The position numbers were made by a program, and so were the translations under genes. A DNA stretch of 64,000 bases, from the NCBI GenBank assembly GCA_945888325.1, contig CAMDAC010000001.1, forward strand, positions 248,001 through 312,000, in the 5' to 3' direction. This document shows positions 1-64,000 of the stretch, in pieces (position 1 is the stretch's first letter; the number at the start of each line of letters is the position of its first letter). The DNA comes from Candidatus Sulfopaludibacter sp. SbA3 (GTDB lineage Bacteria; Pseudomonadota; Alphaproteobacteria; Caulobacterales; Hyphomonadaceae). The notes under the pieces were generated by a model. It had not been told where the DNA came from. It ran no database searches and saw only the letters and a list, made by a program, of their open reading frames with translations.

Positions 1-45
1 GGCCTCGTCGCCAGTATCGACAACCCCGGCCAGACCGGCGGATGA
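1..45 (+). CDS. C-terminal end of an upstream ORF (…GLVASIDNPGQTGG*), partial; identity uncertain, possibly MltA-type murein transglycosylase by usual neighbourhood
   Basis: Open frame from base 1 to TGA at 43-45, overlapping the ATG of the next gene (ATGA). Confidence 0.4.
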   Translation, partial: GLVASIDNPGQTGG

Positions 46-560
46 CCCGCCGCAACCTGTCGCCCGAGGAAGCCCGCGCCTGGGCCCGCGTCGCCGCGAC
101 GGTCAAACCCATCGGCAAGCGCGCCGCCGACCTCGAGGAATTGTCCGCAGCGCTGGAATCCGGCCGCACGGAACTGGATGCGCCGCCGCCCAAGGCCGCG
201 CCCAAATCACAAAAACCGGAAACGCCGAAAACGCCTGCACCGCCCGCCGAGCGCGGCGGCGAGAAGAAAGTCCGGCGCGGCAATCTCTCCATCGCCGCGC
301 GGTTTGACCTGCACGGCCATACGCAGGCCAGCGCTTCGCGCGCATTGCCTACTTTCCTCGAACATCAGCAGACGGATGGTGCGCGCTGCGTGCTCGTCAT
401 CACCGGCAAGGGCAAGGAAGGCCAGGGCGTCCTGCGCCGCAACTTCCTGCTCTGGCTCGAATCCCCCGGCGCGCGCCGCCTCGTCTCGGGCTATGCCGAG
501 TCGCACCCCAAGCATGGCGGGGCAGGGGCTTTCTATGTCTTCCTCAGGCGGGCGGACTGA
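42..560 (+). CDS. Smr domain-containing protein
   Basis: FDLHGHTQ…ALPTFLEHQ…VLVITGKGKEGQGVLRR, the Smr signature (LDLHG…ITGKG). Confidence 0.9.
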   Translation: MTRRNLSPEEARAWARVAATVKPIGKRAADLEELSAALESGRTELDAPPPKAAPKSQKPETPKTPAPPAERGGEKKVRRGNLSIAARFDLHGHTQASASRALPTFLEHQQTDGARCVLVITGKGKEGQGVLRRNFLLWLESPGARRLVSGYAESHPKHGGAGAFYVFLRRAD

Positions 561-578
561 CCGCCCGCCTGAAAGGAA

Positions 579-1250
579 CTATTCGAAATCGCGGAACACG
601 TCGTCGGCCGAGAAGGTCCTGCGGCGATCTTCTTCCGGCTCCGGCACGAACGGCGCGGGCGTATCCTGCGCGGGCGCAAGGCCCGGGCCTTCGGAGCGCG
701 CGGCTTTCTCGGCGTCCATCTTGCGGCGCTTGTCGGCGGCTTTCGCGATCACTTCGTCGAGTTCGATCTGGCTGCACAGGCCCAGCGTCACCGGGTCCAC
801 CGGTTTGATGTTGGTGGCGTTCCAGTGCGACTTGTCGCGCACGTTGTTGATCGTCGCTTTCGTGGTGCCGATCAGCTTGATGATCTGGGCGTCCGGCACT
901 TCCGGGTGGTGGCGGATGAACCAGGCCACGGCGTCCGGCTTGTCGGCGCGGCGGATGACCGGCGTGTAGCGGCTGCCCTTGCGTTTCGGCTGCGGGATAT
1001 GGTCGATGCGCGACTGTTCGACCTTGAGGTCATAGCCAGCATCGGCCTCGCCCAGCGCGATTTCCTCGCGCGAGAGAATGCCGCCGGCGATCGGGTCCAC
1101 GCCGCGCATGTTCTCGGCGACATCGCCGTCCGCGATGCCCTTCACTTCGAGGTGGTGCAGGCCGCAGAATTTCGCGATCTGCGCGAAGGTCAGCGTGGTG
1201 TTGTCGAGCAGCCAGACAGCAGTGGCGCGCGGCATGAGAACGTCGGACAT
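579..1250 (-). CDS. DUF1013 family protein (TrcR-like cell-cycle transcriptional regulator)
   Basis: MPRATAVWLLDNTTLTFAQIAKFCGLHHLEVKGIADG…; two HTH-like repeats typical of DUF1013/TrcR. Confidence 0.85.
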   Translation of the reverse strand: MSDVLMPRATAVWLLDNTTLTFAQIAKFCGLHHLEVKGIADGDVAENMRGVDPIAGGILSREEIALGEADAGYDLKVEQSRIDHIPQPKRKGSRYTPVIRRADKPDAVAWFIRHHPEVPDAQIIKLIGTTKATINNVRDKSHWNATNIKPVDPVTLGLCSQIELDEVIAKAADKRRKMDAEKAARSEGPGLAPAQDTPAPFVPEPEEDRRRTFSADDVFRDFE

Positions 1251-1382
1251 GGAAATCTCCTCAAAAATCTTCCGCCTGAAATGCAGCCGCCCGGCACTTG
1301 GGGTGCCGGGCGGTTGGGGTCCAGGACGACTGGATACCTTGCGGCGCGCTATACGCCAGAACCAGCCTGCTGGAAAGGCCCA

Positions 1383-2126
1383 CTACTCTCTGGGGGAAAT
1401 CACGCCCGGGTCATAATGGTAGATCGCGCACATTGAGGTGCTGTCTGCCGGTGGCCAAGGGCCATCACGGAACAGTGCCAATGTGAGGAAGTCCGCGTCC
1501 GGGCCCATCCGCTGCCCCGTGAGGATGACGTATCGGGGCGTCTGACACGCAGGATCTTCGTCGAATTCGAGAAGTTTCCTGTTGGGCTCGATCACCTCGA
1601 AGACGAAAACCAGCGTCCCCGCGTCCTCGGTTGCCTCGGCCAGATAAGCCGCCATGCCGATGGGCCGCCCCAGGATGTGGGACCAGTCGATCCTGCCGAT
1701 CGCATTGACACCGCCATCGGGAACGATCCGCAGGTCCACGGTCAGCCCATTTTCGCCCCGCATGCGGAGGGGATGGGTCGGCGAGTCCCAATCGTCGGGC
1801 ATGGGCAGGGCGGAAAAGGTGAGCGCGCCGGTGAAGGATTGGCCCGGTCTTTCGCCATATTCGAACGTGGTCGTCTCGCCGTTGATGCTGAGCGGCGGCG
1901 GATAGGTCATCACCTCGTAGTGGCAGCAGTACATCCCCTGCTCGCTGAAGTACCTTCCGAGGTCAGCTTCGGCTTCTTCTTCCTCGATCAAGTCTTCCGG
2001 CGCTTCAGCCTCAGGCTCTGGCGCAACCGTCTCGGCGACGACCGCCTCACTCGCCGGCGCCGCTGGCGTGCAGGCGGCGATCAAGCCCAGCGCCAGCAGC
2101 GCGCCAATCAATGTTCTGGTTTGCAT
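1383..2126 (-). CDS. hypothetical lipoprotein
   Basis: N-terminal LIGALLALGLIAACTPA lipobox; Glu-rich linker; no recognised domain. Confidence 0.7.
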   Translation of the reverse strand: MQTRTLIGALLALGLIAACTPAAPASEAVVAETVAPEPEAEAPEDLIEEEEAEADLGRYFSEQGMYCCHYEVMTYPPPLSINGETTTFEYGERPGQSFTGALTFSALPMPDDWDSPTHPLRMRGENGLTVDLRIVPDGGVNAIGRIDWSHILGRPIGMAAYLAEATEDAGTLVFVFEVIEPNRKLLEFDEDPACQTPRYVILTGQRMGPDADFLTLALFRDGPWPPADSTSMCAIYHYDPGVISPRE

Positions 2127-2174
2127 GTTTCGCTGTGTCACCCGTTCACCAGCAATTTCCAGATCTGCGTCCGA

Positions 2175-3149
2175 TCAGGGCCGCAGCAGGATTTTCCCCG
2201 AATGCCCGCCATGCGCCATACGAGCAAGGGCCGCTTCAGCCTCAGCCAGCGGGAAGGATCCGTCCAGCACCGGACGGATGCGCCCCGAGATCACATGCGG
2301 CCAGAAATCGCGTTCTACCGCGTCGCGGATGCGCCGCTTCTCCGGCACGGGCCGCGCCCGCAGCGTTGTCGCCATCAGCGACAGGCGCTTCATCAGCACC
2401 GGCGCGAAATTCACGCTTGCGGCAAAGCCGTCCTGATAGGCGATGTTGATGATCCGCCCGTCCAGCTTCGCCGCCGAAATGTTCTTCTGGATGTAGTCCC
2501 CACCCACCATGTCGAGCGTTACATCGGCGCCGCCTTCGGCTTTCACGATCTCCTCGAATGCTTCCTCGCGGTAGTTGATCGCGCGCGTCGCGCCGAGCTC
2601 GCGGGCGAGGGCGCACTTCTCTTCCGATCCCGCCGTGCCGAAAATCTTCGGCGCCCCCCAGACTTTCGCCATCTGCAGGGCCATCACGCCGATGCCGCTG
2701 GTGGCGCCATGGCAGAGGAATGTCTCGCCCGGTTTCAACCCCGCCCGGTCAAACACGTTCGCCCAGACCGTAAACAGCGCTTCAGGAAAACAGCAGGCAA
2801 GCGCCAAATCAAACCCGGACGGGACCGGCAGCACCGAGCCTTCATCGGCGCAGACATGGCTCGCGTATCCACCGCCCGCCAGCAGCGCCGCCACCCTGTC
2901 ACCCACCTTGTAGCGCTCCGTGCCCGGACCAACCGCCGAGACAATGCCGGACACTTCGAGGCCGAGGATCGGCGAGGCGCCCGGCGGCGGCGGATAGGCG
3001 CCGGCCTTCTGGGCGAGGTCGGCCCGGTTGAGCCCGGCGGCCGCCACCTCGATCTGCACTTCGCCGGGTCCCGGCGCGGTGCGCGGCATCTCGGTCAGAA
3101 CAAGTTTTTCGCTGGCAGGGGCAAACGCGGCGTGCATCGTGGCGGTCAT
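2175..3149 (-). CDS. NAD(P)H quinone oxidoreductase (zinc-type MDR family, PIG3-like)
   Basis: MTATMHAAFAPASEKLVL…AGLNRADLAQKAGAYPPPPGASPILGLEVSGIV…ATSGIGVMALQMAK; start refined to ATG at 3149. Confidence 0.9.
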   Translation of the reverse strand: MTATMHAAFAPASEKLVLTEMPRTAPGPGEVQIEVAAAGLNRADLAQKAGAYPPPPGASPILGLEVSGIVSAVGPGTERYKVGDRVAALLAGGGYASHVCADEGSVLPVPSGFDLALACCFPEALFTVWANVFDRAGLKPGETFLCHGATSGIGVMALQMAKVWGAPKIFGTAGSEEKCALARELGATRAINYREEAFEEIVKAEGGADVTLDMVGGDYIQKNISAAKLDGRIINIAYQDGFAASVNFAPVLMKRLSLMATTLRARPVPEKRRIRDAVERDFWPHVISGRIRPVLDGSFPLAEAEAALARMAHGGHSGKILLRP

Positions 3150-3240
3150 GTCGGCGCCTTTCGTCAGGGGCAGGGTTGGATTCGGAGTCGCTTCTAGCCC
3201 GTCTTTCTGCTTTTCTGAAACCGTTGAACGGGAGCCGCCT

Positions 3241-3426
3241 ATGGCCATGCCAGATGAAGAGCCGGTGCTGGTGAGGCGCGCCCAGGCCATTGATCAGATG
3301 TCCGTTGCGGAACTTGAGGTGCGGATTGCGCATTTGAAGTTAGAGATCTCAGCCTGCGAGACCGAAATCGAGAAGAAGAAGGCCCAGAAGCGCGCCGCCG
3401 ATGCGCTGTTCGGGGGAGATAATTAA
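3241..3426 (+). CDS. DUF1192 domain-containing protein
   Basis: MAMPDEEPVL…IDQMSVAELEVRIAHLKLEISACETEIEKKKAQKRAADALF. Confidence 0.8.
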   Translation: MAMPDEEPVLVRRAQAIDQMSVAELEVRIAHLKLEISACETEIEKKKAQKRAADALFGGDN

Positions 3427-3488
3427 GCCTCGCGAAAGGGCTGGCCTTTAAGGTTTGGCGTTCGGACGCGGTAAAGCGGAGTGGGTGC

Positions 3489-4031
3489 ATGGCAGAACGT
3501 GATCCGGTGGGGCCTTCAGGGCCGACCGAGGCCTTCACCGGCGGAAAGCTGTTCGACACCGTGTTCACGCGCGGCATGGCCCTCGTCGAGGAAACCGCCT
3601 CCTACCTGGATGGCCCCGGCCGCGACCAGGCCAAGACGCTGCCCCGCGAAGCAAGCCTCATCTATTCCGCCTGGAGCATGGAACTGACGACCCGCCTGAT
3701 GCAGGCCGCGTCCTGGTTGGTGATGCAGAAGGCCGTGCGTGACGGCGAAATGCGCCGCGAAGACGCCAATTCCTACAAGTACCGCATCCGCCGGGACGAT
3801 CCCCCGCTGGACGCCGTCGCCCAGCAAGGCAAGGGCCTGCCGCCGCGCTTCCTCGAACTCGTCGGCCGTACCGAAGCCCTGTATGAGCAGATCTGCCGCC
3901 TGGACGCCGCGCTCTACCGCGCCACGTCGGCCAAGCCCGCGACCAACGCCGTCTCCGACCAGATCGCCCAGCTCCAGAAAGCCGCCGAAACCGGCGCTTT
4001 CGATCCCCTGATGGTCTGGCGCCGGAAGTAG
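3489..4031 (+). CDS. rcdA: RcdA-like (DUF1465) protein, regulator of CtrA degradation family
   Basis: FDTVFTRGMALVEETASYLDGPGRDQAKTLPREASLIYSAWSMELTTRLMQAASWLVMQKAV; typical RcdA helical protein. Confidence 0.85.
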   Translation: MAERDPVGPSGPTEAFTGGKLFDTVFTRGMALVEETASYLDGPGRDQAKTLPREASLIYSAWSMELTTRLMQAASWLVMQKAVRDGEMRREDANSYKYRIRRDDPPLDAVAQQGKGLPPRFLELVGRTEALYEQICRLDAALYRATSAKPATNAVSDQIAQLQKAAETGAFDPLMVWRRK

Positions 4032-4037
4032 CCGGCC

Positions 4038-4667
4038 CTAGAACGCCCCATACGTCCGCAGGAACGCCGCCGACTGGTCGGCGCAGAAGCCGTCCTTGAC
4101 CGGCGCCCGCATGATCGTCAGCCGGTGGAAGATTGGCCCCAGCAGCTGCTCGATCACGTCATCCAGCTCGAAATCGCGGCGGATCACGCGTTTTGCGGCG
4201 AGTTCCGCCAGCAACATGCGCAGCGGCTGGCGAATGTCGCGGCCGACCCAGGCGCGCCAGACTTCGCCGGCTTCCTTGTCATCAGCGGCCGCCAGCAGCG
4301 CCACGCGCAGCACGGCATGGCCCTGTCCGGTCCGGGCGGCGGCTTCCAGCGGAATGATCAGCGCAGTGATACGCTCTTGCGGGTCGCGCCCGCCTTCCGG
4401 CGCGTCCGGGATCAGGGCGAGGGCGGCGTCCACGCACATCGCGCCGATCGACGGCCACCAGCGATAGATGGTCTGCTTGGAGGCGCTGGCGCGCTTGGCG
4501 ACCGAGTCGACGCTGAAGCCGCGCCAGCCATTCTCGGCCATTTCCTCGCGGGCGGCCTCGAGAATTGCGGATTTCGACACTTCGCTGCGCGTCGGTCCCT
4601 TGCGGGACTTCGCGCCAGTGCCTCCCGGGGCAGGGGCAGCGTTCTGCGTGTCGGTCGGCGTATCCAT
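4038..4667 (-). CDS. TetR/AcrR family transcriptional regulator
   Basis: KSAILEAAREEMAENGWRGFSVDSVAKRASASKQTIYRWWPSIGAM, TetR HTH. Confidence 0.9.
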   Translation of the reverse strand: MDTPTDTQNAAPAPGGTGAKSRKGPTRSEVSKSAILEAAREEMAENGWRGFSVDSVAKRASASKQTIYRWWPSIGAMCVDAALALIPDAPEGGRDPQERITALIIPLEAAARTGQGHAVLRVALLAAADDKEAGEVWRAWVGRDIRQPLRMLLAELAAKRVIRRDFELDDVIEQLLGPIFHRLTIMRAPVKDGFCADQSAAFLRTYGAF

Positions 4668-4827
4668 CGTGAACTCCTTGGGCCCCGCGCGGTTATAGCC
4701 AGAATCGGCGGCGGGGCGAAACAGATCGTTCCGTTCTAGATGACAATTGGTTTCGAAATTGCTTGCGGCCAGTCAGGAAATGCGTATCTCGCCTGCGGTC
4801 CATAAAAAGAAACTATCAGGAGCAGAG

Positions 4828-5451
4828 ATGAAGACTGTGGACGATCTCATCGCCGGCTATCGCCGGTTCCGCGCCGGTGTTTATGCCGAACAGGTCCAGC
4901 TTTACCGCGAACTGGGGGAGGGGCAGGACCCCGACGTGATGCTGATCGCCTGCGCCGACAGCCGGGCCGAGCCGTCGGACATCTTCAACGCCGCCCCCGG
5001 CCAGATGTTCGTCGTTCGGAACGTCGCCAACCTCGTTCCCCCCTATAAACCCGACGGCGGCCTGCACGGCGTCTCGTCGGCCCTCGAATTTGCGGTCCGG
5101 GTGCTGAAAGTGCGCCATATCGTGGTCATGGGCCATGGCGGTTGCGGCGGCGTCACCGCCTCGCTCACCGAATCCAAAAGCCCGCTGATCGGCGAGTTCG
5201 TGGCCCCCTGGGTCAAGCTGCTCGACCGCGCCCGGGCCCGCGTCATGGAAAGCGGCTCGCTCAATCCGCAATTCGCGCTCGAACTGGAAGGCATCGAAAC
5301 CTCGCTCGAAAACCTGATGAGCTTTCCCTGGGTCGCCGAAAAGGTTGCGGCCGGCGAACTCGAACTCCACGGCGCCTGGTTCGCCATCAAGCACGGCGAA
5401 CTCCATTGGCGTAACCCGAACACGAAACGCTTCGAGATCGTCGCCCCGTAA
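4828..5451 (+). CDS. beta-carbonic anhydrase
   Basis: ACADSRAEPSDIFNAAPGQMFVVRNVANLVPPY…VVMGHGGCGGV, Zn-ligand motifs CADSR and HxxC. Confidence 0.93.
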   Translation: MKTVDDLIAGYRRFRAGVYAEQVQLYRELGEGQDPDVMLIACADSRAEPSDIFNAAPGQMFVVRNVANLVPPYKPDGGLHGVSSALEFAVRVLKVRHIVVMGHGGCGGVTASLTESKSPLIGEFVAPWVKLLDRARARVMESGSLNPQFALELEGIETSLENLMSFPWVAEKVAAGELELHGAWFAIKHGELHWRNPNTKRFEIVAP

Positions 5452-5460
5452 AATCTGTCA

Positions 5461-5491
5461 TCCCGGCCAGCGCGCAGCGCGTGAGCCGGGA
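5461..5491. repeat. REP-like palindrome (TCCCGGC…GCCGGGA)
   Basis: tcccggccagcgcgcagcgcgtgagccggga; nested inverted repeats in the gap between the carbonic anhydrase and tRNA-Ala. Confidence 0.5.
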
Positions 5492-5552
5492 CCCGCTCAC
5501 CCCAATCCCCCCTTCCACACCGAAAACCGGCTCGCTATATCTTCGCCCGCGT

Positions 5553-5628
5553 GGGGACGTAGCTCAGATGGTAGAGCGCGGCGTTCGCAATGCCGAGGTC
5601 GGGAGTTCGATCCTCCTCGTCTCCACCA
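5553..5628 (+). tRNA. tRNA-Ala (anticodon CGC), CCA encoded
   Basis: GGGGACG acceptor pairs with CGTCTCC; D-arm GCTCAGATGGTAGAGC; anticodon loop TTCGCAA; T-arm GGGAGTTCGATCCTCC; CCA end. Confidence 0.95.
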
Positions 5629-5631
5629 CGC

Positions 5632-6258
5632 TCAATTCTGAAGGCTGGTCATCACCGCCGCGAAAAGTGCCGACAGGAACATGGCGGCCCCTGCACCGCG
5701 GTTGAACCAACGCACGAAACCGGGTGACTGGAAATTCGCGTTCATGGTGTCCGCGAGCCAGGCATACACCGCGAGGCCGAACATCTCGCACACCGTTATC
5801 GTCGCCATCATGACCAGTGTTTGCGGCACCACCGGCTTCGCCGCGTCGAAATAGGACGGCAGCAGCAGGCCAAAGAAAACGAGGGCGTTGGGGTTCAGCA
5901 TCTGCAGGCCTCCGCCGCGCAGGAACAACTGGCCGCGGGGAGGCGCGTCCTCGGCCCTTGCGCGGGGCCGGTGCGGGTCAGCCGTCGCAATAGACCAGGC
6001 CAGCCACGCAATGAAGGCGACACCCACGATCTTCAGTATCAGGAGCACTTGCGGAAACTGCGCCGCAAAAGCCGCAAGACCTGCAGCTGCCAGGCTAATC
6101 CAGACAAGGTTGGCCGCTGAAACACCGAGCGCGGCAATCATCGCCGGGCCAAACCGGTAGCGCAGCGATGTGCTCATCACCAGCATCACGGCGGGTCCAG
6201 GCGTCAGCCCGCCCGCCACGAACAGGGCCGCCAGCGCCGCCCAGATACTTAAGTCCAT
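5632..6258 (-). CDS. LysE family translocator
   Basis: ALFVAGGLTPGPAVMLVMSTSLRYRFGPAMIAALGVSAANLVW, LysE/RhtB N-terminus; multiple TM segments. Confidence 0.88.
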   Translation of the reverse strand: MDLSIWAALAALFVAGGLTPGPAVMLVMSTSLRYRFGPAMIAALGVSAANLVWISLAAAGLAAFAAQFPQVLLILKIVGVAFIAWLAWSIATADPHRPRARAEDAPPRGQLFLRGGGLQMLNPNALVFFGLLLPSYFDAAKPVVPQTLVMMATITVCEMFGLAVYAWLADTMNANFQSPGFVRWFNRGAGAAMFLSALFAAVMTSLQN

Positions 6259-6284
6259 GGCCGCGCCGGTTTATGCGTTGGCGC

Positions 6285-6818
6285 TCAGCCCTCTTTATTC
6301 CCGCGCTCCACCGCGTCGCGGATCAACTCGCGCGCCTTGTCGACGCCGTACCAGCCTTCGACGCGCGTCCACTTGCCCTGCTCGAGGTCTTTGTAATGCT
6401 GGAAAAAGTGCTGGATCTTGTCGATCAGCGTCTGCGGCAGGTCGTGATAGGTGGCGATCTTGTCGTAATAGCCGGTCGTCTTAGGGTGCGGCACGGCCAG
6501 CACCTTCTCGTCCTGGCCCTTGTCGTCGGTCATCATCAGCACGCCGACCGGGCGCGCGCGCAGCACGGAGCCCGGCACCAGCGGGCGGTTGCCGACCACC
6601 ATCACGTCGATCGGATCCCCGTCGAGGCTCAGCGTGTGCGGAATGAAGCCATAGTTACAGGGATAGCGCATCTCTGTGTAGAGGAACCGGTCGACGAACA
6701 TCGCGCCGGACTCCTTGTCGATCTCGTACTTGATCGCGTCCCCGCCCAGCGGCACCTCGATCAGCACATTCACGTCGTCCGGCGGATTGTTCCCGGTCTT
6801 GATCTTGGAAAGGTCCAT
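6285..6818 (-). CDS. ppa: inorganic pyrophosphatase
   Basis: EIDKESGAMFVDRFLYTEMRYPCNYGFIPHTLSLDGDPIDVMV, family I PPase signature. Confidence 0.96.
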   Translation of the reverse strand: MDLSKIKTGNNPPDDVNVLIEVPLGGDAIKYEIDKESGAMFVDRFLYTEMRYPCNYGFIPHTLSLDGDPIDVMVVGNRPLVPGSVLRARPVGVLMMTDDKGQDEKVLAVPHPKTTGYYDKIATYHDLPQTLIDKIQHFFQHYKDLEQGKWTRVEGWYGVDKARELIRDAVERGNKEG

Positions 6819-6960
6819 GGCGCGCAGTTCCTTCGGCGGGGCAGGGGAGAAATTAGACCGCCCCGATGCAGCGGCGAGGCCGCAACGTCAAGACAGGGGC
6901 GGCCCCGGGTGTGTTAACATGGTCATCGGGTATTCATGCGCCGGGAGGCAGGATCGAAGG

Positions 6961-8079
6961 ATGCGAAGCCTGTTCCTGCCGAGTGCCGTCAGCCTGCTTG
7001 CCGCCTGCGCGGCAGAGCCGCCCGGCCCTCCGCCCTCGGCACTGCCCTACACGGAACTGGTGATCGCCGGTGAAGCCGCCCCCAACGGAATCTGAGACCC
7101 CTCGGTTGAATATGATGCCAGCGGAACCGGCTGGCTCGCCTACTCCGGCGTCCGGGCCGGGCCGCAGGGAGCAGTCGAAACCCATATCGCCCGGTCAGAT
7201 AACAAGGGCGCCAGCTGGGAGCACATCACCACCGTGAACACTGTTTCTCCCGCCTCCGCCGTCCTCCCGGATGGCAAGCCGATTACCGGCAAATGGTGGC
7301 AGGAGGTGTCCGCCCTGGTCCACGATCCCGGCGATCCGGGACGCGAATGGAAGCTCAACTGGCACCGCTACATCACCCACATGCCGCATCGCACAGACGA
7401 GGACCGCCTGTTCGCCTTCGGATGGATCGCTTCTCGACATGCCCCCTCACCGGAAGATCCGTGGTCAGAGGAAACGGCGTTGATCGGCGCGGGCCCGTTT
7501 CCGCTGCCGCCTTTCGAGACAGAGTTCAAGATCGGTGATCTCGGCCCGGACTATGCCAACTACATCGTGCTCACCGAGCCCGGTGTCCTCCATCATCAGG
7601 GCATCCTCTACCTGGCTCTGCAAGCCGTCCGGGATCCGGCGCTTGGCCTCCACAAGCACGACATCATCCTCATCTCGAGCGCGGATCACGGCCGTACATG
7701 GACCGGGGCGGGCAAGCCGCTCACCGCCGAGGCGGCCGCCGCATTCGGCGCGACCTGGTTCACCGGGCCGAGCCTTGCGGTCGAGAAGGGGCGGGTCTTC
7801 CTGCTCGTCTGCCCCGTAACGGCTTCGGCCGGCATGCAGGGGCATGGCGGCACGCTGGTCTTTGAGTTCGAGGACCTAGCCGCGGGCACACTGCGAAAGG
7901 ATGCATCCGGCGCCCCGCGCGTGATCAAACGCGTCGACCCGACCCTCTCACTCGGCGGGCAGGCAGACTATGACGAACAGAACTCAGCCGGCGGCGTCAT
8001 CGTCCCGCAGTTCGACACGGCCAACCTTCCGCGTGCCTTCCGCATCTACAATACCGGCGAAAGGCTCGCCGCCGGCTAG
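6961..8079 (+). pseudogene. BNR/sialidase-like (exo-alpha-sialidase fold) lipoprotein with in-frame TGA at 7093-7095
   Basis: MRSLFLPSAVSLLAACAAEPPG…EAAPNGI*DPSVEYDASGTGWLAYSG…SDNKGASWEHITTVN continues in the same frame to 8079; ISSADHGRTWTGAGK is an Asp-box (SxDxGxTW). Confidence 0.7.
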
Positions 8080-8912
8080 CCCGGCAGGCGTGCTTCCAGC
8101 CAGCCGAGGATCAGCGTGCGTGCCGCGTCCCGGTCCAGGTCGTTGAGCAGCTCGTGATACCCCTCGGGGAAAATCTCCAGCGCCTTGTCGGTTGACCTTA
8201 TCATCCCGAAGAAACGCTTGGACCCCTTGGCTGGCGTCGCGGCGTCCTTAGCCCCGTGCACCACCAGCACTGGGGCGCGCCAGGTGTCATACCGCCGCCA
8301 GCCATCCTCCGACACCGCAATCGCCGTCGCCCCCAGCCGCGCCGAAGGCGGCAGAAGGCAGATCATCGGGTCGGCGGTATAGGCCGCCACTTCCTCCGGA
8401 ATCCTCGACAGGCTTTCGGGCGCAATCGGCGGCGTCAGCCGCGCGCCCGGCGCCACCGCCGAGACAAGCCCCGCCACCGCCTTCAGCGCCCCGCCGATTT
8501 CGACTAGGATCGCCGGCGCGCTCAGCACCACGCCCGCCACCCCGCCGGGCGACCGCGCGACGCTCGCCGCTGTTACCAGCCCGCCGAGCGAATGTCCGAA
8601 CAGGAAAACCGGCGCGCCGTCTTCGGTCAGCGCCGCGCGCGCCGCGACATGGTCCGCCACCGCCATGTGCATGTCCGCCACGCCCCGCGCCCCGTCCGTG
8701 CGCCCGTGCCCTTCCAGGTCAAACGCATGCACATCAAAGCCCAGCGCCACGAGGTGGGGGATCAGCCGGTGATAGTGTTCAATGTAGCGCTCGGCATACT
8801 CGCCATACCCATGCGCCAGCAGCAGCTTCGCCCGGGGGGAGGGGCTGCGCCACACATACCCCGCGCGCCCGCGTCCGAAATCCCACGCTTCGGTCACCGG
8901 TGTCTCTGCCAT
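8076..8912 (-). CDS. alpha/beta hydrolase (monoacylglycerol lipase-like)
   Basis: LLLAHGYGEYAERYIEHYHRL…AFDLEGHGRTDGARG…LFGHSLGGLV (GHSLGG nucleophile elbow). Confidence 0.9.
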   Translation of the reverse strand: MAETPVTEAWDFGRGRAGYVWRSPSPRAKLLLAHGYGEYAERYIEHYHRLIPHLVALGFDVHAFDLEGHGRTDGARGVADMHMAVADHVAARAALTEDGAPVFLFGHSLGGLVTAASVARSPGGVAGVVLSAPAILVEIGGALKAVAGLVSAVAPGARLTPPIAPESLSRIPEEVAAYTADPMICLLPPSARLGATAIAVSEDGWRRYDTWRAPVLVVHGAKDAATPAKGSKRFFGMIRSTDKALEIFPEGYHELLNDLDRDAARTLILGWLEARLPG

Positions 8913-9008
8913 CAGGCGCCTCCTGTCCAAGGCCGCGATCCTGCGCGAACTTCCCCGCCTGCGCCACCTCGCCCACATGACTCTTCCGCCATGTGCGCTG
9001 TGTGCGGC

Positions 9009-9617
9009 CTATTTCCGCCGCACCGCATAATTGAAGCTCACGCTGATCCGCGCCTCTTCGCTTGCGCTCGGCATCACCTCATGCCGCAGCCAGCTTTCCC
9101 ACATCAGGCACGTCCCCTCCGCCGGCGTCACGTACACGAACCGCCGCGCCTCCTCCGGCGCCTCGTCCACCAGCTGCGGCGCCGCCATCATCATGGCGAG
9201 GCGCGGGTCCTCGAAGCGGATCCGCCCCGCGCCTTCCGGCACGCAGACATAATAGGTGCCGGAAATGACCGAGCCCGGATGGATATGCCCGGAATGGTGG
9301 CCGCCCTCGCCGAGCACGTTGACCCACAGCGCGTCCAGCTCCAGCGCCAGCCCGTCCATGTCCCAGTGCAGCGCCGCCGCAAATTTCGCCGCCGCCTTGT
9401 CGAGCAGCGTCTTCAGCGCGCCGAATTCCGGAAACCGGTCCGGCAAGTCATCCAGCGATGCATAGGAGGTATACCCAGGATACCCCTCCCGCTCGCACCA
9501 GTCATTGCCGGCGGTGTCATCCTCGGACAACACCCACACCGCCCGCTCCAGGCTGCCCCGCAAGACCGCGTCGCCCAGCGTCATCTCGTCAATCAACGTC
9601 GCAAACAGGTGTCGCAT
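9009..9617 (-). CDS. TIGR02466-like 2OG-Fe(II) oxygenase family protein
   Basis: ELDALWVNVLGEGGHHSGHIHPGSVISGTYYVCVPEGAGRIRFEDPR…WLRHEVMP; double-stranded beta-helix with H-x-H…H pattern. Confidence 0.75.
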   Translation of the reverse strand: MRHLFATLIDEMTLGDAVLRGSLERAVWVLSEDDTAGNDWCEREGYPGYTSYASLDDLPDRFPEFGALKTLLDKAAAKFAAALHWDMDGLALELDALWVNVLGEGGHHSGHIHPGSVISGTYYVCVPEGAGRIRFEDPRLAMMMAAPQLVDEAPEEARRFVYVTPAEGTCLMWESWLRHEVMPSASEEARISVSFNYAVRRK

Positions 9618-9790
9618 CGGGGCCCTCGCATCGCCTCTCCGCGCGTTACAGGCTCTGCCCGCGCGCTTCAAGCGCCGCCGGCGGACCCGGCCCGGCCAGC
9701 TGAAATTGACACCGGTCGCTAAAAAACAATCGAGCGCTGCAGGGGTTCCGCAACCTTTCTTTCTTAAATGGGACGCAGGAGGGCCTGCGC

Positions 9791-10333
9791 ATGAAGGGCA
9801 TCGTTTTCACAGAGTTTCTCGAACATGTGGAGGAGGCCCTCGGCCCCGCCATGGTCGAAAACGTTATCGAAGCCTGCGATCTGGCCTCGGGCGGCGTCTA
9901 TACGAGCGTCGGCACCTATCCCTGCGAGGAAATGGGCAAGCTCATCGGCGCGCTGGCCGAACTGTCCGGCCGCGACCCGGTGTAGATCCTGCGCGAGTTC
10001 GGCGGGCGCCTGGCCGAAACCTTCCACAAGGTCTATCCGGAACATTTCAAGGTGCCGGACTTCTTCGACTTCGTGGAATCGGTCGATTCCCATATCCACG
10101 TCGAAGTGCTGAAGCTCTATCCCGATGCGGAACTGCCGCGCTTCCACACGGTCTCGCGCGAACAGGACCGGCTGGTGATCGACTATGTCTCGTCCCGCGG
10201 CATGGAAAACCTGGCGTTCGGCCTGTTCCATGGTTGCAGCACGATCTTCGATGAGCCCGTCCACATCACCGCCGCCGCGCATGACGAGGCCGAAGTGAAA
10301 TCCGTACGGTTTACCCTCGCCCGAGCCTCCTGA
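9791..10333 (+). pseudogene. H-NOX (heme NO/O2-binding) protein interrupted by in-frame TAG at 9983-9985
   Basis: MKGIVFTEFLEHVEEALG…RDPV*ILREFGGRLAETFHKVYPEHF…SVDSHIHVEVLKLYPDAELPRF…LVIDYVSSRGMENLAFGLFHG; proximal-His region and YxSxR motif present; both halves in the same frame. Confidence 0.88.
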
Positions 10334-11830
10334 TGGTCCAGTTGCCGAAATCCGCCTCGACTGACCTTGAGCTGCTGCAGCGGCGGATGTCCCGCGAGAA
10401 GCTGGCGCGCAAGGAAGCCGAGCGGATTCTGGAACAAAAGTCGCTGGAGCTCTACAGCGCCAACACCGCCCTTCTGGAAGCGCACGCCGCGCTGGAGAAA
10501 CAGGTGCGGGCGCTGAAGGTCGAGCGCGACCGTGTACTGACGATGTCGCGTACGGACTTTCTCACCCAGCTGCCCAATCGCGGCGCCCTGCTCGACCTGA
10601 TTGACGAGCGCCTCGCCGCCAGACGGATAGAGGGCCAGCACGTCTGGCTTTTCCTCGTCAACCTGCAGCATTTCCAGTTCATCAACGCCGCGCTCGGCCC
10701 TCGCGGCGGCGACGCGGTGTTGCGGGGCGTTGCCGAGCGCCTCCACACTGTGGCCAGCCGGTATTCAGCCGTCGCTGGACGCTTCAGCGGCACCGAGTTC
10801 GCCATCCTCCTCGAAGCCGGGGCAGGTGGGATTTTGGATCTCGGAAACGAGATCCTGGCCATGATCGAGCAGCCGATCCTGCTCGACGGGCGCGAAGTGC
10901 GGGTTGAAGTCGCCATGGCCGCTGCCGGCACCAACTTCGCCGAGCCGACCACCAATGCGCTGCGCCTGGCCGCCGATTCCGCGCCGAAAAGGCGCGCGGT
11001 GTCTACTGGTTCGACGAGAAACTGCTGGCCGAGATCGAGCGCCGCCAGCAACTCGAAACCCTGCTGCGCGGCGCGATCCAGCGCCGGGAGATCGAGCCCT
11101 GGTTCCAGCCGATCATCCACCCCCGCGAACCGGAAGCCATTTCCCTGGAAGTGCTCGCCCGCTGGCCGGAGCAGGGCTGCCTGATTGCGCCGGATGAGTT
11201 CTGCCGCTGGCCGAGGACATGGGCCAGCGCGTGGCCCTCGACAGCTGGCTCGTCCAGCAGGCCTGTATCCAGGCCTTGCCCTGGGTGCGCTCGGGCCGCG
11301 TGCGTGAGATCAGCGTCAACGTCTCGCCGCGCGACCTGATGGCGCCGGGCTTTGCCCAGGAATTCGCGGACTCGGTGGCCGCTACCGGTTTCCCGCTTGA
11401 ATGCCTCGTCGTCGAAGTCACAGAGGCCGTGTTTATCGAGAACCTCGATCTGATGCGGGAACAGTTGTTCGAGCAGACGCGCACCGGCGTGCGCATTGCC
11501 CTCGATGATTTCGGTACCGGCTACTCGAACCTTCGCTCGCTGGTCGGCCTGCCGTTCAGCAAGATCAAGCTCGACCGCTCGCTGATCGGGGAAATGGAAA
11601 CCAGCGACCGCGCCGCGATGCTCGTCAGCACGCTCGTGCAATGGGCGCGCGCGAGCAACCTCGAAATCGTCGCCGAAGGCGTCGAGACCGAGATGCAATC
11701 GATCCTGCTGAAATCCCTCGGCTGCAGCAGCCTGCAGGGCTACCTGTTCGGGCGCGCGATGTCGGCGGGCAATCTCGAAAAGCGCTTCGAAATGCTGGCC
11801 AGCGGTGCCAGCTGGGCGCAGGCCAGCTGA
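10333..11830 (+). pseudogene. GGDEF-EAL cyclic-di-GMP protein (H-NOX-associated, HaCE-like) with two frameshifts (near 10982 and near 11200)
   Basis: Frame 1: RTDFLTQLPNRGALLDLIDERL…GRFSGTEFAILLE; shifted middle (read by eye): EKARGVYWFDEKLLAEIERRQQLETLLRGAIQRREIEPWFQPIIHP…ISLEVLARWPEQG; third frame: EISVNVSPRDL…ALDDFGTGYSNL…AEGVET…LQGYLFGRAM. Confidence 0.88.
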
Positions 11831-11834
11831 CGCC

Positions 11835-12055
11835 TCACAGGTTTTTCGCCAGCGCTTCAAGCTGCGCGGCCGCGGCGCCCCAGCCGTCATGGAAGCCCAT
11901 GGCCTCGTGCTCCTTCATCGGGTCCTCGCTCCAGTGCAGCGCCCGCCAGGGCTTCGGGCAGAACCATTCCTCCAGCAGCGCCAGATATTCTCCACCGGCG
12001 CGTCCAGCTGGCGGTCGAGGGTCAGCGCATATTTTGCGGGGGAAGGGGCGGTCAT
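11835..12055 (-). pseudogene. SRPBCC/AHSA1-type protein remnant with internal deletions
   Basis: Reverse complement starts MTAPSPAKYALTLDRQLDAPVENIW, then in another frame ALLEEWFCPKPWRALHWSEDPMKEHEAMGFHDGWGAAAAQLEALAKNL*. The central domain expected between CPKPWR and the C-terminal MGFHDGW motif is missing. Confidence 0.7.
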
Positions 12056-12085
12056 CGCAGACGTCCTTGCGGGTCAGGCCATCTT

Positions 12086-13828
12086 CTACTCCGCCGGCAT
12101 CAGCCCCGCCGCCATCAGACGCCCGACAATGATCGGTAACAGGTTCTCGGGAATCTCGCCCGGCGCCGGCTGGCTGGTAAACGCCCGCGACTCCGACAGC
12201 ACCCGGTCGCCCTGCCGGATGATGAAGCCCTCATAACCCTTGCCGACTACCTGCCGGCAGATCTCCGTGTACGTATTGAGCCCGCCGGCATACGGCATGA
12301 ACATGCGCGGCTTGCCCGGCACGTTGGCGCCCATGTACCAGCTGTTGGCCTGTGGCAGCATCGTCGGCGTCACCGCTTCGGTCGAATGCCGGCACCAGGC
12401 CGCTTCCGCCTCTTCGCTCGCCTCGATGCTTGTCTGCTGGCGCTGCTTCAGCGAAACGAGGCAATCGGCGATCCATTCGACATGCTGCTCGATGGAGTTG
12501 ATCATGTTGGTCAGCACCGACGGGCTGCCTGGCCCGGTGATCGTGAACAGGTTCGGAAAGCCGGCCACCATCAGCCCCAGATAAGTGCGCGGCCCCTCGG
12601 CCCAGTGATCCTTGATCCGGCGTTCGCCGCGCCCGACGAGGTCGATCCGGTCAATCGCCCCGGTCATCGCATCGAAGCCCGTGGCCAGCACCACGGCGTC
12701 AAACGCATAGCCCTTCGCCGATGTCTTGATCCCCTCCGGCGTGAACCCCGTCAGCGGCTCCTCGCGCAGGTCGACCAGTTCCACATTCGGCCGGTTGAAC
12801 GTCGCATAATACCCCGTGTCCACGCACGGCCGCTTGGTGCCGAACGGATGGTCCTTCGGCGTCAGCTTCTCCGCAACCGCCGGATCGGCCACCTGCTGCC
12901 GGATCTTCTCGGCAATGAATTCCTGCACGATGCGGTTCGCTTCCGGGTCAACCGCCGTGTCGGCAAACGCGCCGAGGATACGGAAGCCGCCCCAGGCCCA
13001 GCGCCGCTCCAGCTCCGCGCGGATTTCCGCTGGCGCGGTCTGCGTGGCCATCGCCTCGGAGGCCTCGTTCTGGAAGCCGCCGACCGTATCGCGCGAGGCG
13101 GCGCGGTAGCCGCGCGGGTCCTTCGACCAGGCCTCGAAATCGGCGTCCGGGATCGGGCCATTATGCGCCGGCATCGAATAGTTCGGCGTGCGCTGGAACA
13201 CCGTCAGGTGCTCGGCCTGCTGCGCAATGATCGGGATCGACTGGATCGCGGACGACCCCGTGCCGATGATGCCGACGCGCTGCCCTGAGAAATCCACCCC
13301 CTCATGGGGCCAGCGCGAGGTGCGGTACACCGCGCCCTTGAACGTCTCGAGCCCGGGGAAGGTCACGTCCGTCGGGATGGAGAGACACCCCGTCGCGAGG
13401 ATCAGGTGCCGGCAGCGCATGGCCGCGCCATCATCCGTCGTCACATTCCAAACCTGCGCCGCGTCGTCCCAGTGCGCCGCCGTCACCCGCGTATTGAACC
13501 GGATGTCGCGCTTCAGGTCGAACCGCTCGGCCACATGCTCGGCATACTTCAGCAGCTCCGGCTGCGGCGCATACCGCTCGGACCAGCGCCATTCCTTTTC
13601 CAGCTCCTCATCGAAGCCGAAGCTGTATTCCAGGCTCTGGATATCCACCCGCGCGCCCGGATACCGGTTCCAGTACCAGGTCCCGCCGACGCCGCTGCCC
13701 GCTTCCACCACCTGCGGATTGAACCCCAGCCCGCGCAGCTTGTGCAGCATGTACATGCCCGCAAACCCCGCCCCGACAATCAGGGCATCGATCGGCTGTG
13801 CAGATGTGGACGGCGACGAAGTGGCCAT
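12086..13828 (-). CDS. flavin-binding monooxygenase (Baeyer-Villiger type)
   Basis: DALIVGAGFAGMYMLHKLRGLGF…GVGGTWYWNRYPGARVDIQS…YRTSRWPHEGVDFSGQRVGIIGTGSSAIQ; BVMO fingerprint-like FxxxxxHTxxWP equivalent. Confidence 0.93.
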   Translation of the reverse strand: MATSSPSTSAQPIDALIVGAGFAGMYMLHKLRGLGFNPQVVEAGSGVGGTWYWNRYPGARVDIQSLEYSFGFDEELEKEWRWSERYAPQPELLKYAEHVAERFDLKRDIRFNTRVTAAHWDDAAQVWNVTTDDGAAMRCRHLILATGCLSIPTDVTFPGLETFKGAVYRTSRWPHEGVDFSGQRVGIIGTGSSAIQSIPIIAQQAEHLTVFQRTPNYSMPAHNGPIPDADFEAWSKDPRGYRAASRDTVGGFQNEASEAMATQTAPAEIRAELERRWAWGGFRILGAFADTAVDPEANRIVQEFIAEKIRQQVADPAVAEKLTPKDHPFGTKRPCVDTGYYATFNRPNVELVDLREEPLTGFTPEGIKTSAKGYAFDAVVLATGFDAMTGAIDRIDLVGRGERRIKDHWAEGPRTYLGLMVAGFPNLFTITGPGSPSVLTNMINSIEQHVEWIADCLVSLKQRQQTSIEASEEAEAAWCRHSTEAVTPTMLPQANSWYMGANVPGKPRMFMPYAGGLNTYTEICRQVVGKGYEGFIIRQGDRVLSESRAFTSQPAPGEIPENLLPIIVGRLMAAGLMPAE

Positions 13829-14265
13829 GGTGATATCCTCCCTCATGCGGCTGCTCAGGGCATCCGGCTGTTATCCGGGATATTGATGCCTCAATGTGCA
13901 CCCCCGGTATAGTCGCCCGCCCCCTTCACGCCGCGTCAGAGCGCGAGGGGTCCCGTAGTCCATCTTCTCCTATGCTCCGCGCATTGAAGGTGACGCGAGA
14001 AGGAAAGCGCCTGGAAATCAGGTGGGCGGCAAAAGGGAACACGCCAGGTTGGCGGCCATTCTGGTCGATCTTGGGCGCGCGCACGGCCCTCAGGATGAAA
14101 GCGCTCCGGTGCAGACTTGATGGGCATGCGGCTCATCCTTTGGGGGCAGCGCGAAGCGGCCATCGCCTCGAAGTCTGAGGCCGGACTTGCGATCCGGGCG
14201 ACTTTACTTCCCCAGGATGAAAGTCCACGTTCGCTCCATCGGCGTCAGACCGGCGGGAGGTTTTC

Positions 14266-15432
14266 ATGCATTTCGAGCTCATCGAAGAGCACAGGATGTT
14301 GCAGGAGCTTGTCGCGCGGTTCGTGCGGGAGAACCTGATCCCGCTCGAGCAAAAAGTCCTCGAACGCGATGCGCAAGGACAGGGCGCTTATCTGACAGAA
14401 GAGGAGCGGGGCCGGATCGATGCGCGCTCGCGCGAGCTGGGTCTCTGGGGCCTCGATGCGCCGGAGGATGTCGGCGGAACCGACTTGCCCGCCGTCGCGA
14501 TGGTTGGCGTCAATATCGAGATGGGAAAGACCTGCGTTCCCTATTATCTGCCACCCGACTCGCCAAACCTGCGCATGCTCATGGCGACGGTGAACGAGGA
14601 CCAGCGCGAGCGATATCTTGCGCCTTATGTCAAGAAAGGCACGGTTTCGGCCATTGGCATTTCCGAGCCCGGCGCAGGCGCCGATCCCGCTGCCATGCTC
14701 ACTCGCGCCGTGCGCGACGGCGACGACTGGATCATCAACGGCCGCAAGATCTGGATCAGCCGCGCGAAGGAGGCGGACTTCACCATCCTCATGGCCGTCA
14801 CCGACAAGCAGAAAGGCGCGCGCGGCGGCATCTCGGCCTTCCTGGTGGACCGCGGTACGCCCGGCTTCAAAGTGCTTCGGCGCATTCCGATGCTCGGCGG
14901 GCAGTTCACCTACGAAGTGGTGCTCGAAGATTGCCGCGTGCCGGCGGCGAACCTGTTGGGAAAAGAAGGACAGGGCTTTGCGCCGATGCAGGTGCGCCTT
15001 TCCACGCGGCGCTTGCAGATGGCTAGCTGGTCGATCGGCATGGCGCAGCGCGCGCTCGACATGATGCTGGAGTATGCACCCCAGCGCGTGGTGTTCGGCG
15101 AACCCCTCGCGAACCGGCAGTCCGTGCAGTGGTGGATCGCGGACGCCTGGACGCGTATCAAGGCCGCAACGCTCATGACCTATGAGACAGCCTGGAAGCT
15201 GGACAACGGCGCCGACGTGCGCACCGACATCTCCTCCGTGAAGGCCTATGCAACCGAGATGGCCTACGAGGTGCTGGATCACGCCATGCAGATGTATGGC
15301 GCCATGGGTATGACAAAAGAGATTCCGCTCTCCCTCATGTCTGGCCATCTGCGCACCATGCGAATCTATGATGGCCCCACCGAGGTGCACAAATGGGTGG
15401 TCGCGCGAAACCTGCTGGGCTTGAAGCGGTGA
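14266..15432 (+). CDS. acyl-CoA dehydrogenase family protein
   Basis: GISEPGAGADPAAM…DWIINGRKIWISRAKEAD…GAMGMTKEIPLS; ACAD motifs. Confidence 0.94.
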   Translation: MHFELIEEHRMLQELVARFVRENLIPLEQKVLERDAQGQGAYLTEEERGRIDARSRELGLWGLDAPEDVGGTDLPAVAMVGVNIEMGKTCVPYYLPPDSPNLRMLMATVNEDQRERYLAPYVKKGTVSAIGISEPGAGADPAAMLTRAVRDGDDWIINGRKIWISRAKEADFTILMAVTDKQKGARGGISAFLVDRGTPGFKVLRRIPMLGGQFTYEVVLEDCRVPAANLLGKEGQGFAPMQVRLSTRRLQMASWSIGMAQRALDMMLEYAPQRVVFGEPLANRQSVQWWIADAWTRIKAATLMTYETAWKLDNGADVRTDISSVKAYATEMAYEVLDHAMQMYGAMGMTKEIPLSLMSGHLRTMRIYDGPTEVHKWVVARNLLGLKR

Positions 15433-16229
15433 GCGGCGCGGCGATGCGGATCGGCGACATCCACATCGCGCGGGGCGGCTTCGTCGCCACCGTCACGATC
15501 GACCGGGCTCCGGTGAACTCGATGAGCGTCGATCTGATCCGCGATCTGGCGGACGCCCTGGAAGACCTCGGCGATGATGGCGTGACGCGTGCGGTTGTCC
15601 TGGCGACCACCGGCAAGGTGTTTTGCGCGGGCGCGGACCTGACACGGCGCGCCGACGAAATCGGCATCGCGGCGCGTGCCGACGCGCCCGGCACGAATCC
15701 GCTCTACGATCAGGCCGTAAGGCTGTTCTCGACAGAGTTGCCCATCGTGGCCGCGATACAGGGGGCCGCAGTCGGCGCGGGGTTGGGGCTTGCGATGGTT
15801 GCGGATATGCGCATCGCGGCGCCGGAGGCGCGGTTCGCCGCCAACTTCGTGAAACTGGGTTTCCATCCCGGTTTTGGGTTGACCTACACCTTGCCTCGCC
15901 TGATCGGACACGGGCCGGCGGAGGTCATGTTCCTGACAGGTGCGCGCGTCGACGCGGAAGAAGCGCGACGTATCGGACTGGTGAACGAGATTGTCCTGCA
16001 GAAGGATCTGCTTTCGGCAGCACAGACACACGCAGCCTCGATTGCGGAGAACGCGCCGCTGGCCGTGCGCTCGACGCGCAAGACACTGCGCGCCGATCTC
16101 GCTGCGAGTCTCCGTGCGGCGACGGACCGCGAATTCGCAGAACAGCAATGGCTGATGAAGACGGACGATTTCCGCGAGGGCGTGAAGGCCGTAAATGAAC
16201 GCCGTCCGGGCGACTTCAAGGGCCGCTGA
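15429..16229 (+). CDS. enoyl-CoA hydratase/isomerase family protein
   Basis: GTG start overlapping the upstream stop; TIDRAPVNSMSVDLIRDLADAL…AAIQGAAVGAGLGLAMVADMRIAAPEARFA. Confidence 0.92.
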   Translation: MSGAAMRIGDIHIARGGFVATVTIDRAPVNSMSVDLIRDLADALEDLGDDGVTRAVVLATTGKVFCAGADLTRRADEIGIAARADAPGTNPLYDQAVRLFSTELPIVAAIQGAAVGAGLGLAMVADMRIAAPEARFAANFVKLGFHPGFGLTYTLPRLIGHGPAEVMFLTGARVDAEEARRIGLVNEIVLQKDLLSAAQTHAASIAENAPLAVRSTRKTLRADLAASLRAATDREFAEQQWLMKTDDFREGVKAVNERRPGDFKGR

Positions 16230-16285
16230 ACCGCGGCGGTCCCGCCGGACCGACGCCAAGAGGCGCGCTGCAGCCCAAAAGAGAA

Positions 16286-16315
16286 AAACCGTCCACACCT
16301 GCGTGTGGACGGTTT
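16286..16315. terminator. perfect 13-bp stem hairpin between convergent genes (bidirectional terminator)
   Basis: AAACCGTCCACAC-ctgc-GTGTGGACGGTTT, flanked by an A-run on the left (T-run for the minus strand). Confidence 0.8.
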
Positions 16316-16355
16316 CTAGACGGGTTCCGACACCCGCAAGTGAGTGAACGCTAGC

Positions 16356-17243
16356 CTATTCGGGCTTGCGGAACTTCAGGGTCATGCGGTCGCTTTCGCC
16401 GATGGCCTTGTATTTCTCGGGGTCGAAGCCTTCGACCGGCTTGCCGTCCCGGTCGGTGGTCGCGAGGTTCGGCGGCAGGGTCCAGACGCCGAACGGGTGG
16501 TCGGCCGTATCGGCCTGGTTGGCGTTGATCTCGCTCGCTTCCACGAACTCGAAACCGGCCGCGGTGGCCAGCGCCTTCACATAGTCCTCGTGGACATAGC
16601 CGCTGGTCGCTTTCGGGTCCTGCGCCTGCGTCGAGGGCAGGCGGTGCTCGACGACGCCCAGAACGCCGCCCGGCTTCAGCGCGGTGTAGGCGTCGGCGAA
16701 GAATTTCTCGGTATAGCCGCCGCCCATCCAGTTGTGCAGGTTGCGGAAGGTCAGCACCACATCGGCGGTGCCGTCCGCCGTCAGCGGGCCGGACGCGGCC
16801 GAGAAGGCGGTGTGTTCGATGGTGCCGAACTTCGCGTCGGCATAGGTCGCCTTGAACTCGGCGAGGCGCTGCTCGGTGCGGGTGCGGCGCTCGGCATCCT
16901 CGATGGAGGCGGCGTCGAAGCCGGCTGCGACCAGCGTGCCGCCGCCCGAGGCGAGCCAGGGCGCGAGGATGTTGGTGTACCAGCCGCCGCCGGGCCAGAC
17001 CTCGACGACCTTGTCATCGGATTCGACGCCGAAGAATTCCAGCGTCTCGACCGGGTGGCGCCAGACGTCGCGGGCTTTTTCTTCTTCGCTGCGCAGGTCG
17101 GAGGCGACCGCTTCGGCGAGCGTCATGGTCGGCGCGGCCTCTTCCACGGCGGCCGCTTCGACCGAGGCCGGGGCAGGGGTTTTGGCCGGCGTGCAGGCGG
17201 CCAGCGCGAGGGCCGATACGGCCACGAGCAAAAGTGTTTTCAT
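16356..17243 (-). CDS. predicted methyltransferase with lipoprotein signal peptide (COG4798-like)
   Basis: MKTLLLVAVSALALAACTPA lipobox followed by VVEVWPGGGWYTNILAPWLASGGGTLVAAGFD (SAM-binding-like motif). Confidence 0.8.
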   Translation of the reverse strand: MKTLLLVAVSALALAACTPAKTPAPASVEAAAVEEAAPTMTLAEAVASDLRSEEEKARDVWRHPVETLEFFGVESDDKVVEVWPGGGWYTNILAPWLASGGGTLVAAGFDAASIEDAERRTRTEQRLAEFKATYADAKFGTIEHTAFSAASGPLTADGTADVVLTFRNLHNWMGGGYTEKFFADAYTALKPGGVLGVVEHRLPSTQAQDPKATSGYVHEDYVKALATAAGFEFVEASEINANQADTADHPFGVWTLPPNLATTDRDGKPVEGFDPEKYKAIGESDRMTLKFRKPE

Positions 17244-17369
17244 CGGTGTTTCTCCATCCCCAGGACCTCTTGATAGACCCCATACGCTACCCACATAGAG
17301 CTTGTCACGGTGCCGCAAAGCGGGCCGCGGCTGGGGACGCCCTCCCGGCGCCGGGTTTCCGGGCCGGAC

Positions 17370-17446
17370 TTCTGGACGTCCACACGTTTCGAAACCGGGT
17401 GGTTTTTGCCACTCCCAGTTGCTTTTAGTGAAAGGACTGAACTTCC
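17370..17446 (+). promoter_or_regulatory. candidate ROSE-type RNA thermometer in the hsp20 5' UTR
   Basis: Terminal hairpin 17416-17439 CAGTTGCTTT-TAGTG-AAAGGACTG sequesters AAGGA with a bulged G in UUGCU; further small hairpins upstream (TGGACGTCCA, GTTTCGAAAC, GGGTGG…CCACTCCC). Confidence 0.6.
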
Positions 17447-17929
17447 ATGAGCACGATTGACCTCACCCCCCTCTACCGCACGATGGTGGGCTTCGACCGC
17501 CTCGCCGGCATGATCGACCAGGCTGCCCGCCTCGACGGTACGCAAGGCTATCCCCCTTATAATATTGAGCGCGTCGGCGAAGACGACTTCGCCGTGGAGA
17601 TCGCGGTTGCCGGTTTCACCGAGGCGGAACTCGACATCGAAACCAAGGAAGGCCTGCTGACGGTTGCCGGCAAGAAAGCCGGGAACGAGGATGCGGGGGA
17701 CCGCAATTTCCTGCACCGCGGCATCGCCCAGCGCAGCTTCATCCGCCGCTTCCAGCTCGCCGATCACGTTCTCGTGACCGGGGCAAATCTCGAGCACGGC
17801 GTCCTCCGGATCGATCTCGTCCGCGAGATCCCGGAAGAGAAGAAAGCCCGCAAGATCGAGATCGGCCACGCCGCCGTTCCGGCCGAGCCGCGCCTGATCG
17901 GCAAGAAGAAAGCCTCTGACGCGGCCTGA
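17447..17929 (+). CDS. small heat shock protein (Hsp20/IbpA family)
   Basis: YPPYNIERVGEDDFAVEIAVAGFTEAELDIETKEGLLTVAGKK…FLHRGIAQRSFIRRFQLADHV; alpha-crystallin domain. Confidence 0.94.
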   Translation: MSTIDLTPLYRTMVGFDRLAGMIDQAARLDGTQGYPPYNIERVGEDDFAVEIAVAGFTEAELDIETKEGLLTVAGKKAGNEDAGDRNFLHRGIAQRSFIRRFQLADHVLVTGANLEHGVLRIDLVREIPEEKKARKIEIGHAAVPAEPRLIGKKKASDAA

Positions 17930-17957
17930 TCCGCGCCAGACCCTCCGTTCACGGACG

Positions 17958-17990
17958 AACGCCCGCAGAGCCCCTCCTGCGGGCGTTTTC
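17958..17990 (+). terminator. Rho-independent terminator after hsp20
   Basis: AACGCCCGCAG-agcccctc-CTGCGGGCGTTTT. Confidence 0.85.
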
Positions 17991-17994
17991 CGTT

Positions 17995-18987
17995 TCACCG
18001 GAAGAAGGTGGAAGCCCCTGCGGCTTCGAGGAAAGCGGGCAGCGCCGCCTCGCTCATCCGCGCGGCAACCTCGGCCCGCACGTTTCCGAACGCCCGCGCG
18101 GCATAGGTTTGCGTGGCCTGCTCGAACAACCCATCGTCGAAAGTGACGGAGAAGCGTTTCTTCTCCCGCGACGCACTCGCCGCATTCGCAAACGCCCAGG
18201 GCAGGTAGGTGCGGGAGACCTCGCCTTCGAAGATCGGCAAAAGCGTCGCCTCAAGTGCAGCAAGCGGCTCGAACGGCCCGGAGGCCTTCGGGTTTTCCAT
18301 CATCTCGCACCAGGCAACCAGGAACGGCGCGCGCTCCCTGATCCAGGTGCCCGGCGTCGGGTCGGTCAGCATTTGCTGGAACTGCGCGGCAATCGCAAAA
18401 TCCGCCGCGCTCGGCCGGCCGCCGAAAATGAAGAGGTGGTCCTGCAGGTGGGTGTTCAGCCGCAGCGCAAAGCGGCGGTAGGAGTTTTCCAGCGTCGGCG
18501 CATTCTCGGGCTCGGCGCCGACCAGCGGCAGGCGGGCCAGCATGCGGGTGGCAATCTGCTTGGCCGGCGCCTTGAACGCGCGCGGCCGCTTGCCGTCATT
18601 CAGCTGCACGAGCACCCGGAGCGCCGCGGCGTCCCGGTCCGGCTGCTGGCCCCAGCGTTGCTGGAACATGCACTTGTTCAGCCACTCGTCCCCGTAATCC
18701 TCGAGGATCAGGGACAAGGCCTGCGCGGCCGCCTCTTCCGGCTGGGCCGGCGGATCTGGATAGGCCGCTTCCAGCGAGGCGAGGATCAGCGTCGAATCCT
18801 GGGCAGGCGCGTGATGCGGCGAAAGGAGCAGCGGCACAGTCGGCGTCGCTGCGCTCTTGCGGAACTCCGCCTCGTTGGCCACGGAGCGGCTCACCCAGTC
18901 GAACGCGACGCCCTTGTAAAGGAGCGCGGATCTCACCTTCAGCGAGTAGGGAGAAGTCTCGGCGCCGAACAGGCGGTAGGCGGTCAT
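17995..18987 (-). CDS. glutathione S-transferase family protein
   Basis: MTAYRLFGAETSPYSLKVRSALLYKGVAFDWVSRSV…TPTVPLLLSPHH…DSTLILASLEAAYP; thioredoxin-like GST N-domain. Confidence 0.85.
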   Translation of the reverse strand: MTAYRLFGAETSPYSLKVRSALLYKGVAFDWVSRSVANEAEFRKSAATPTVPLLLSPHHAPAQDSTLILASLEAAYPDPPAQPEEAAAQALSLILEDYGDEWLNKCMFQQRWGQQPDRDAAALRVLVQLNDGKRPRAFKAPAKQIATRMLARLPLVGAEPENAPTLENSYRRFALRLNTHLQDHLFIFGGRPSAADFAIAAQFQQMLTDPTPGTWIRERAPFLVAWCEMMENPKASGPFEPLAALEATLLPIFEGEVSRTYLPWAFANAASASREKKRFSVTFDDGLFEQATQTYAARAFGNVRAEVAARMSEAALPAFLEAAGASTFFR

Positions 18988-19125
18988 CGGATCACTCGTG
19001 GTTGCTGGCGCCTGTCTAGGCAGTTCACGCCGGGCTGCCAAGCGGCGTTTGCCCGACGGCAGTTTCCCCGCTAATCGCAGGGACGACAGGATACTCCCGC
19101 CCATCAGGCGCGGGGGCGGGAGACA

Positions 19126-20178
19126 GTGATGCGGGTGATGCATGTGATGGCGGGGGCCGACGAGGGCGGCGCCGAGAACATCATGCTGGAATCGGTGCTG
19201 GCGCTGGCCGAGGCGGGCCACGCCCAGCATGTCGTCACGCGGCCGGGCAACACGTTCCGCACGGCCAAGTTTGCCGGCGCAGGGATCGGCGTCGATACAA
19301 CGAGCTTCAACACCTCCTGGCCGTTCCCGACGCGCAAGATCCTTGCCGAAGCGATCAACGGATTCCGGCCGGACGTCATCGAATACTGGATGGGGCGCGC
19401 CGGGCAATTCGCGCCGGCGGCGCACCGGGCCCGCTCGATCGCCTGGTATGGTGGCTATTACAAGCTTGCCCGGTTCCGGACCTGCGACTGGCATGTCGGG
19501 CTGACGATCGACCTCCTGCGCCATATCCGCGAGCAGGGTGTCAGCGAAGACCGCTCCGCCATCATCCATACCTACGCAGACTTTCAGGGTACGGAGCCTG
19601 TGTCGCGGGCGAGCCTGACGACACCAGAAGGCGTGCCCGTCGCGCTGTCACTTGCCCGGCTGCACGAGAAGAAAGGGCTCGACACCCTGCTCGAGGCAGC
19701 CGCGCGGCTGCCGGACTTGCATGTCTGGATCGCCGGGGAGGGCCCGCTCGAAGCGGAGCTCAAGGCACAGTGCACACGGCTGGGCCTCGACCACCGGGTG
19801 CGCTTTCTTGGTTGGCGCAATGACCGGGGCGCGTTGCTCGCGGCCTGCGATGTCGTCGCGTTTCCGTCCCGGTACGAACCATTCGGCACGGTGACCGTGG
19901 ACGCCTGGGCGGCGAGCCGCCCGCTGGTCGCCGCGGACGCCGTCGGCCCGGCGGCGTATGTGAAGGACGGCGTCAACGGATTGTTGGTGCCGAAGAATGA
20001 TGTCGATGCGCTCGCGGCGGCGCTCGGCCGGGTCATCTATGACAAGGCGCTGGCGCAGAAGCTCGTGGCGGGCGGCCGCGCGAGCTATGAGGCGCAGTTC
20101 ACGAAAGCGGCGTTCCAGCGCGACTCGCTCGCGTTCTACGAAAAGGTCCGCGCACATGCCGGACCGTTCGGTGGCTGA
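19126..20178 (+). CDS. glycosyltransferase family 4 protein
   Basis: HVMAGADEGGAENIMLESVLALAEAGH…VALSLARLHEKKGLDTLLEAAARLPDLHVWIAGEGPLEAEL…FPSRYEPFGTVTVDAWA. Confidence 0.93.
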   Translation: MMRVMHVMAGADEGGAENIMLESVLALAEAGHAQHVVTRPGNTFRTAKFAGAGIGVDTTSFNTSWPFPTRKILAEAINGFRPDVIEYWMGRAGQFAPAAHRARSIAWYGGYYKLARFRTCDWHVGLTIDLLRHIREQGVSEDRSAIIHTYADFQGTEPVSRASLTTPEGVPVALSLARLHEKKGLDTLLEAAARLPDLHVWIAGEGPLEAELKAQCTRLGLDHRVRFLGWRNDRGALLAACDVVAFPSRYEPFGTVTVDAWAASRPLVAADAVGPAAYVKDGVNGLLVPKNDVDALAAALGRVIYDKALAQKLVAGGRASYEAQFTKAAFQRDSLAFYEKVRAHAGPFGG

Positions 20179-20637
20179 TTACGCCTTAGCGCTCCTGAAG
20201 AACCAGGCATAAAGCCGCGCGGCGCGGCGGTTTCCCCGGCCGATGTCGACCCGAACACCGGCGTCCTTGAGGATGCGAATGCCGTCGCGGGCGGTCGGGT
20301 GCGGGTCTTCGGTGGCGACCACCACGCGGGCGATGCCGGCGCTGACGAGCTTGTTCGAGCAGGACGCGGCGCCGCTGGAGCGTTCGCGGCAAGGCTCCAG
20401 CGTGACATAGGCGGTTCCGCCTTTTGCGCGGGTGCCGGCGTCGTCCAGCGCCACTTCTTCCGCATGCGGACGGCCGCCCTGGCCGGTGACGCCTTCGCCG
20501 ACAAGGTGCCCGCGCGCATCAAGGATGACGCAGCCGACCGACGGGTTTTCCCCGGTGAGCCCCTGGTTGAGCCCGGCGAGCGCCAGCGCCCGGCCCATCA
20601 TCCGCTGATCGCGGCGCCGGGTTGGTCTGAAACTCAC
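20179..20637 (-). CDS. RibD-like cytidine/deoxycytidylate deaminase domain protein lacking a reductase domain
   Basis: [37 protein letters not shown]…[13 protein letters not shown]…[36 protein letters not shown] start overlaps the gpmA stop. Confidence 0.82.
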
Positions 20638-21347
20638 GGCAGGGCGGGGAGGGGCTTGGCCCGCGCGGCGTCGAGATAGCGCACGGCGACCGGCTTGAGC
20701 GAAGCATCGAGATCGATCAGCAGCGGGTTGCCGGTCGGGATTTCGATCTCGGTGATCGTCTCGTCCGGCACGTTGAAGAGGTGCTTGACCAGTGCGCGCA
20801 GCGAGTTGCCATGCGCGGCGACCAGCACATCGTTTCCGTCCGCCAGGACCGGCGCGATGCGCGATTGCCAATAGGGCAGCACGCGCTCCAGTGTCGTCTT
20901 CAGGCTTTCCGTGTCCGGAATGTCGATGCCGCGATAGCGCGGATCGGAGGCAAGATCATACGTGCCGCCCGTGGCAAGTGGCGGCGGCGGAATGTCATAG
21001 CTGCGGCGCCAGATGTGGACCTGGTCTTCGCCGTGCTGGGCGGCGGTCTCCGCCTTGTCGAGGCCGGTGAGGCCGCCATAGTGGCGCTCGTTCAGGTGCC
21101 AGTCTTTCTCCACCGGGATCCAGGCGCGCTTCATTTCGGTCAGCGCCAGCCAGAGCGTGCGGATGGCGCGGGTCTGCACGCTGGTGAAGGCGTAGCGGAA
21201 ATCGGCGCCGGTCGCGGCGAGCAGCTGGCCGGAGGCGCGCGCTTCGGCTTCGCCCTGCGCGGTGAGGTCGGCGTCCCACCAGCCGGTGAAGCGGTTCTCG
21301 AGGTTCCAGGCGGATTGTCCGTGGCGGATGAGGGCGAGTTTGGGCAT
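20634..21347 (-). CDS. gpmA: 2,3-bisphosphoglycerate-dependent phosphoglycerate mutase
   Basis: [33 protein letters not shown]…[34 protein letters not shown]. Confidence 0.96.
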
Positions 21348-21408
21348 GCGTGTCCTGACAGTAGGGCGGGGCGATCCGGCGCGTTATGCGTCGTAACCCT
21401 TTAGAATT

Positions 21409-22554
21409 TCAAGCGTCCATGACGCGGATCAGCTCGGCGAAGGCGAGCACGACATGGTAGCCGGTGGAGGCCGGCATGTCCTTCGCAAGAACGCTGCCAT
21501 CGGCGGCGAAGTGATCGATCCAGCCGCCATCCTCAGTGAGGAACTCGTCCATCAGCACATCGAAGCTGCGGCACGCCGCGGCCGCGAACCGGTCATCGCC
21601 GCGCTGCTCGTACATCGCGAGGTGGGCTTTCAGTGCCTCGGTCTGCGGCCAGGTGCGGCGCGAGGCGTCATGCGCGATGCCGTGGCGGGTCACTTCCTGA
21701 CAGGCGCGGCCTGCCTCATCGAGGGTGGACAGGCCGAAGCCGTAAAGCCGCGTCGCAGCGTCTGGCAACGGCTTGTTCGCGAGCCGCGACCAGGTGTGCA
21801 GCAGCCAGACCCATTCGAACTGGTGGCCGGGCTCGACAATGTCCGCGGCCTCGCCGGTCGGCATCGACCAGTCGGGCGCAAACCTCTCGCCCAGCAACCC
21901 GCCTTCGCCGGCGGTGAAGCGGGTCTCGAACAGCTGGATGATCTCCGAGGCGCGGGCGAGATGGTCAGCGCTGCGCTCGGCCCGGTACAGGGAGAGGCAG
22001 GCTTCCAGCAGATGCATGTGCGGGTTCTGCAGACGGACGGATGGTGCGGGCAGGGCCTCAGCATAGCCGCCGTGTGCGGTGTCGCGGGCCAGTCGGTCGA
22101 GCGCGGCGAGGACCGCGTTCGCACTCGCCAGCGCCTCGCCGGCCGGGCGGGGCCCATTGGCGGCTTCGGCGAGGGCGAACAGGACGAAGGCGGTGTCGTA
22201 GAGGTCCGCCGACGCGTCGGCGAGGCCGCTGCCATCGGCGTGCAAGGTTTTTCCGGGCAGGCCGCTGGTGGCAAGGGCGGGGCCGGTGAGGATGGAGACG
22301 CCGGACTGGACGAGGCGGGCGGCGGTATCGCGCCGCCACCCCATCCGCCAGGCCTCGGCGAACAGGTAGGTCTGGCGCGCCTGCAGCCGGACCCGGGTGA
22401 TGTCGCGTGCCAGTTCGTCATGCTGCAGCGACAGGACTTCGGGAAACAGGCCGGCGTCTGTCAGCCCGTGTTCGGCCCAGAGCGGGAAACAGCTGTCGAA
22501 CAGCCAGAGCCGGGCTTCCTTGGCACGGCGGCGCAGGGCGCTGGTCGTCATCAT
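21409..22554 (-). CDS. AGE family epimerase/isomerase
   Basis: WLFDSCFPLWAEHGLTDAGLFPEVL…RQTYLFAEAWRMGW…PNPHMHLLEACL-like RLQNPHMHLLEACLSLYRA…EPGHQFEWVWLL. Confidence 0.9.
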   Translation of the reverse strand: MMTTSALRRRAKEARLWLFDSCFPLWAEHGLTDAGLFPEVLSLQHDELARDITRVRLQARQTYLFAEAWRMGWRRDTAARLVQSGVSILTGPALATSGLPGKTLHADGSGLADASADLYDTAFVLFALAEAANGPRPAGEALASANAVLAALDRLARDTAHGGYAEALPAPSVRLQNPHMHLLEACLSLYRAERSADHLARASEIIQLFETRFTAGEGGLLGERFAPDWSMPTGEAADIVEPGHQFEWVWLLHTWSRLANKPLPDAATRLYGFGLSTLDEAGRACQEVTRHGIAHDASRRTWPQTEALKAHLAMYEQRGDDRFAAAACRSFDVLMDEFLTEDGGWIDHFAADGSVLAKDMPASTGYHVVLAFAELIRVMDA

Positions 22555-22685
22555 GTGCCTGCCTCCCAGGTTTCAGCTGCGCAGTGCAAATGGCTCGCCA
22601 ATCCGCTTCCGGAACTGCTAACAGGAGGCTCCCGGCTTGGCCAGCCGGGGCATCGACGAAGGCTGCGGACGACACAAGGACAGGC

Positions 22686-23267
22686 ATGCGCGACCGGATT
22701 TTCTTTCCCCTTGCGGGCCTGCTCGTCATCCTGATGGTGTTTCTGGCGCTGCAACCCGGCATCGGGCGCCTGCCGACTGGCGCGGTGGCAGGCGACGGGG
22801 TCAACTATGACCGGATCGTGATCGAGGGCCGGTATCTCAACAAGGTGATCGCCGGGGGCGATGCGCGCACGAAACTGCTGCGCACGCCGGAGCGCGGCTA
22901 CATTCTGCAGATTGAGGCCGAGGCGCTGGCGCTGGCCGCGGCGCCGGAACTCGGGCCGCACTTCCGGCTCGCGCCGGATCTGGAAGTGCAGTTCTCGGGC
23001 AAGAAAATCCGCGTCACGGTGCGGGCGCGCCCGGCGGATGACCGGGGCGCGATGGAGATGCAGGCCAACTATTCGGCCGGCCGGGTCGGCGAGTCGGGCT
23101 GGCGGAAGTTTGCGCTGCAGCCGGGCTTTACCGATTTCTCTTTCGAATATGATGTGCCGGTGGCGACCGGGGATCAGGGCGTGGATTACCTGGCGGTGCG
23201 CCCGGTCGTGCCGGAAAAGCTGCGAGGTTTGCTGGTCGAGCGGATCACCATCGACCGGCTGTCCTGA
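22686..23267 (+). CDS. hypothetical membrane-anchored protein
   Basis: MRDRIFFPLAGLLVILMVFLALQPGIG TM anchor, then an extracytoplasmic beta-rich domain; no recognised family. Confidence 0.65.
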   Translation: MRDRIFFPLAGLLVILMVFLALQPGIGRLPTGAVAGDGVNYDRIVIEGRYLNKVIAGGDARTKLLRTPERGYILQIEAEALALAAAPELGPHFRLAPDLEVQFSGKKIRVTVRARPADDRGAMEMQANYSAGRVGESGWRKFALQPGFTDFSFEYDVPVATGDQGVDYLAVRPVVPEKLRGLLVERITIDRLS

Positions 23268-23373
23268 TCCGGTTTGCCCGATGGGCCGGTTTGGCTATCA
23301 AGCCGCCTTCGCCTCTTGCGCTGGCAGCCTCCTGCCATAGGTGCAGTTCTCGAACCCGATGACAGGAACTTCC

Positions 23374-25542
23374 ATGCGTATCCTCCCCGCCCTGATCGGT
23401 GCAGCGGTGCTTGCCGCTTGCGCTTCCGCCCCCACCCCGGAGACCAACGTGACCGCCGAGACCAAAGTTCAGACTGCGCCTTTCGATGCCGCGTCGCATC
23501 TCTGGCTCGAGGAGGTCGAGGGCGCCGAGGCGCTGGCCTGGGTGACGGCGCAGAACACGCGCACGCTGGCCGAGCTGGAAGCCGATCCGCGCTATGCGGG
23601 GTATGAGGCGTCGGCGCTGGAAGTGCTGAACTCCAGCGAGCGGATTCCGTACGGCACGGTGCGCGACGGCTTCGTCTACAATTTCTGGCAGGACTCGGTG
23701 AACGTGCGCGGCCTTTGGCGCCGCACCCCGCTGGCGAGCTATGCGACCGAGGCGCCGGTGTGGGAGACGATCGTCGATTTCGACAAGCTGGCCGCCGACG
23801 AGGGCAAGAACTGGGTCTACAAGGGCGCCGACTGTTTCCGGCCGAAGGCCGGCGGCAAGTATAGCTGCCTCGTGTCGCTGTCGGATGGCGGCAAGGACGC
23901 GGTGATCAACCGCGAGTTTGACCTTGAGGCCAAGACGTTTGTGGACGGCGGGTTCGTGACGCCGGAAGCCAAGCAGGGCCTCGCCTGGGCGGGACGAGAC
24001 ACGCTGCTGGTTGCGACCAACTGGGGCGAGGGCACGCTGACGGAGTCGGGCTATCCCTTCATCGTCAAGCGCTGGGCCCGCGGCACGCCGCTGGAGGCCG
24101 CGCCGGAACTGATCCGCGGCAAGGAGACCGATGTCGGCGTCTGGCCGATGACGATGGAGCTGGAAGACGGCCGCATCCTGGAAGGCGCGGTGCAGGCAGA
24201 GACCTTCTTCACGTCCAACTATTTCTGGTTCCCGGAAGGCGAGAGCGCGCCGGTGCAGTGGCCGATCCCGCCGATGGTGTCGATCAACGGCGTCTACAAA
24301 GGCCAGTTCCTCTTCTCGCTGCAACAAGACTGGGCGCCGGAAGGGCAGGCCGCATTCAAGGCCGGCGACCTCGTGGCGTTCGAGCTTGAGCAATTCCTGA
24401 TGACCCGCAAGCTGCCGCCGGTGATCCTCGTTTTCCGGCCGAACGAGACGCAGGCGGTTGACGGTGTGGCGGTCGCCAAGGGTGCGGCGCTGCTGGCGAT
24501 CAGCGACAATGTGATCGGCAAGGTACTGCGACTGGAGCCGTCCGCAGGCGGATGGACGACGACGCCGGTGGAACTGCCGGGCACGGGGCAGGTGGGAATC
24601 GCGTTTTCGGACGACAACGAGACCACCGTCTTCCTCAGCTATCAGGATTTCCTGACACCAGACTCGCTGCTGAACTATGACATCGCGACCGGTGCGGTCA
24701 CGACACTGAAAAGCCTGCCGGCGAAGTTCGACACGGCCGGCCTCAAGGTCGAGCAGTTCTTCGCAACGTCGAAGGATGGCACCAAGGTGCCCTATTTCAT
24801 CATTCACCGCGAGGACATTGAGCTCGACGGCAAGACGCCGACCCTCCTCTACGGCTATGGCGGTTTCCAAGTTTCGATGACGCCCGGCTACAGCCCGGTG
24901 ATGGGGCGCAACTGGCTGGAACAGGGCGGGGCTTACGTGCTCGCCAACATCCGCGGCGGCGGCGAGTTCGGCCCCAACTGGCACCAGGCGGGCCTGAAGC
25001 TCAATCGCCAGCGCATCTATGATGACTTCATCGCGGTCGGCGAAGACCTGATCGCGAAGAAGATCACCTCGCCGGAACATCTCGGCATCCAGGGCGGCTC
25101 GAATGGCGGCCTCCTGATGGGCGTGATGCTGAACCAGCGCCCGGACCTCTGGAACGCGGTCGTGGTGCAGGTGCCGCTGCTCGACATGCTGCGATATCAC
25201 CTGCTGCTCGCGGGCGCGTCCTGGGTCGGCGAATATGGCTCGCCGGATGTGCCGGAAGAGCGCGCCTTCCTCGAGACGATCTCGCCCTACCAGAACTTCG
25301 ATGCCTCGAAGCCTTACCCCGTGCCCTTCTTCGTGACGTCCACGAAGGATGACCGGGTGCACCCAGGCCATGCCCGCAAGATGGCGAAACGCTTCGAGGA
25401 GGCCGGCCTGCCGTTCTATTATTTCGAGAACATGGACGGCGGCCACGCGGCAGCGGCAGACCAGACGGCCCGGGCCAAACGCTCGGCGCTGGAGTTTACC
25501 TATCTGGCGCGCCAGCTGTTCCCGGAGGCGAAACAAGACTAA
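23374..25542 (+). CDS. prolyl oligopeptidase family serine peptidase (lipoprotein/exported)
   Basis: MRILPALIGAAVLAACAS…YGGFQVSMTPGYSPVMGRNWLEQGGAYVLANIRGGGEFGPNWHQAG…IQGGSNGGLLMG…DDRVHPGHARKM. Confidence 0.95.
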   Translation: MRILPALIGAAVLAACASAPTPETNVTAETKVQTAPFDAASHLWLEEVEGAEALAWVTAQNTRTLAELEADPRYAGYEASALEVLNSSERIPYGTVRDGFVYNFWQDSVNVRGLWRRTPLASYATEAPVWETIVDFDKLAADEGKNWVYKGADCFRPKAGGKYSCLVSLSDGGKDAVINREFDLEAKTFVDGGFVTPEAKQGLAWAGRDTLLVATNWGEGTLTESGYPFIVKRWARGTPLEAAPELIRGKETDVGVWPMTMELEDGRILEGAVQAETFFTSNYFWFPEGESAPVQWPIPPMVSINGVYKGQFLFSLQQDWAPEGQAAFKAGDLVAFELEQFLMTRKLPPVILVFRPNETQAVDGVAVAKGAALLAISDNVIGKVLRLEPSAGGWTTTPVELPGTGQVGIAFSDDNETTVFLSYQDFLTPDSLLNYDIATGAVTTLKSLPAKFDTAGLKVEQFFATSKDGTKVPYFIIHREDIELDGKTPTLLYGYGGFQVSMTPGYSPVMGRNWLEQGGAYVLANIRGGGEFGPNWHQAGLKLNRQRIYDDFIAVGEDLIAKKITSPEHLGIQGGSNGGLLMGVMLNQRPDLWNAVVVQVPLLDMLRYHLLLAGASWVGEYGSPDVPEERAFLETISPYQNFDASKPYPVPFFVTSTKDDRVHPGHARKMAKRFEEAGLPFYYFENMDGGHAAAADQTARAKRSALEFTYLARQLFPEAKQD

Positions 25543-25785
25543 CGCCGTCCGCCGAAGGTCCCAGTGAAGGCTGGGGTCTGCGGCGCCGGGGGTTACCGGA
25601 GCCGCCCCCTTTACTTGACCTGTGGAATGCGCCGTGCTTTAGGCGCCCCACATCATGCGCAATCCATAAGCGCGCCCTGACTTGCCCATGTTCCTTGGTG
25701 AACGGGAGGCGGCGGGGCCCCCCGCCCGGCGATATTTCGCTCAGCGGGGCTTTTCGGCTTTGCGCGTCATGAGGAGACGGAAGCG

Positions 25786-27276
25786 ATGTTCGACGCCCTG
25801 AGCGAACGCCTTGGCAGTATCTTCGACGGCCTGACCGGGCGCGGCGCGCTGTCCGAAAAGGACGTCGGCGAAGCCCTGCGCGAAATCCGCGTCGCCCTGC
25901 TCGAGGCCGACGTGGCGCTGCCGGTGGTCAAGGACTTCATCGAAAAGGTGCGCGTGCGCGCCGTCGGTGAAGAAGTCATCCGCTCGGTCCGCCCCGGCCA
26001 GCAGGTTATCAAGATCGTCTATGACGCCCTCGTCGATATGCTGGGCGCGGATGAAGAGGAATCCCACCTTCGCGTCGATGTGCCCCCGGCGGTCGTGATG
26101 ATGGCCGGCCTGCAGGGCTCGGGCAAAACCACCACCACCGGCAAGATCGCCAAACGCCTCGCCGACCGCGGCAAGAAACGCATCCTGCTCGCCTCGCTCG
26201 ACGTGCGCCGCCCCGCCGCGATGGAGCAACTTGCGGTCCTTGCCCAGCAGGCCGGTCCGCTGGTCACCTCGCTGCCGATCATTCCGGGCCAGCTGCCCGC
26301 CGACATCGCCCGCCGCGCCATTCAGGCCGCCAAGATCGGCGGCTATGACGTTCTCTTCCTCGATACCGCCGGCCGCACCTCGATCGACGAGCAGATGATG
26401 AGCGAGGCGGCCGAGATCGCCGCGATTGCTCAGCCCTCGGAAGTTCTTCTGGTCGCCGATGCGCTGACCGGTCAGGACGCGGTCGAGACCGCCCGCCGCT
26501 TCCATGAGCGCCTGCCGCTGACCGGACTCGTCCTGACACGGATGGACGGCGACGGGCGGGGCGGCGCCGCGCTTTCCATGCGCGCTGTCACCGGCCTGCC
26601 GATCAAGTTCCTCGGGGTCGGTGAAAAGCTGGACGGCCTCGACACGTTCGATGCCAAGCGCGTCGCCGGCCGCATCCTCGGGCAGGGCGACATCGTCAGC
26701 CTCGTCGAGAAGGCGTCCGAGCAGATGGACGCCGAAAAAGCCGAGCGGATGGCCGCGAAGCTCAAGAAGGGCGAGTTCGATCTAGAAGACCTGGCCGAGC
26801 AGCTGCGCCAGATGCAGCGCATGGGCGGCATGAGCGGCATCATGGGCATGATGCCCGGCGTGCGCAAAGCCAAGGAAGCGATGGCCAACATCGACGACCG
26901 CGTGCTGAAGCGCCAGGAAGCAATCATCCTGTCGATGACGCGCGCCGAGCGGCGCAAGCCCGCGCTGCTGAACGCCTCGCGCCGCAAGCGGATTGCCGCC
27001 GGCGCCGGTGTGGATGTCTCCGACGTCAACAAGCTGATGAAGATGCATCAGCAAATGGCGACGATGATGAAGCAGATGCGCACCAAGGGCGGCATGAAGA
27101 ACATGCTCGGCGCCGCGCAGGCGGCCGGCCTCAAGCCCTCTGACCTCGCCAAGATGGGCGGCATGAGCGGCGGCATGCCGGGCGGGCTGCCCGGTCTCGG
27201 CGGACCCTCCGCAGGCGGACTACCTGGCCTCGGCGGCGGCACGCTGCCTGGCCTTCCCGGGAGCAAGAAGAAATGA
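25786..27276 (+). CDS. ffh: signal recognition particle protein Ffh
   Basis: MFDALSERLGSIFDGLTGRGALSEKDV…AGLQGSGKTTTTGKIA…DTAGRTSIDE; Met-rich M domain. Confidence 0.98.
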   Translation: MFDALSERLGSIFDGLTGRGALSEKDVGEALREIRVALLEADVALPVVKDFIEKVRVRAVGEEVIRSVRPGQQVIKIVYDALVDMLGADEEESHLRVDVPPAVVMMAGLQGSGKTTTTGKIAKRLADRGKKRILLASLDVRRPAAMEQLAVLAQQAGPLVTSLPIIPGQLPADIARRAIQAAKIGGYDVLFLDTAGRTSIDEQMMSEAAEIAAIAQPSEVLLVADALTGQDAVETARRFHERLPLTGLVLTRMDGDGRGGAALSMRAVTGLPIKFLGVGEKLDGLDTFDAKRVAGRILGQGDIVSLVEKASEQMDAEKAERMAAKLKKGEFDLEDLAEQLRQMQRMGGMSGIMGMMPGVRKAKEAMANIDDRVLKRQEAIILSMTRAERRKPALLNASRRKRIAAGAGVDVSDVNKLMKMHQQMATMMKQMRTKGGMKNMLGAAQAAGLKPSDLAKMGGMSGGMPGGLPGLGGPSAGGLPGLGGGTLPGLPGSKKK

Positions 27277-27584
27277 CCAGCCCTGACCAGACCCTCGCCC
27301 TGTTCCAGCTGAACCAGCTGCGCGCCTCCATCGACAACATGGACTCGATCCTCGTCCATACGCTGGCCGAGCGCTTCAAGCTGACCCAGCAGGTCGGCAA
27401 GCTGAAGGCGCTGCACAATATGCCGCCTGCGGACAAATCGCGCGAGAGCGAGCAGATCCAGCGCCTGCGCCGTCTCGCCCACGAGTCCGGCCTCGACCCG
27501 GCCTTTGCCGAAAAATTCCTCACTTTCATCGTGGCAGAAGTCATCCGCCATCATGAGCAGATACGCGGCCACGAGGCCGAATAG
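27273..27584 (+). CDS. chorismate mutase (AroQ-type)
   Basis: [34 protein letters not shown]…[43 protein letters not shown] overlap with ffh. Confidence 0.92.
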
Positions 27585-27622
27585 ACAAGAACCCCAGAGA
27601 CGCCACTACACAGGAGATACCC

Positions 27623-28015
27623 ATGGCCCTCAAAATCAGACTCGCCCGCGGCGGGTCCAAGAAACGCCCCTTCTACTCGATCGTCGTTGCCGACGCGCGC
27701 GCCCCGCGTGATGGCCGCTTCATCGAGAAGATCGGCACCTATGATCCGCGCCTCGGCAAAGATTCCGCCGAGCGCGTGAAGGTCGATGCCGTCAAGGCCG
27801 CCGACTGGATCAAGAAAGGCGCCCAGCCGACCGACCGCGTCCTGCGCTTCCTCTCGAAAGTCGAAGTCGACGGCAAACCGGTTGCCGTCTGGACCAACGG
27901 CAACAACCCGAACAAGGGCGAGCCGGGCAAGAAAGCCCAGGAACGCGCCAAGGAGCGTGCCGGCAAAGCTGCTGCGAAGGCTGCTGCCGCTGCCGAGCCG
28001 GCAGAAGCCGAGTAG
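27623..28015 (+). CDS. rpsP: 30S ribosomal protein S16
   Basis: [42 protein letters not shown]. Confidence 0.98.
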
Positions 28016-28165
28016 TCCCGCCCTCAAGGCCGACAAGCAGCCAGCGTTCCGGAAGGGGCGCTGGCTGTTTTCGTTGGCGCGCAGGTGAACGCTGGCCAAC
28101 GGCGATGGCATGGGCCGTTCAGATGCCGCGCGGCAGAAATCTCTCCATAACCTGGAGACTTTCCG

Positions 28166-29050
28166 ATGCCCCGCGATCTCTTCTCCCAGTCAGTCCTCGC
28201 CGTCGCCTTGCTGATCCTGGCAGTGGTTCCCGGCGCCAACGCGCAGAAAGACGACGACGAGGAGGGACGCCGCCGCCCGCCGCCTGCCTCAGGCCCGCCC
28301 GCGATCGTCCTTTACTCCGACACCGGCCTGCGCGGCACGTCGGTCGAGCTGACCGGCGACACGCTGAACTTCAACACCATCCGCTTCAACGACAAGGCCC
28401 GCAGCGTCGAGGTCAAGGGCGGCGTGTGGCTGCTCTGCTCGGACTCCAAGCTCCGCGGTCGCTGCGAGTACGTGGACCGCACGGTGCGCAATCTCGGGGA
28501 CATCAACCTCTCGGGCAACATCTCCTCCGCGCAGGCGACCGTGTATGACAAGGGCCCGATGAGCTATGACATCGCCTTCTTCGCGAACGGCGACTTTCGC
28601 GGCCCCTTCCTCGGCTTTGACGAGGGAGAGGCGACGCTCAGCCAGTACCGGTTCAACGACACGGCCAGTTCGGTTCTGGTCAACCGGGGCACGTGGCTTG
28701 TCTGTGAACACGCCGACTATCGCGGCACATGCGAGTTCATCGATGCCTCGATGAGCAATCTCGGCGACATCTACCTGAACGACCAGATATCGTCCTTCCG
28801 CCGCTACGATGTGCGCCGCGAAGGCCCGTGGCGCCGGCCGGTTGATCCGGTCTATCCGCCCGGGGGCGGCGGCATCGGGGCAGGCGGCGTGCGCGGCGAA
28901 CAGACGATGTTCTACCCGTCGCCGACCAGCCGCGGCGCCCGCATCTCCAACCGCGACGGCGCCGCCACGCGCTTCTGCCAGGGCCAGGGTTTCTCCGAAG
29001 CTGTCTATAAAGCGCCGGGAAGTGTTCTCTCGGACGTACTCTGCCGCTAA
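28166..29050 (+). CDS. beta/gamma-crystallin-like exported protein (two domains)
   Basis: Signal peptide; IVLYSDTGLRGTSVEL…RFNDKARSVEVKGGVWLLCSDSKLRGRCEYVDRTVRNLGDINLSGNISS and IAFFANGDFRGPFLGF…RFNDTASSVLVNRGTWLVCEHADYRGTCEFIDASMSNLGDIYLNDQISS. Confidence 0.85.
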   Translation: MPRDLFSQSVLAVALLILAVVPGANAQKDDDEEGRRRPPPASGPPAIVLYSDTGLRGTSVELTGDTLNFNTIRFNDKARSVEVKGGVWLLCSDSKLRGRCEYVDRTVRNLGDINLSGNISSAQATVYDKGPMSYDIAFFANGDFRGPFLGFDEGEATLSQYRFNDTASSVLVNRGTWLVCEHADYRGTCEFIDASMSNLGDIYLNDQISSFRRYDVRREGPWRRPVDPVYPPGGGGIGAGGVRGEQTMFYPSPTSRGARISNRDGAATRFCQGQGFSEAVYKAPGSVLSDVLCR

Positions 29051-29060
29051 TAAGCGGCGG

Positions 29061-29618
29061 ATGGCAGCCAAACCTGATGACAGACTGATTGCTGTGGGCG
29101 TCCTCCGGGGCGCCCATGGTGTGCGCGGCGAAGTGCGCGTGAAGAGCTATACCGCTGATCCGGAAGCGCTGTTCACCTATGGGCCGTTGATGGACGAGGC
29201 GGGCGCCGTGCTGCTGACGCCGAAATCGGCGCGGGCCGGCAAGGACCATTTCATCGTCCGCCCGAAGGAGTCCCTGCAGAAAGAGCAATGGGACGCGCTG
29301 CGCGGCCGCCTCATCTATGTCCCCCGCGCCCGCCTGCCGGCGGCGGACGAAGACGAGTTCTATGTCGAGGACCTTGCGGGGATGGACGTTTATGCCGGCG
29401 GCGACTCGCCCGCCGGGCGAGTGCGCTCGGTCCAGAATTTCGGGTCGGGCGACCTCCTGGAAGTCGATGTCACCGGCCTCGCCTCCACGGTGTTCGTGCC
29501 GTTCACGCAGGCCGATGTGCCCGTGGTGGATGTCGCGGCGCGCCGCGTCATGATCCCGGAACTCGCCGTCTGGAGCGATCCGGGAACCGGCAAGCCTGCG
29601 GACGAGGACAGCGAATAG
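29061..29618 (+). CDS. rimM: ribosome maturation factor RimM
   Basis: DDRLIAVGVLRGAHGVRGEVRVKSYTADPEALFTYGPL…DEFYVEDLAGMDVY…GSGDLLEV…VFVPFTQADVPVVD. Confidence 0.96.
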   Translation: MAAKPDDRLIAVGVLRGAHGVRGEVRVKSYTADPEALFTYGPLMDEAGAVLLTPKSARAGKDHFIVRPKESLQKEQWDALRGRLIYVPRARLPAADEDEFYVEDLAGMDVYAGGDSPAGRVRSVQNFGSGDLLEVDVTGLASTVFVPFTQADVPVVDVAARRVMIPELAVWSDPGTGKPADEDSE

Positions 29619-29697
29619 CAGCTGACGGCCCGCATGTTGCGAGCGGTTCATATCGCCCGTGTCATTTTGAAGGTGTACTGGACGAAAGGGTCCCCAA

Positions 29698-31152
29698 ATG
29701 CGCCGCTTATCCTTGCGCACCGTTGTCGTACTGACGGTTCCCGCCATCTTCTCCGCGCCCGCTGCCTACGCGCAATACGAGACGAGCTATGGGCGAGGCG
29801 ACGATGTTCCGGCCGCCATCGCCCTCTTCGATGACGAGAATTTCTACGGCGACATCCGCGACGCCTATGACCCCTTCGGCAATCTCCACGACCTCGCCTT
29901 CAACGATCAGGCGCGCTCGGTAGCGGTCTTCGCCGGCCAGTGGGAACTCTGCGAGCACAAGAACTTCACCGGCCGCTGCGTGTTCATCAAGGAAGACGTC
30001 AGCGACCTCGGCTGGTTCGGGCTTGCTGGCCGCGTCTCCTCCGTACGCCCCATATATGAGTATACCGAGGCCGCGCACGGCCTCCTCTTCTCGCGCGACA
30101 AGTATGGCTACATCCGCTACGCCAACAACGAGAGCTATGGCTACGACACCTGGAACTACGGCTATGCCAGTTCCTGGGGCCTGAGTGTCTCTCATTACGG
30201 CTACTCGCCGGACTATCACCGCTACGGCTATTACAGCCCGACCTGGGGCTACGACCCCTACGGCTTCGCCTGGGGTCCGCGCGGCACCATCCGCTACACC
30301 ACGACCTACCGCCGCCACCCGCGCCCGAGCGTGATCAACCCCTACTGGACCGGTTGGGACTGGCGCCGGTCCGACTGGCGGCACGGCCACTGGAGCTGGC
30401 GCGACGGCGGACACGGCGATGACTGGCGCGACTGGCGCCGGGGTGACCGGGACCACCGCGATGACCGTGACGGACGTGGCGGACGCGACTGGCGCCCGGG
30501 TGACGGCGACGGCAGAGGCGGTGATGGACGTGGCGGCCGAGATGACCGCGACGACCGTCCGGTGCGCGATGTTCCCGGCGATCGCTGGGGACCCGGCGCT
30601 GGCGGCACCCGCACCGTGACACCGATACCGGACGATCCACGTCCAGGCCGCGAAGGCCGGGGCGGAAGAGATGGACGTGACGGGCGTGATGGACGCGGCG
30701 GCGGGGGCGGCGGAAGCTGGACTCCCGGCGCCGGCACCGGCACCGCCATCGTGACCCCGCCGGCGGATCCCCCGCGCGAGCCTCGGGGTGGACGCGAAGG
30801 CTGGGGCGGGCGCGTCGGTACGCCGGATGGCCTGCTCGGCGGTCCGGGCACGGAAACGCCGCGCGGCGGCGGAGACGGTGTGCGCGGACGCGGACGCGGC
30901 GGTGATGATGCCGGAGGCGGCGGCGGCAGCGATGACCGCCGCAGCGGTAGCCGGTTCGGAGACGGAATGTCCGGGGGCGGAATTTTCGGTGCGGGCTCAA
31001 GCCGCAGCGCGCCGGCGGTGGTCTCTTCGCCGCCACCCCCACCGCCTCCGCCCCCGCCGCGCGAAAGCCGCCGGGGCGGGGACAGCGACGGCGCAAGCCC
31101 GGGCCGGGGTGATGGCGGCCGTGACGGCTCCCGCCGCCGCGACAAGGATTGA
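29698..31152 (+). CDS. beta/gamma-crystallin-like exported protein with Tyr-rich and long Arg/Gly/Asp-rich low-complexity tail
   Basis: IALFDDENFYGDIRD…AFNDQARSVAVFAGQWELCEHKNFTGRCVFIKEDVSDLGWFGLAGRVSSVRPI, then YGYIRYANNESYGYDTWNYGY…, then GDRDHRDDRDGRGGRDWRPGDGDGRGG… and a poly-Pro run. Confidence 0.82.
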   Translation: MRRLSLRTVVVLTVPAIFSAPAAYAQYETSYGRGDDVPAAIALFDDENFYGDIRDAYDPFGNLHDLAFNDQARSVAVFAGQWELCEHKNFTGRCVFIKEDVSDLGWFGLAGRVSSVRPIYEYTEAAHGLLFSRDKYGYIRYANNESYGYDTWNYGYASSWGLSVSHYGYSPDYHRYGYYSPTWGYDPYGFAWGPRGTIRYTTTYRRHPRPSVINPYWTGWDWRRSDWRHGHWSWRDGGHGDDWRDWRRGDRDHRDDRDGRGGRDWRPGDGDGRGGDGRGGRDDRDDRPVRDVPGDRWGPGAGGTRTVTPIPDDPRPGREGRGGRDGRDGRDGRGGGGGGSWTPGAGTGTAIVTPPADPPREPRGGREGWGGRVGTPDGLLGGPGTETPRGGGDGVRGRGRGGDDAGGGGGSDDRRSGSRFGDGMSGGGIFGAGSSRSAPAVVSSPPPPPPPPPPRESRRGGDSDGASPGRGDGGRDGSRRRDKD

Positions 31153-31156
31153 GGTG

Positions 31157-31202
31157 ACGGCCTAGCCGCCGCGTGGATCATTCCACTCGGCGGCTAGGCC
31201 GT
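31157..31202. terminator. 46-bp near-perfect palindrome between convergent genes, overlapping the GT2 stop codon
   Basis: ACGGCCTAGCCGCCG-c-GTGGA-tcat-TCCAC-t-CGGCGGCTAGGCCGT; one mismatch in a 21-position stem. Confidence 0.75.
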
Positions 31203-31911
31203 ATCCGCCTCGCCGCACCAGCCAGAACATCCCGATCAGATCGAAGATGCCGGCGCCGAGGCGCCCGAGGAATCCGTACTTCGACTGGCCCGCCAGGCGC
31301 TGCCGGTCGTTCACCAGCTCCTCGCGCACCTCCCATCCCGCCCGCTTGATCAGCGCCGGCAGGAAGCGGTGCATCGAGGCAAAGTAGGGCAGGTCACGGA
31401 ACGCCTGCGTCCGGATCAGCTTCCAGCCGCAGCCCGTATCGGTCGCATCGTCCTGCAGCACGAACCGGCGTACGCCGTTGGCGACGCGGGACTGGACCCA
31501 CTTGAATCCGGAATCGTTGCGGCTGTTGCGCTTGCCCGCAATGATGCCGAGCTTGCCGGGCGCGCCCGGTGCGATCAGCGCTTGCCAGAGGCGCGCGGTA
31601 TCGTTCGGATCATTCTGCCCGTCGCCGTCGAGCAGCTGCACCCAGTCTCCGCGTACGGATTTGAGGCCCGTGAACAGCGCTGCGGATTTCCCCCGCCGCT
31701 CCACATGCGTCAGCACCGTCACGGTGTCCGGATGCGCCGCTTTCGCCTCGGCCAGTTCCGCGCCGGTCGCGTCCCCGGACGCATCGTTGACGCAGATCAC
31801 CTCGAAATCGATCCCCGCCAGCACGGCATGCACCTCGTCGATCACGGGATGCACATTGCCCGCCTCATTGAAGAAGGGGATCAGCACGGAAAGGGCAGGG
31901 GTCTGGGTCAT
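31162..31911 (-). CDS. glycosyltransferase family 2 (dolichol-phosphate mannosyltransferase-like)
   Basis: LSVLIPFFNEAGNVHPVIDEVHAVLAGIDFEVICVNDASGDATGAEL…WVQLLDGDGQNDPND. Confidence 0.94.
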   Translation of the reverse strand: MTQTPALSVLIPFFNEAGNVHPVIDEVHAVLAGIDFEVICVNDASGDATGAELAEAKAAHPDTVTVLTHVERRGKSAALFTGLKSVRGDWVQLLDGDGQNDPNDTARLWQALIAPGAPGKLGIIAGKRNSRNDSGFKWVQSRVANGVRRFVLQDDATDTGCGWKLIRTQAFRDLPYFASMHRFLPALIKRAGWEVREELVNDRQRLAGQSKYGFLGRLGAGIFDLIGMFWLVRRGGYGLAAEWNDPRGG

Positions 31912-32012
31912 TCGGCTCCTGCCTAGTCCAGCCCGCGCCGGAATCCAATCTCCTGTCTTGCGAGCCTGCCTGCGCGCTGTAAGGCTGGCTGCAGCCGAAC
32001 GGGAAAGAGAGC

Positions 32013-33818
32013 ATGGCCGCCGAAGTTGCCCACGGACCCGATCTGGGCGCCCTCGTGATCCTGCTCGGCTCAGCCGTGATCGCAGTGCCGATCTTCAAGC
32101 GTATCGGTTTTGGCTCGGTGCTCGGCTATCTCGCCGCCGGTCTCGTCATCGGCCCCTTCGGCTTCCGCGTGTTCACCGAGCCTGCGGAAATCCTGCACGT
32201 CGCCGAACTCGGCGTGGTGATGTTCCTCTTTATAATCGGTCTCGAGATGCAGCCCTCGCGGCTGTGGGGGATGCGCAAGGAAATCTTTGGCCTCGGCCTC
32301 GCGCAGGTGCTCACCTGCATCCTGCTGCTCTCCTGGGTCGGGGTCGCGCTCGGCTATTCGCCGCAAACCTCGTTGATCGCGGGCACCGGCTTCGTGCTGA
32401 CCTCCACCGCCATCGTCATGCAGATGCTTCAGGAGCGCGGCGATATCGCCAAGCCGAAGGGGCAGAAGATGGTCTCGATCCTCCTCTTCGAGGATCTCGC
32501 GATCGTGCCGCTGCTCGCCCTGGTCGCCTTCCTCGCGCCGGGGGCAGGGGAAGTGACAATGGCCGAGCGGCTGACCGGCGTCGTAATCGGCCTCGGCGCG
32601 ATCCTCGCGCTGGTCATCGCGGGCCGCTACTTGCTGAATCCCATCTTCCGCATCCTTGCCGCCGCCCGGGCCCGCGAAGTGATGACGGCCGCCGCATTGC
32701 TCGTCGTGCTCGGCGCCGCCTGGGGCATACAGCTCGGCGGGCTTTCGACGGCTATGGGCGCCTTCCTCGCCGGCGTGCTGCTGTCGGAATCGTCCTACCG
32801 CCACGAACTGGAAGCAGATGTCGAACCCTTCCGGGGCATCCTGCTCGGCCTCTTCTTCCTCGCGGTCGGCATGTCGCTGGACCTCAACGTGGTCGCGGAC
32901 AACTGGCAGCTGATCGCCATCAGCGTCGTCGCCTTCACGCTGCTCAAGGCCGCCGGCGTCTACAGCGTCGCCCGCCTGTTCAAGGCCAGCCACCGCGAGG
33001 CGACCGAGCGCACCGTACTGATGACGCAGGGCGGCGAGTTCGCTTTCGTCCTCTACGCCGCCGCGCTCGCGGTCGGCCTGATAAGCGACGAAGGCAGCGC
33101 CATGCTGACCGCCATCATCATCGTCTCGATGCTGCTGACGCCGCTGTTCGTGCTGATCCATGACCGGCTGAAGCCGGAGGTCGAGGTCGATGCCAGCGGC
33201 GTCGAGACGCCGAAGGACGCGACCGGCACGGCGCTGCTGATCGGCTTCGGCCGCTTCGGCCAGATCGTGAGCCAGCCGCTGCTGGCGCGCGGCTATTCCG
33301 TCACCACCATCGACAATGATCCCGAGATGATCCGCGTCGCGGCCTCCTTCGGCTTCAAGGTCTATTTCGGCGATGGCCAGCGGCTCGACATCCTGCACGC
33401 CGCCGGGGCGCATCACGCCTCGTTGATCCTTGTCTGCATCGACGACCGGGCGGCAGCGACCCGGATCGTCCAGCTAGTGCGCCACGAATTCCCGAACACG
33501 CTGCTGCTCGCCCGCGCCTATGACCGGGAGCATGGCATGGAGCTGGTGAAGGCCGGGGTGGACTATCCGGTGCGCGAGACATTCGAGTCCGCCATCAAGT
33601 TCGCCCGCGCGGCGCTGGACCGGCTGGGCGAGCCCGAAGCCGCCATCGACGACGCCATCGAGGAACTCCGCCGCCGCGACGAGGAACGCTTCGCCCTGCA
33701 GCTGACCGGCGGCATGCTGGCCGGCCGCGAACTGATGATCGGCAATGGCGGCAGCGAGAAACCAAAAGACGTCGCCGGGCCGGACACGACGCCGGACGAA
33801 AGCCCGGTTGGCGGTTGA
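32013..33818 (+). CDS. CPA2 family cation:proton antiporter with C-terminal RCK/TrkA-N domain (KefB/KefC-like)
   Basis: GFGSVLGYLAAGLVIGPFGF…LFIIGLEMQPSRLWGMRKEIFGLG…TALLIGFGRFGQIVSQPLLARGYSVTTIDNDPEMIR. Confidence 0.94.
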   Translation: MAAEVAHGPDLGALVILLGSAVIAVPIFKRIGFGSVLGYLAAGLVIGPFGFRVFTEPAEILHVAELGVVMFLFIIGLEMQPSRLWGMRKEIFGLGLAQVLTCILLLSWVGVALGYSPQTSLIAGTGFVLTSTAIVMQMLQERGDIAKPKGQKMVSILLFEDLAIVPLLALVAFLAPGAGEVTMAERLTGVVIGLGAILALVIAGRYLLNPIFRILAAARAREVMTAAALLVVLGAAWGIQLGGLSTAMGAFLAGVLLSESSYRHELEADVEPFRGILLGLFFLAVGMSLDLNVVADNWQLIAISVVAFTLLKAAGVYSVARLFKASHREATERTVLMTQGGEFAFVLYAAALAVGLISDEGSAMLTAIIIVSMLLTPLFVLIHDRLKPEVEVDASGVETPKDATGTALLIGFGRFGQIVSQPLLARGYSVTTIDNDPEMIRVAASFGFKVYFGDGQRLDILHAAGAHHASLILVCIDDRAAATRIVQLVRHEFPNTLLLARAYDREHGMELVKAGVDYPVRETFESAIKFARAALDRLGEPEAAIDDAIEELRRRDEERFALQLTGGMLAGRELMIGNGGSEKPKDVAGPDTTPDESPVGG

Positions 33819-33842
33819 GCGCCCGCGCGCTAAACCCCGCCC

Positions 33843-34568
33843 ATGTTCACCGCCACCTGCATCACCCTCGTGCCCGAGGCGTATCCCGGCCCGCTCGGCG
33901 CCTCGATCCTGGGCCGGTCGCGCGCCGAAGGCATCTGGGGGCTCGAAACTGTGGACCTGCGCACCTTCGGCCTCGGCAAGCACCGCAAGGTCGATGACAC
34001 GCCGGCCGGGGGCGGGGCGGGCCTGGTTTTGCGTGCCGATGTGGCCGCTGCCGCCCTGGACAGTGTTCCGGCCAATGGCCGCCCCCTCGTTTACCTTTCC
34101 CCGCGCGGCCCCCGGTTTAACCATCAAATGGCCCGTGACTGGGCGGCGGGGCCAGGCGTCGTTCTGTTCTGCGGCCGGTTCGAGGGCCTCGACGAGCGGG
34201 TGATCGAGGCGCGGGGGATGCAGGAAGTCTCGCTGGGGGACTTTGTTCTCGCCGGCGGGGATGTTGCGGCTATGGCGATGGTCGAGGCGGCAGTGCGGCT
34301 TTTGCCCGGTGTGGCGGGCAATGCGGCCTCTCTGACCGGGGAATCCTTCGAGACCGGCCTGCTGGAACACCCCCAGTATACCCAGCCCAGGGAGTGGGAG
34401 GGGCGGGGGATTCCGGACATTCTCCTCTCCGGCGACCACAAGCGCATAGAAGAGTGGCGTCTGGACCGCTCAAAGGCGTTGACTTTTGACCGCCGCCCCG
34501 ATTTATACGCCGCTTACTCCCGACCCCCCACATTTGTTGCGCCGGAGACTGGCGATGAACCTGATTAA
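33843..34568 (+). CDS. trmD: tRNA (guanine-N1)-methyltransferase
   Basis: [36 protein letters not shown]…[18 protein letters not shown]…[42 protein letters not shown]. Confidence 0.97.
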
Positions 34569-35118
34569 AGAGCTTGAGACGGCCGAAATGGCCCGCGTTC
34601 TCGGCGACAAGAAAATTCCGACCTTCTCGCCCGGCGACACGCTGGCGGTGAACGTCAAGATCAAGGAAGGCGACCGTGAGCGCGTCCAGCGCTACGAAGG
34701 CGTCTGCATCGCCCGCGCCGGTCAGGGCCTCAACGAGAGCTTCACGGTCCGCAAGATCTCCTTCGGTGAAGGCGTCGAGCGCGTTTTCCCGGTGGTCTCG
34801 CCGCTGATCGACTCGATCGAAGTGGTCCGCAAGGGCCGCGTCCGCCGCGCGAAACTCTACTATCTGCGCGACCTGCGCGGCAAAGGTGCCCGTATCGCCG
34901 AGCGCACCACCGGCCACGGCATCGAAACCCAGGAACTGGCCGTTTCGAAAACCGAGCGCCGCCGCCAGAAGGACGCCGAAAAGGTCGCCCGCAAGGACAC
35001 TGCTGCCAAGGCCCGCGCTGAAGCCGCTGAAGCCGCCGCTGCTGCCGAGGCTGTCGCCGCTGCAGAAGCCGCCGAAGCTGCTGCTGCCGCCGCTGCTGAA
35101 AAGCCCGCCGAAGAATAG
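34555..35118 (+). CDS. rplS: 50S ribosomal protein L19 with extended Ala/Glu/Lys-rich C-terminus
   Basis: [91 protein letters not shown]; 14-bp overlap with trmD. Confidence 0.97.
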
Positions 35119-35137
35119 GTTTCTGCTCAAGGCCCAA

Positions 35138-35176
35138 CCTCCAAAGCGCCCTTGCCTTGCGGCAGGGGCGTTTTCG
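35138..35176 (+). terminator. Rho-independent terminator after rplS
   Basis: aaaGCGCCCTTGCC-ttgc-GGCAGGGGCGTTTTcgc hairpin followed by a T-run. Confidence 0.8.
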
Positions 35177-35240
35177 CATTTGACAGGCTTCCTTCCTGCA
35201 GCGCCGCCGCTATTGTGCGGCGCGCAAGAGCGAGACCGAA

Positions 35241-36638
35241 ATGCCCCGCAAGACCCTCTACGACAAGATCTGGGACGCGCATGTCGTCCATACCGACGCC
35301 GCCTCCGGCGAGAGCCTCCTCTATATTGACCTCCACCTCATCCATGAGGTGACAACCCCGCAGGCGTTTGACGGCCTGAAGGTCGCGGGCCGCCGGGTGC
35401 GCCGGCCGGAGCTGACCCTTGCAGTTGCCGATCACAATACGCCGACCGAGAACCAGTCGCTCGGCCTTGCGGGCGTCAAGGATTCCGAAGCGCGCAACCA
35501 GCTCGAGACGCTGACGCGCAATGTCGCCGAATACGGCATTCAGTTCTTCCCGATGGGCGACATCAACAATGGCATCGTCCACGTCGTCGGGCCGGAGCAG
35601 GGGCGCACCCAGCCCGGCATGACGATTGTCTGCGGTGACAGCCATACCTCCACCCATGGCGCCTTTGGCGCGCTGGCGCATGGTATCGGCACGTCCGAGG
35701 TCGAGCATGTGCTCGCCACGCAAACGCTCCGGGCCCGGAAGATGCTGAACATGGCCGTCGAAGTGTCCGGCCGCTTGCGCGAAGGCGTCACGGCGAAGGA
35801 CCTTGCCCTCCATATCATCGCCATCACCGGCACGGCCGGCGGCACCGGCTATGTCATCGAATACCGGGGCGACGCGGTCCGCGCCCTGTCGATGGAAGGG
35901 CGGATGACGCTGTGCAACCTCTCCATCGAAGGCGGTGCCCGCGCGGGTCTCGTCGCCCCTGACGAGAAGACGTTCGCCTATGTGAAGGGCCGCCCCGCCG
36001 CGCCGAAGGGCGGCGCCTGGGAGATGGCGGAGCGCTACTGGCAGACCCTGCGCTCGGACGACGACGCGGTGTTCGACCATGTGTTGACGATCAAGGGCGA
36101 AGAGGTCGAGCCGACCGTGACCTGGGGCACGAGCCCCGAGCAGGGGATTGCCCTCTCCGCCAATATTCCGCGCCCGGAAGATTTCGCCGATCCGGTGAAG
36201 GCGGCCGCCTGCGAACGCGCGCTCGCCTATATGGGTCTTGAAGGCGGCAAGCCGATTGCGGGCACGCCGGTCCAGCGCGTCTTCATCGGCTCGTGCACCA
36301 ACTCGCGCATCGAAGACCTGCGTGCCGCCGCTGCCATCGCGAAGACCGGCAAGGTCGCTGCAGGAGTGCGCGCCATGGTCGTGCCCGGCTCCGGTCTTGT
36401 TCGTGCGCAGGCGGAGGAGGAGGGCCTTGATCAGGTTTTCTTCGAAGCTGGATTCGAATGGCGCGAGCCGGGTTGTTCCATGTGCCTTGGCATGAACCCG
36501 GACATCCTCGCGCCTGGCGAGCGCTGCGCTTCGACCTCCAACCGCAATTTCGAAGGCCGTCAGGGCCGGGGTGGCCGCACCCACCTGATGAGCCCCCAGC
36601 TTGCTGCCCGCGCCGCCCTCACGGGCGTCATCGGTTAA
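35241..36638 (+). CDS. leuC: 3-isopropylmalate dehydratase large subunit
   Basis: [14 protein letters not shown]…[19 protein letters not shown]…[34 protein letters not shown]…[17 protein letters not shown]. Confidence 0.98.
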
Positions 36639-36665
36639 TCCGCTTACAGACAAAGGAACGCGACC

Positions 36666-37622
36666 ATGGCCTTCGATCTTGCCCCCCGTCAGGACTGGAC
36701 CCTCGAAGAGATCGCGGCGGTTTATGAACTCCCGCTCGACCAGCTGATGGCCCGCGCGCTCGCCGTGAAGGCCGCCAACTGGCCGGATGGCGCGGTGCAG
36801 AAATCCCAGCTGCTGTCGATCAAGACCGGCGGCTGCCCCGAGGATTGCGGGTATTGCAGCCAGTCCGCCAAGTTCGACACCGGCCTCAAGGCCGAGAAAC
36901 TTCTCCCCCTCGAAGAGGTCGTCGAGACGGCCCGCCGGGCGAAAGCCAATGGGGCGGACCGGTTCTGCATGGGCGCGGCCTGGCGCTCGCTCAAGGACCG
37001 GGACCTGCCGAAGGTGGCCGAGATGATTTCTGCCGTGAAGGCGGAAGGTCTCGAGACCTGTGTTACGTTGGGCATGCTCGAGGAAGGACAGGCCGAAGCG
37101 CTGAAGGCGGCCGGGCTCGACTATTACAACCATAACCTCGACACTTCGCGCGAATATTACGGCGAAGTCGTCAGCACACGCACTTATGACGACCGGCTGG
37201 AAACCCTCGGGCGGTGCCGCACCGCCGGCATCAAGCTCTGCTGCGGCGGCATCCTCGGCATGGGCGAATCCCGCGCGGACCGGGTCGGGCTGATCCACGA
37301 ACTCTCCAAGCTGACGCCGCATCCGGAAAGCGTGCCGGTCAACAAGCTCGTGCCGATCAAGGGTACGCCGCTCGGAAACAGCGAAGAGCTCGACACGCTG
37401 GAACTCACCCGCGCCATTGCCACCTGCCGCATCGTCTTCCCGCAAAGCTGGGTGCGCCTCTCGGCGGGCCGCGAGTCGATGAGCCCGGAAGGCCAGGCGC
37501 TGTGCCTGCTCGCCGGCGCCAATTCCATCTTCGTTGGCGACCGCCTGCTGACCACGCCGCTGCCGGGGGCGGACAAGGATGCGAAGCTGCTGGAGTCGGT
37601 GGGCGGTTGCGCGAAGTGCTGA
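36666..37622 (+). CDS. bioB: biotin synthase
   Basis: [20 protein letters not shown] (radical SAM CxxxCxxC)…[11 protein letters not shown]…[15 protein letters not shown]. Confidence 0.98.
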
Positions 37623-37737
37623 GGGTTTAATTCGCGAGTTTTTCGGATTTGGTGAGCTGTTTTTCCGGTTTTGACGGGGGTCAAGGCCAGAATTCTCTGT
37701 GGAAACAGGGTGTTTGGGCGTGCCGGGTGCGTGCAAT

Positions 37738-37850
37738 CCCTCTCTTTGCCTCTCGTTCCGTATTCATTTCTCTCCGTTTTCGTCTCGTTCAGTGTCGTTC
37801 TTTTCTCAAAGGTTCTCACTTTTTATCATTTGCTCTCGCTTGGGTGCGGC
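37738..37850 (+). promoter_or_regulatory. pyrimidine-rich, G-poor tract downstream of bioB; candidate rut (Rho-dependent terminator) region
   Basis: ccctctctttgcctctcgttccgtattcatttctctccgttttcgtctcgttcagtgtcgttcttttctcaaaggttctcactttttatcatttgctctcgct; many YC dinucleotides. Confidence 0.4.
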
Positions 37851-38004
37851 GGGGTGGGCATGTTCCGGGGGCGGAGGGGTTTGCGGTCTGCACGGATTAT
37901 ACATCCGGTGCGCAGGGTGGGGCGTTCGATTTGGGAAGTATTTTGTAGCGGGTTGATTTTGCTGGGGTGGGGGGTGCGGGGATGTAGGCGTAAGTCGCGT
38001 CGAA

Positions 38005-38104
38005 CCCCTCTCCCGGAGGGAGAGGGGCAGGGGTGAGGGACTTGAGGTTTGACAATGCGGCTAGCCCCTCATCCCCAACCCCTTCTCCCCATGGGAGAAG
38101 GGGC
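38005..38104. repeat. composite REP/BIME-like palindromic element
   Basis: CCCCTCTCCC-gga-GGGAGAGGGG + caGGGGTGAGGG … CCCCTCATCCCC + CCCCTTCTCCC-cat-GGGAGAAGGGG. Confidence 0.75.
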
Positions 38105-38212
38105 TTGAATGAATGCGCACCCTTCAGCCCAGCTAAACAAGCGCATCGGTTGCGTATCCCGGCGCACGGGCCGATATTCGGGCTTCAAGTTTATCTCTGA
38201 AGGGAGACAGCC

Positions 38213-39196
38213 ATGTCCGGAACCGTGAAACTCGAGAGCGGTGTGACGCTCGATGGCCCGCGGGGGCGGGTGTATGGGTCGATCCTGGAGACGATCGGGT
38301 CAACGCCGCTGGTGCGGGCGGAGAAGTTTGCGAAGGCCGAAGGCGTCAAGGCGGACCTGCTGTTCAAGCTCGAATTCTTCAATCCGCTGGCGAGCGTGAA
38401 GGACCGGATCGGCCTCGCAATGATCCTGGGCCTTGAGGCCGAGGGCAGGCTGAAGCCGGGCGGGACACTGATCGAGCCGACTTCGGGGAACACGGGTATT
38501 GGCCTCGCGTTCGTCGCGGCGCAGCGCGGCTACCGCCTGATCCTGACGATGCCGGAATCGATGTCGATCGAGCGGCGCAAGATGCTGGCCTATCTCGGCG
38601 CCGAGCTGGAGCTGACGCCGAAAGAGAAGGGGATGGGCGGCGCCATCGCCAAGGCGAAGGAGCTGCTGGAATCGATCCCCGGTTCGGTCAGCCCGAGCCA
38701 GTTCGACAATCCGGCGAACCCCGCGATCCACGAGAAGACGACCGCCGAGGAAATCTGGGCGGATACCGCCGGCAAGGTCGATGCGGTCATCGCCGGCATC
38801 GGCACGGGCGGCACGTTCACCGGCGTCGGCCGCGTGCTGAAACCGCGCAAGCCGGGGCTGCGGATGTTTGCCGTCGAGCCGGAAGCCTCGCCTGTGCTCT
38901 CCGGCGGCGCACCGGGGCCGCACATGATCCAGGGCATCGGCGCCGGTTTCATTCCTGGCAATGCGGATACGAGCCTGATCGATGAAGTGCTGAAAGTGTC
39001 GAACAGCGACGCGATTGCCGCGGCGCGAAAGCTCGCCCGACTCGAGGGCATTCCGGGCGGCATCTCCTCCGGCGCGGCGGCGCATGCGGCGGTGCAGCTC
39101 GGCAAGCGGCCGGACATGGCGGGCATGACGATCGTGGTGATCCTCGCGAGCTTTGCGGAGCGGTATGTGTCGACGGCGTTGTTTGAGGGGCTTTAG
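38213..39196 (+). CDS. cysK: cysteine synthase A
   Basis: [49 protein letters not shown]…[20 protein letters not shown]…[16 protein letters not shown]. Confidence 0.96.
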
Positions 39197-39220
39197 CGCG
39201 GAGCGGGTCGGTTGGGGCGT

Positions 39221-39251
39221 CGGATTTCGGCCTGCGGCCTCTATCCGACCT
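39221..39251. repeat. REP-like palindrome immediately after cysK
   Basis: GTCGGATttcGGCCtgcGGCCtctATCCGAC; nested stems. Confidence 0.55.
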
Positions 39252-39291
39252 ACAAGGCGCGATGCGACTTTGCCTTCAAGTTGTGGGGCAT

Positions 39292-39570
39292 ATGAAAGCC
39301 GTGATGAGCAATTACCGCCTAGCCCTGTTGCTACGACCAATCATGTTGGTTTTGATTCCTGTCGTATTCCTCTTGATCGGGTTGTCCGACGAGCCCATGC
39401 GGACTTCGATTTTCTCTGCCTTCTTTGTGTCCATGGCTGGCTTTGCATTTTATCTGCGATGCGCTCTTTGCCATCAAAGCATCTTCAGAAAGAGCGCAAG
39501 GGGTTTATCCGGCTTTAGTTTCGAGCCCAGCAGGGTTTGCGCTAAATGTGGTGCCGCGTTGGACACGTGA
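39292..39570 (+). CDS. small membrane protein with putative Cys4 zinc ribbon
   Basis: MKAVMSNYRLALLLRPIMLVLIPVVFLLIGL…CALCHQSIFRKSARG…VCAKCGAALDT; two TM helices and CxxC…CxxC. Coding assignment is tentative. Confidence 0.5.
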   Translation: MKAVMSNYRLALLLRPIMLVLIPVVFLLIGLSDEPMRTSIFSAFFVSMAGFAFYLRCALCHQSIFRKSARGLSGFSFEPSRVCAKCGAALDT

Positions 39571-39706
39571 TGATCTTCGACCTGAAGCCCCGATGAGCAT
39601 CGAGTCGCAAAGCGACTCTGTCTGGCTTCCAGTCCAATACGGCAGGGCTCGCCAAGTTCAGGGGTAGGGTGGTAACTGCGGGGGATAAAGCATCCGAGGA
39701 AACATC

Positions 39707-40342
39707 ATGGCTCGTTACACCTTGCACGGCATCTTTGCGTCCGGCCCCACCTACAAGGCGGCGCTGATGCTGCGCCTGACGGCCACGCCGTTCGACTATG
39801 AGCATGTCGACCTGCGCGCCGGGGCGCACAAGGCGGACGCCTTCCTCGTCAAGAACCGCTACGGCCAGGTGCCGGTGCTGGAAGACAGCCAGACGGATTA
39901 TTGCCTCTGCCAGTCGTCCGTGATCCTCGACTATCTCGCCGACGAGACCGGAAAGTTCGGCGGCAAGGACCGGGGCGAGCGGCTGCGGGCGCGGGAATGG
40001 CAGCTGTGGGGGGCGGGCACGCTGACCACCGGCATCTATCGCACGCGGGCGCTGAAGCTCGGCTTCTTCAAGTTTCCCGAACAGGTCGCCGAGGCGAACC
40101 TGCAGTCCGCGCTGGGCGGCCTGAAGGAGCTGAACACGCTGCTGGATGGCCGCGAGTGGCTGGTCGGCAAGGGCGCGACGATTGCCGATATCGATCTCTA
40201 CGGCATCGCCGCCTATGCTCCGCAGGCGGGCATTGACCTCGCGCCGTATGGCAATGTCCGCAAATGGCTCGCCCGGGTCGAGGCGCTGCCGGGCTTCAAG
40301 GGCGTCAACGATTGCCTGCCGCAGACCAGCGTGAAGGCATGA
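39707..40342 (+). CDS. glutathione S-transferase family protein
   Basis: YTLHGIFASGPTYKAALMLRLTATPFDYEHVDLRAG…VKNRYGQVPVLEDSQTDYCLCQSSVILDYLADETGKF. Confidence 0.9.
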   Translation: MARYTLHGIFASGPTYKAALMLRLTATPFDYEHVDLRAGAHKADAFLVKNRYGQVPVLEDSQTDYCLCQSSVILDYLADETGKFGGKDRGERLRAREWQLWGAGTLTTGIYRTRALKLGFFKFPEQVAEANLQSALGGLKELNTLLDGREWLVGKGATIADIDLYGIAAYAPQAGIDLAPYGNVRKWLARVEALPGFKGVNDCLPQTSVKA

Positions 40343-41187
40343 TCGACGGCGTCGATCACATCGTGATCCTCGCGCCCGAGATCGAGGCGGGCACGGCGGT
40401 GTATGCTGCGCTGCTCGGGCGGGCGCCGGACTGGCGGGCGGTGAGTGATACGGGGGCGGCGACGGCGCTGTTCCAGCTTGGCAATACGGCGCTCGAGCTT
40501 GTCGCGCCGTCCGGGCACGGAGCATCGGCAGAGCACCTGCGGGCGCGAATCACGGAGGAGGGGCCGGGCCTCAAGTCGCTGGCTTTCCGCTCGACCGACA
40601 TTGCGGGTGATCATCGTGCGATGTCGCGCCTCGCGCTGTCGCCGACGGCTGTCGAAGAGGCGCTGAGCGAGGATATGGCGCGGGAAGCGCGCCGGACCTG
40701 GCGCAGTTTTCGCGTGCCGCCGGAGCATACCGCCGGCATCCGTTGGTTTTTCGTGGCGCCGGAGGAAGGCGCGCTGGAGCCGGCCGAAGTGCCGCTCGGC
40801 CATGTCCATGCGCTCGATCACTTCGTGATCAACACGCCGAACCCGGACCGGGCGATGGCGCTGTATGGCGCCAAGCTCGGCCTGCGGCTGGCGCTCGACC
40901 GCTCGGCGCCGGAATGGGGCGTGCGGCTGATCTTCTTCCGCACCGGCGGCCTGACGGTCGAGATCGCGCACCGGCTGGGGCAAGGGGAGGATGCTGCCGG
41001 GCCGGACAATTTCTGGGGCCTGACTTGGCGCGTCGGCGATATCGAGGCCGCGCATGACCGGCTCGCGGGGCTCGGCTTCAACGTCTCCGATGTCCGCACC
41101 GGGCGCCGCGCGGGCACCCGCGTCTTCACCGTCCGCGACGGGACGATGGGCGTGCCCACCCTGTTCATTTCCGGCGGCGTGGATTAA
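40339..41187 (+). CDS. VOC family (glyoxalase-like domain) protein
   Basis: MIDGVDHIVILAPEIEAGTAVYAALLGRAPDWRAV…VHALDHFVINTPNPDRAMALYGAKLGLRLALDR; ATGA overlap with the GST gene. Confidence 0.88.
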   Translation: MIDGVDHIVILAPEIEAGTAVYAALLGRAPDWRAVSDTGAATALFQLGNTALELVAPSGHGASAEHLRARITEEGPGLKSLAFRSTDIAGDHRAMSRLALSPTAVEEALSEDMAREARRTWRSFRVPPEHTAGIRWFFVAPEEGALEPAEVPLGHVHALDHFVINTPNPDRAMALYGAKLGLRLALDRSAPEWGVRLIFFRTGGLTVEIAHRLGQGEDAAGPDNFWGLTWRVGDIEAAHDRLAGLGFNVSDVRTGRRAGTRVFTVRDGTMGVPTLFISGGVD

Positions 41188-41196
41188 AAACGCCGC

Positions 41197-41826
41197 ATGA
41201 CCCCGTTCACTGCCCTTACCGGAACTGCTGCGCCGCTGCTCGAGAAGGGCAAGCCGATGTCGAATGTCGACACCGACATGATCATTCCCAAGCAGTTCCT
41301 GAAGACGACGACGCGCACGGGCCTTGCGACCGGGCTGTTCCATGAGCTGAAGACCAAGGCGGATGGTTCGCCGGATCCGGGCTTCGTGCTCAACCGGCCG
41401 GAGTACGCGAAAGCGTCGATCCTGATTGCGGGCGAGAATTTCGGCTGCGGCTCGTCGCGCGAGCACGCGCCTTGGGCGCTGCTGGACCAGGGCATCACCT
41501 GCGTGATCGCCCCGAGCTTTGCCGACATCTTCCACAACAACTGCTACAAGAACGGCATCCTGCCGGTGCGGCTGCCGGTGGATGTGTGCGAGAAGCTGGC
41601 GAAGGCGGCCGGGGGCGCGAACCATGTGTTCACCGTGGACCTTGCGACGCAAACCGTGACGACGCCGGACGGCGAGGTGCACAGGTTCGACGTCGATCCG
41701 GGGCGCAAGTCGAACCTGATGGCCGGGCTCGACGAGATCGGCGCCTCGCTGACCGCCGCGCCGCAGATCGATACGTTCGAGGCGCAGCGCCGCCTCGCCA
41801 CCCCCTGGCTCGAACCCGCCCGCTGA
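41197..41826 (+). CDS. leuD: 3-isopropylmalate dehydratase small subunit
   Basis: [26 protein letters not shown]…[52 protein letters not shown]. Confidence 0.97.
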
Positions 41827-41859
41827 CGGTTCGCGGGCCGCAACCGGAGACACGACCTG

Positions 41860-42024
41860 ATGCCCCGCGCCGCCCGACTTTTCCTGCCGTTGCTTTTGCT
41901 GGTTCCGCTGAGCGGATGCCTGACCGATCCTTTCGGGATGAAGCCGGAGGTGCCGGGCGTCGAGATTCCCGCGAAGCCGGCGGCGGCAGGACCCGCCGCC
42001 AGCCCGGAAAAGGACCCATCCTGA
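41860..42024 (+). CDS. small lipoprotein (54 aa)
   Basis: MPRAARLFLPLLLLVPLSGCLTDPFGMKPEVPGVEIPAKPAAAGPAASPEKDPS*; LSGC lipobox; too short for the supplied ORF track. Confidence 0.6.
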   Translation: MPRAARLFLPLLLLVPLSGCLTDPFGMKPEVPGVEIPAKPAAAGPAASPEKDPS

Positions 42025-42136
42025 TTACACCCTGATCAACGCCGGCCTTTCACCGGGTTTTCCGGCCGCTAGAGTTGCGCGCCTGATCAGACTTGCTACG
42101 TTTTGAGCCGAACACTTGACGACAAGGGAATCCAGC

Positions 42137-42460
42137 ATGGCCCAACGCCGCCCGGCATTACTCATCGCAGCCCTGGCCACCGTTCTGGCGGCCTGCACCA
42201 CGGCGCCTGCCGCGCCGGTTCAATTGGCGGAAGGCGGACCCAAGCTGACCACCGCGATGGAGGGGCAACTCGCCCCGGATGGGACGCCGATCCAGTGCCG
42301 GTCGATCGACCGCACCGGGACGCGGTTCGCGATCAAGGAATGTAAATCGGAAGCCGCCTGGGAGGAACTCGACGCGATTCTCGCCGCGAGTGCCAAGGAG
42401 CAGACCGACAAGTTCCAGCGCCTGAACACTGGCTGCTCCACCCAGGGCAATTGCCCGTAA
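42137..42460 (+). CDS. small Cys-containing lipoprotein, paralogue A
   Basis: MAQRRPALLIAALATVLAACTTAPA…APDGTPIQCRSIDRTGTRFAIKECKSEAAWEELDAILAASAKEQTDKFQRLNTG. Confidence 0.75.
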   Translation: MAQRRPALLIAALATVLAACTTAPAAPVQLAEGGPKLTTAMEGQLAPDGTPIQCRSIDRTGTRFAIKECKSEAAWEELDAILAASAKEQTDKFQRLNTGCSTQGNCP

Positions 42461-42477
42461 GCCCAGGCGCGCGAACC

Positions 42478-42774
42478 ATGATTGTCATCGAAGGGACTGT
42501 CCGCATTCCGCCGGAGAATGTCGAACGCGCCCGCGCGGTCATGGAGCAGATGATCCGCGCCAGCCGCGCCGAGCCCGGGTGTATCGACTATGCCTACAGC
42601 ATCGACGTGCTGGACGCGGGCCTCGTGCGCGTGACGGAGCGTTGGGAAAGCCGCGCCGCGCTCGACCTCCACTTCAAGACAGCGCACATGGCGACCTGGC
42701 GCGCATTCTATCCGCAGCTTGGGCTGACCGACAGGTCCCTGCGTCTCTATGAGGCCGATCCGGAGCCCATCTGA
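42478..42774 (+). CDS. antibiotic biosynthesis monooxygenase (ABM) domain protein
   Basis: MIVIEGTVRIPPENVERARAVMEQMIRASRAEPGCIDYAYSIDVLDAGLVRVTERWESRAALDLHFKTAHM. Confidence 0.9.
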   Translation: MIVIEGTVRIPPENVERARAVMEQMIRASRAEPGCIDYAYSIDVLDAGLVRVTERWESRAALDLHFKTAHMATWRAFYPQLGLTDRSLRLYEADPEPI

Positions 42775-42841
42775 ATCCGTTGCGCTGCGTGCCTTGCCCC
42801 GCTACGAAGTTTGTCGATCCGCTCACTGGAAGGAGATTGCC

Positions 42842-43135
42842 GTGAACCTCAGCCTCAAATCAGCTTTCGTCGCTGCCTTCGCCCTTGCGGCCTGCGCGAC
42901 CCCTCCGGCGGCGACCGGCGCACAGGCGACCCTCAAGGCCGGCGATATCGCGCCGGATGGCACTGCGGTGAGCTGCAGGGACCTCGAAGTGATCGGCTCA
43001 CGGTTCCCGGACCGGACATGCAAGTCGGAAGCGGCGTGGAAGCAGTTCGACGAGATTATGGCGACCAATGCCAAGGAGCAGACCGACAAGTTCCAGCGCG
43101 TCGGCACCGGCGCTGCGACCAGCGGCGGCGGCTGA
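42842..43135 (+). CDS. small Cys-containing lipoprotein, paralogue B
   Basis: GTG start: MNLSLKSAFVAAFALAACATPPA…APDGTAVSCRDLEVIGSRFPDRTCKSEAAWKQFDEIMATNAKEQTDKFQRVGTG. Confidence 0.75.
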   Translation: MNLSLKSAFVAAFALAACATPPAATGAQATLKAGDIAPDGTAVSCRDLEVIGSRFPDRTCKSEAAWKQFDEIMATNAKEQTDKFQRVGTGAATSGGG

Positions 43136-43156
43136 TACCGCCACCTTTCCGCACCC

Positions 43157-44209
43157 ATGAAAAAGACCCTCCTTCTCCTGCCCGGTGACGGCATCGGCCC
43201 GGAAGTCATTGCCGAGGCGCGCCGCGTCGCGGAATTCCTTGTGCCGGATATCCTCATCGAAACCGGTCTTGTGGGCGGCGCCAGCTTTGATGCGCACGGC
43301 ACGCCGCTGACGGATGAGACGCTGGAGCGCGCGCGCAAGTCGCATGCGGTCCTGCTCGGCGCCGTCGGCGGGCCGAAATGGACCGGCGCCGCGCGCGACA
43401 AGCGCCCGGAAGCGGGGCTCCTCGCGCTGCGCAAGGGGCTGGACGTGTTCGCGAACCTGCGCCCTGCCTTCTGCTTTCCGGCGCTGGTGGACGCCTCGAG
43501 CCTGAAGCGCGACCGGGTCGAAGGTCTCGACCTGATGATCGTCCGTGAGCTGACGGGCGGCGTCTATTTCGGGCAGCCGCGCGGTATCGACGAGAAGGGC
43601 GGCCTGCGCCGCGGGTATGATACCGCCATATATACCCATCCCGAGATCGAGCGCGTCGCCCGCGTCGCGTTCGACATTGCGCGGGGCCGTTCGGGCCGGG
43701 TGCTGTCGGTCGAGAAATCCAACGTCATGGAGTCGGGCCTGTTCTGGCGCCAGGAAGTGACGCTCGCGCATGCCGAGTTCGGCGGCGGCGTCGCGCTCAG
43801 CCACATGTATGCAGATGCCTGCGCCATGGAACTCGTGCGCCAGCCGAAACAGTTCGATGTGATCCTGGCGGACAACCTGTTCGGCGACATCCTGTCGGAC
43901 GAAGCGGCGATGCTCACCGGCTCGATCGGCATGCTGCCGTCGGCCTCGCTCGGCGCGCCGGGTGTGCCGGGTCTCTATGAGCCGGTGCATGGCTCGGCGC
44001 CGGACATCGCGGGGCAGGGCGTCGCCAACCCCTGCGCCGCGATCCTGTCGCTGGAGATGGCGCTGCGCTGGTCGCTCGGGAAGGAGAAGGCCGCGGATGC
44101 GCTGCTGGCCGCCGTGGGCAAGGCGCTCGACCGGGGGGCGCGCACGCGTGACCTTGGCGGCGACTTGACGACGAAGCAGATGGCGGACGCGATTATTGCG
44201 GCGCTCTGA
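43157..44209 (+). CDS. leuB: 3-isopropylmalate dehydrogenase
   Basis: [23 protein letters not shown]…[21 protein letters not shown]…[27 protein letters not shown]. Confidence 0.97.
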
Positions 44210-44269
44210 GTTTTTGACTTCCCTGCGTCTTGTGACATCCTACCGAAAAATATCGGGAGGAACCACGCA

Positions 44270-45460
44270 ATGTCCTACGCCGCCGGACGGCTGATCCATG
44301 ACGCCGACAGTCATCTCATGGAGATGACCGACGTGCTCGATCCGTATTTCGAGAAGCGCCTGCTGGCGCGCTATCACGACCTTCCGATCTACAAGTGGAA
44401 GCACTCGCACGCGGACTGGATGAACGCGGAGCGCGCGCGGCATGAGGATGCGGCTTACCGCGCCGCGGCGGCGGACGCGATCCTGCTCAACAAGAATTAT
44501 ACCGCCCTCGGATCTTTCCGCCGCGAAGACCGGCCCGCCGCGATGGACCGGCTCGGGTTTGCCAGCCAGCTGGTCTTTACCACCTTCTGTCTCGGCAATT
44601 TCGGGCTCGACCAGTCCGGCGACATGGAACTCTGCTACGCGGCTGCTGATGCGCACAACCGGATGATGACGGACTTCTGCTGCGTCGACCGGCGCCTGCT
44701 GCCGGTGGCCTACGTTCCGCTGGAGGACTTTGCCCGCGCCGAGGCGACCGCGCGGCTGGCGATCAAGCTGGGGGCCAAGGCCATCATGGTTCCGTCCGTG
44801 TGCCCGCAAAGGCATTCGCCGAGCCATGTGGGCTTGGACCCCGTCTGGCGTCTTGCGGAGGAGGCGGGCCTGCCGGTCCTGCTGCATGTCGGCGGCGAGG
44901 AGAAGATGAACCCGGTCTACAAGGAAAACGGCCTGCCGCCGGTGCCGGACTTCCATGGCGGAGACGACAATTTCACCTCGGTCTCCTATATGCCGATCCC
45001 GCAATCGGCGATGCAGACGCTGGCCACGCTGATCTTTGACGGCGTGTTCGACCGGTTCCCGCGCCTGAAATGGGGCGCCATCGAGCTTGGCGCCGCCTGG
45101 GTGCCGGGATGGATGCGCGCGATGGATTCGGCCGCGCATGCCTTCGTGAGGAATGAGGCGCGGTTGCAGAAACTCTCGGCGAAGCCGTCCGAAATCGTGC
45201 GCCGGTCTTTCCGCGCGGCGCCGTATCCGCATGAGGATGCCGGCTGGATCATCCGCAATTCGGGGGATGAGATCTGCCTCTTCTCGTCGGACTATCCGCA
45301 TGTCGAAGGCGGCCGCAATCCGCTGAAGCGTTTCGACGAAACCCTCGCGGGCTGCACGCCCACGCAGGTCACGAACTTCTACTCCGAGAACTTCATCGAC
45401 CTGATGGGGGAGGGGCTCGCGGCGGATTTGCGGCGGCCGAAGATGCAGCAGTCGGCCTGA
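44270..45460 (+). CDS. amidohydrolase family protein
   Basis: GRLIHDADSHLMEMTDVLDPYFEKRLLARYHD…GDEICLFSSDYPHVEGGRNPLKRFDETLAG; metal-dependent hydrolase signature (SDYPHxEG). Confidence 0.9.
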   Translation: MSYAAGRLIHDADSHLMEMTDVLDPYFEKRLLARYHDLPIYKWKHSHADWMNAERARHEDAAYRAAAADAILLNKNYTALGSFRREDRPAAMDRLGFASQLVFTTFCLGNFGLDQSGDMELCYAAADAHNRMMTDFCCVDRRLLPVAYVPLEDFARAEATARLAIKLGAKAIMVPSVCPQRHSPSHVGLDPVWRLAEEAGLPVLLHVGGEEKMNPVYKENGLPPVPDFHGGDDNFTSVSYMPIPQSAMQTLATLIFDGVFDRFPRLKWGAIELGAAWVPGWMRAMDSAAHAFVRNEARLQKLSAKPSEIVRRSFRAAPYPHEDAGWIIRNSGDEICLFSSDYPHVEGGRNPLKRFDETLAGCTPTQVTNFYSENFIDLMGEGLAADLRRPKMQQSA

Positions 45461-45465
45461 AACGG

Positions 45466-45891
45466 ATGGCGAAAGACGCTAAGCCCGCGAAAGTGGTCCT
45501 CCTGTCCGGCGGCAATCCGCAGATTGCCCAGAGGGACGGTGATGCGCCGGTGCAGACCTATATTGCGGCCCTGCCCGGCTGGAAGCAGGAGGTCGGCCGG
45601 CGGCTGGATGCGCTGATCGTGAAAGCGGTGCCGAAGGTGCAGAAGGCGGTGAAGTGGAACTCGCCGTTTTATGGCGTCGAAGGGCAGGGTTGGTTCGTCA
45701 CGTTCCATGTGCTGACGCGGTATGTGAAGGTTACCTTCTTCAAGGGGGCCGAACTCGATCCGCCGCCGCCCGGCTTCACGGCGAAGAGCGGGGAGGCGCG
45801 CTGGATTGACCTCTACGAAGGCGAGTTTGACGAAGCCCAGCTGGCGAAATGGATGAAGCAGGCCGCGAAACTTCCGGGCTGGAAACCCTGA
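45466..45891 (+). CDS. DUF1801 domain-containing protein
   Basis: YIAALPGWKQEVGRRLDALIVKAVPKVQKAVKWNSPFYGVEGQGWFVTFHVLTRYVKVTFFKGAELDPPPPG. Confidence 0.85.
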   Translation: MAKDAKPAKVVLLSGGNPQIAQRDGDAPVQTYIAALPGWKQEVGRRLDALIVKAVPKVQKAVKWNSPFYGVEGQGWFVTFHVLTRYVKVTFFKGAELDPPPPGFTAKSGEARWIDLYEGEFDEAQLAKWMKQAAKLPGWKP

Positions 45892-45981
45892 GCCTCTGTG
45901 CTGCGCAGCCATCTGGCAAACCACTATTGCCTCCGTCGGAGTCTCGCTTATCCATCCTGTGGATAAAGCTGGTCGGGGGTC

Positions 45982-48498
45982 TTGGGGATGCAAGTGGGGA
46001 GCGGTGCGGGGCCATTGGCCGACGAACAGGCGCTGATCGCGGCCCTGCGCGCCGGTGTCTGGGCCGATCTCACGCAGGCGCCCGGATATGACGCCGAACT
46101 CAAGCCGGTCGTTTCGGCCCGATTCCTGAGAGACATGCTGCTCGGGCTCGATAGCCGCGTTGCCGGTCTCCCGTCGGGCCTGCGGATACGCGGCGCCCGG
46201 GTGGAGGGCGATCTCGACCTCGCAGATTGCACCGCGCCGGGCGGAGGCGGCTTTGGCGTTGTCGCCCTTGAGCAGTGTGATTTCTCAGGCCGCATTGACA
46301 TTACCAATGCGGAACTGTCCCGCTTTTCGATCCGCCAGAGCCGGTTTCGCGAACTCTGGGGAGAAGGCGTCAAGGTCAGCGGAGACTTCGACTTCAGGGA
46401 GGCCTCTCCATTGCCGTCGCCGCCGCCGGAAGTGCCGGTGGCCTATATCCGCTTGCGGGCGGCCCGGATCGGCGGCGATCTCTGGGCGCGCGGAGCATTG
46501 CTGAAATGCCCCGGCGACGTGCCGCGCGGCCTGACAATGGTGCCCCCGGCCTTGAACCTTTGGCTTGCCAGGATCGAGGGCAGCGCCCTGTTCGAGATGG
46601 GCTTCGTCGCCGAGGGCGATGTGCGGATGTCGAGCGCCTTCATCGGCGGCGACCTTGCATTCGACGGCGCCACGATCACGGGCCGCGATGGTCTCGCGCT
46701 CGATGCGGCCGGCGTCAACATCGGCGGCGAGGCAACTTTTGACCTGCTCGATGAGCGCCGCTTTGTTGCTGAAGGTGAAGTACGCCTGTCAAACGCCAGC
46801 GTCGGAAAGAATCTCAACTTCTACGGTGCCTCTTTGTCCAACCCGGACGGAGACGCACTCGATGTCAGTGCCAGCACAATCGGTGCGCACGTTCGCCTGA
46901 CCGTCGCCCGTGGTCACCGGTTCGAGGCCAATGGGCAAGTGGTCTTCTGGGACACGAAAGTCTCCGGCGACTTCGCCTGCAACGGCGCGCGCCTGTCTGC
47001 GCCCGGTCGTGTCGCGCTTGCGGCTGCAAACATCCAGGTGGGTGGACGGGCCGGTTTCGACAAGGTCGAAGGGTCGCGCTTTGAAGCCGAAGGCGAGGTG
47101 CAACTCGCGAACGCGACCATCGGCAAAGACCTCGCCTTTTTCGGTGCGCACCTCAGCAACCCCGGCGCCGACGCGCTGGATGCCAACGCCTGCAGTGTCG
47201 GCGGCCATGTTCAGCTGATGCCGATCGACACGACGCGGTTCGAGGCCGAAGGGGCGTCCCTGTTTTGGGACGCGCGAGTCGCCGGAGATTTCGCCTGTCA
47301 CGGCGCGCGTTTCAACAATCCCGGCGGGCTCGCGCTTGCCGCGGCCGGCATCCAGATCGGCGGCCTTGCCAACTTTGATGCCTATCAACATTTCCGGTTC
47401 GAATCTTCCGGTGAAGTCAGGCTGGCCAATGGAAGCATCGGCAAGTCGCTCAGCTTCTTTGGCGCCGCCCTGAGCCATCCGGACGGCGACGCGCTGGATG
47501 TGAGCGCCTGCAGCGTCGGCGGCCATGTCCGGCTCGTCGCGATAAACGACCACAAGTTTGAGGCGGACGGCACGACCACGTTCTGGAAGGCTCGGGTTGC
47601 CGGAGACTTCATCTGTCAGGGCGCCCGGTTTACACGTCCCGATGGTGTCGCGCTCAATGCCAGCGCATGTTCCGTAGACGGTGGACTATACGCGCATGAC
47701 AACACGCTTGATGGGATCGTCGATCTGTCGAATGCCCGGATCGATACGCTGGGCAGCTTCGCCGACTCGGCCTGGAGCGGCGCCCGCCGCATCCGCCTCG
47801 ACAGCATCAGCCTGCGGCAGATCGAAGTGGACCAGTCGGACGGCGTCGCATGGCAGGCCCGGATGCGCTGGCTGCAACGCAGCACCGACCGGACCGCAAA
47901 GGGACAGCGCATCGTGTCCCCGCATCCCTGGCGGGAGTGCGCCATCGCATTCGCGCGTTCTGGCCGCCATACTGACGCGCGGCGGATCCAGCGCGAAGGC
48001 TACCGCGAGGAGAACCGGGCCCGTCCGCTCTGGATCCGGCCGTTCGTCTGGCTGTTTGCGGAAGTTCCGTTCGGCTTTGGTCTTTCGGCGCTGCGTGCGA
48101 CCGTGACGCTCGTTGCATTCTGGATCGCCGGCATCGTGGGTGCCGAGGTCATGCTCGCGCGAAACGTGTTCGTCGACCTCTCGAGCCATGACGACCCGCA
48201 AGCTTGCCTGTCGCTTGTGCCGGCGCTTTACGCACTGGATACGGCCATTCCGATCATCGATCTGCGTCAGGAGTCGCTTTGTGATCCGGCGGATGTCGGC
48301 CAGGTTGGCCTGTTCCGGGGTATCCAGCTCTCGCGCCTTGCCGGGAGCATGCCATTCCTGCCGGCCCTGCCGGCGGTGACCTTGTTCGATGAAGTCACGC
48401 TCTGGACCTGGGCCAAGGCGATCTACGCCTTGCTGGGCACATTCCTCGTTAGCTTCGCGGGCATAACCTATTCGGGCGTATTCAAGCCGAAAGAGTAG
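45982..48498 (+). CDS. large repeat protein (putative beta-solenoid) with C-terminal membrane domain; start ambiguous (TTG 45982 or ATG 45988)
   Basis: Seven 53-aa repeats of the form [RF]EAxGEVxLANxxIGKxLxFFGAxLSxPDGDALDVSACSVGGHVRL alternating with xxFWDxxVxGDFACxGARFxxPGGxALAAAxIQIGGxAxFD; two C-terminal TM segments. Confidence 0.8.
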   Translation: MGMQVGSGAGPLADEQALIAALRAGVWADLTQAPGYDAELKPVVSARFLRDMLLGLDSRVAGLPSGLRIRGARVEGDLDLADCTAPGGGGFGVVALEQCDFSGRIDITNAELSRFSIRQSRFRELWGEGVKVSGDFDFREASPLPSPPPEVPVAYIRLRAARIGGDLWARGALLKCPGDVPRGLTMVPPALNLWLARIEGSALFEMGFVAEGDVRMSSAFIGGDLAFDGATITGRDGLALDAAGVNIGGEATFDLLDERRFVAEGEVRLSNASVGKNLNFYGASLSNPDGDALDVSASTIGAHVRLTVARGHRFEANGQVVFWDTKVSGDFACNGARLSAPGRVALAAANIQVGGRAGFDKVEGSRFEAEGEVQLANATIGKDLAFFGAHLSNPGADALDANACSVGGHVQLMPIDTTRFEAEGASLFWDARVAGDFACHGARFNNPGGLALAAAGIQIGGLANFDAYQHFRFESSGEVRLANGSIGKSLSFFGAALSHPDGDALDVSACSVGGHVRLVAINDHKFEADGTTTFWKARVAGDFICQGARFTRPDGVALNASACSVDGGLYAHDNTLDGIVDLSNARIDTLGSFADSAWSGARRIRLDSISLRQIEVDQSDGVAWQARMRWLQRSTDRTAKGQRIVSPHPWRECAIAFARSGRHTDARRIQREGYREENRARPLWIRPFVWLFAEVPFGFGLSALRATVTLVAFWIAGIVGAEVMLARNVFVDLSSHDDPQACLSLVPALYALDTAIPIIDLRQESLCDPADVGQVGLFRGIQLSRLAGSMPFLPALPAVTLFDEVTLWTWAKAIYALLGTFLVSFAGITYSGVFKPKE
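46600..47712 (+). repeat. seven tandem 53-codon (159-bp) protein repeats, alternating A/B type
   Basis: R1-R7 begin GFVAEGDV / RFVAEGEV / RFEANGQV / RFEAEGEV / RFEAEGAS / RFESSGEV / KFEADGTT. R1-R6 are each 53 residues by direct counting; R7 follows the same pattern and the block end assumes the same length. Confidence 0.85.
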
Positions 48499-48504
48499 AG
48501 CCAC

Positions 48505-48966
48505 CTAGCTATAATCCGCGATCCGGCAGAGCAGGGGGCCGCGGAACTCGAAGAAGCTGGCGCCGCGCACGCGGACGGTTTCGCCGGCGCGGATGCCGTT
48601 GGGCAGGTCCACGGCGGCCCGGCCCTCGAATTCGATCTCGGCGGCGGCGGTGCTGGCCCCGGTGACGAGGTTGGTCAGCCGCTGGCGGCGGTAGGAAAAG
48701 GCGTTTCCGGAGACTTCCGCCACCTGGCGCATCATCGCCTTGCCGTCGAGGCGCATGGACTGGCCGGCATTGGAGATGTTCTCGAACACGACATCATCGG
48801 TCACGCAGGCCAGCATCGCGTCGATGTCACGGTCATTATAGCTGGCGATATAACGGCGGATGATCTCGTCCAGCACGGCTTGCAGATCCCTTTTCGGTGT
48901 CCCTGCTACCTGCCAGCCGGGGGCGTATTGCACAAGCCGCTTTAAGCCGGAGCCAGTTTGCGCCAT
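48505..48966 (-). CDS. SnoaL-like/NTF2-like domain protein
   Basis: VLDEIIRRYIASYNDRDIDAMLACVTDDVVFENISNAGQSMRLDGKAMMRQVAEVS. Confidence 0.8.
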   Translation of the reverse strand: MAQTGSGLKRLVQYAPGWQVAGTPKRDLQAVLDEIIRRYIASYNDRDIDAMLACVTDDVVFENISNAGQSMRLDGKAMMRQVAEVSGNAFSYRRQRLTNLVTGASTAAAEIEFEGRAAVDLPNGIRAGETVRVRGASFFEFRGPLLCRIADYS

Positions 48967-49003
48967 AAGGCCCCGAAACTGACCGGAAGAGGACTTGGAT
49001 ATC

Positions 49004-50044
49004 ATGGGTACGCGCATCGCTGTCGTCGGCGCCACGGGCAATGTCGGGCGGGAGCTCTTCAACATTCTCGACGAACGCCTGTTCCCCGCAGACGAAGTCT
49101 ACGCCATCGCCTCGCGCCGCTCGATCGGCAAGGAAGTCGCGTATGGCGACCGTACCCTGAAATGCCATGACCTCGAGCAGTTCGACTTCTCGAAGGTTGA
49201 CGTCGTGCTGATGTCGGCGGGCGGCAAGGTGTCCAAGGAATGGTGCCCGAAGATCGCCGCCGCCGGCGCGATCGTGATCGACAATTCCTCCGCCTGGCGG
49301 ATGGACAAGGACGTGCCGCTGGTGGTGCCGGAAGTGAACGCCGATGCGGTCATGGGCTATACCAAGAAGCGCATCATCGCGAACCCCAACTGCTCGACCG
49401 CCCAGCTGGTCGTCGCGCTGAAGCCGCTGCATGACGCGGTCGGCATCAAGCGCGTCGTCGTCTCGACCTACCAGTCGGTCTCCGGCGCGGGCAAGGAAGC
49501 GATGGACGAGCTGTGGAACCAGACTAAGGGCATCTTCGTCAATGACGAGCCCGCGCCGGTCGTGTTCGAGAAGGAGATCGCCTTCAACGTGATCCCGAAG
49601 ATCGGGTCCTTCCTGCCGGACGGGTACACGGACGAAGAAGCCAAGATGTGGAACGAAACCAAGAAGATGATCGACCCGGCGATCCAGCTGTCGGTCACCT
49701 GCGTGCGCGTGCCGGTCTTTGTCGGCCACTCGGAAGCCGTCCATGTCGAACTCAACGGCCCGATGAGCGCGAAAGAGGCCCAGGCCTTGCTGCGCGAAAG
49801 CCCGGGCATAATGCTGCTCGATGATCCGTCCAAGGACGTCTATGTGACGCCGAAGGAATGCGTCGGCGACTGGGCGACCTTCGTCAGCCGCGTCCGCAAG
49901 GATGTCAGCACCGAGAACGGCCTCGTCTTCTGGGTTGTCTCCGACAACCTGCGCAAGGGCGCCGCCCTCAACGCGGTGCAGATCGCCGAGGAACTGCTGA
50001 ACCGCGGCGTGATCAAGCCGGAAAAAGTCACCGCGCGGGCCTAA
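49004..50044 (+). CDS. asd: aspartate-semialdehyde dehydrogenase
   Basis: MGTRIAVVGATGNVGRELFNILDERLFPADEVYAIASRRSIGKEV…IANPNCSTAQLVVALKPLHDA…VSTYQSVSGAGKEAMDEL. Confidence 0.97.
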   Translation: MGTRIAVVGATGNVGRELFNILDERLFPADEVYAIASRRSIGKEVAYGDRTLKCHDLEQFDFSKVDVVLMSAGGKVSKEWCPKIAAAGAIVIDNSSAWRMDKDVPLVVPEVNADAVMGYTKKRIIANPNCSTAQLVVALKPLHDAVGIKRVVVSTYQSVSGAGKEAMDELWNQTKGIFVNDEPAPVVFEKEIAFNVIPKIGSFLPDGYTDEEAKMWNETKKMIDPAIQLSVTCVRVPVFVGHSEAVHVELNGPMSAKEAQALLRESPGIMLLDDPSKDVYVTPKECVGDWATFVSRVRKDVSTENGLVFWVVSDNLRKGAALNAVQIAEELLNRGVIKPEKVTARA

Positions 50045-50538
50045 AGCCCCGAAAAATAGACCACCTCGAACCGGTGTTCCGTCGCTTCCACAAAGCGGCG
50101 GAAATCGGCTTGGGAGATCGCCGTCGTGCCGGTGTTCACCAGGGGGTGGAAGTTCACGATGTCCGCCGCCGCGAGCACCGCGTCGACCAGGAAGCGCACG
50201 CGGCGCGCGCGATCATTCATCAGCGCGAAGGCGGTCACTGAGCCCGGCACCACGCCGAGCACTTCGGTCATCAGCTCTGCCGGGCCGAAGGAGAGCCGCT
50301 TGGTTCCGATCAACTTGTGCAGCTGGTTGAGCTTGAGCTGGTTGTAGGCCTCCGCAGCGATCAGGACGAGGTCGCCCCCGGCGTCCTTCAGGAACAGGTT
50401 CTTGGTGTGTGCGCCCGGCATGTCGGCCTTCAGCGCGCCGGATTGCTCCACCGTGAACATCGCCTCGTGCCAGACGGTCGAATGGGCGATGCCGAGGCGG
50501 TCGAGATAGGCGAACAGGTCATCAGGGGTTGCTTGCAT
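50041..50538 (-). CDS. YbaK/ProX-type prolyl-tRNA deacylase family protein
   Basis: FAYLDRLGIAHSTVWHEAMFTVEQSGALKADMPGAHTKNLFLKDAGGDLVLIAA…LSFGPAELMTEVLGVVPGSVTAFALMND. Confidence 0.9.
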   Translation of the reverse strand: MQATPDDLFAYLDRLGIAHSTVWHEAMFTVEQSGALKADMPGAHTKNLFLKDAGGDLVLIAAEAYNQLKLNQLHKLIGTKRLSFGPAELMTEVLGVVPGSVTAFALMNDRARRVRFLVDAVLAAADIVNFHPLVNTGTTAISQADFRRFVEATEHRFEVVYFSGL

Positions 50539-50592
50539 GGTTGCGTTTCGCCAAGAGTTCCGCGTTCCGTCAAGCACTTAAGGGTCCGCCCG

Positions 50593-51330
50593 ATGCGCCT
50601 CGAATGCTACAAGATCTACGATGTCGCCCCGCAGATCGTCCCCGGCCGGTCCGACCGCGCCTGGATGGACGCCTTTGTGGATCGCCATCCCTATCGCTGC
50701 CTGCCGCTGACCATGGCGAACTCCACGGGCTGGGAAATCCTCTGCCCGATGGACATCAAGATCCAGTGGAATGGCGGCCCGCGCATCGAGGACATCAACC
50801 TGATGACCACGGGCGATCCCGCCGCCATCGCGAGCTTTGCCGACAGCCATTTCATGCGCGGCATCGTCACCTTCCATACCGGCCACCTGTTCCGCACGCC
50901 GCCGGGCTGGGGCGTCTGGGTCACGGGCCCGCCGAACTGGCCGAAGGATGGCATCGCGCCGCTCACCGGGCTCGTCGAGACCGATTGGCTGCCGTTCCCG
51001 TTCACGATGAACTGGCAGATGACGCGCCCCGGCGAAGTCGTCTTCCGTAAGGGCGAGCCGTTCGCGTTCATCACGCTGATGGAACACAAGCGCCTCGAGG
51101 AGATCGAACCCGAGCGCAAGCTGATGAGCACCAACCCGGACCTCGTCGACGAGTACAAGGCCTGGCGCGACAGCCGCGCCGACTTCAACACGCGCCTCAA
51201 GGACGGCGAGCAGACCGCGATGAAGGAACGCTGGCAGCGCCACTACATGAAGGGCGAAAAACCGACCGGCGACAAGGCGGAAGTGCACCAAACGAAGCGG
51301 AGACTGAAGCCGCCGAAGGAGATCAAGTAG
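50593..51330 (+). CDS. DUF6065-like protein
   Basis: MRLECYKIYDVAPQIVPGRSDRAWMDAFVDRHPYRCLPLTMANSTGWEILCPMDIKIQWNGGP…; conserved Trp/Pro-rich protein. Confidence 0.7.
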   Translation: MRLECYKIYDVAPQIVPGRSDRAWMDAFVDRHPYRCLPLTMANSTGWEILCPMDIKIQWNGGPRIEDINLMTTGDPAAIASFADSHFMRGIVTFHTGHLFRTPPGWGVWVTGPPNWPKDGIAPLTGLVETDWLPFPFTMNWQMTRPGEVVFRKGEPFAFITLMEHKRLEEIEPERKLMSTNPDLVDEYKAWRDSRADFNTRLKDGEQTAMKERWQRHYMKGEKPTGDKAEVHQTKRRLKPPKEIK

Positions 51331-51346
51331 CGCCCGAGTTGGTCGT

Positions 51347-51368
51347 CATCCCCGCCTGTACGGGGATG
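51347..51368. terminator. hairpin between convergent genes (CATCCCCG…CGGGGATG), REP- or terminator-like
   Basis: CATCCCCG-cctgta-CGGGGATG; 8-bp perfect stem. Confidence 0.55.
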
Positions 51369-51379
51369 TACAGAATAAC

Positions 51380-52621
51380 TCAGTTCTTCCCGAACTTCCG
51401 GTCGCGTCCCGCCATCAGTCTCAGGCGCAGCGCGTTCAGCTTGATGAAGCCTTCCGCATCCTTCTGGTCATACGCGCCATGGTCATCCTCGAAGGTCACG
51501 ATCTTCTCCGAGTACAGACTGTACGGCGACGACCGCCCGATCAAATAAGCCGTGCCCTTGTACAGCTTGAGCGTCACTTCGCCGGTCACCCAGCGCTGCG
51601 AATGGTCGATCGCCGCCTGCAGCATCTCCCGCTCCGGGCTCCACCAGAAGCCGTTGTAGATCATCTCGGCATAGCGCGGCATCAGCTCGTCCTTGAGGTG
51701 GCTCTGGCCGCGGTCGAGGGTGGCCTGTTCGATGCCGCGGTGGGCGACCAGCAGGATCGTGCCGCCGGGCGTCTCGTAGATGCCGCGCGACTTCATGCCG
51801 ACGAAGCGGTTTTCCAGAAGGTCGAGCCGGCCGATGCCGTGTTTCTTGCCGTAGGCGTTGAGCGCGGTCAGCAGGGTCGCCGGGCTCATCGCCTCGCCAT
51901 TGATGGAGACAGCGTCGCCGCGCTCGAAGCCGATCTTGATCACTTCGGCCTGGTCCGGCGCGTCTTCCGGCGAAATCGTCCGCATGTGGACGAATTCGGG
52001 GGCGGGCTCGCCGGGGTTTTCCAGAACCTTGCCCTCGGAAGAGGAGTGGAGAAGGTTTGCGTCGACGGAGAAGGGGGCATCGCCGCGCTTGTCCTTGGCG
52101 ATCTCGATGCCGTGTTCTTCGGCAAACTTGAGGAGGTCCGTGCGGGATTTGAACTCCCAATCGCGCCAGGGGGCGATCACCTTGATGTCGGGGTTGAGGC
52201 CGTAATAGCCGAGTTCGAAGCGGACCTGGTCATTGCCCTTGCCGGTGGCGCCGTGGCAGACGGCGTCGGCGCCGACCATGTCGGCAATTTCGATCTGGCG
52301 CTTGGCGATCAGCGGCCGGGCAATCGAGGTGCCGAGGAGGTAGACGCCCTCGTAGACGGCGTTGGCGCGGAACATTGGGAAGACGAAATCGCGGACGAAT
52401 TCCTCGCGCACGTCCTCGATGAAGATGTTTTCCGGCTTCACGCCGGCCGCCAGCGCCTTCTTGCGGGCAGGCTCCAGCTCCTCACCCTGGCCGAGGTCAG
52501 CGGTGAAGGTGACGACTTCGCAGCCGAATTCGACCTGCAGCCATTTCAGGATGATCGATGTGTCGAGGCCGCCCGAATAGGCAAGAACGACCTTTTTGGG
52601 CGCGGTGCGGGGCTTCGACAT
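51380..52621 (-). CDS. argG: argininosuccinate synthase
   Basis: [49 protein letters not shown]…[17 protein letters not shown]. Confidence 0.98.
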
Positions 52622-52797
52622 GGAGATTCCTGACGTGATTTTCGGCGAAGAGGGGAAAGTGTTGCCTTAAAGTCCCGCCCGCTGCCTGACAAGCAGGACA
52701 GGTTGGGTGATTCCTGTGGTTTACGGCGCCTTGAGCCGTTATAGTGATTTTGCTGGATCAGGCGGCCCCGGTGGCCGCCATCGACAAGGTGGCTGTC

Positions 52798-54669
52798 ATG
52801 TTGAACGACCCGATGGACAGTGCGACCCGCCGCAACCCGGCGCTGCCGGAGAGCCTGTGCCAGGCGGTCCGAGAGGCCGAAGCCACGGGCCGCGCCGCCG
52901 AGGAACGCGCTCAGTCCGCGATGCCGTTCCGCGCCCGCCTGCGCGCCCGCGACGCGGTGCGCCCGCAGCCGACGCTGTCGATCCTTACCCATTCCGGCCC
53001 GATCACCGCTGGCCCGGTCTCGCACAATGCCGTCTCGGAAGTGCGCCTGCTTCGCAAGCCGCCCGCGCCGGCGAAGCCTGTGAACAAGGCGCCGCTCGTG
53101 CCGGTCGCAGCCACGGCGGGCGGCGTCGCCATCATTCCGCAGGGCGGCAAGCAAGGCGGCTCCGGCGATGACAGCGAAGACACCCGCGCCGGCCTCTTCA
53201 GCCGGATGGGCGATTTTTCGCAGTTTGCCTTTGCCGGTCTCGCGGTGCTGGGCCTGGCGGGCCTTTCTGTCATGGCGGCCGAAAACGCGCTCGGCGGAAA
53301 AACGGACACGGACACGGCCGAAGACGGCGCGACGGTCACCACGGCCAGCGTTTCCGCGGCCGCTGTCGAGCAGGCGTCGGCGCCGGTGGGAACGGTTGCC
53401 ACGCCCTGGTTCGATTATCGCGGCACGGCCGATCTGCTGAAGGCCCGCGTCGCCGAACTGCGCGCCGAGGAAGAGGCGGCGGTCCAGCTGGCCTCCGCCG
53501 AAGCCGACCGCACGGCGGCTGCCGCCATCGCCAATGCGGAAGCCGCGCGCGTCGCCGCCGAACAGCCCGCCGCGACCGGCGGACCGGCCATCATCGACAA
53601 CCGCGTCCGCGACCGGCTCGCTGCCGAAGAAGCGGCGCGCGCCGCCTCGGCCGCGGTCGCCGCGCAGCTCAAAACGCAGGAAGCGGCTGCGGCCGCGAGA
53701 GTGGAAGCGGACCGTATCGCCGCCGAGGAAGCCGCCCGCGCGGCGGCGGCGGCCGCCGAGCAGCAACGGGTCGCGCAGGCCGAAGCGCAGCGCGCCGCTG
53801 ATGCTGAGGCCAAACGGCTCGCCGATCTGGCAGCGAAGAAGAAAGCGGCGGACGCCGAGGCCAAGCGCCTCGCACAGATCGAAGCCGACAAGGCCGCGAA
53901 GGCGGCCGAGGCGAAACGCCTGGCGGACATCGAAACCAAACGCGCCGCCGATGCGGAAGCCAAACGGCTCGCCTCGCTTGACGCCAAGCGGGCGGCGGAT
54001 GCGGCCGAAGCGACACGCCTCGCCACTCTCGAATCGCGTCGGCTCGTCGAAGCGGAAGCCGCGCGCCTGGCCACGGTCGCCGCTGTTGCCGCGACACCCG
54101 CGCCGCGCGTCTGGACCAACCCGCCGGGCCGCGCCTCGCTGAAGCCGGAGCGTCCGGCCGCCACGCTGGTCGCTGCGGCGCCGGTGGAGCGCACGGCGCC
54201 GCCATCGCTGAGCACCGGTACTCCGGAAGTGCGCCAGCTCGCCAACATGCCGCGCCCGGTCGATGATTTCATCGCCGAACGCGCCGAATACACGGCAGGC
54301 CGCGCGCTGGATCCCGCGGCGCTGGACGTGCTGAAAACCGATTTCATCAAGCTTGTCGAAGACAGCGCCGATGGCACGCACCACGAACTGCTGACGCCGG
54401 ATGGCCGCCCGCTGCTGATCCATTTCGAGCGCACGGTTCCGGTCGATCCGATGAAGGCCAGCATCCAGTCCATCGGCTATGCGCCGTTGACGGATGATTT
54501 TGTCACGCGCGCCTATCTGCAGCCGGTCGATGTCACGGTGTCGGTCATGTGCCGGGATGTCTCCTATGCCTTCCCGGGCCAGGAACGCGGACGCTTTGCC
54601 GCCTGTGAGGGCGCCGATGGCACCTGGACGATGGCCCGCGCCTCGACCACGAACGGCAATCCGATCTAG
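52798..54669 (+). CDS. membrane-anchored Ala-rich coiled-coil protein (TolA-like architecture) with C-terminal globular domain
   Basis: Cytoplasmic N-term, TM FAFAGLAVLGLAGLSVMAA, about 250 aa of (A)AEAKRLAxxEAxxAA heptad-like repeats, then a folded C-term (DFIKLVEDSADGTHHELLTPDGRPLLIHFERTV…). Confidence 0.75.
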   Translation: MLNDPMDSATRRNPALPESLCQAVREAEATGRAAEERAQSAMPFRARLRARDAVRPQPTLSILTHSGPITAGPVSHNAVSEVRLLRKPPAPAKPVNKAPLVPVAATAGGVAIIPQGGKQGGSGDDSEDTRAGLFSRMGDFSQFAFAGLAVLGLAGLSVMAAENALGGKTDTDTAEDGATVTTASVSAAAVEQASAPVGTVATPWFDYRGTADLLKARVAELRAEEEAAVQLASAEADRTAAAAIANAEAARVAAEQPAATGGPAIIDNRVRDRLAAEEAARAASAAVAAQLKTQEAAAAARVEADRIAAEEAARAAAAAAEQQRVAQAEAQRAADAEAKRLADLAAKKKAADAEAKRLAQIEADKAAKAAEAKRLADIETKRAADAEAKRLASLDAKRAADAAEATRLATLESRRLVEAEAARLATVAAVAATPAPRVWTNPPGRASLKPERPAATLVAAAPVERTAPPSLSTGTPEVRQLANMPRPVDDFIAERAEYTAGRALDPAALDVLKTDFIKLVEDSADGTHHELLTPDGRPLLIHFERTVPVDPMKASIQSIGYAPLTDDFVTRAYLQPVDVTVSVMCRDVSYAFPGQERGRFAACEGADGTWTMARASTTNGNPI

Positions 54670-55115
54670 CTGGCGGGAGCCTGTTTCGGCGGCCGCGCGC
54701 GTTTGACGCCCGTCTGCTTTGCGGCGCGTTCCAGAACATGGTGCTCGACTAGCCGGAAGTTGCGCTTGTGGGACCGGAAGAAGAAGTCAAACGCATCGCC
54801 CAGGATCGGAATGGCGCCCAGGCCCGCATCGGTGCCGAGATTGACGAGGATCCGCGTGTGCACGTGCCAGGGCAGGCGCAGCCGCATCGAAGTCGCCAGC
54901 GCCGCGCCGCCGGTGACCAGGGTCACCGCGTCGCCCGCCACGGGTATGAGGCCGACCAAAGCGTCGGCGCCGAATTTCACGCCCATCACTTCGAACTGCG
55001 AATCTAGAAGGCGCGCGAGCGCGCGCAGCGCTTTCAGCTCTTCCTCCACCGTGCGGCCGCTTTCGAGGCGCACCTGCAGCAGGGCTTCATCGGCAACGGC
55101 GGTCTTCAGGCCCAA
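54666..55115 (-). CDS. DUF4112 domain-containing protein (start uncertain, TTG proposed)
   Basis: LARLLDSQFEVMGVKFGADALVGLIPVAGDAVTLVTGGAAL…TDAGLGAIPILGDAFDFFFRSHKRNFRLVEHH. Confidence 0.85.
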   Translation of the reverse strand: MGLKTAVADEALLQVRLESGRTVEEELKALRALARLLDSQFEVMGVKFGADALVGLIPVAGDAVTLVTGGAALATSMRLRLPWHVHTRILVNLGTDAGLGAIPILGDAFDFFFRSHKRNFRLVEHHVLERAAKQTGVKRARPPKQAPAS

Positions 55116-55180
55116 GTTCGCTCTCCTGCATCGCGCCTCATGATTGCACACAAGAACAAAGCCTGCGACAGGACTTCGCC

Positions 55181-55522
55181 ATGACGACCGGACCCGTTTA
55201 CAAGCTGCTGACCGAAGCCGACTGGGCCCTGGCCGAAGCCTCGGGCGCCACCGATACGGCGCTGGATAGGGCGGACGGATACGTTCATCTGTCCACCAAA
55301 GCGCAAGTACGCGAAACCGCCCGGCGATATTATTCCGGGCAGGCGCGCGTGCGTCTCCTGCGGTTCGATCTTGCAACGCTCGGCGATATCCGCTGGGAGG
55401 AAAGCCGGGGCGGGGACTTGTTTCCGCACCTTTACGGCGCGCTGGAGATTGCCAGGGCCACGGGCAGCTGGTGGCTGGTGCCGGGGCCGGACGGCGCGCC
55501 TGTCATTCCGGAGGACGTGTGA
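55181..55522 (+). CDS. DUF952 domain-containing protein
   Basis: VYKLLTEADWALAEASGATDTALDRADGYVHLSTKAQVRETARRYYSGQARVRLLRFDLATLGDIRWEESRGGDLFPHLYGAL. Confidence 0.9.
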   Translation: MTTGPVYKLLTEADWALAEASGATDTALDRADGYVHLSTKAQVRETARRYYSGQARVRLLRFDLATLGDIRWEESRGGDLFPHLYGALEIARATGSWWLVPGPDGAPVIPEDV

Positions 55523-56571
55523 TGCTGGCAGAATTTGGCGCGCGGGCGATCCGGATGCTGCCGCCCGAGGCGGCGCACAATGCAACGCTCCGCCTGCTGA
55601 CGAAGGGCATCGGCGTGCCCGCGCGGGCGCCGGCGTTTCCGGCGGGCCTGTCGGTGACGCTGCCCAAGTCCGGGCTGAAGCTCGCCTCGCCCGTAGGGCT
55701 CGCCGCCGGGTTTGACAAGAATTGCGAAGTGCCGGACGCGATGGCGCGGTTCGGTTTCGGCTTTGTCGAATGCGGCACGGTGACGCCGAAACCGCAGGCG
55801 GGCAATCCGAAGCCGCGCCTGTTCCGGCTGGAAGAAGACCGGGCGGTGATCAACCGGATGGGCTTCAACAATTACGGGCTCGAGTATTTCGTCCGCCGGC
55901 TCGCGAAATGTTCACCCGGGGTGCCGGTGGGCGCGAATGTCGGCGCCAACAAGGATTCGGAAGACCGCACGCAGGACTATGTCACCGGCATCGAGGCGGT
56001 AGCGCCGCATGCGGACTATATCACGATCAATATCTCCTCGCCGAACACGCCGGGCCTGCGCGGCCTGCAGGACAAGGCCTCGCTGACCGCGCTGCTGACG
56101 CGTTGCGGCGCAGCGGACCGGAAAGGCAAGCCGGTCTTCCTGAAAGTGGCGCCGGATCTCGATGCCGAGGCGATTGCCGACATCTGCGGCGTGGTGCGCA
56201 GGGAGGGGGGCTGGCTCGCGGGTTTGATCATCTCCAATACGACGCTGGCGCGGCCCTCCACGCTGCAGAACGAGCAGAAAGCGCAGGCGGGCGGGCTTTC
56301 GGGCGCGCCGCTGTTTCATCCGTCCACGGCAGTGCTGACGCGGTTTGCCCGCGAGCTTCGGGGCGAGTTTGACCTGATTGGCGCCGGCGGCATTGCGTCC
56401 GGCGCAGACGCGTACCGCAAGCTGCGCGCCGGAGCACATGCCGTGCAGCTTTACTCGATGCTGGTCTATGAGGGCCCGGGCCTTGCGGCGCGGATTGCCG
56501 GCGAGCTCGACGCCGCGCGGGCGAAGGACGGTTTTGCCTTGATCGCCGAGGCGACTGGCAAAGACCTCTAG
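55522..56571 (+). CDS. pyrD: quinone-dependent dihydroorotate dehydrogenase
   Basis: LASPVGLAAGFDKNCEVPDAMARFGFGFVECGTVTPKPQAGNPKPRLFRL…DYITINISSPNTPGLRGLQ…LIGAGGIASGADAYRKLRAGA. Confidence 0.97.
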   Translation: MLAEFGARAIRMLPPEAAHNATLRLLTKGIGVPARAPAFPAGLSVTLPKSGLKLASPVGLAAGFDKNCEVPDAMARFGFGFVECGTVTPKPQAGNPKPRLFRLEEDRAVINRMGFNNYGLEYFVRRLAKCSPGVPVGANVGANKDSEDRTQDYVTGIEAVAPHADYITINISSPNTPGLRGLQDKASLTALLTRCGAADRKGKPVFLKVAPDLDAEAIADICGVVRREGGWLAGLIISNTTLARPSTLQNEQKAQAGGLSGAPLFHPSTAVLTRFARELRGEFDLIGAGGIASGADAYRKLRAGAHAVQLYSMLVYEGPGLAARIAGELDAARAKDGFALIAEATGKDL

Positions 56572-57278
56572 TCGATCGAATCCACGCGTACGGCGACGCA
56601 GCCGTCGACGGCAGTCATCGCAATGTAGGTATACTTCACGTTCCGGGCACTGACGAATTCCTGCCAGGCCTTGTACTCGTGGTGGCGCCAGCTCGGATAG
56701 TTGAAATACTCATCGAACATCACGACGGAGCCCGGGACCAGACGGTCGCCGGCAAGGTCGAGGATGATCTTGGTGCCGCCATAGAGATCGCAGTCGATGT
56801 GCAGCAGGCTGATCGGACCGGGATGGGCGGCGAGGAATCCGGGGAGTGTCTTGTCGAACCAGCCGACGTGCAGTTTCACGTTGGAGGGCACTTCCGGAAG
56901 CTGCTGCTTCTGGGAAAAGGCGCCGCGGCGTTCGAGGTGGCCAGTCCAGTCCTCGGGCAGGCCTTCGAAACTGTCGAAGCCGTGCACCTGAGCTTTGGTG
57001 CGCGCGGCGATCTGGCGGATCGAATTGCCGCCGGCGACGCCGAACTCGAGGAACAGGCCGGCGGGTGGGGCGCGTTCCATCAGGAAGGCGATATAGGCCG
57101 GGTAGCTCTCGAAGATCATCGCCTCTGGCATGTTGGCCTGGGCATAGTCGGCCGCTTCGTTCAGGGCGCGGAGCTGCAGCTGGTAGAGGAGGTTGCGGCC
57201 ATAGTTCTTGTAGATGATGCGCCGCATCAACCGCTGCACCAGCGTGCGTTTCTGTTTGGTCGGCGGCGTACGGGCCAT
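56568..57278 (-). CDS. TylF/MycF-like class I SAM-dependent methyltransferase
   Basis: LFLEFGVAGGNSIRQIAARTKAQVHGFDSFEGLPEDWTGHL…LLHIDCDLYGGTKIILDLAGDRLVPGSVVMFDEYFNYPSWRHHE. Confidence 0.87.
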   Translation of the reverse strand: MARTPPTKQKRTLVQRLMRRIIYKNYGRNLLYQLQLRALNEAADYAQANMPEAMIFESYPAYIAFLMERAPPAGLFLEFGVAGGNSIRQIAARTKAQVHGFDSFEGLPEDWTGHLERRGAFSQKQQLPEVPSNVKLHVGWFDKTLPGFLAAHPGPISLLHIDCDLYGGTKIILDLAGDRLVPGSVVMFDEYFNYPSWRHHEYKAWQEFVSARNVKYTYIAMTAVDGCVAVRVDSID

Positions 57279-57338
57279 GGGGCGCTCCGGTTTTGGCGAA
57301 GCGCCCTCTTTAGCGAGCGGTCTGCCGCGCGGCAATCA

Positions 57339-58436
57339 TCAGAGTACAACGACCTGACGGGCGACGGTGCCCTTGTTGTTTTTCAGGTTTTGCATCGCGC
57401 CGGTGATGCCGTCGAGGCCGATCCGGTCCGAAATCAGGTCGTCGAGGTGCAGCTTGCCCTGCCGGTAGAGATCGACGAAGCGCGGGAAGTCGATGCGGAA
57501 CCGGTTCGAGCCCATCACGGCGCCTTGCAGGCGTTTCTCGGTGACGAGGAGTTCGATGCCCGGAATCTCGATGTTCACGCCCGGCGAGATCATGCCGATG
57601 ATGGTGGCGACGCCGCGCGGGCGAAGCATGTGGTAGGCCATCTCGGCCGTCTGCTTGCTGCCGACGCATTCGAAGGAATAGTGCACGCCGCCCTTGGTCA
57701 GTTCCTTGACCTGCTCGATGGCATTGCCGGATTTCGGGTTGACCGTGTCGGTGGCGCCGAAGCGGGTGGCGAGCTGGAGTTTCTCCGGCGAGAGGTCGAC
57801 CGCGATGATGCGCGAGGCGCCGGCAATGGCCGCGCCGTTGATCGCCGCGAGGCCGACGCCGCCGCAGCCGATAACGGCGACGGTGGAGCCGGGCTCGACC
57901 TTGGCGGAATGGAAGACCGAGCCGACCCCGGTGATGACGCCGCAGCCGATCAGGCAGGCGCGGTCCAGCGGCATGTCCTTGTCGATGGCGCAGAGGGCGT
58001 TCTCGTGGACGAGGATCTGCTCGGCGAAGGACGAGAGGTTCAGGAACTGGCCGACCTTTTCCTTGCCAATGGAGAGGCGCGGGGCTTCGTCAGGGCGGCG
58101 CTTGAACTGGTCGCCATTGACGGTGTGGCAGACCGACATGTGGCCGGTGAGGCAGTATTCGCAGACGCCGCAGAAGGGCGAGAGGATGGAGATGACATGG
58201 TCGCCGGGCTTCACGGCCGAGACCATCGAGCCGACCTGTTCGACGACGCCGGCGCTTTCATGGCCGAGGATGACGGGCATCTCGGTCGGGAAATTGCCGT
58301 CCCAGAAGTGTACGTCGGAGTGGCAGACACCGATCGCCTTCAGGCGCACGAGCACTTCGCGCGGGCCGGGCTTGGAGATGGTGACGTCCTCGATCGACAG
58401 AGGCTTGTTGGCCTCCCGCATCACGGCAGCTTTCAT
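57339..58436 (-). CDS. zinc-dependent alcohol dehydrogenase (MDR, class III-like)
   Basis: GVCHSDVHFWDGNFPTEMPVILGHESAGVVEQVG…CGVCEYCLTGHMSVC…VAVIGCGGVGLAAINGA. Confidence 0.95.
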   Translation of the reverse strand: MKAAVMREANKPLSIEDVTISKPGPREVLVRLKAIGVCHSDVHFWDGNFPTEMPVILGHESAGVVEQVGSMVSAVKPGDHVISILSPFCGVCEYCLTGHMSVCHTVNGDQFKRRPDEAPRLSIGKEKVGQFLNLSSFAEQILVHENALCAIDKDMPLDRACLIGCGVITGVGSVFHSAKVEPGSTVAVIGCGGVGLAAINGAAIAGASRIIAVDLSPEKLQLATRFGATDTVNPKSGNAIEQVKELTKGGVHYSFECVGSKQTAEMAYHMLRPRGVATIIGMISPGVNIEIPGIELLVTEKRLQGAVMGSNRFRIDFPRFVDLYRQGKLHLDDLISDRIGLDGITGAMQNLKNNKGTVARQVVVL

Positions 58437-58528
58437 GGCGTGTTTCCTCCGGTTTTATGTCCGCCTGTGTTCAGGCTGTTGCGGCAAGTGTCGCGCAAGG
58501 TGGGGGCATTGACCAGAGTGACGCTGCG

Positions 58529-59332
58529 TTAGCCGGCCATCGCCTTCAGGGCGGCGCGGGTCGCGTCGTCGGCGGGGAAGAGGAGTTCAAGGCGCAGGTC
58601 GCGGATGGTGACGTCTTCGCTGGTGCCGAAATGGGCGATGGTGGAGAGGAAGCTCAACTGGCCGCCGGGGACGTTGATGATCAGCGGCACGAGCGGGCGG
58701 CGGGGCGCGCCGCCGGGCAGGGGGTGGCGCAGGCTGGCGGCGTCAAGGGCGGTGAGGAGGTCTCGCAGGACCAGGTCGCCGGCCGCTTCGAGGGCTTCGA
58801 GGGCGATGCGGCCGCGCATCTCGTGGACGACTTCGGGGAGGTTCGCGATCATCGCATCGGCGACGGGGTTGTCCGTCAGCATGCGGACGAGGCTGGTTTC
58901 GCCGGTTTCGGCTTGCAGAGGCGTGAGCAAGGCGGCGGCGGTGGCATTCGTGCCGCGCACGCGCCAGTGACGGTCGCACAGGATGGCGGGCCAAGGGGCG
59001 TGGCGGTCCATCATTTCCTTCAGGATGGCACGGAAAGGGCCGAGCGCGTCGGAGTCCAGCGGCGAGGCGGGGAAGACGGCGGCATAGCCGGCCGCCTGCA
59101 ACAGCGCGTTCTGGCTGCCGAGGGGGAGGGTCAGGCCTTCGGAGATCTGCAGCACCATTTCGCGGCTCGGCTTCGCGCGGCCGGTTTCGAGGAAAGAGAG
59201 GTGGCGGGCGGAGACCTCGCAATCGAGGGCAAGGTCCAGCTGGCTCATCCGGCGCGCGGCGCGGAAACGGCGCAGGAGGGCGGCAAAGGCATCGCTTTCG
59301 GCGGCGGGCGGGGCGGGGTCACGCAGGCTCAT
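58529..59332 (-). CDS. XRE-family transcriptional regulator with MmyB-like ligand-binding domain
   Basis: LLRRFRAARRMSQLDLALDCEVSARHLSFLETGRAKPSREMVLQISEGL… followed by a MmyB-type domain. Confidence 0.9.
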   Translation of the reverse strand: MSLRDPAPPAAESDAFAALLRRFRAARRMSQLDLALDCEVSARHLSFLETGRAKPSREMVLQISEGLTLPLGSQNALLQAAGYAAVFPASPLDSDALGPFRAILKEMMDRHAPWPAILCDRHWRVRGTNATAAALLTPLQAETGETSLVRMLTDNPVADAMIANLPEVVHEMRGRIALEALEAAGDLVLRDLLTALDAASLRHPLPGGAPRRPLVPLIINVPGGQLSFLSTIAHFGTSEDVTIRDLRLELLFPADDATRAALKAMAG

Positions 59333-59440
59333 GGGCAGCATGCTCGCAGGCACGCGCGCGCGAGTCCATGACCTCGCAGGTAATTGCGCAGCTTACGCCG
59401 ACGGGGCGAGGATGAGGCAACGTCAAGACAGGAGCGACGC

Positions 59441-59866
59441 ATGACCGGGCTTTGGAAAACATGGATCACCCTCTGGTGCTGGGGTGTCGTTCTCTTCGGC
59501 GCGGTGCTGGCGACGGCGGGCGTGCCGGCACTCGATGGCCTTGTTCGCGCGCTCTACGCAATTCTTAGCGCCCAACCGCTGCCAGACGCATTCCTGGATG
59601 CGCCGGGGATGCGCTTCTCGGTGGCGCTGATGGGCGCCGTGTCGCTCGGATGGGGCTTCACCGTGCTGTTCCTGCTGCCGGCGATCCATGCGGCCGGCGC
59701 GCCGGCCTGGCGCGGACTGACGGCGGCGGTGGTGATCTGGTTCGTGATCGACGGGGCGCTGTCAGCCGCGACGGGTTTCGCCCTCAACATCGTCCCGAAT
59801 ACGGCGCTGGCGACTGCCTACTTCGTGCCGCTGCTGGCCAGCGGCGCGCTGAAATCCGCTCACTGA
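59441..59866 (+). CDS. hypothetical integral membrane protein (4 TM)
   Basis: MTGLWKTWITLWCWGVVLFGAVLATAGVPALDGLVRALYAIL… hydrophobic segments. Confidence 0.75.
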   Translation: MTGLWKTWITLWCWGVVLFGAVLATAGVPALDGLVRALYAILSAQPLPDAFLDAPGMRFSVALMGAVSLGWGFTVLFLLPAIHAAGAPAWRGLTAAVVIWFVIDGALSAATGFALNIVPNTALATAYFVPLLASGALKSAH

Positions 59867-59889
59867 TCCCCAGGCCAAGGAGACCTGAC

Positions 59890-60276
59890 ATGACGACGAC
59901 CCAGATATCTGCCGCAGAAGCGGTGCATGCCTTTCTCAATGCCGTGACGGCGTTCGACTATGACGCCGCTATGACGCTGATCGCGGACGGCTGCGAATAC
60001 GAGAACATGCCGATGGGCAAGGCGATTGGCCCGGCCGGGGTGCGCGGCGTGCTGGAGCCGTTCTTCTCGCCGACGCTGGAGAACGAGTTCCTGATCCTCC
60101 GGGAACTGACGAACGGAAATACCGTGTTCACCGAGCGGCTCGACCGCCACCGCCTCGCCACCGGCTGGGTCGAGTTGCCGGTGGCGGGCGTCTGGGTCGT
60201 CGAGAACGGGCTGATCACCGTCTGGCGCGAGTATTTCGACGCCGCAACGATCCTCTCGAAATGGCCCGCGCCTTAG
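59890..60276 (+). CDS. limonene-1,2-epoxide hydrolase-like (NTF2-fold) protein
   Basis: EAVHAFLNAVTAFDYDAAMTLIADGCEYENMPMGKAIGPAGVRGVLEPFF…TVFTERLDRHRLATGWVELPVAGVWVVENGLITVWREYFD. Confidence 0.88.
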   Translation: MTTTQISAAEAVHAFLNAVTAFDYDAAMTLIADGCEYENMPMGKAIGPAGVRGVLEPFFSPTLENEFLILRELTNGNTVFTERLDRHRLATGWVELPVAGVWVVENGLITVWREYFDAATILSKWPAP

Positions 60277-60280
60277 CGGA

Positions 60281-61867
60281 TCAGTAGGTCGGGGCCGGGA
60301 TCAGCCCGAGGGCGCGGCCCATGACGTGGAAGAGTTCGTTCTGCTCGATCACGCCGGTGACGAGATTGGCGCCCGGACCGGAGGCGAGGGCGGCCACGTC
60401 CTCGCCTCCATGCGTTTCCGAGTACATCGGCACGAGGGCGGGCTGGCGGAAGTCCGGCGCCAGCGTGTCGACGCCGGTGAGATCCTGACGCGTGCAATCG
60501 AAGACCGGTTTTCCGTCGGCGTCCTTGCCGTTCTCGCGGCAGGCGCCGGGGCCATTGGCATAGCCCAGCGTCGTGTACGCAAGGCCGTCGGCGCCGGCGG
60601 AACCGCCTTCGCCGCCGATGCCGGAGGCGGAGATGCCGAGGATCGGGTTGTTGCGCTGGGCATAGCCGGCGATCGTCAGCGTGTGCGAGTGGTCGGCGGT
60701 GACGATGATCAGCGTTTCTTCCGGGTTGGTCATTTCGAGCGCGGTGGCGATCGCGGCGTCGAAGGCCATCGCGTCTTCCAGCGCGCGGATGGCGTTGCCG
60801 CCATGGTGGGCATGGTCGATGCGGCCGCCTTCGACCATCAGGACATAGCCGTCCTCGTCCTGCGACAGGCGGGTGATCGCGGCGCGGGTCATGTCGGCGA
60901 TATGGGGCTCGCCTGCAGTATCCTTCTCGCGGTCGAGCTCGTATTGCATGTGCGACGGCTCGAACAGGCCGAGCAGTTTGACGCCCGTGGTGAAGTCGGT
61001 CGCCTCGAAGCCGGCCTTGTCGAAGACGAACTTGTGGTCAGGCGACTTGGCGGTCCATTCTTCGGTGAGGTTGCGGCCGTCGGCGCGGTCGCCGGTCTTG
61101 CCATCATATTCCGGGTCCGGTGTTTCCTTGGTGAGGAATTTCGACCGGCCGCCGCCGAGGAGGATGTCGAAGCTGCCTTCCGGCCATTCGATCAGCTGGC
61201 GGGCGATGTCCTTGCAGGTGTCCGAGGAGGCGCCCTTCATGTCACTGTCGGCTTCCCAGTCGCGCAGCGGCACCTTGGCGTAGGCGGAGGCGGGCGTCGC
61301 GTGGGTGATGCGGGCGGTCGAGACGAGGCCGGTCGAGAGGCCTGCGCGGGCGGCGAGTTCGAACAGCGTTTCAACTTCCGTACCCGGAACACTGGCGCAG
61401 TTGCCATAGCTGACGCTGCTGTTCACACCGAGCACGCCCGAGAGGGTCTTGACGCCGCTGACCATGGCGACGGCGGTGCCGGCCGAGTCGGGGATCTGGA
61501 AATTGTGGCTGTAGGTTTTCGACAGCGCCGAATACGGCAGGTCGTCCATCGCCAGGTGGTGGCTCTCGCCGTCTTCGCCGGCGGACTGGCCGGCATAGAT
61601 GCGGGCCGCAGTGATGGTGGAGATGCCCATGCCATCGCCGATGAACAGGATGACGTTCTTCGCAGGCTTTGCGCCGCGCGCCGCGATGCGGGCGTCCACG
61701 GCGGCGGCGGCGCTGGTGTAGTAGCTGTCGGCGGACTGTTTCGGCAGGGCGGCTTCGCGGTCCGGGACGAGTTGTGCGTCTGCTTGCGGCGGCGCGGCTT
61801 CCGGCGGGGTCGCGCAGGCGGCGAGGACGGCTAGGCTGGCGGCGAGGGCGGCGAGGGATGGGCGCAT
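60281..61867 (-). CDS. alkaline phosphatase (PhoA/PhoB superfamily), lipoprotein/exported
   Basis: AKNVILFIGDGMGISTITAARIYAG…DSAGTAVAMVSGVKTLSGVLGVN…VEGGRIDHAHHGGNAIRALEDAMAFDAAI…IIVTADHSHTL. Confidence 0.96.
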   Translation of the reverse strand: MRPSLAALAASLAVLAACATPPEAAPPQADAQLVPDREAALPKQSADSYYTSAAAAVDARIAARGAKPAKNVILFIGDGMGISTITAARIYAGQSAGEDGESHHLAMDDLPYSALSKTYSHNFQIPDSAGTAVAMVSGVKTLSGVLGVNSSVSYGNCASVPGTEVETLFELAARAGLSTGLVSTARITHATPASAYAKVPLRDWEADSDMKGASSDTCKDIARQLIEWPEGSFDILLGGGRSKFLTKETPDPEYDGKTGDRADGRNLTEEWTAKSPDHKFVFDKAGFEATDFTTGVKLLGLFEPSHMQYELDREKDTAGEPHIADMTRAAITRLSQDEDGYVLMVEGGRIDHAHHGGNAIRALEDAMAFDAAIATALEMTNPEETLIIVTADHSHTLTIAGYAQRNNPILGISASGIGGEGGSAGADGLAYTTLGYANGPGACRENGKDADGKPVFDCTRQDLTGVDTLAPDFRQPALVPMYSETHGGEDVAALASGPGANLVTGVIEQNELFHVMGRALGLIPAPTY

Positions 61868-61930
61868 GGATCGGCTCCGGTCAGCATCTGTCCTGACGCC
61901 ATAGCCCAGCTTCGTGACAGTTGCGACCCG

Positions 61931-62848
61931 TCACGCGGCGGGCAGGGCGCGCGTGCGCTGTTTCTGCTGTGCAAGCCAGACGGCAACAAGGATCGCGCCT
62001 GCCCCAGCGGCCTGGATCGTGGTCAGCGGTTCCTTGAACAGGGACCAGGAGATCGCGGCGGCGACGACGGGTTGGGCGAGGACAAGGATGCCGGCGACGG
62101 CCGTGTCGGTGGAGCCGAGGCCGGAGATGATGAGGCCTTGCCCCGCGACCTGCACGACGATGGCGAGGGCGAGCGGCACGAGGAAGCCGGCGGGCGTCTT
62201 CGGCATGAAATCCTCGCCCGAAAGCAGCACGACGAAGAAGGCGAGGGCAGCTTCGAACACGCTGAGCCAGAACATCGCTTCAAGCCCGCCAAGCGTGCGG
62301 CGGGCGAGTTTCGAGAACAGCATGTAGAAGGAGACGAAGACGGCGGCCGCCAGCGCGAAGAGATCGCCGCGCAGCGCGCCGGGATGGGTGCCGTCTCCGC
62401 CGAGGGACAGGGCCGCAGCGCCGAGGATGGCGAGACCGGCGGCGAGGGCCCAGTTGAGGCCGGGACGTTCCTTGAGGAAAGCCCATGCGGCAAGGCCGAC
62501 GAGGACGTTGCCGAGATTGACGATGAAGGTGGCGTTGGACACGCTCGTCATCGTCAGGGCCCAGTGCCAGAGCGCCATGTCGAGCGTGAAGAAGAACGCG
62601 GCGAGGAAGACGGCGATGTTGGGCCTCGCAGGCAGGCGCCGGTCGACCGCGAGGACGAGGATCAGCAGCATCGGCACGGCGAAGAGGTAGCGCCAGAAGG
62701 CGATGGCCTGAGGGCCGAGTTCATCAAGGCCGAGGCGCAGGCCGATGGGCGCAAAGCCGAGCGCGATGCCGCCGCCAAGCACCATCAGCGGTCCGAGCCA
62801 GGGGCGCGGCTGGCGGACGGGGCGAGGCTGGGGAACGGCGTTGGTCAT
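61931..62848 (-). CDS. DMT superfamily (EamA) transporter
   Basis: MVLGGGIALGFAPIGLRLGLDELGPQAIAFWRYLFAVPML…; ten hydrophobic segments with EamA duplications. Confidence 0.92.
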   Translation of the reverse strand: MTNAVPQPRPVRQPRPWLGPLMVLGGGIALGFAPIGLRLGLDELGPQAIAFWRYLFAVPMLLILVLAVDRRLPARPNIAVFLAAFFFTLDMALWHWALTMTSVSNATFIVNLGNVLVGLAAWAFLKERPGLNWALAAGLAILGAAALSLGGDGTHPGALRGDLFALAAAVFVSFYMLFSKLARRTLGGLEAMFWLSVFEAALAFFVVLLSGEDFMPKTPAGFLVPLALAIVVQVAGQGLIISGLGSTDTAVAGILVLAQPVVAAAISWSLFKEPLTTIQAAGAGAILVAVWLAQQKQRTRALPAA

Positions 62849-63714
62849 GCGGCGCGGGTCATCGCGCGAATATCGTCCGGCGTCATCCCTTCTTTGCGGT
62901 AGTCGGCGAGGCTCTTGTCGCCAAAGCGTTTGGAGAGTTTCTTCCCGTCCGGACCCAGGATCAGCGGATGGAAGCGGTATACGGGCGAGGGCCAGCCCAT
63001 CAGGGCCTGCAATAGCGCGTGGATGGCGGTTACCTCGCGCAGGTCTTCGCCCCGGATGATGTGGGTGATGCCTTGCAGGGCGTCATCATGGCAGCAGGCA
63101 AGGTGATAGCTCGTCGGCGTGTCCTTGCGGGCGAGAACGACATCGCCGAACCGGTTCGGCCGGGCGGGAACGGCGCGGGGGCCGGCGGTGGTCCATTCGG
63201 TGTAGGCGAGGTCGCGGTAAGCCGGGCCGAGGGCGCCCCGCGCGGCGTCCAGCGACAGGCGCCAGGCATTGGGGGCGTTGTGGGCGAGGCGTTCGGCCTC
63301 TTCCGCCGGGCCGAGGGGGTGGCTGACAAGGCCGCCTTCGTCCGGATCGGCGCCGGCGGGCAGGCGGGCGGCGATCTCGCGGCGGGTGAGAAAGCAGCGA
63401 TACACAAGTCCCCGGGCGCGAAGTGCGTTGAGAACTGTGCTATAGTCCCCGAAATGGTCCGACTGGCGGCGCACCTCGCCGCTCCACTCCAGTCCCAGCC
63501 AGGCAAGGTCTTCCAGAAGGGAAGCCTCGAACTCCGGGCGGCAGCGCGTCTGGTCGATATCCTCGATCCGGAGCCGCACTTCCCCGCCTTCGGTCCGGGC
63601 CGCGTCCCAGACCGCAAAGGCGGAGGCGGCATGCCCAAGATGCAGGCGGCCGGTGGGGGAAGGGGCGAAGCGGGTGCGCAAGACGGGTAGGGTCCTGAGA
63701 ATACAGAGTTTCAC
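62845..63714 (-). CDS. gluQRS: tRNA glutamyl-Q(34) synthetase GluQRS
   Basis: TRFAPSPTGRLHLGHAASAFAVWDAARTEGGEVRLRIEDIDQTRCRPEFEASLLEDLAWLGLEW…GKKLSKRFGDKSLADYRKEG; no anticodon-binding domain. Confidence 0.94.
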   Translation of the reverse strand: MKLCILRTLPVLRTRFAPSPTGRLHLGHAASAFAVWDAARTEGGEVRLRIEDIDQTRCRPEFEASLLEDLAWLGLEWSGEVRRQSDHFGDYSTVLNALRARGLVYRCFLTRREIAARLPAGADPDEGGLVSHPLGPAEEAERLAHNAPNAWRLSLDAARGALGPAYRDLAYTEWTTAGPRAVPARPNRFGDVVLARKDTPTSYHLACCHDDALQGITHIIRGEDLREVTAIHALLQALMGWPSPVYRFHPLILGPDGKKLSKRFGDKSLADYRKEGMTPDDIRAMTRAA

Positions 63715-63770
63715 TGTTGCAAGGATTTGGTAAGAAACGTATCGCCTTGAGGCATTAGAGGGTAGCTGAG

Positions 63771-64000
63771 ATGTTGATTGCCGGTTGGCTTGAGACAGCT
63801 GACAAGTGGTTGAAAACCAACGTGCCGGGCGCCGAGTGGCTGACCCTGTTCGGCGCTGGCGTGGCGGTACTGGGCGCGCTTTACCTTGTCTATAAGCTGA
63901 TGCGGGGCCTCGGCCGCTTTGCCAGCGCCGTCTCGAATGGCAGCCGCGCCGCCCGCGCCAAGGCCAGCAGGACCCCCGGTTTCCGCATCCTTCTGGCCCG
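63771..64000 (+). CDS. hypothetical protein with N-terminal TM, truncated by the window edge
   Basis: MLIAGWLETADKWLKTNVPGAEWLTLFGAGVAVLGALYLVYKLMRGLGRFASAVSNG…, open to the end of the window. Confidence 0.6.
   Translation, partial: MLIAGWLETADKWLKTNVPGAEWLTLFGAGVAVLGALYLVYKLMRGLGRFASAVSNGSRAARAKASRTPGFRILLA

Follow-up and report, generated by a model that had tools for sequence, protein, structure and literature searches.

The gene described here lies on the forward strand of the window, by which we mean the whole analysed stretch of 64,000 nucleotides, and it encodes a repeat protein of 838 codons when read from the TTG at 45982, or of 836 codons when read from the in-frame ATG at 45988. 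As this ATG is common to all orthologues and a G-rich stretch lies just 5' of it, the start at 45988, which gives a protein of 836 amino acids, appears likelier than the TTG. At this size the label "giant", which the original prediction had attached to the protein, is overstated. A comparison with six orthologues gave dN/dS values of about 0.13-0.18 for the window gene, by which measure it is under purifying selection. On its 5' side stand genes that we take, from a reading of their sequences and from general knowledge, to be leuD-like, leuB-like, an amidohydrolase gene and a DUF1801-like gene, and on its 3' side there are presumably a convergent SnoaL/NTF2-like gene and asd. The limits of the slot that holds the gene are set by the DUF1801-like gene, which ends at 45891, and by the convergent gene, whose stop codon begins at 48505. 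The features are listed below, with the repeat units being delimited by self-comparison and unit identities and the helices and strands taken from AlphaFold2.

45892..48503, no strand, variable slot holding the gene, delimited by the homology break against the congener G010
45982..48498, forward strand, whole gene of the repeat protein (open reading frame)
46024..46143, forward strand, N-terminal helical cap (residues 15-54), with helices 15-24 and 46-54; G25 is invariant in the family alignment
46180..46602, forward strand, irregular N-terminal solenoid rungs (67-207), pLDDT mostly 82-98, with a sub-threshold Pentapeptide_3 match at 97-141
46603..46761, forward strand, repeat R1 (208-260), hybrid
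46762..46920, forward strand, repeat R2 (261-313), A unit
46921..47079, forward strand, repeat R3 (314-366), B unit, DNA repeat family D1
47080..47238, forward strand, repeat R4 (367-419), A unit
47239..47397, forward strand, repeat R5 (420-472), B unit, D1
47398..47556, forward strand, repeat R6 (473-525), A unit
47557..47715, forward strand, repeat R7 (526-578), B unit, D1
47716..47826, forward strand, last solenoid strands (579-615), with strands 575-581, 586-593, 603-605 and 610-614
47827..48081, forward strand, basic helical linker with a TPR-like helix pair (616-700), with helices 623-632, 647-659, 663-678 and 686-694
48088..48165, forward strand, TM1 (703-728), from hydropathy and the AlphaFold2 helix
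48205..48207, forward strand, Cys742, first loop cysteine, marked by the even loop cysteine counts
48229..48270, forward strand, loop motif YALDTAIPIIDLRQ (750-763), in 17 family members Y750, D753 and P757 do not vary and Q763 hardly varies
48280..48282, forward strand, Cys767, second loop cysteine, presumed disulfide partner of Cys742
48391..48480, forward strand, TM2 (804-833), from hydropathy and the AlphaFold2 helix, followed by the short basic tail KPKE

Seven consecutive units of exactly 53 residues each occupy residues 208-578 (bp 46603-47715). This confirms the unit length that had been counted for R1-R6 and also the seven-unit array as such, whose limits were previously given as 207-577 and are corrected here. 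The proposed alternation of A and B units from R2 on, which results in a super-repeat of 106 amino acids, is borne out by self-comparison: over residues 205-580 the mean BLOSUM62 self-score is 2.49 at an offset of 106, 2.18 at 212, 1.21 at 53 and 1.15 at 159, which is far above the maximum of -0.26 that the same score reached in 200 shuffled controls, and the identity within the repeat region is 50% at offset 106 and 33% at offset 53. The A units R2, R4 and R6 have a mutual identity of 55-62%, and among the B units R3 matches R5 at 58%, while R7 reaches 40-45% against these two; between A and B units the identity is 23-38%, and R1 is a hybrid with an A-like first half and a B-like second half. 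The same period is seen at the DNA level as 318-bp direct repeats, which Tandem Repeats Finder misses as their divergence is too great. Since these repeats are only 66-81% identical, the duplications are, by sequence divergence, old. In the window protein the repeats are acidic, with a net charge of -17 over 371 residues. The relative at L056:5974-8505 possesses an alternating two-unit pattern of its own (KGTIW/KGPIR, units of about 49 residues), so that paired-unit duplication may have arisen more than once. A tandem array of an 18-bp unit in 5.4 copies is found elsewhere in the window (35016-35113).

The proposal that the repeats fold as a beta-solenoid is supported by a full-length AlphaFold2 model, which was built from a 12-sequence alignment (mean pLDDT 81, pTM 0.74). 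In this model nearly all of residues 70-580 exceed a pLDDT of 80 and most exceed 90 (449 residues are at 90 or above), and the predicted secondary structure consists of successive strands with a helical cap ahead and helices behind. When the whole model was compared by Foldseek with libraries of PDB and viral structures, solenoids and LRRs came up, none of them significant (best E 0.04, against the PDB), with QnrB1 and MfpA among the weak matches in the PDB. Sequence searches of the PDB with the single protein and with profiles gave TPR-like or chance matches only, no model for the family was found in scans of Pfam, NCBIfam, PHROGs and PADLOC, and Rfam gave no match. The basic linker behind the solenoid shows weak TPR matches and carries the family motif R..WL.R ... 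P.P(Y/W).....(A)...G....AR.I, with R627, G661 and G700 being invariant in the family alignment.

Of the two kinships that had been suggested for the solenoid, the pentapeptide-like one is marginal. The window protein scores 18.7 bits against PF13576 (Pentapeptide_3), below the cut-off of 27, whereas one Streptomyces relative scores above it (44.4 bits). With Pentapeptide_3, QnrB1, MfpA and YjbI the protein has in common a beta-solenoid, an A.(L/I)..G-type spacing and the weak Pentapeptide_3 and fold matches, but its 53-residue units, its Pfam score below the cut-off, its membrane tail and the lack of a visible export signal set it apart; YjbI, for example, is secreted (PMC12864828). We would regard it, marginally, as pentapeptide-like rather than as a pentapeptide member. 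The bactofilin kinship is not supported, as there was no Pfam match at E<=1 and no bactofilin among the PDB sequence and fold matches shown.

The presence of a C-terminal two-TM domain, as originally predicted, was confirmed for both hydrophobic helices by hydropathy, which places TM1 near 708-726 and TM2 near 816-834, and by AlphaFold2 (helices 703-728 and 804-833). The loop between them carries a motif that family-wide reads Y-A-L-D-x3-P-x5-Q. An alignment of 17 members has nine invariant columns (M1, G25, R627, G661, G700, Y750, D753, P757 and G819), seven of which are located in linker and tail, with M1 and G25 as the exceptions. As most invariant residues lie there, the tail is under a family-wide constraint, and the two-helix domain is probably more than an anchor. 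Among orthologues the tail does not evolve more slowly than the repeats, so this constraint is confined to certain residues.

The topology can be approached through cysteines and charges. In all 29 relatives scored the inter-helix loop contains 0, 2 or 4 cysteines and never an odd number, and outside the loop the counts are odd or even and reach up to 18; in these members two to nine Arg/Lys precede TM1 within 30 residues and the short stretch after TM2 has one to four, but all these counts come from related, non-independent sequences, and the even-count pattern is not a probability. From the even loop cysteines and the positive charge at both membrane borders we infer that the solenoid is cytosolic and that the loop is found in the oxidising exterior; the protein would thus probably be an inner-membrane protein whose solenoid and C-terminal end face the cytosol, with the cysteine-pair loop outside. 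By hydropathy there is no 19-residue hydrophobic segment before residue 708, and no export signal was seen. The cell-surface location of the original prediction is not supported, as the lack of an N-terminal hydrophobic segment, the border charges and the loop cysteines point to the cytosol.

The protein belongs to a family with one architecture, namely a helical cap, a beta-solenoid of variable length, a TPR-like linker and a two-helix tail, and the window protein possesses all the defining elements: cap, beta-solenoid, P.P(Y/W)-type linker and TM - Y.xD...P.....Q - TM. Relatives with the same architecture and 20-35% identity were found by tblastn and profile searches. A variable repeat number with a persistent TM tail, which had been anticipated, is what the family as a whole shows; the six Hyphomonas-like orthologues, by contrast, all have seven units. 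For the tail there is no model in Pfam or NCBIfam. The distribution of the family is patchy and comprises Alphaproteobacteria and actinobacterial plasmids. It is present in 9 of 289 alphaproteobacterial genomes and in 11 of 399 Pseudomonadota, mostly from one family, and it occurs on plasmids of Streptomyces, Rhodococcus, Nonomuraea, Microvirga and Shinella; the whole-family alignment being too diverse, the collection was scanned with a narrower alignment, so that the list of named species is biased to the RQE-type tail. In the window's genus a close orthologue (86-94%) occurs in 4 of 36 other genomes, and G034 adds a distant copy. Contig identity equates G034 with Hyphomonas polymorpha PS728, which makes the window's genus Hyphomonas. 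The gene is common to six Hyphomonas-like genomes, and the window group forms a long, well-supported separate branch of the tree with a stem of 1.8 changes per column. The Streptomyces and Rhodococcus plasmid proteins WP_098893184.1, WP_327740428.1 and WP_231783726.1 (23-29% identity in tblastn) have the same cap, solenoid, linker and two-helix tail, with YALDLLLPIIDFGQ as the counterpart of the loop motif in WP_098893184.1, but they differ in the length and number of the repeat units, and some of the tail loops have no cysteine pair. Phage carriage was not found, as the phage collection contained no match to the family.

Some copies and records are unusual. The Hirschia copy (L062:4223-4834) looks broken, as it comprises only 204 residues from the C-terminal part and comes immediately after transposase-like ORFs, and so does the Microvirga copy (L024:3608-5549), which is split over two overlapping frames. 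The proteins of Caulobacter sp. D5 (L063:5827-9219) and of a further bacterium (L064:3-3212) exceed 1000 amino acids and possess large non-solenoid inserts before the tail as well as extra hydrophobic helices. An orthologue of 86-95% was also found in metagenome assemblies titled Acidobacteria or Sulfopaludibacter (L051, L052 and L054); since at least two of the contigs have their match in genomes of the window's own genus, the titles look wrong.

In the congener G010 homology to the window ends at 45891 and returns at 48504, with 2.6 kb being replaced by 502 bp that contain an acetyltransferase-like ORF (L138:1629-2130), and no remnant of the solenoid gene was found in this empty slot. In G008 the slot (L139) holds ArsR-like and SRPBCC-like ORFs, as read from their translations. 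This suggests a small variable spot beside asd with contents that differ between strains; by these comparisons the solenoid gene is an accessory gene that some strains carry and that others replace by unrelated genes. The GC content is 0.649 for the gene and 0.659 for the window, and the base composition gives no sign of a recent foreign origin. At the orthologue locus L055:8973-10754 a TIR-subtilase fusion gene is located between the SnoaL-like gene and asd, and L047 has three TIR-like ORFs in the vicinity of its relative. A defence island was considered in view of the TIR domains beside these two relatives and was rejected, since most of the remaining neighbours are metabolic genes.

A second AlphaFold2 model, which comprises the tail alone (residues 591-838, 13 sequences; mean pLDDT 65, pTM 0.57), predicts with low confidence two long helices and, between them, short helices at the conserved motif. 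Foldseek gave 48 matches to this model at E up to 10, none of them significant, and 24 of the 48 were potassium-channel chains, a share that has to be read with the abundance of channel chains in the PDB in mind. Every match has an E of at least 0.57, the top one (E 0.57) being HalA, which is described as an ion channel of the Hailong system (PMC13275509). The tail resembles HalA and the 2TM pore-loop channels (Ion_trans_2) in having two helices around a helical loop segment, but it possesses neither a GYG filter nor profile similarity to Ion_trans_2. An hhalign comparison of the tail with Ion_trans_2 domains from alphaproteobacterial genomes gave a probability of 0.7%, and as there was also no Ion_trans_2 match in Pfam, ion-channel homology was rejected at the sequence level. 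Among the known anti-phage defence proteins of PADLOC-DB, with which the tail region was compared, there was no match. That the tail is a pore-loop-like membrane domain serves us as a working hypothesis, as none of the tests was significant.

Tentatively, we favor the view that the solenoid, the linker and an active, possibly pore-like two-helix membrane module function as a regulated whole. The solenoid would be a rigid platform to which a partner or ligand in the cytosol binds, and its state would be relayed by the linker to the two-helix domain. This domain would form an oligomer and act within the membrane, and it may be a regulated pore into which the Y-A-L-D-x3-P segment dips in the way of a pore helix. 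Considerably more doubtful is the extension of this to an undescribed bacterial class of pores or switches, in which a variable-length cytosolic beta-solenoid would gate a two-helix pore-loop-like domain with an external disulfide and with Y-A-L-D-x3-P-x5-Q as a motif unlike that of potassium channels, and whose patchy accessory gene would in some lineages be part of a radical-SAM pathway.

Nearly as likely as the regulated module is an inner-membrane-tethered cytosolic scaffold, in which the tail only anchors the protein and the solenoid clusters partners at the membrane. The long, confidently predicted solenoid, the topology data that point to the cytosol, and the family-wide variation in repeat number, as in scaffolds, are all in line with this, but a plain anchor would need neither the invariant Y..D...P motif nor G819.

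An unlikely explanation is that the protein has an accessory or self-protecting role in a radical-SAM pathway: in sister lineages it would work together with an enzyme cluster that is like those of cyclophane-forming maturases, and the window copy would be a stand-alone derivative. In Altericroceibacterium, Novosphingobium, Sphingobium, Hyphomonas polymorpha and Hirschia (L057, L058, L059, L061 and L062) the relatives are flanked by genes for a GrrM/OscB-like radical SAM protein, a 2OG-oxygenase-like protein, a GMC oxidoreductase, a VOC protein and an unknown protein of about 345 amino acids. A sulfotransferase-domain protein adjoins the cluster in L057. Identity between the sphingomonad and the Hyphomonas/Hirschia versions is 40-59%, and the two are rearranged; the association is therefore old or has been kept repeatedly, and such a flanking cluster, shared by five relatives with at least 40% identity between the two groups, speaks for the pathway. 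The likeness to GrrM/OscB peptide-maturase clusters is limited, as the two radical-SAM enzymes that were scored reach 254 and 279 bits and the family cut-off is 310. Moreover, the radical-SAM gene is absent around the window gene, in the rest of its genome and in four orthologue genomes, and no such neighbours occur at other family members.

We consider it improbable that the protein mimics DNA in the cytosol in the manner of pentapeptide-repeat proteins (Qnr/MfpA-like) and is incidentally membrane-bound. The Streptomyces relative above the Pentapeptide_3 cut-off, the weak matches to QnrB1 and MfpA and the acidic repeats would be compatible with such a role, but the fold matches are all non-significant, the 53-residue unit is not a strict pentapeptide repeat, and several relatives have a charge close to zero or above it. 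Surfaces are a common place for solenoids, but a cell-surface scaffold or adhesin of the bactofilin-like kind, as initially proposed, is very improbable in view of the topology signals for the cytosol and the missing bactofilin match. Hardly credible is a membrane-associated oxidoreductase, an idea that comes from the annotation of some Streptomyces relatives, as scans of members with Pfam and NCBIfam gave no redox domain in any of them. The RefSeq-derived names of members are "hypothetical protein", "oxidoreductase" and "membrane-associated oxidoreductase", the last of which is, judged by domain content, without support and misleading, and a literature search on the family and its name returned nothing relevant and no function for any member.

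The gene thus represents a recurring family of bacterial membrane proteins that has neither a domain model nor a known function and that bears a misleading name. If the tail is an active module, as in the regulated reading that we favor, the 14-residue loop motif would offer a defined target, and the coupling between solenoid and membrane would become testable. The gene clusters of the sister lineages may provide a second route to the function of the family.
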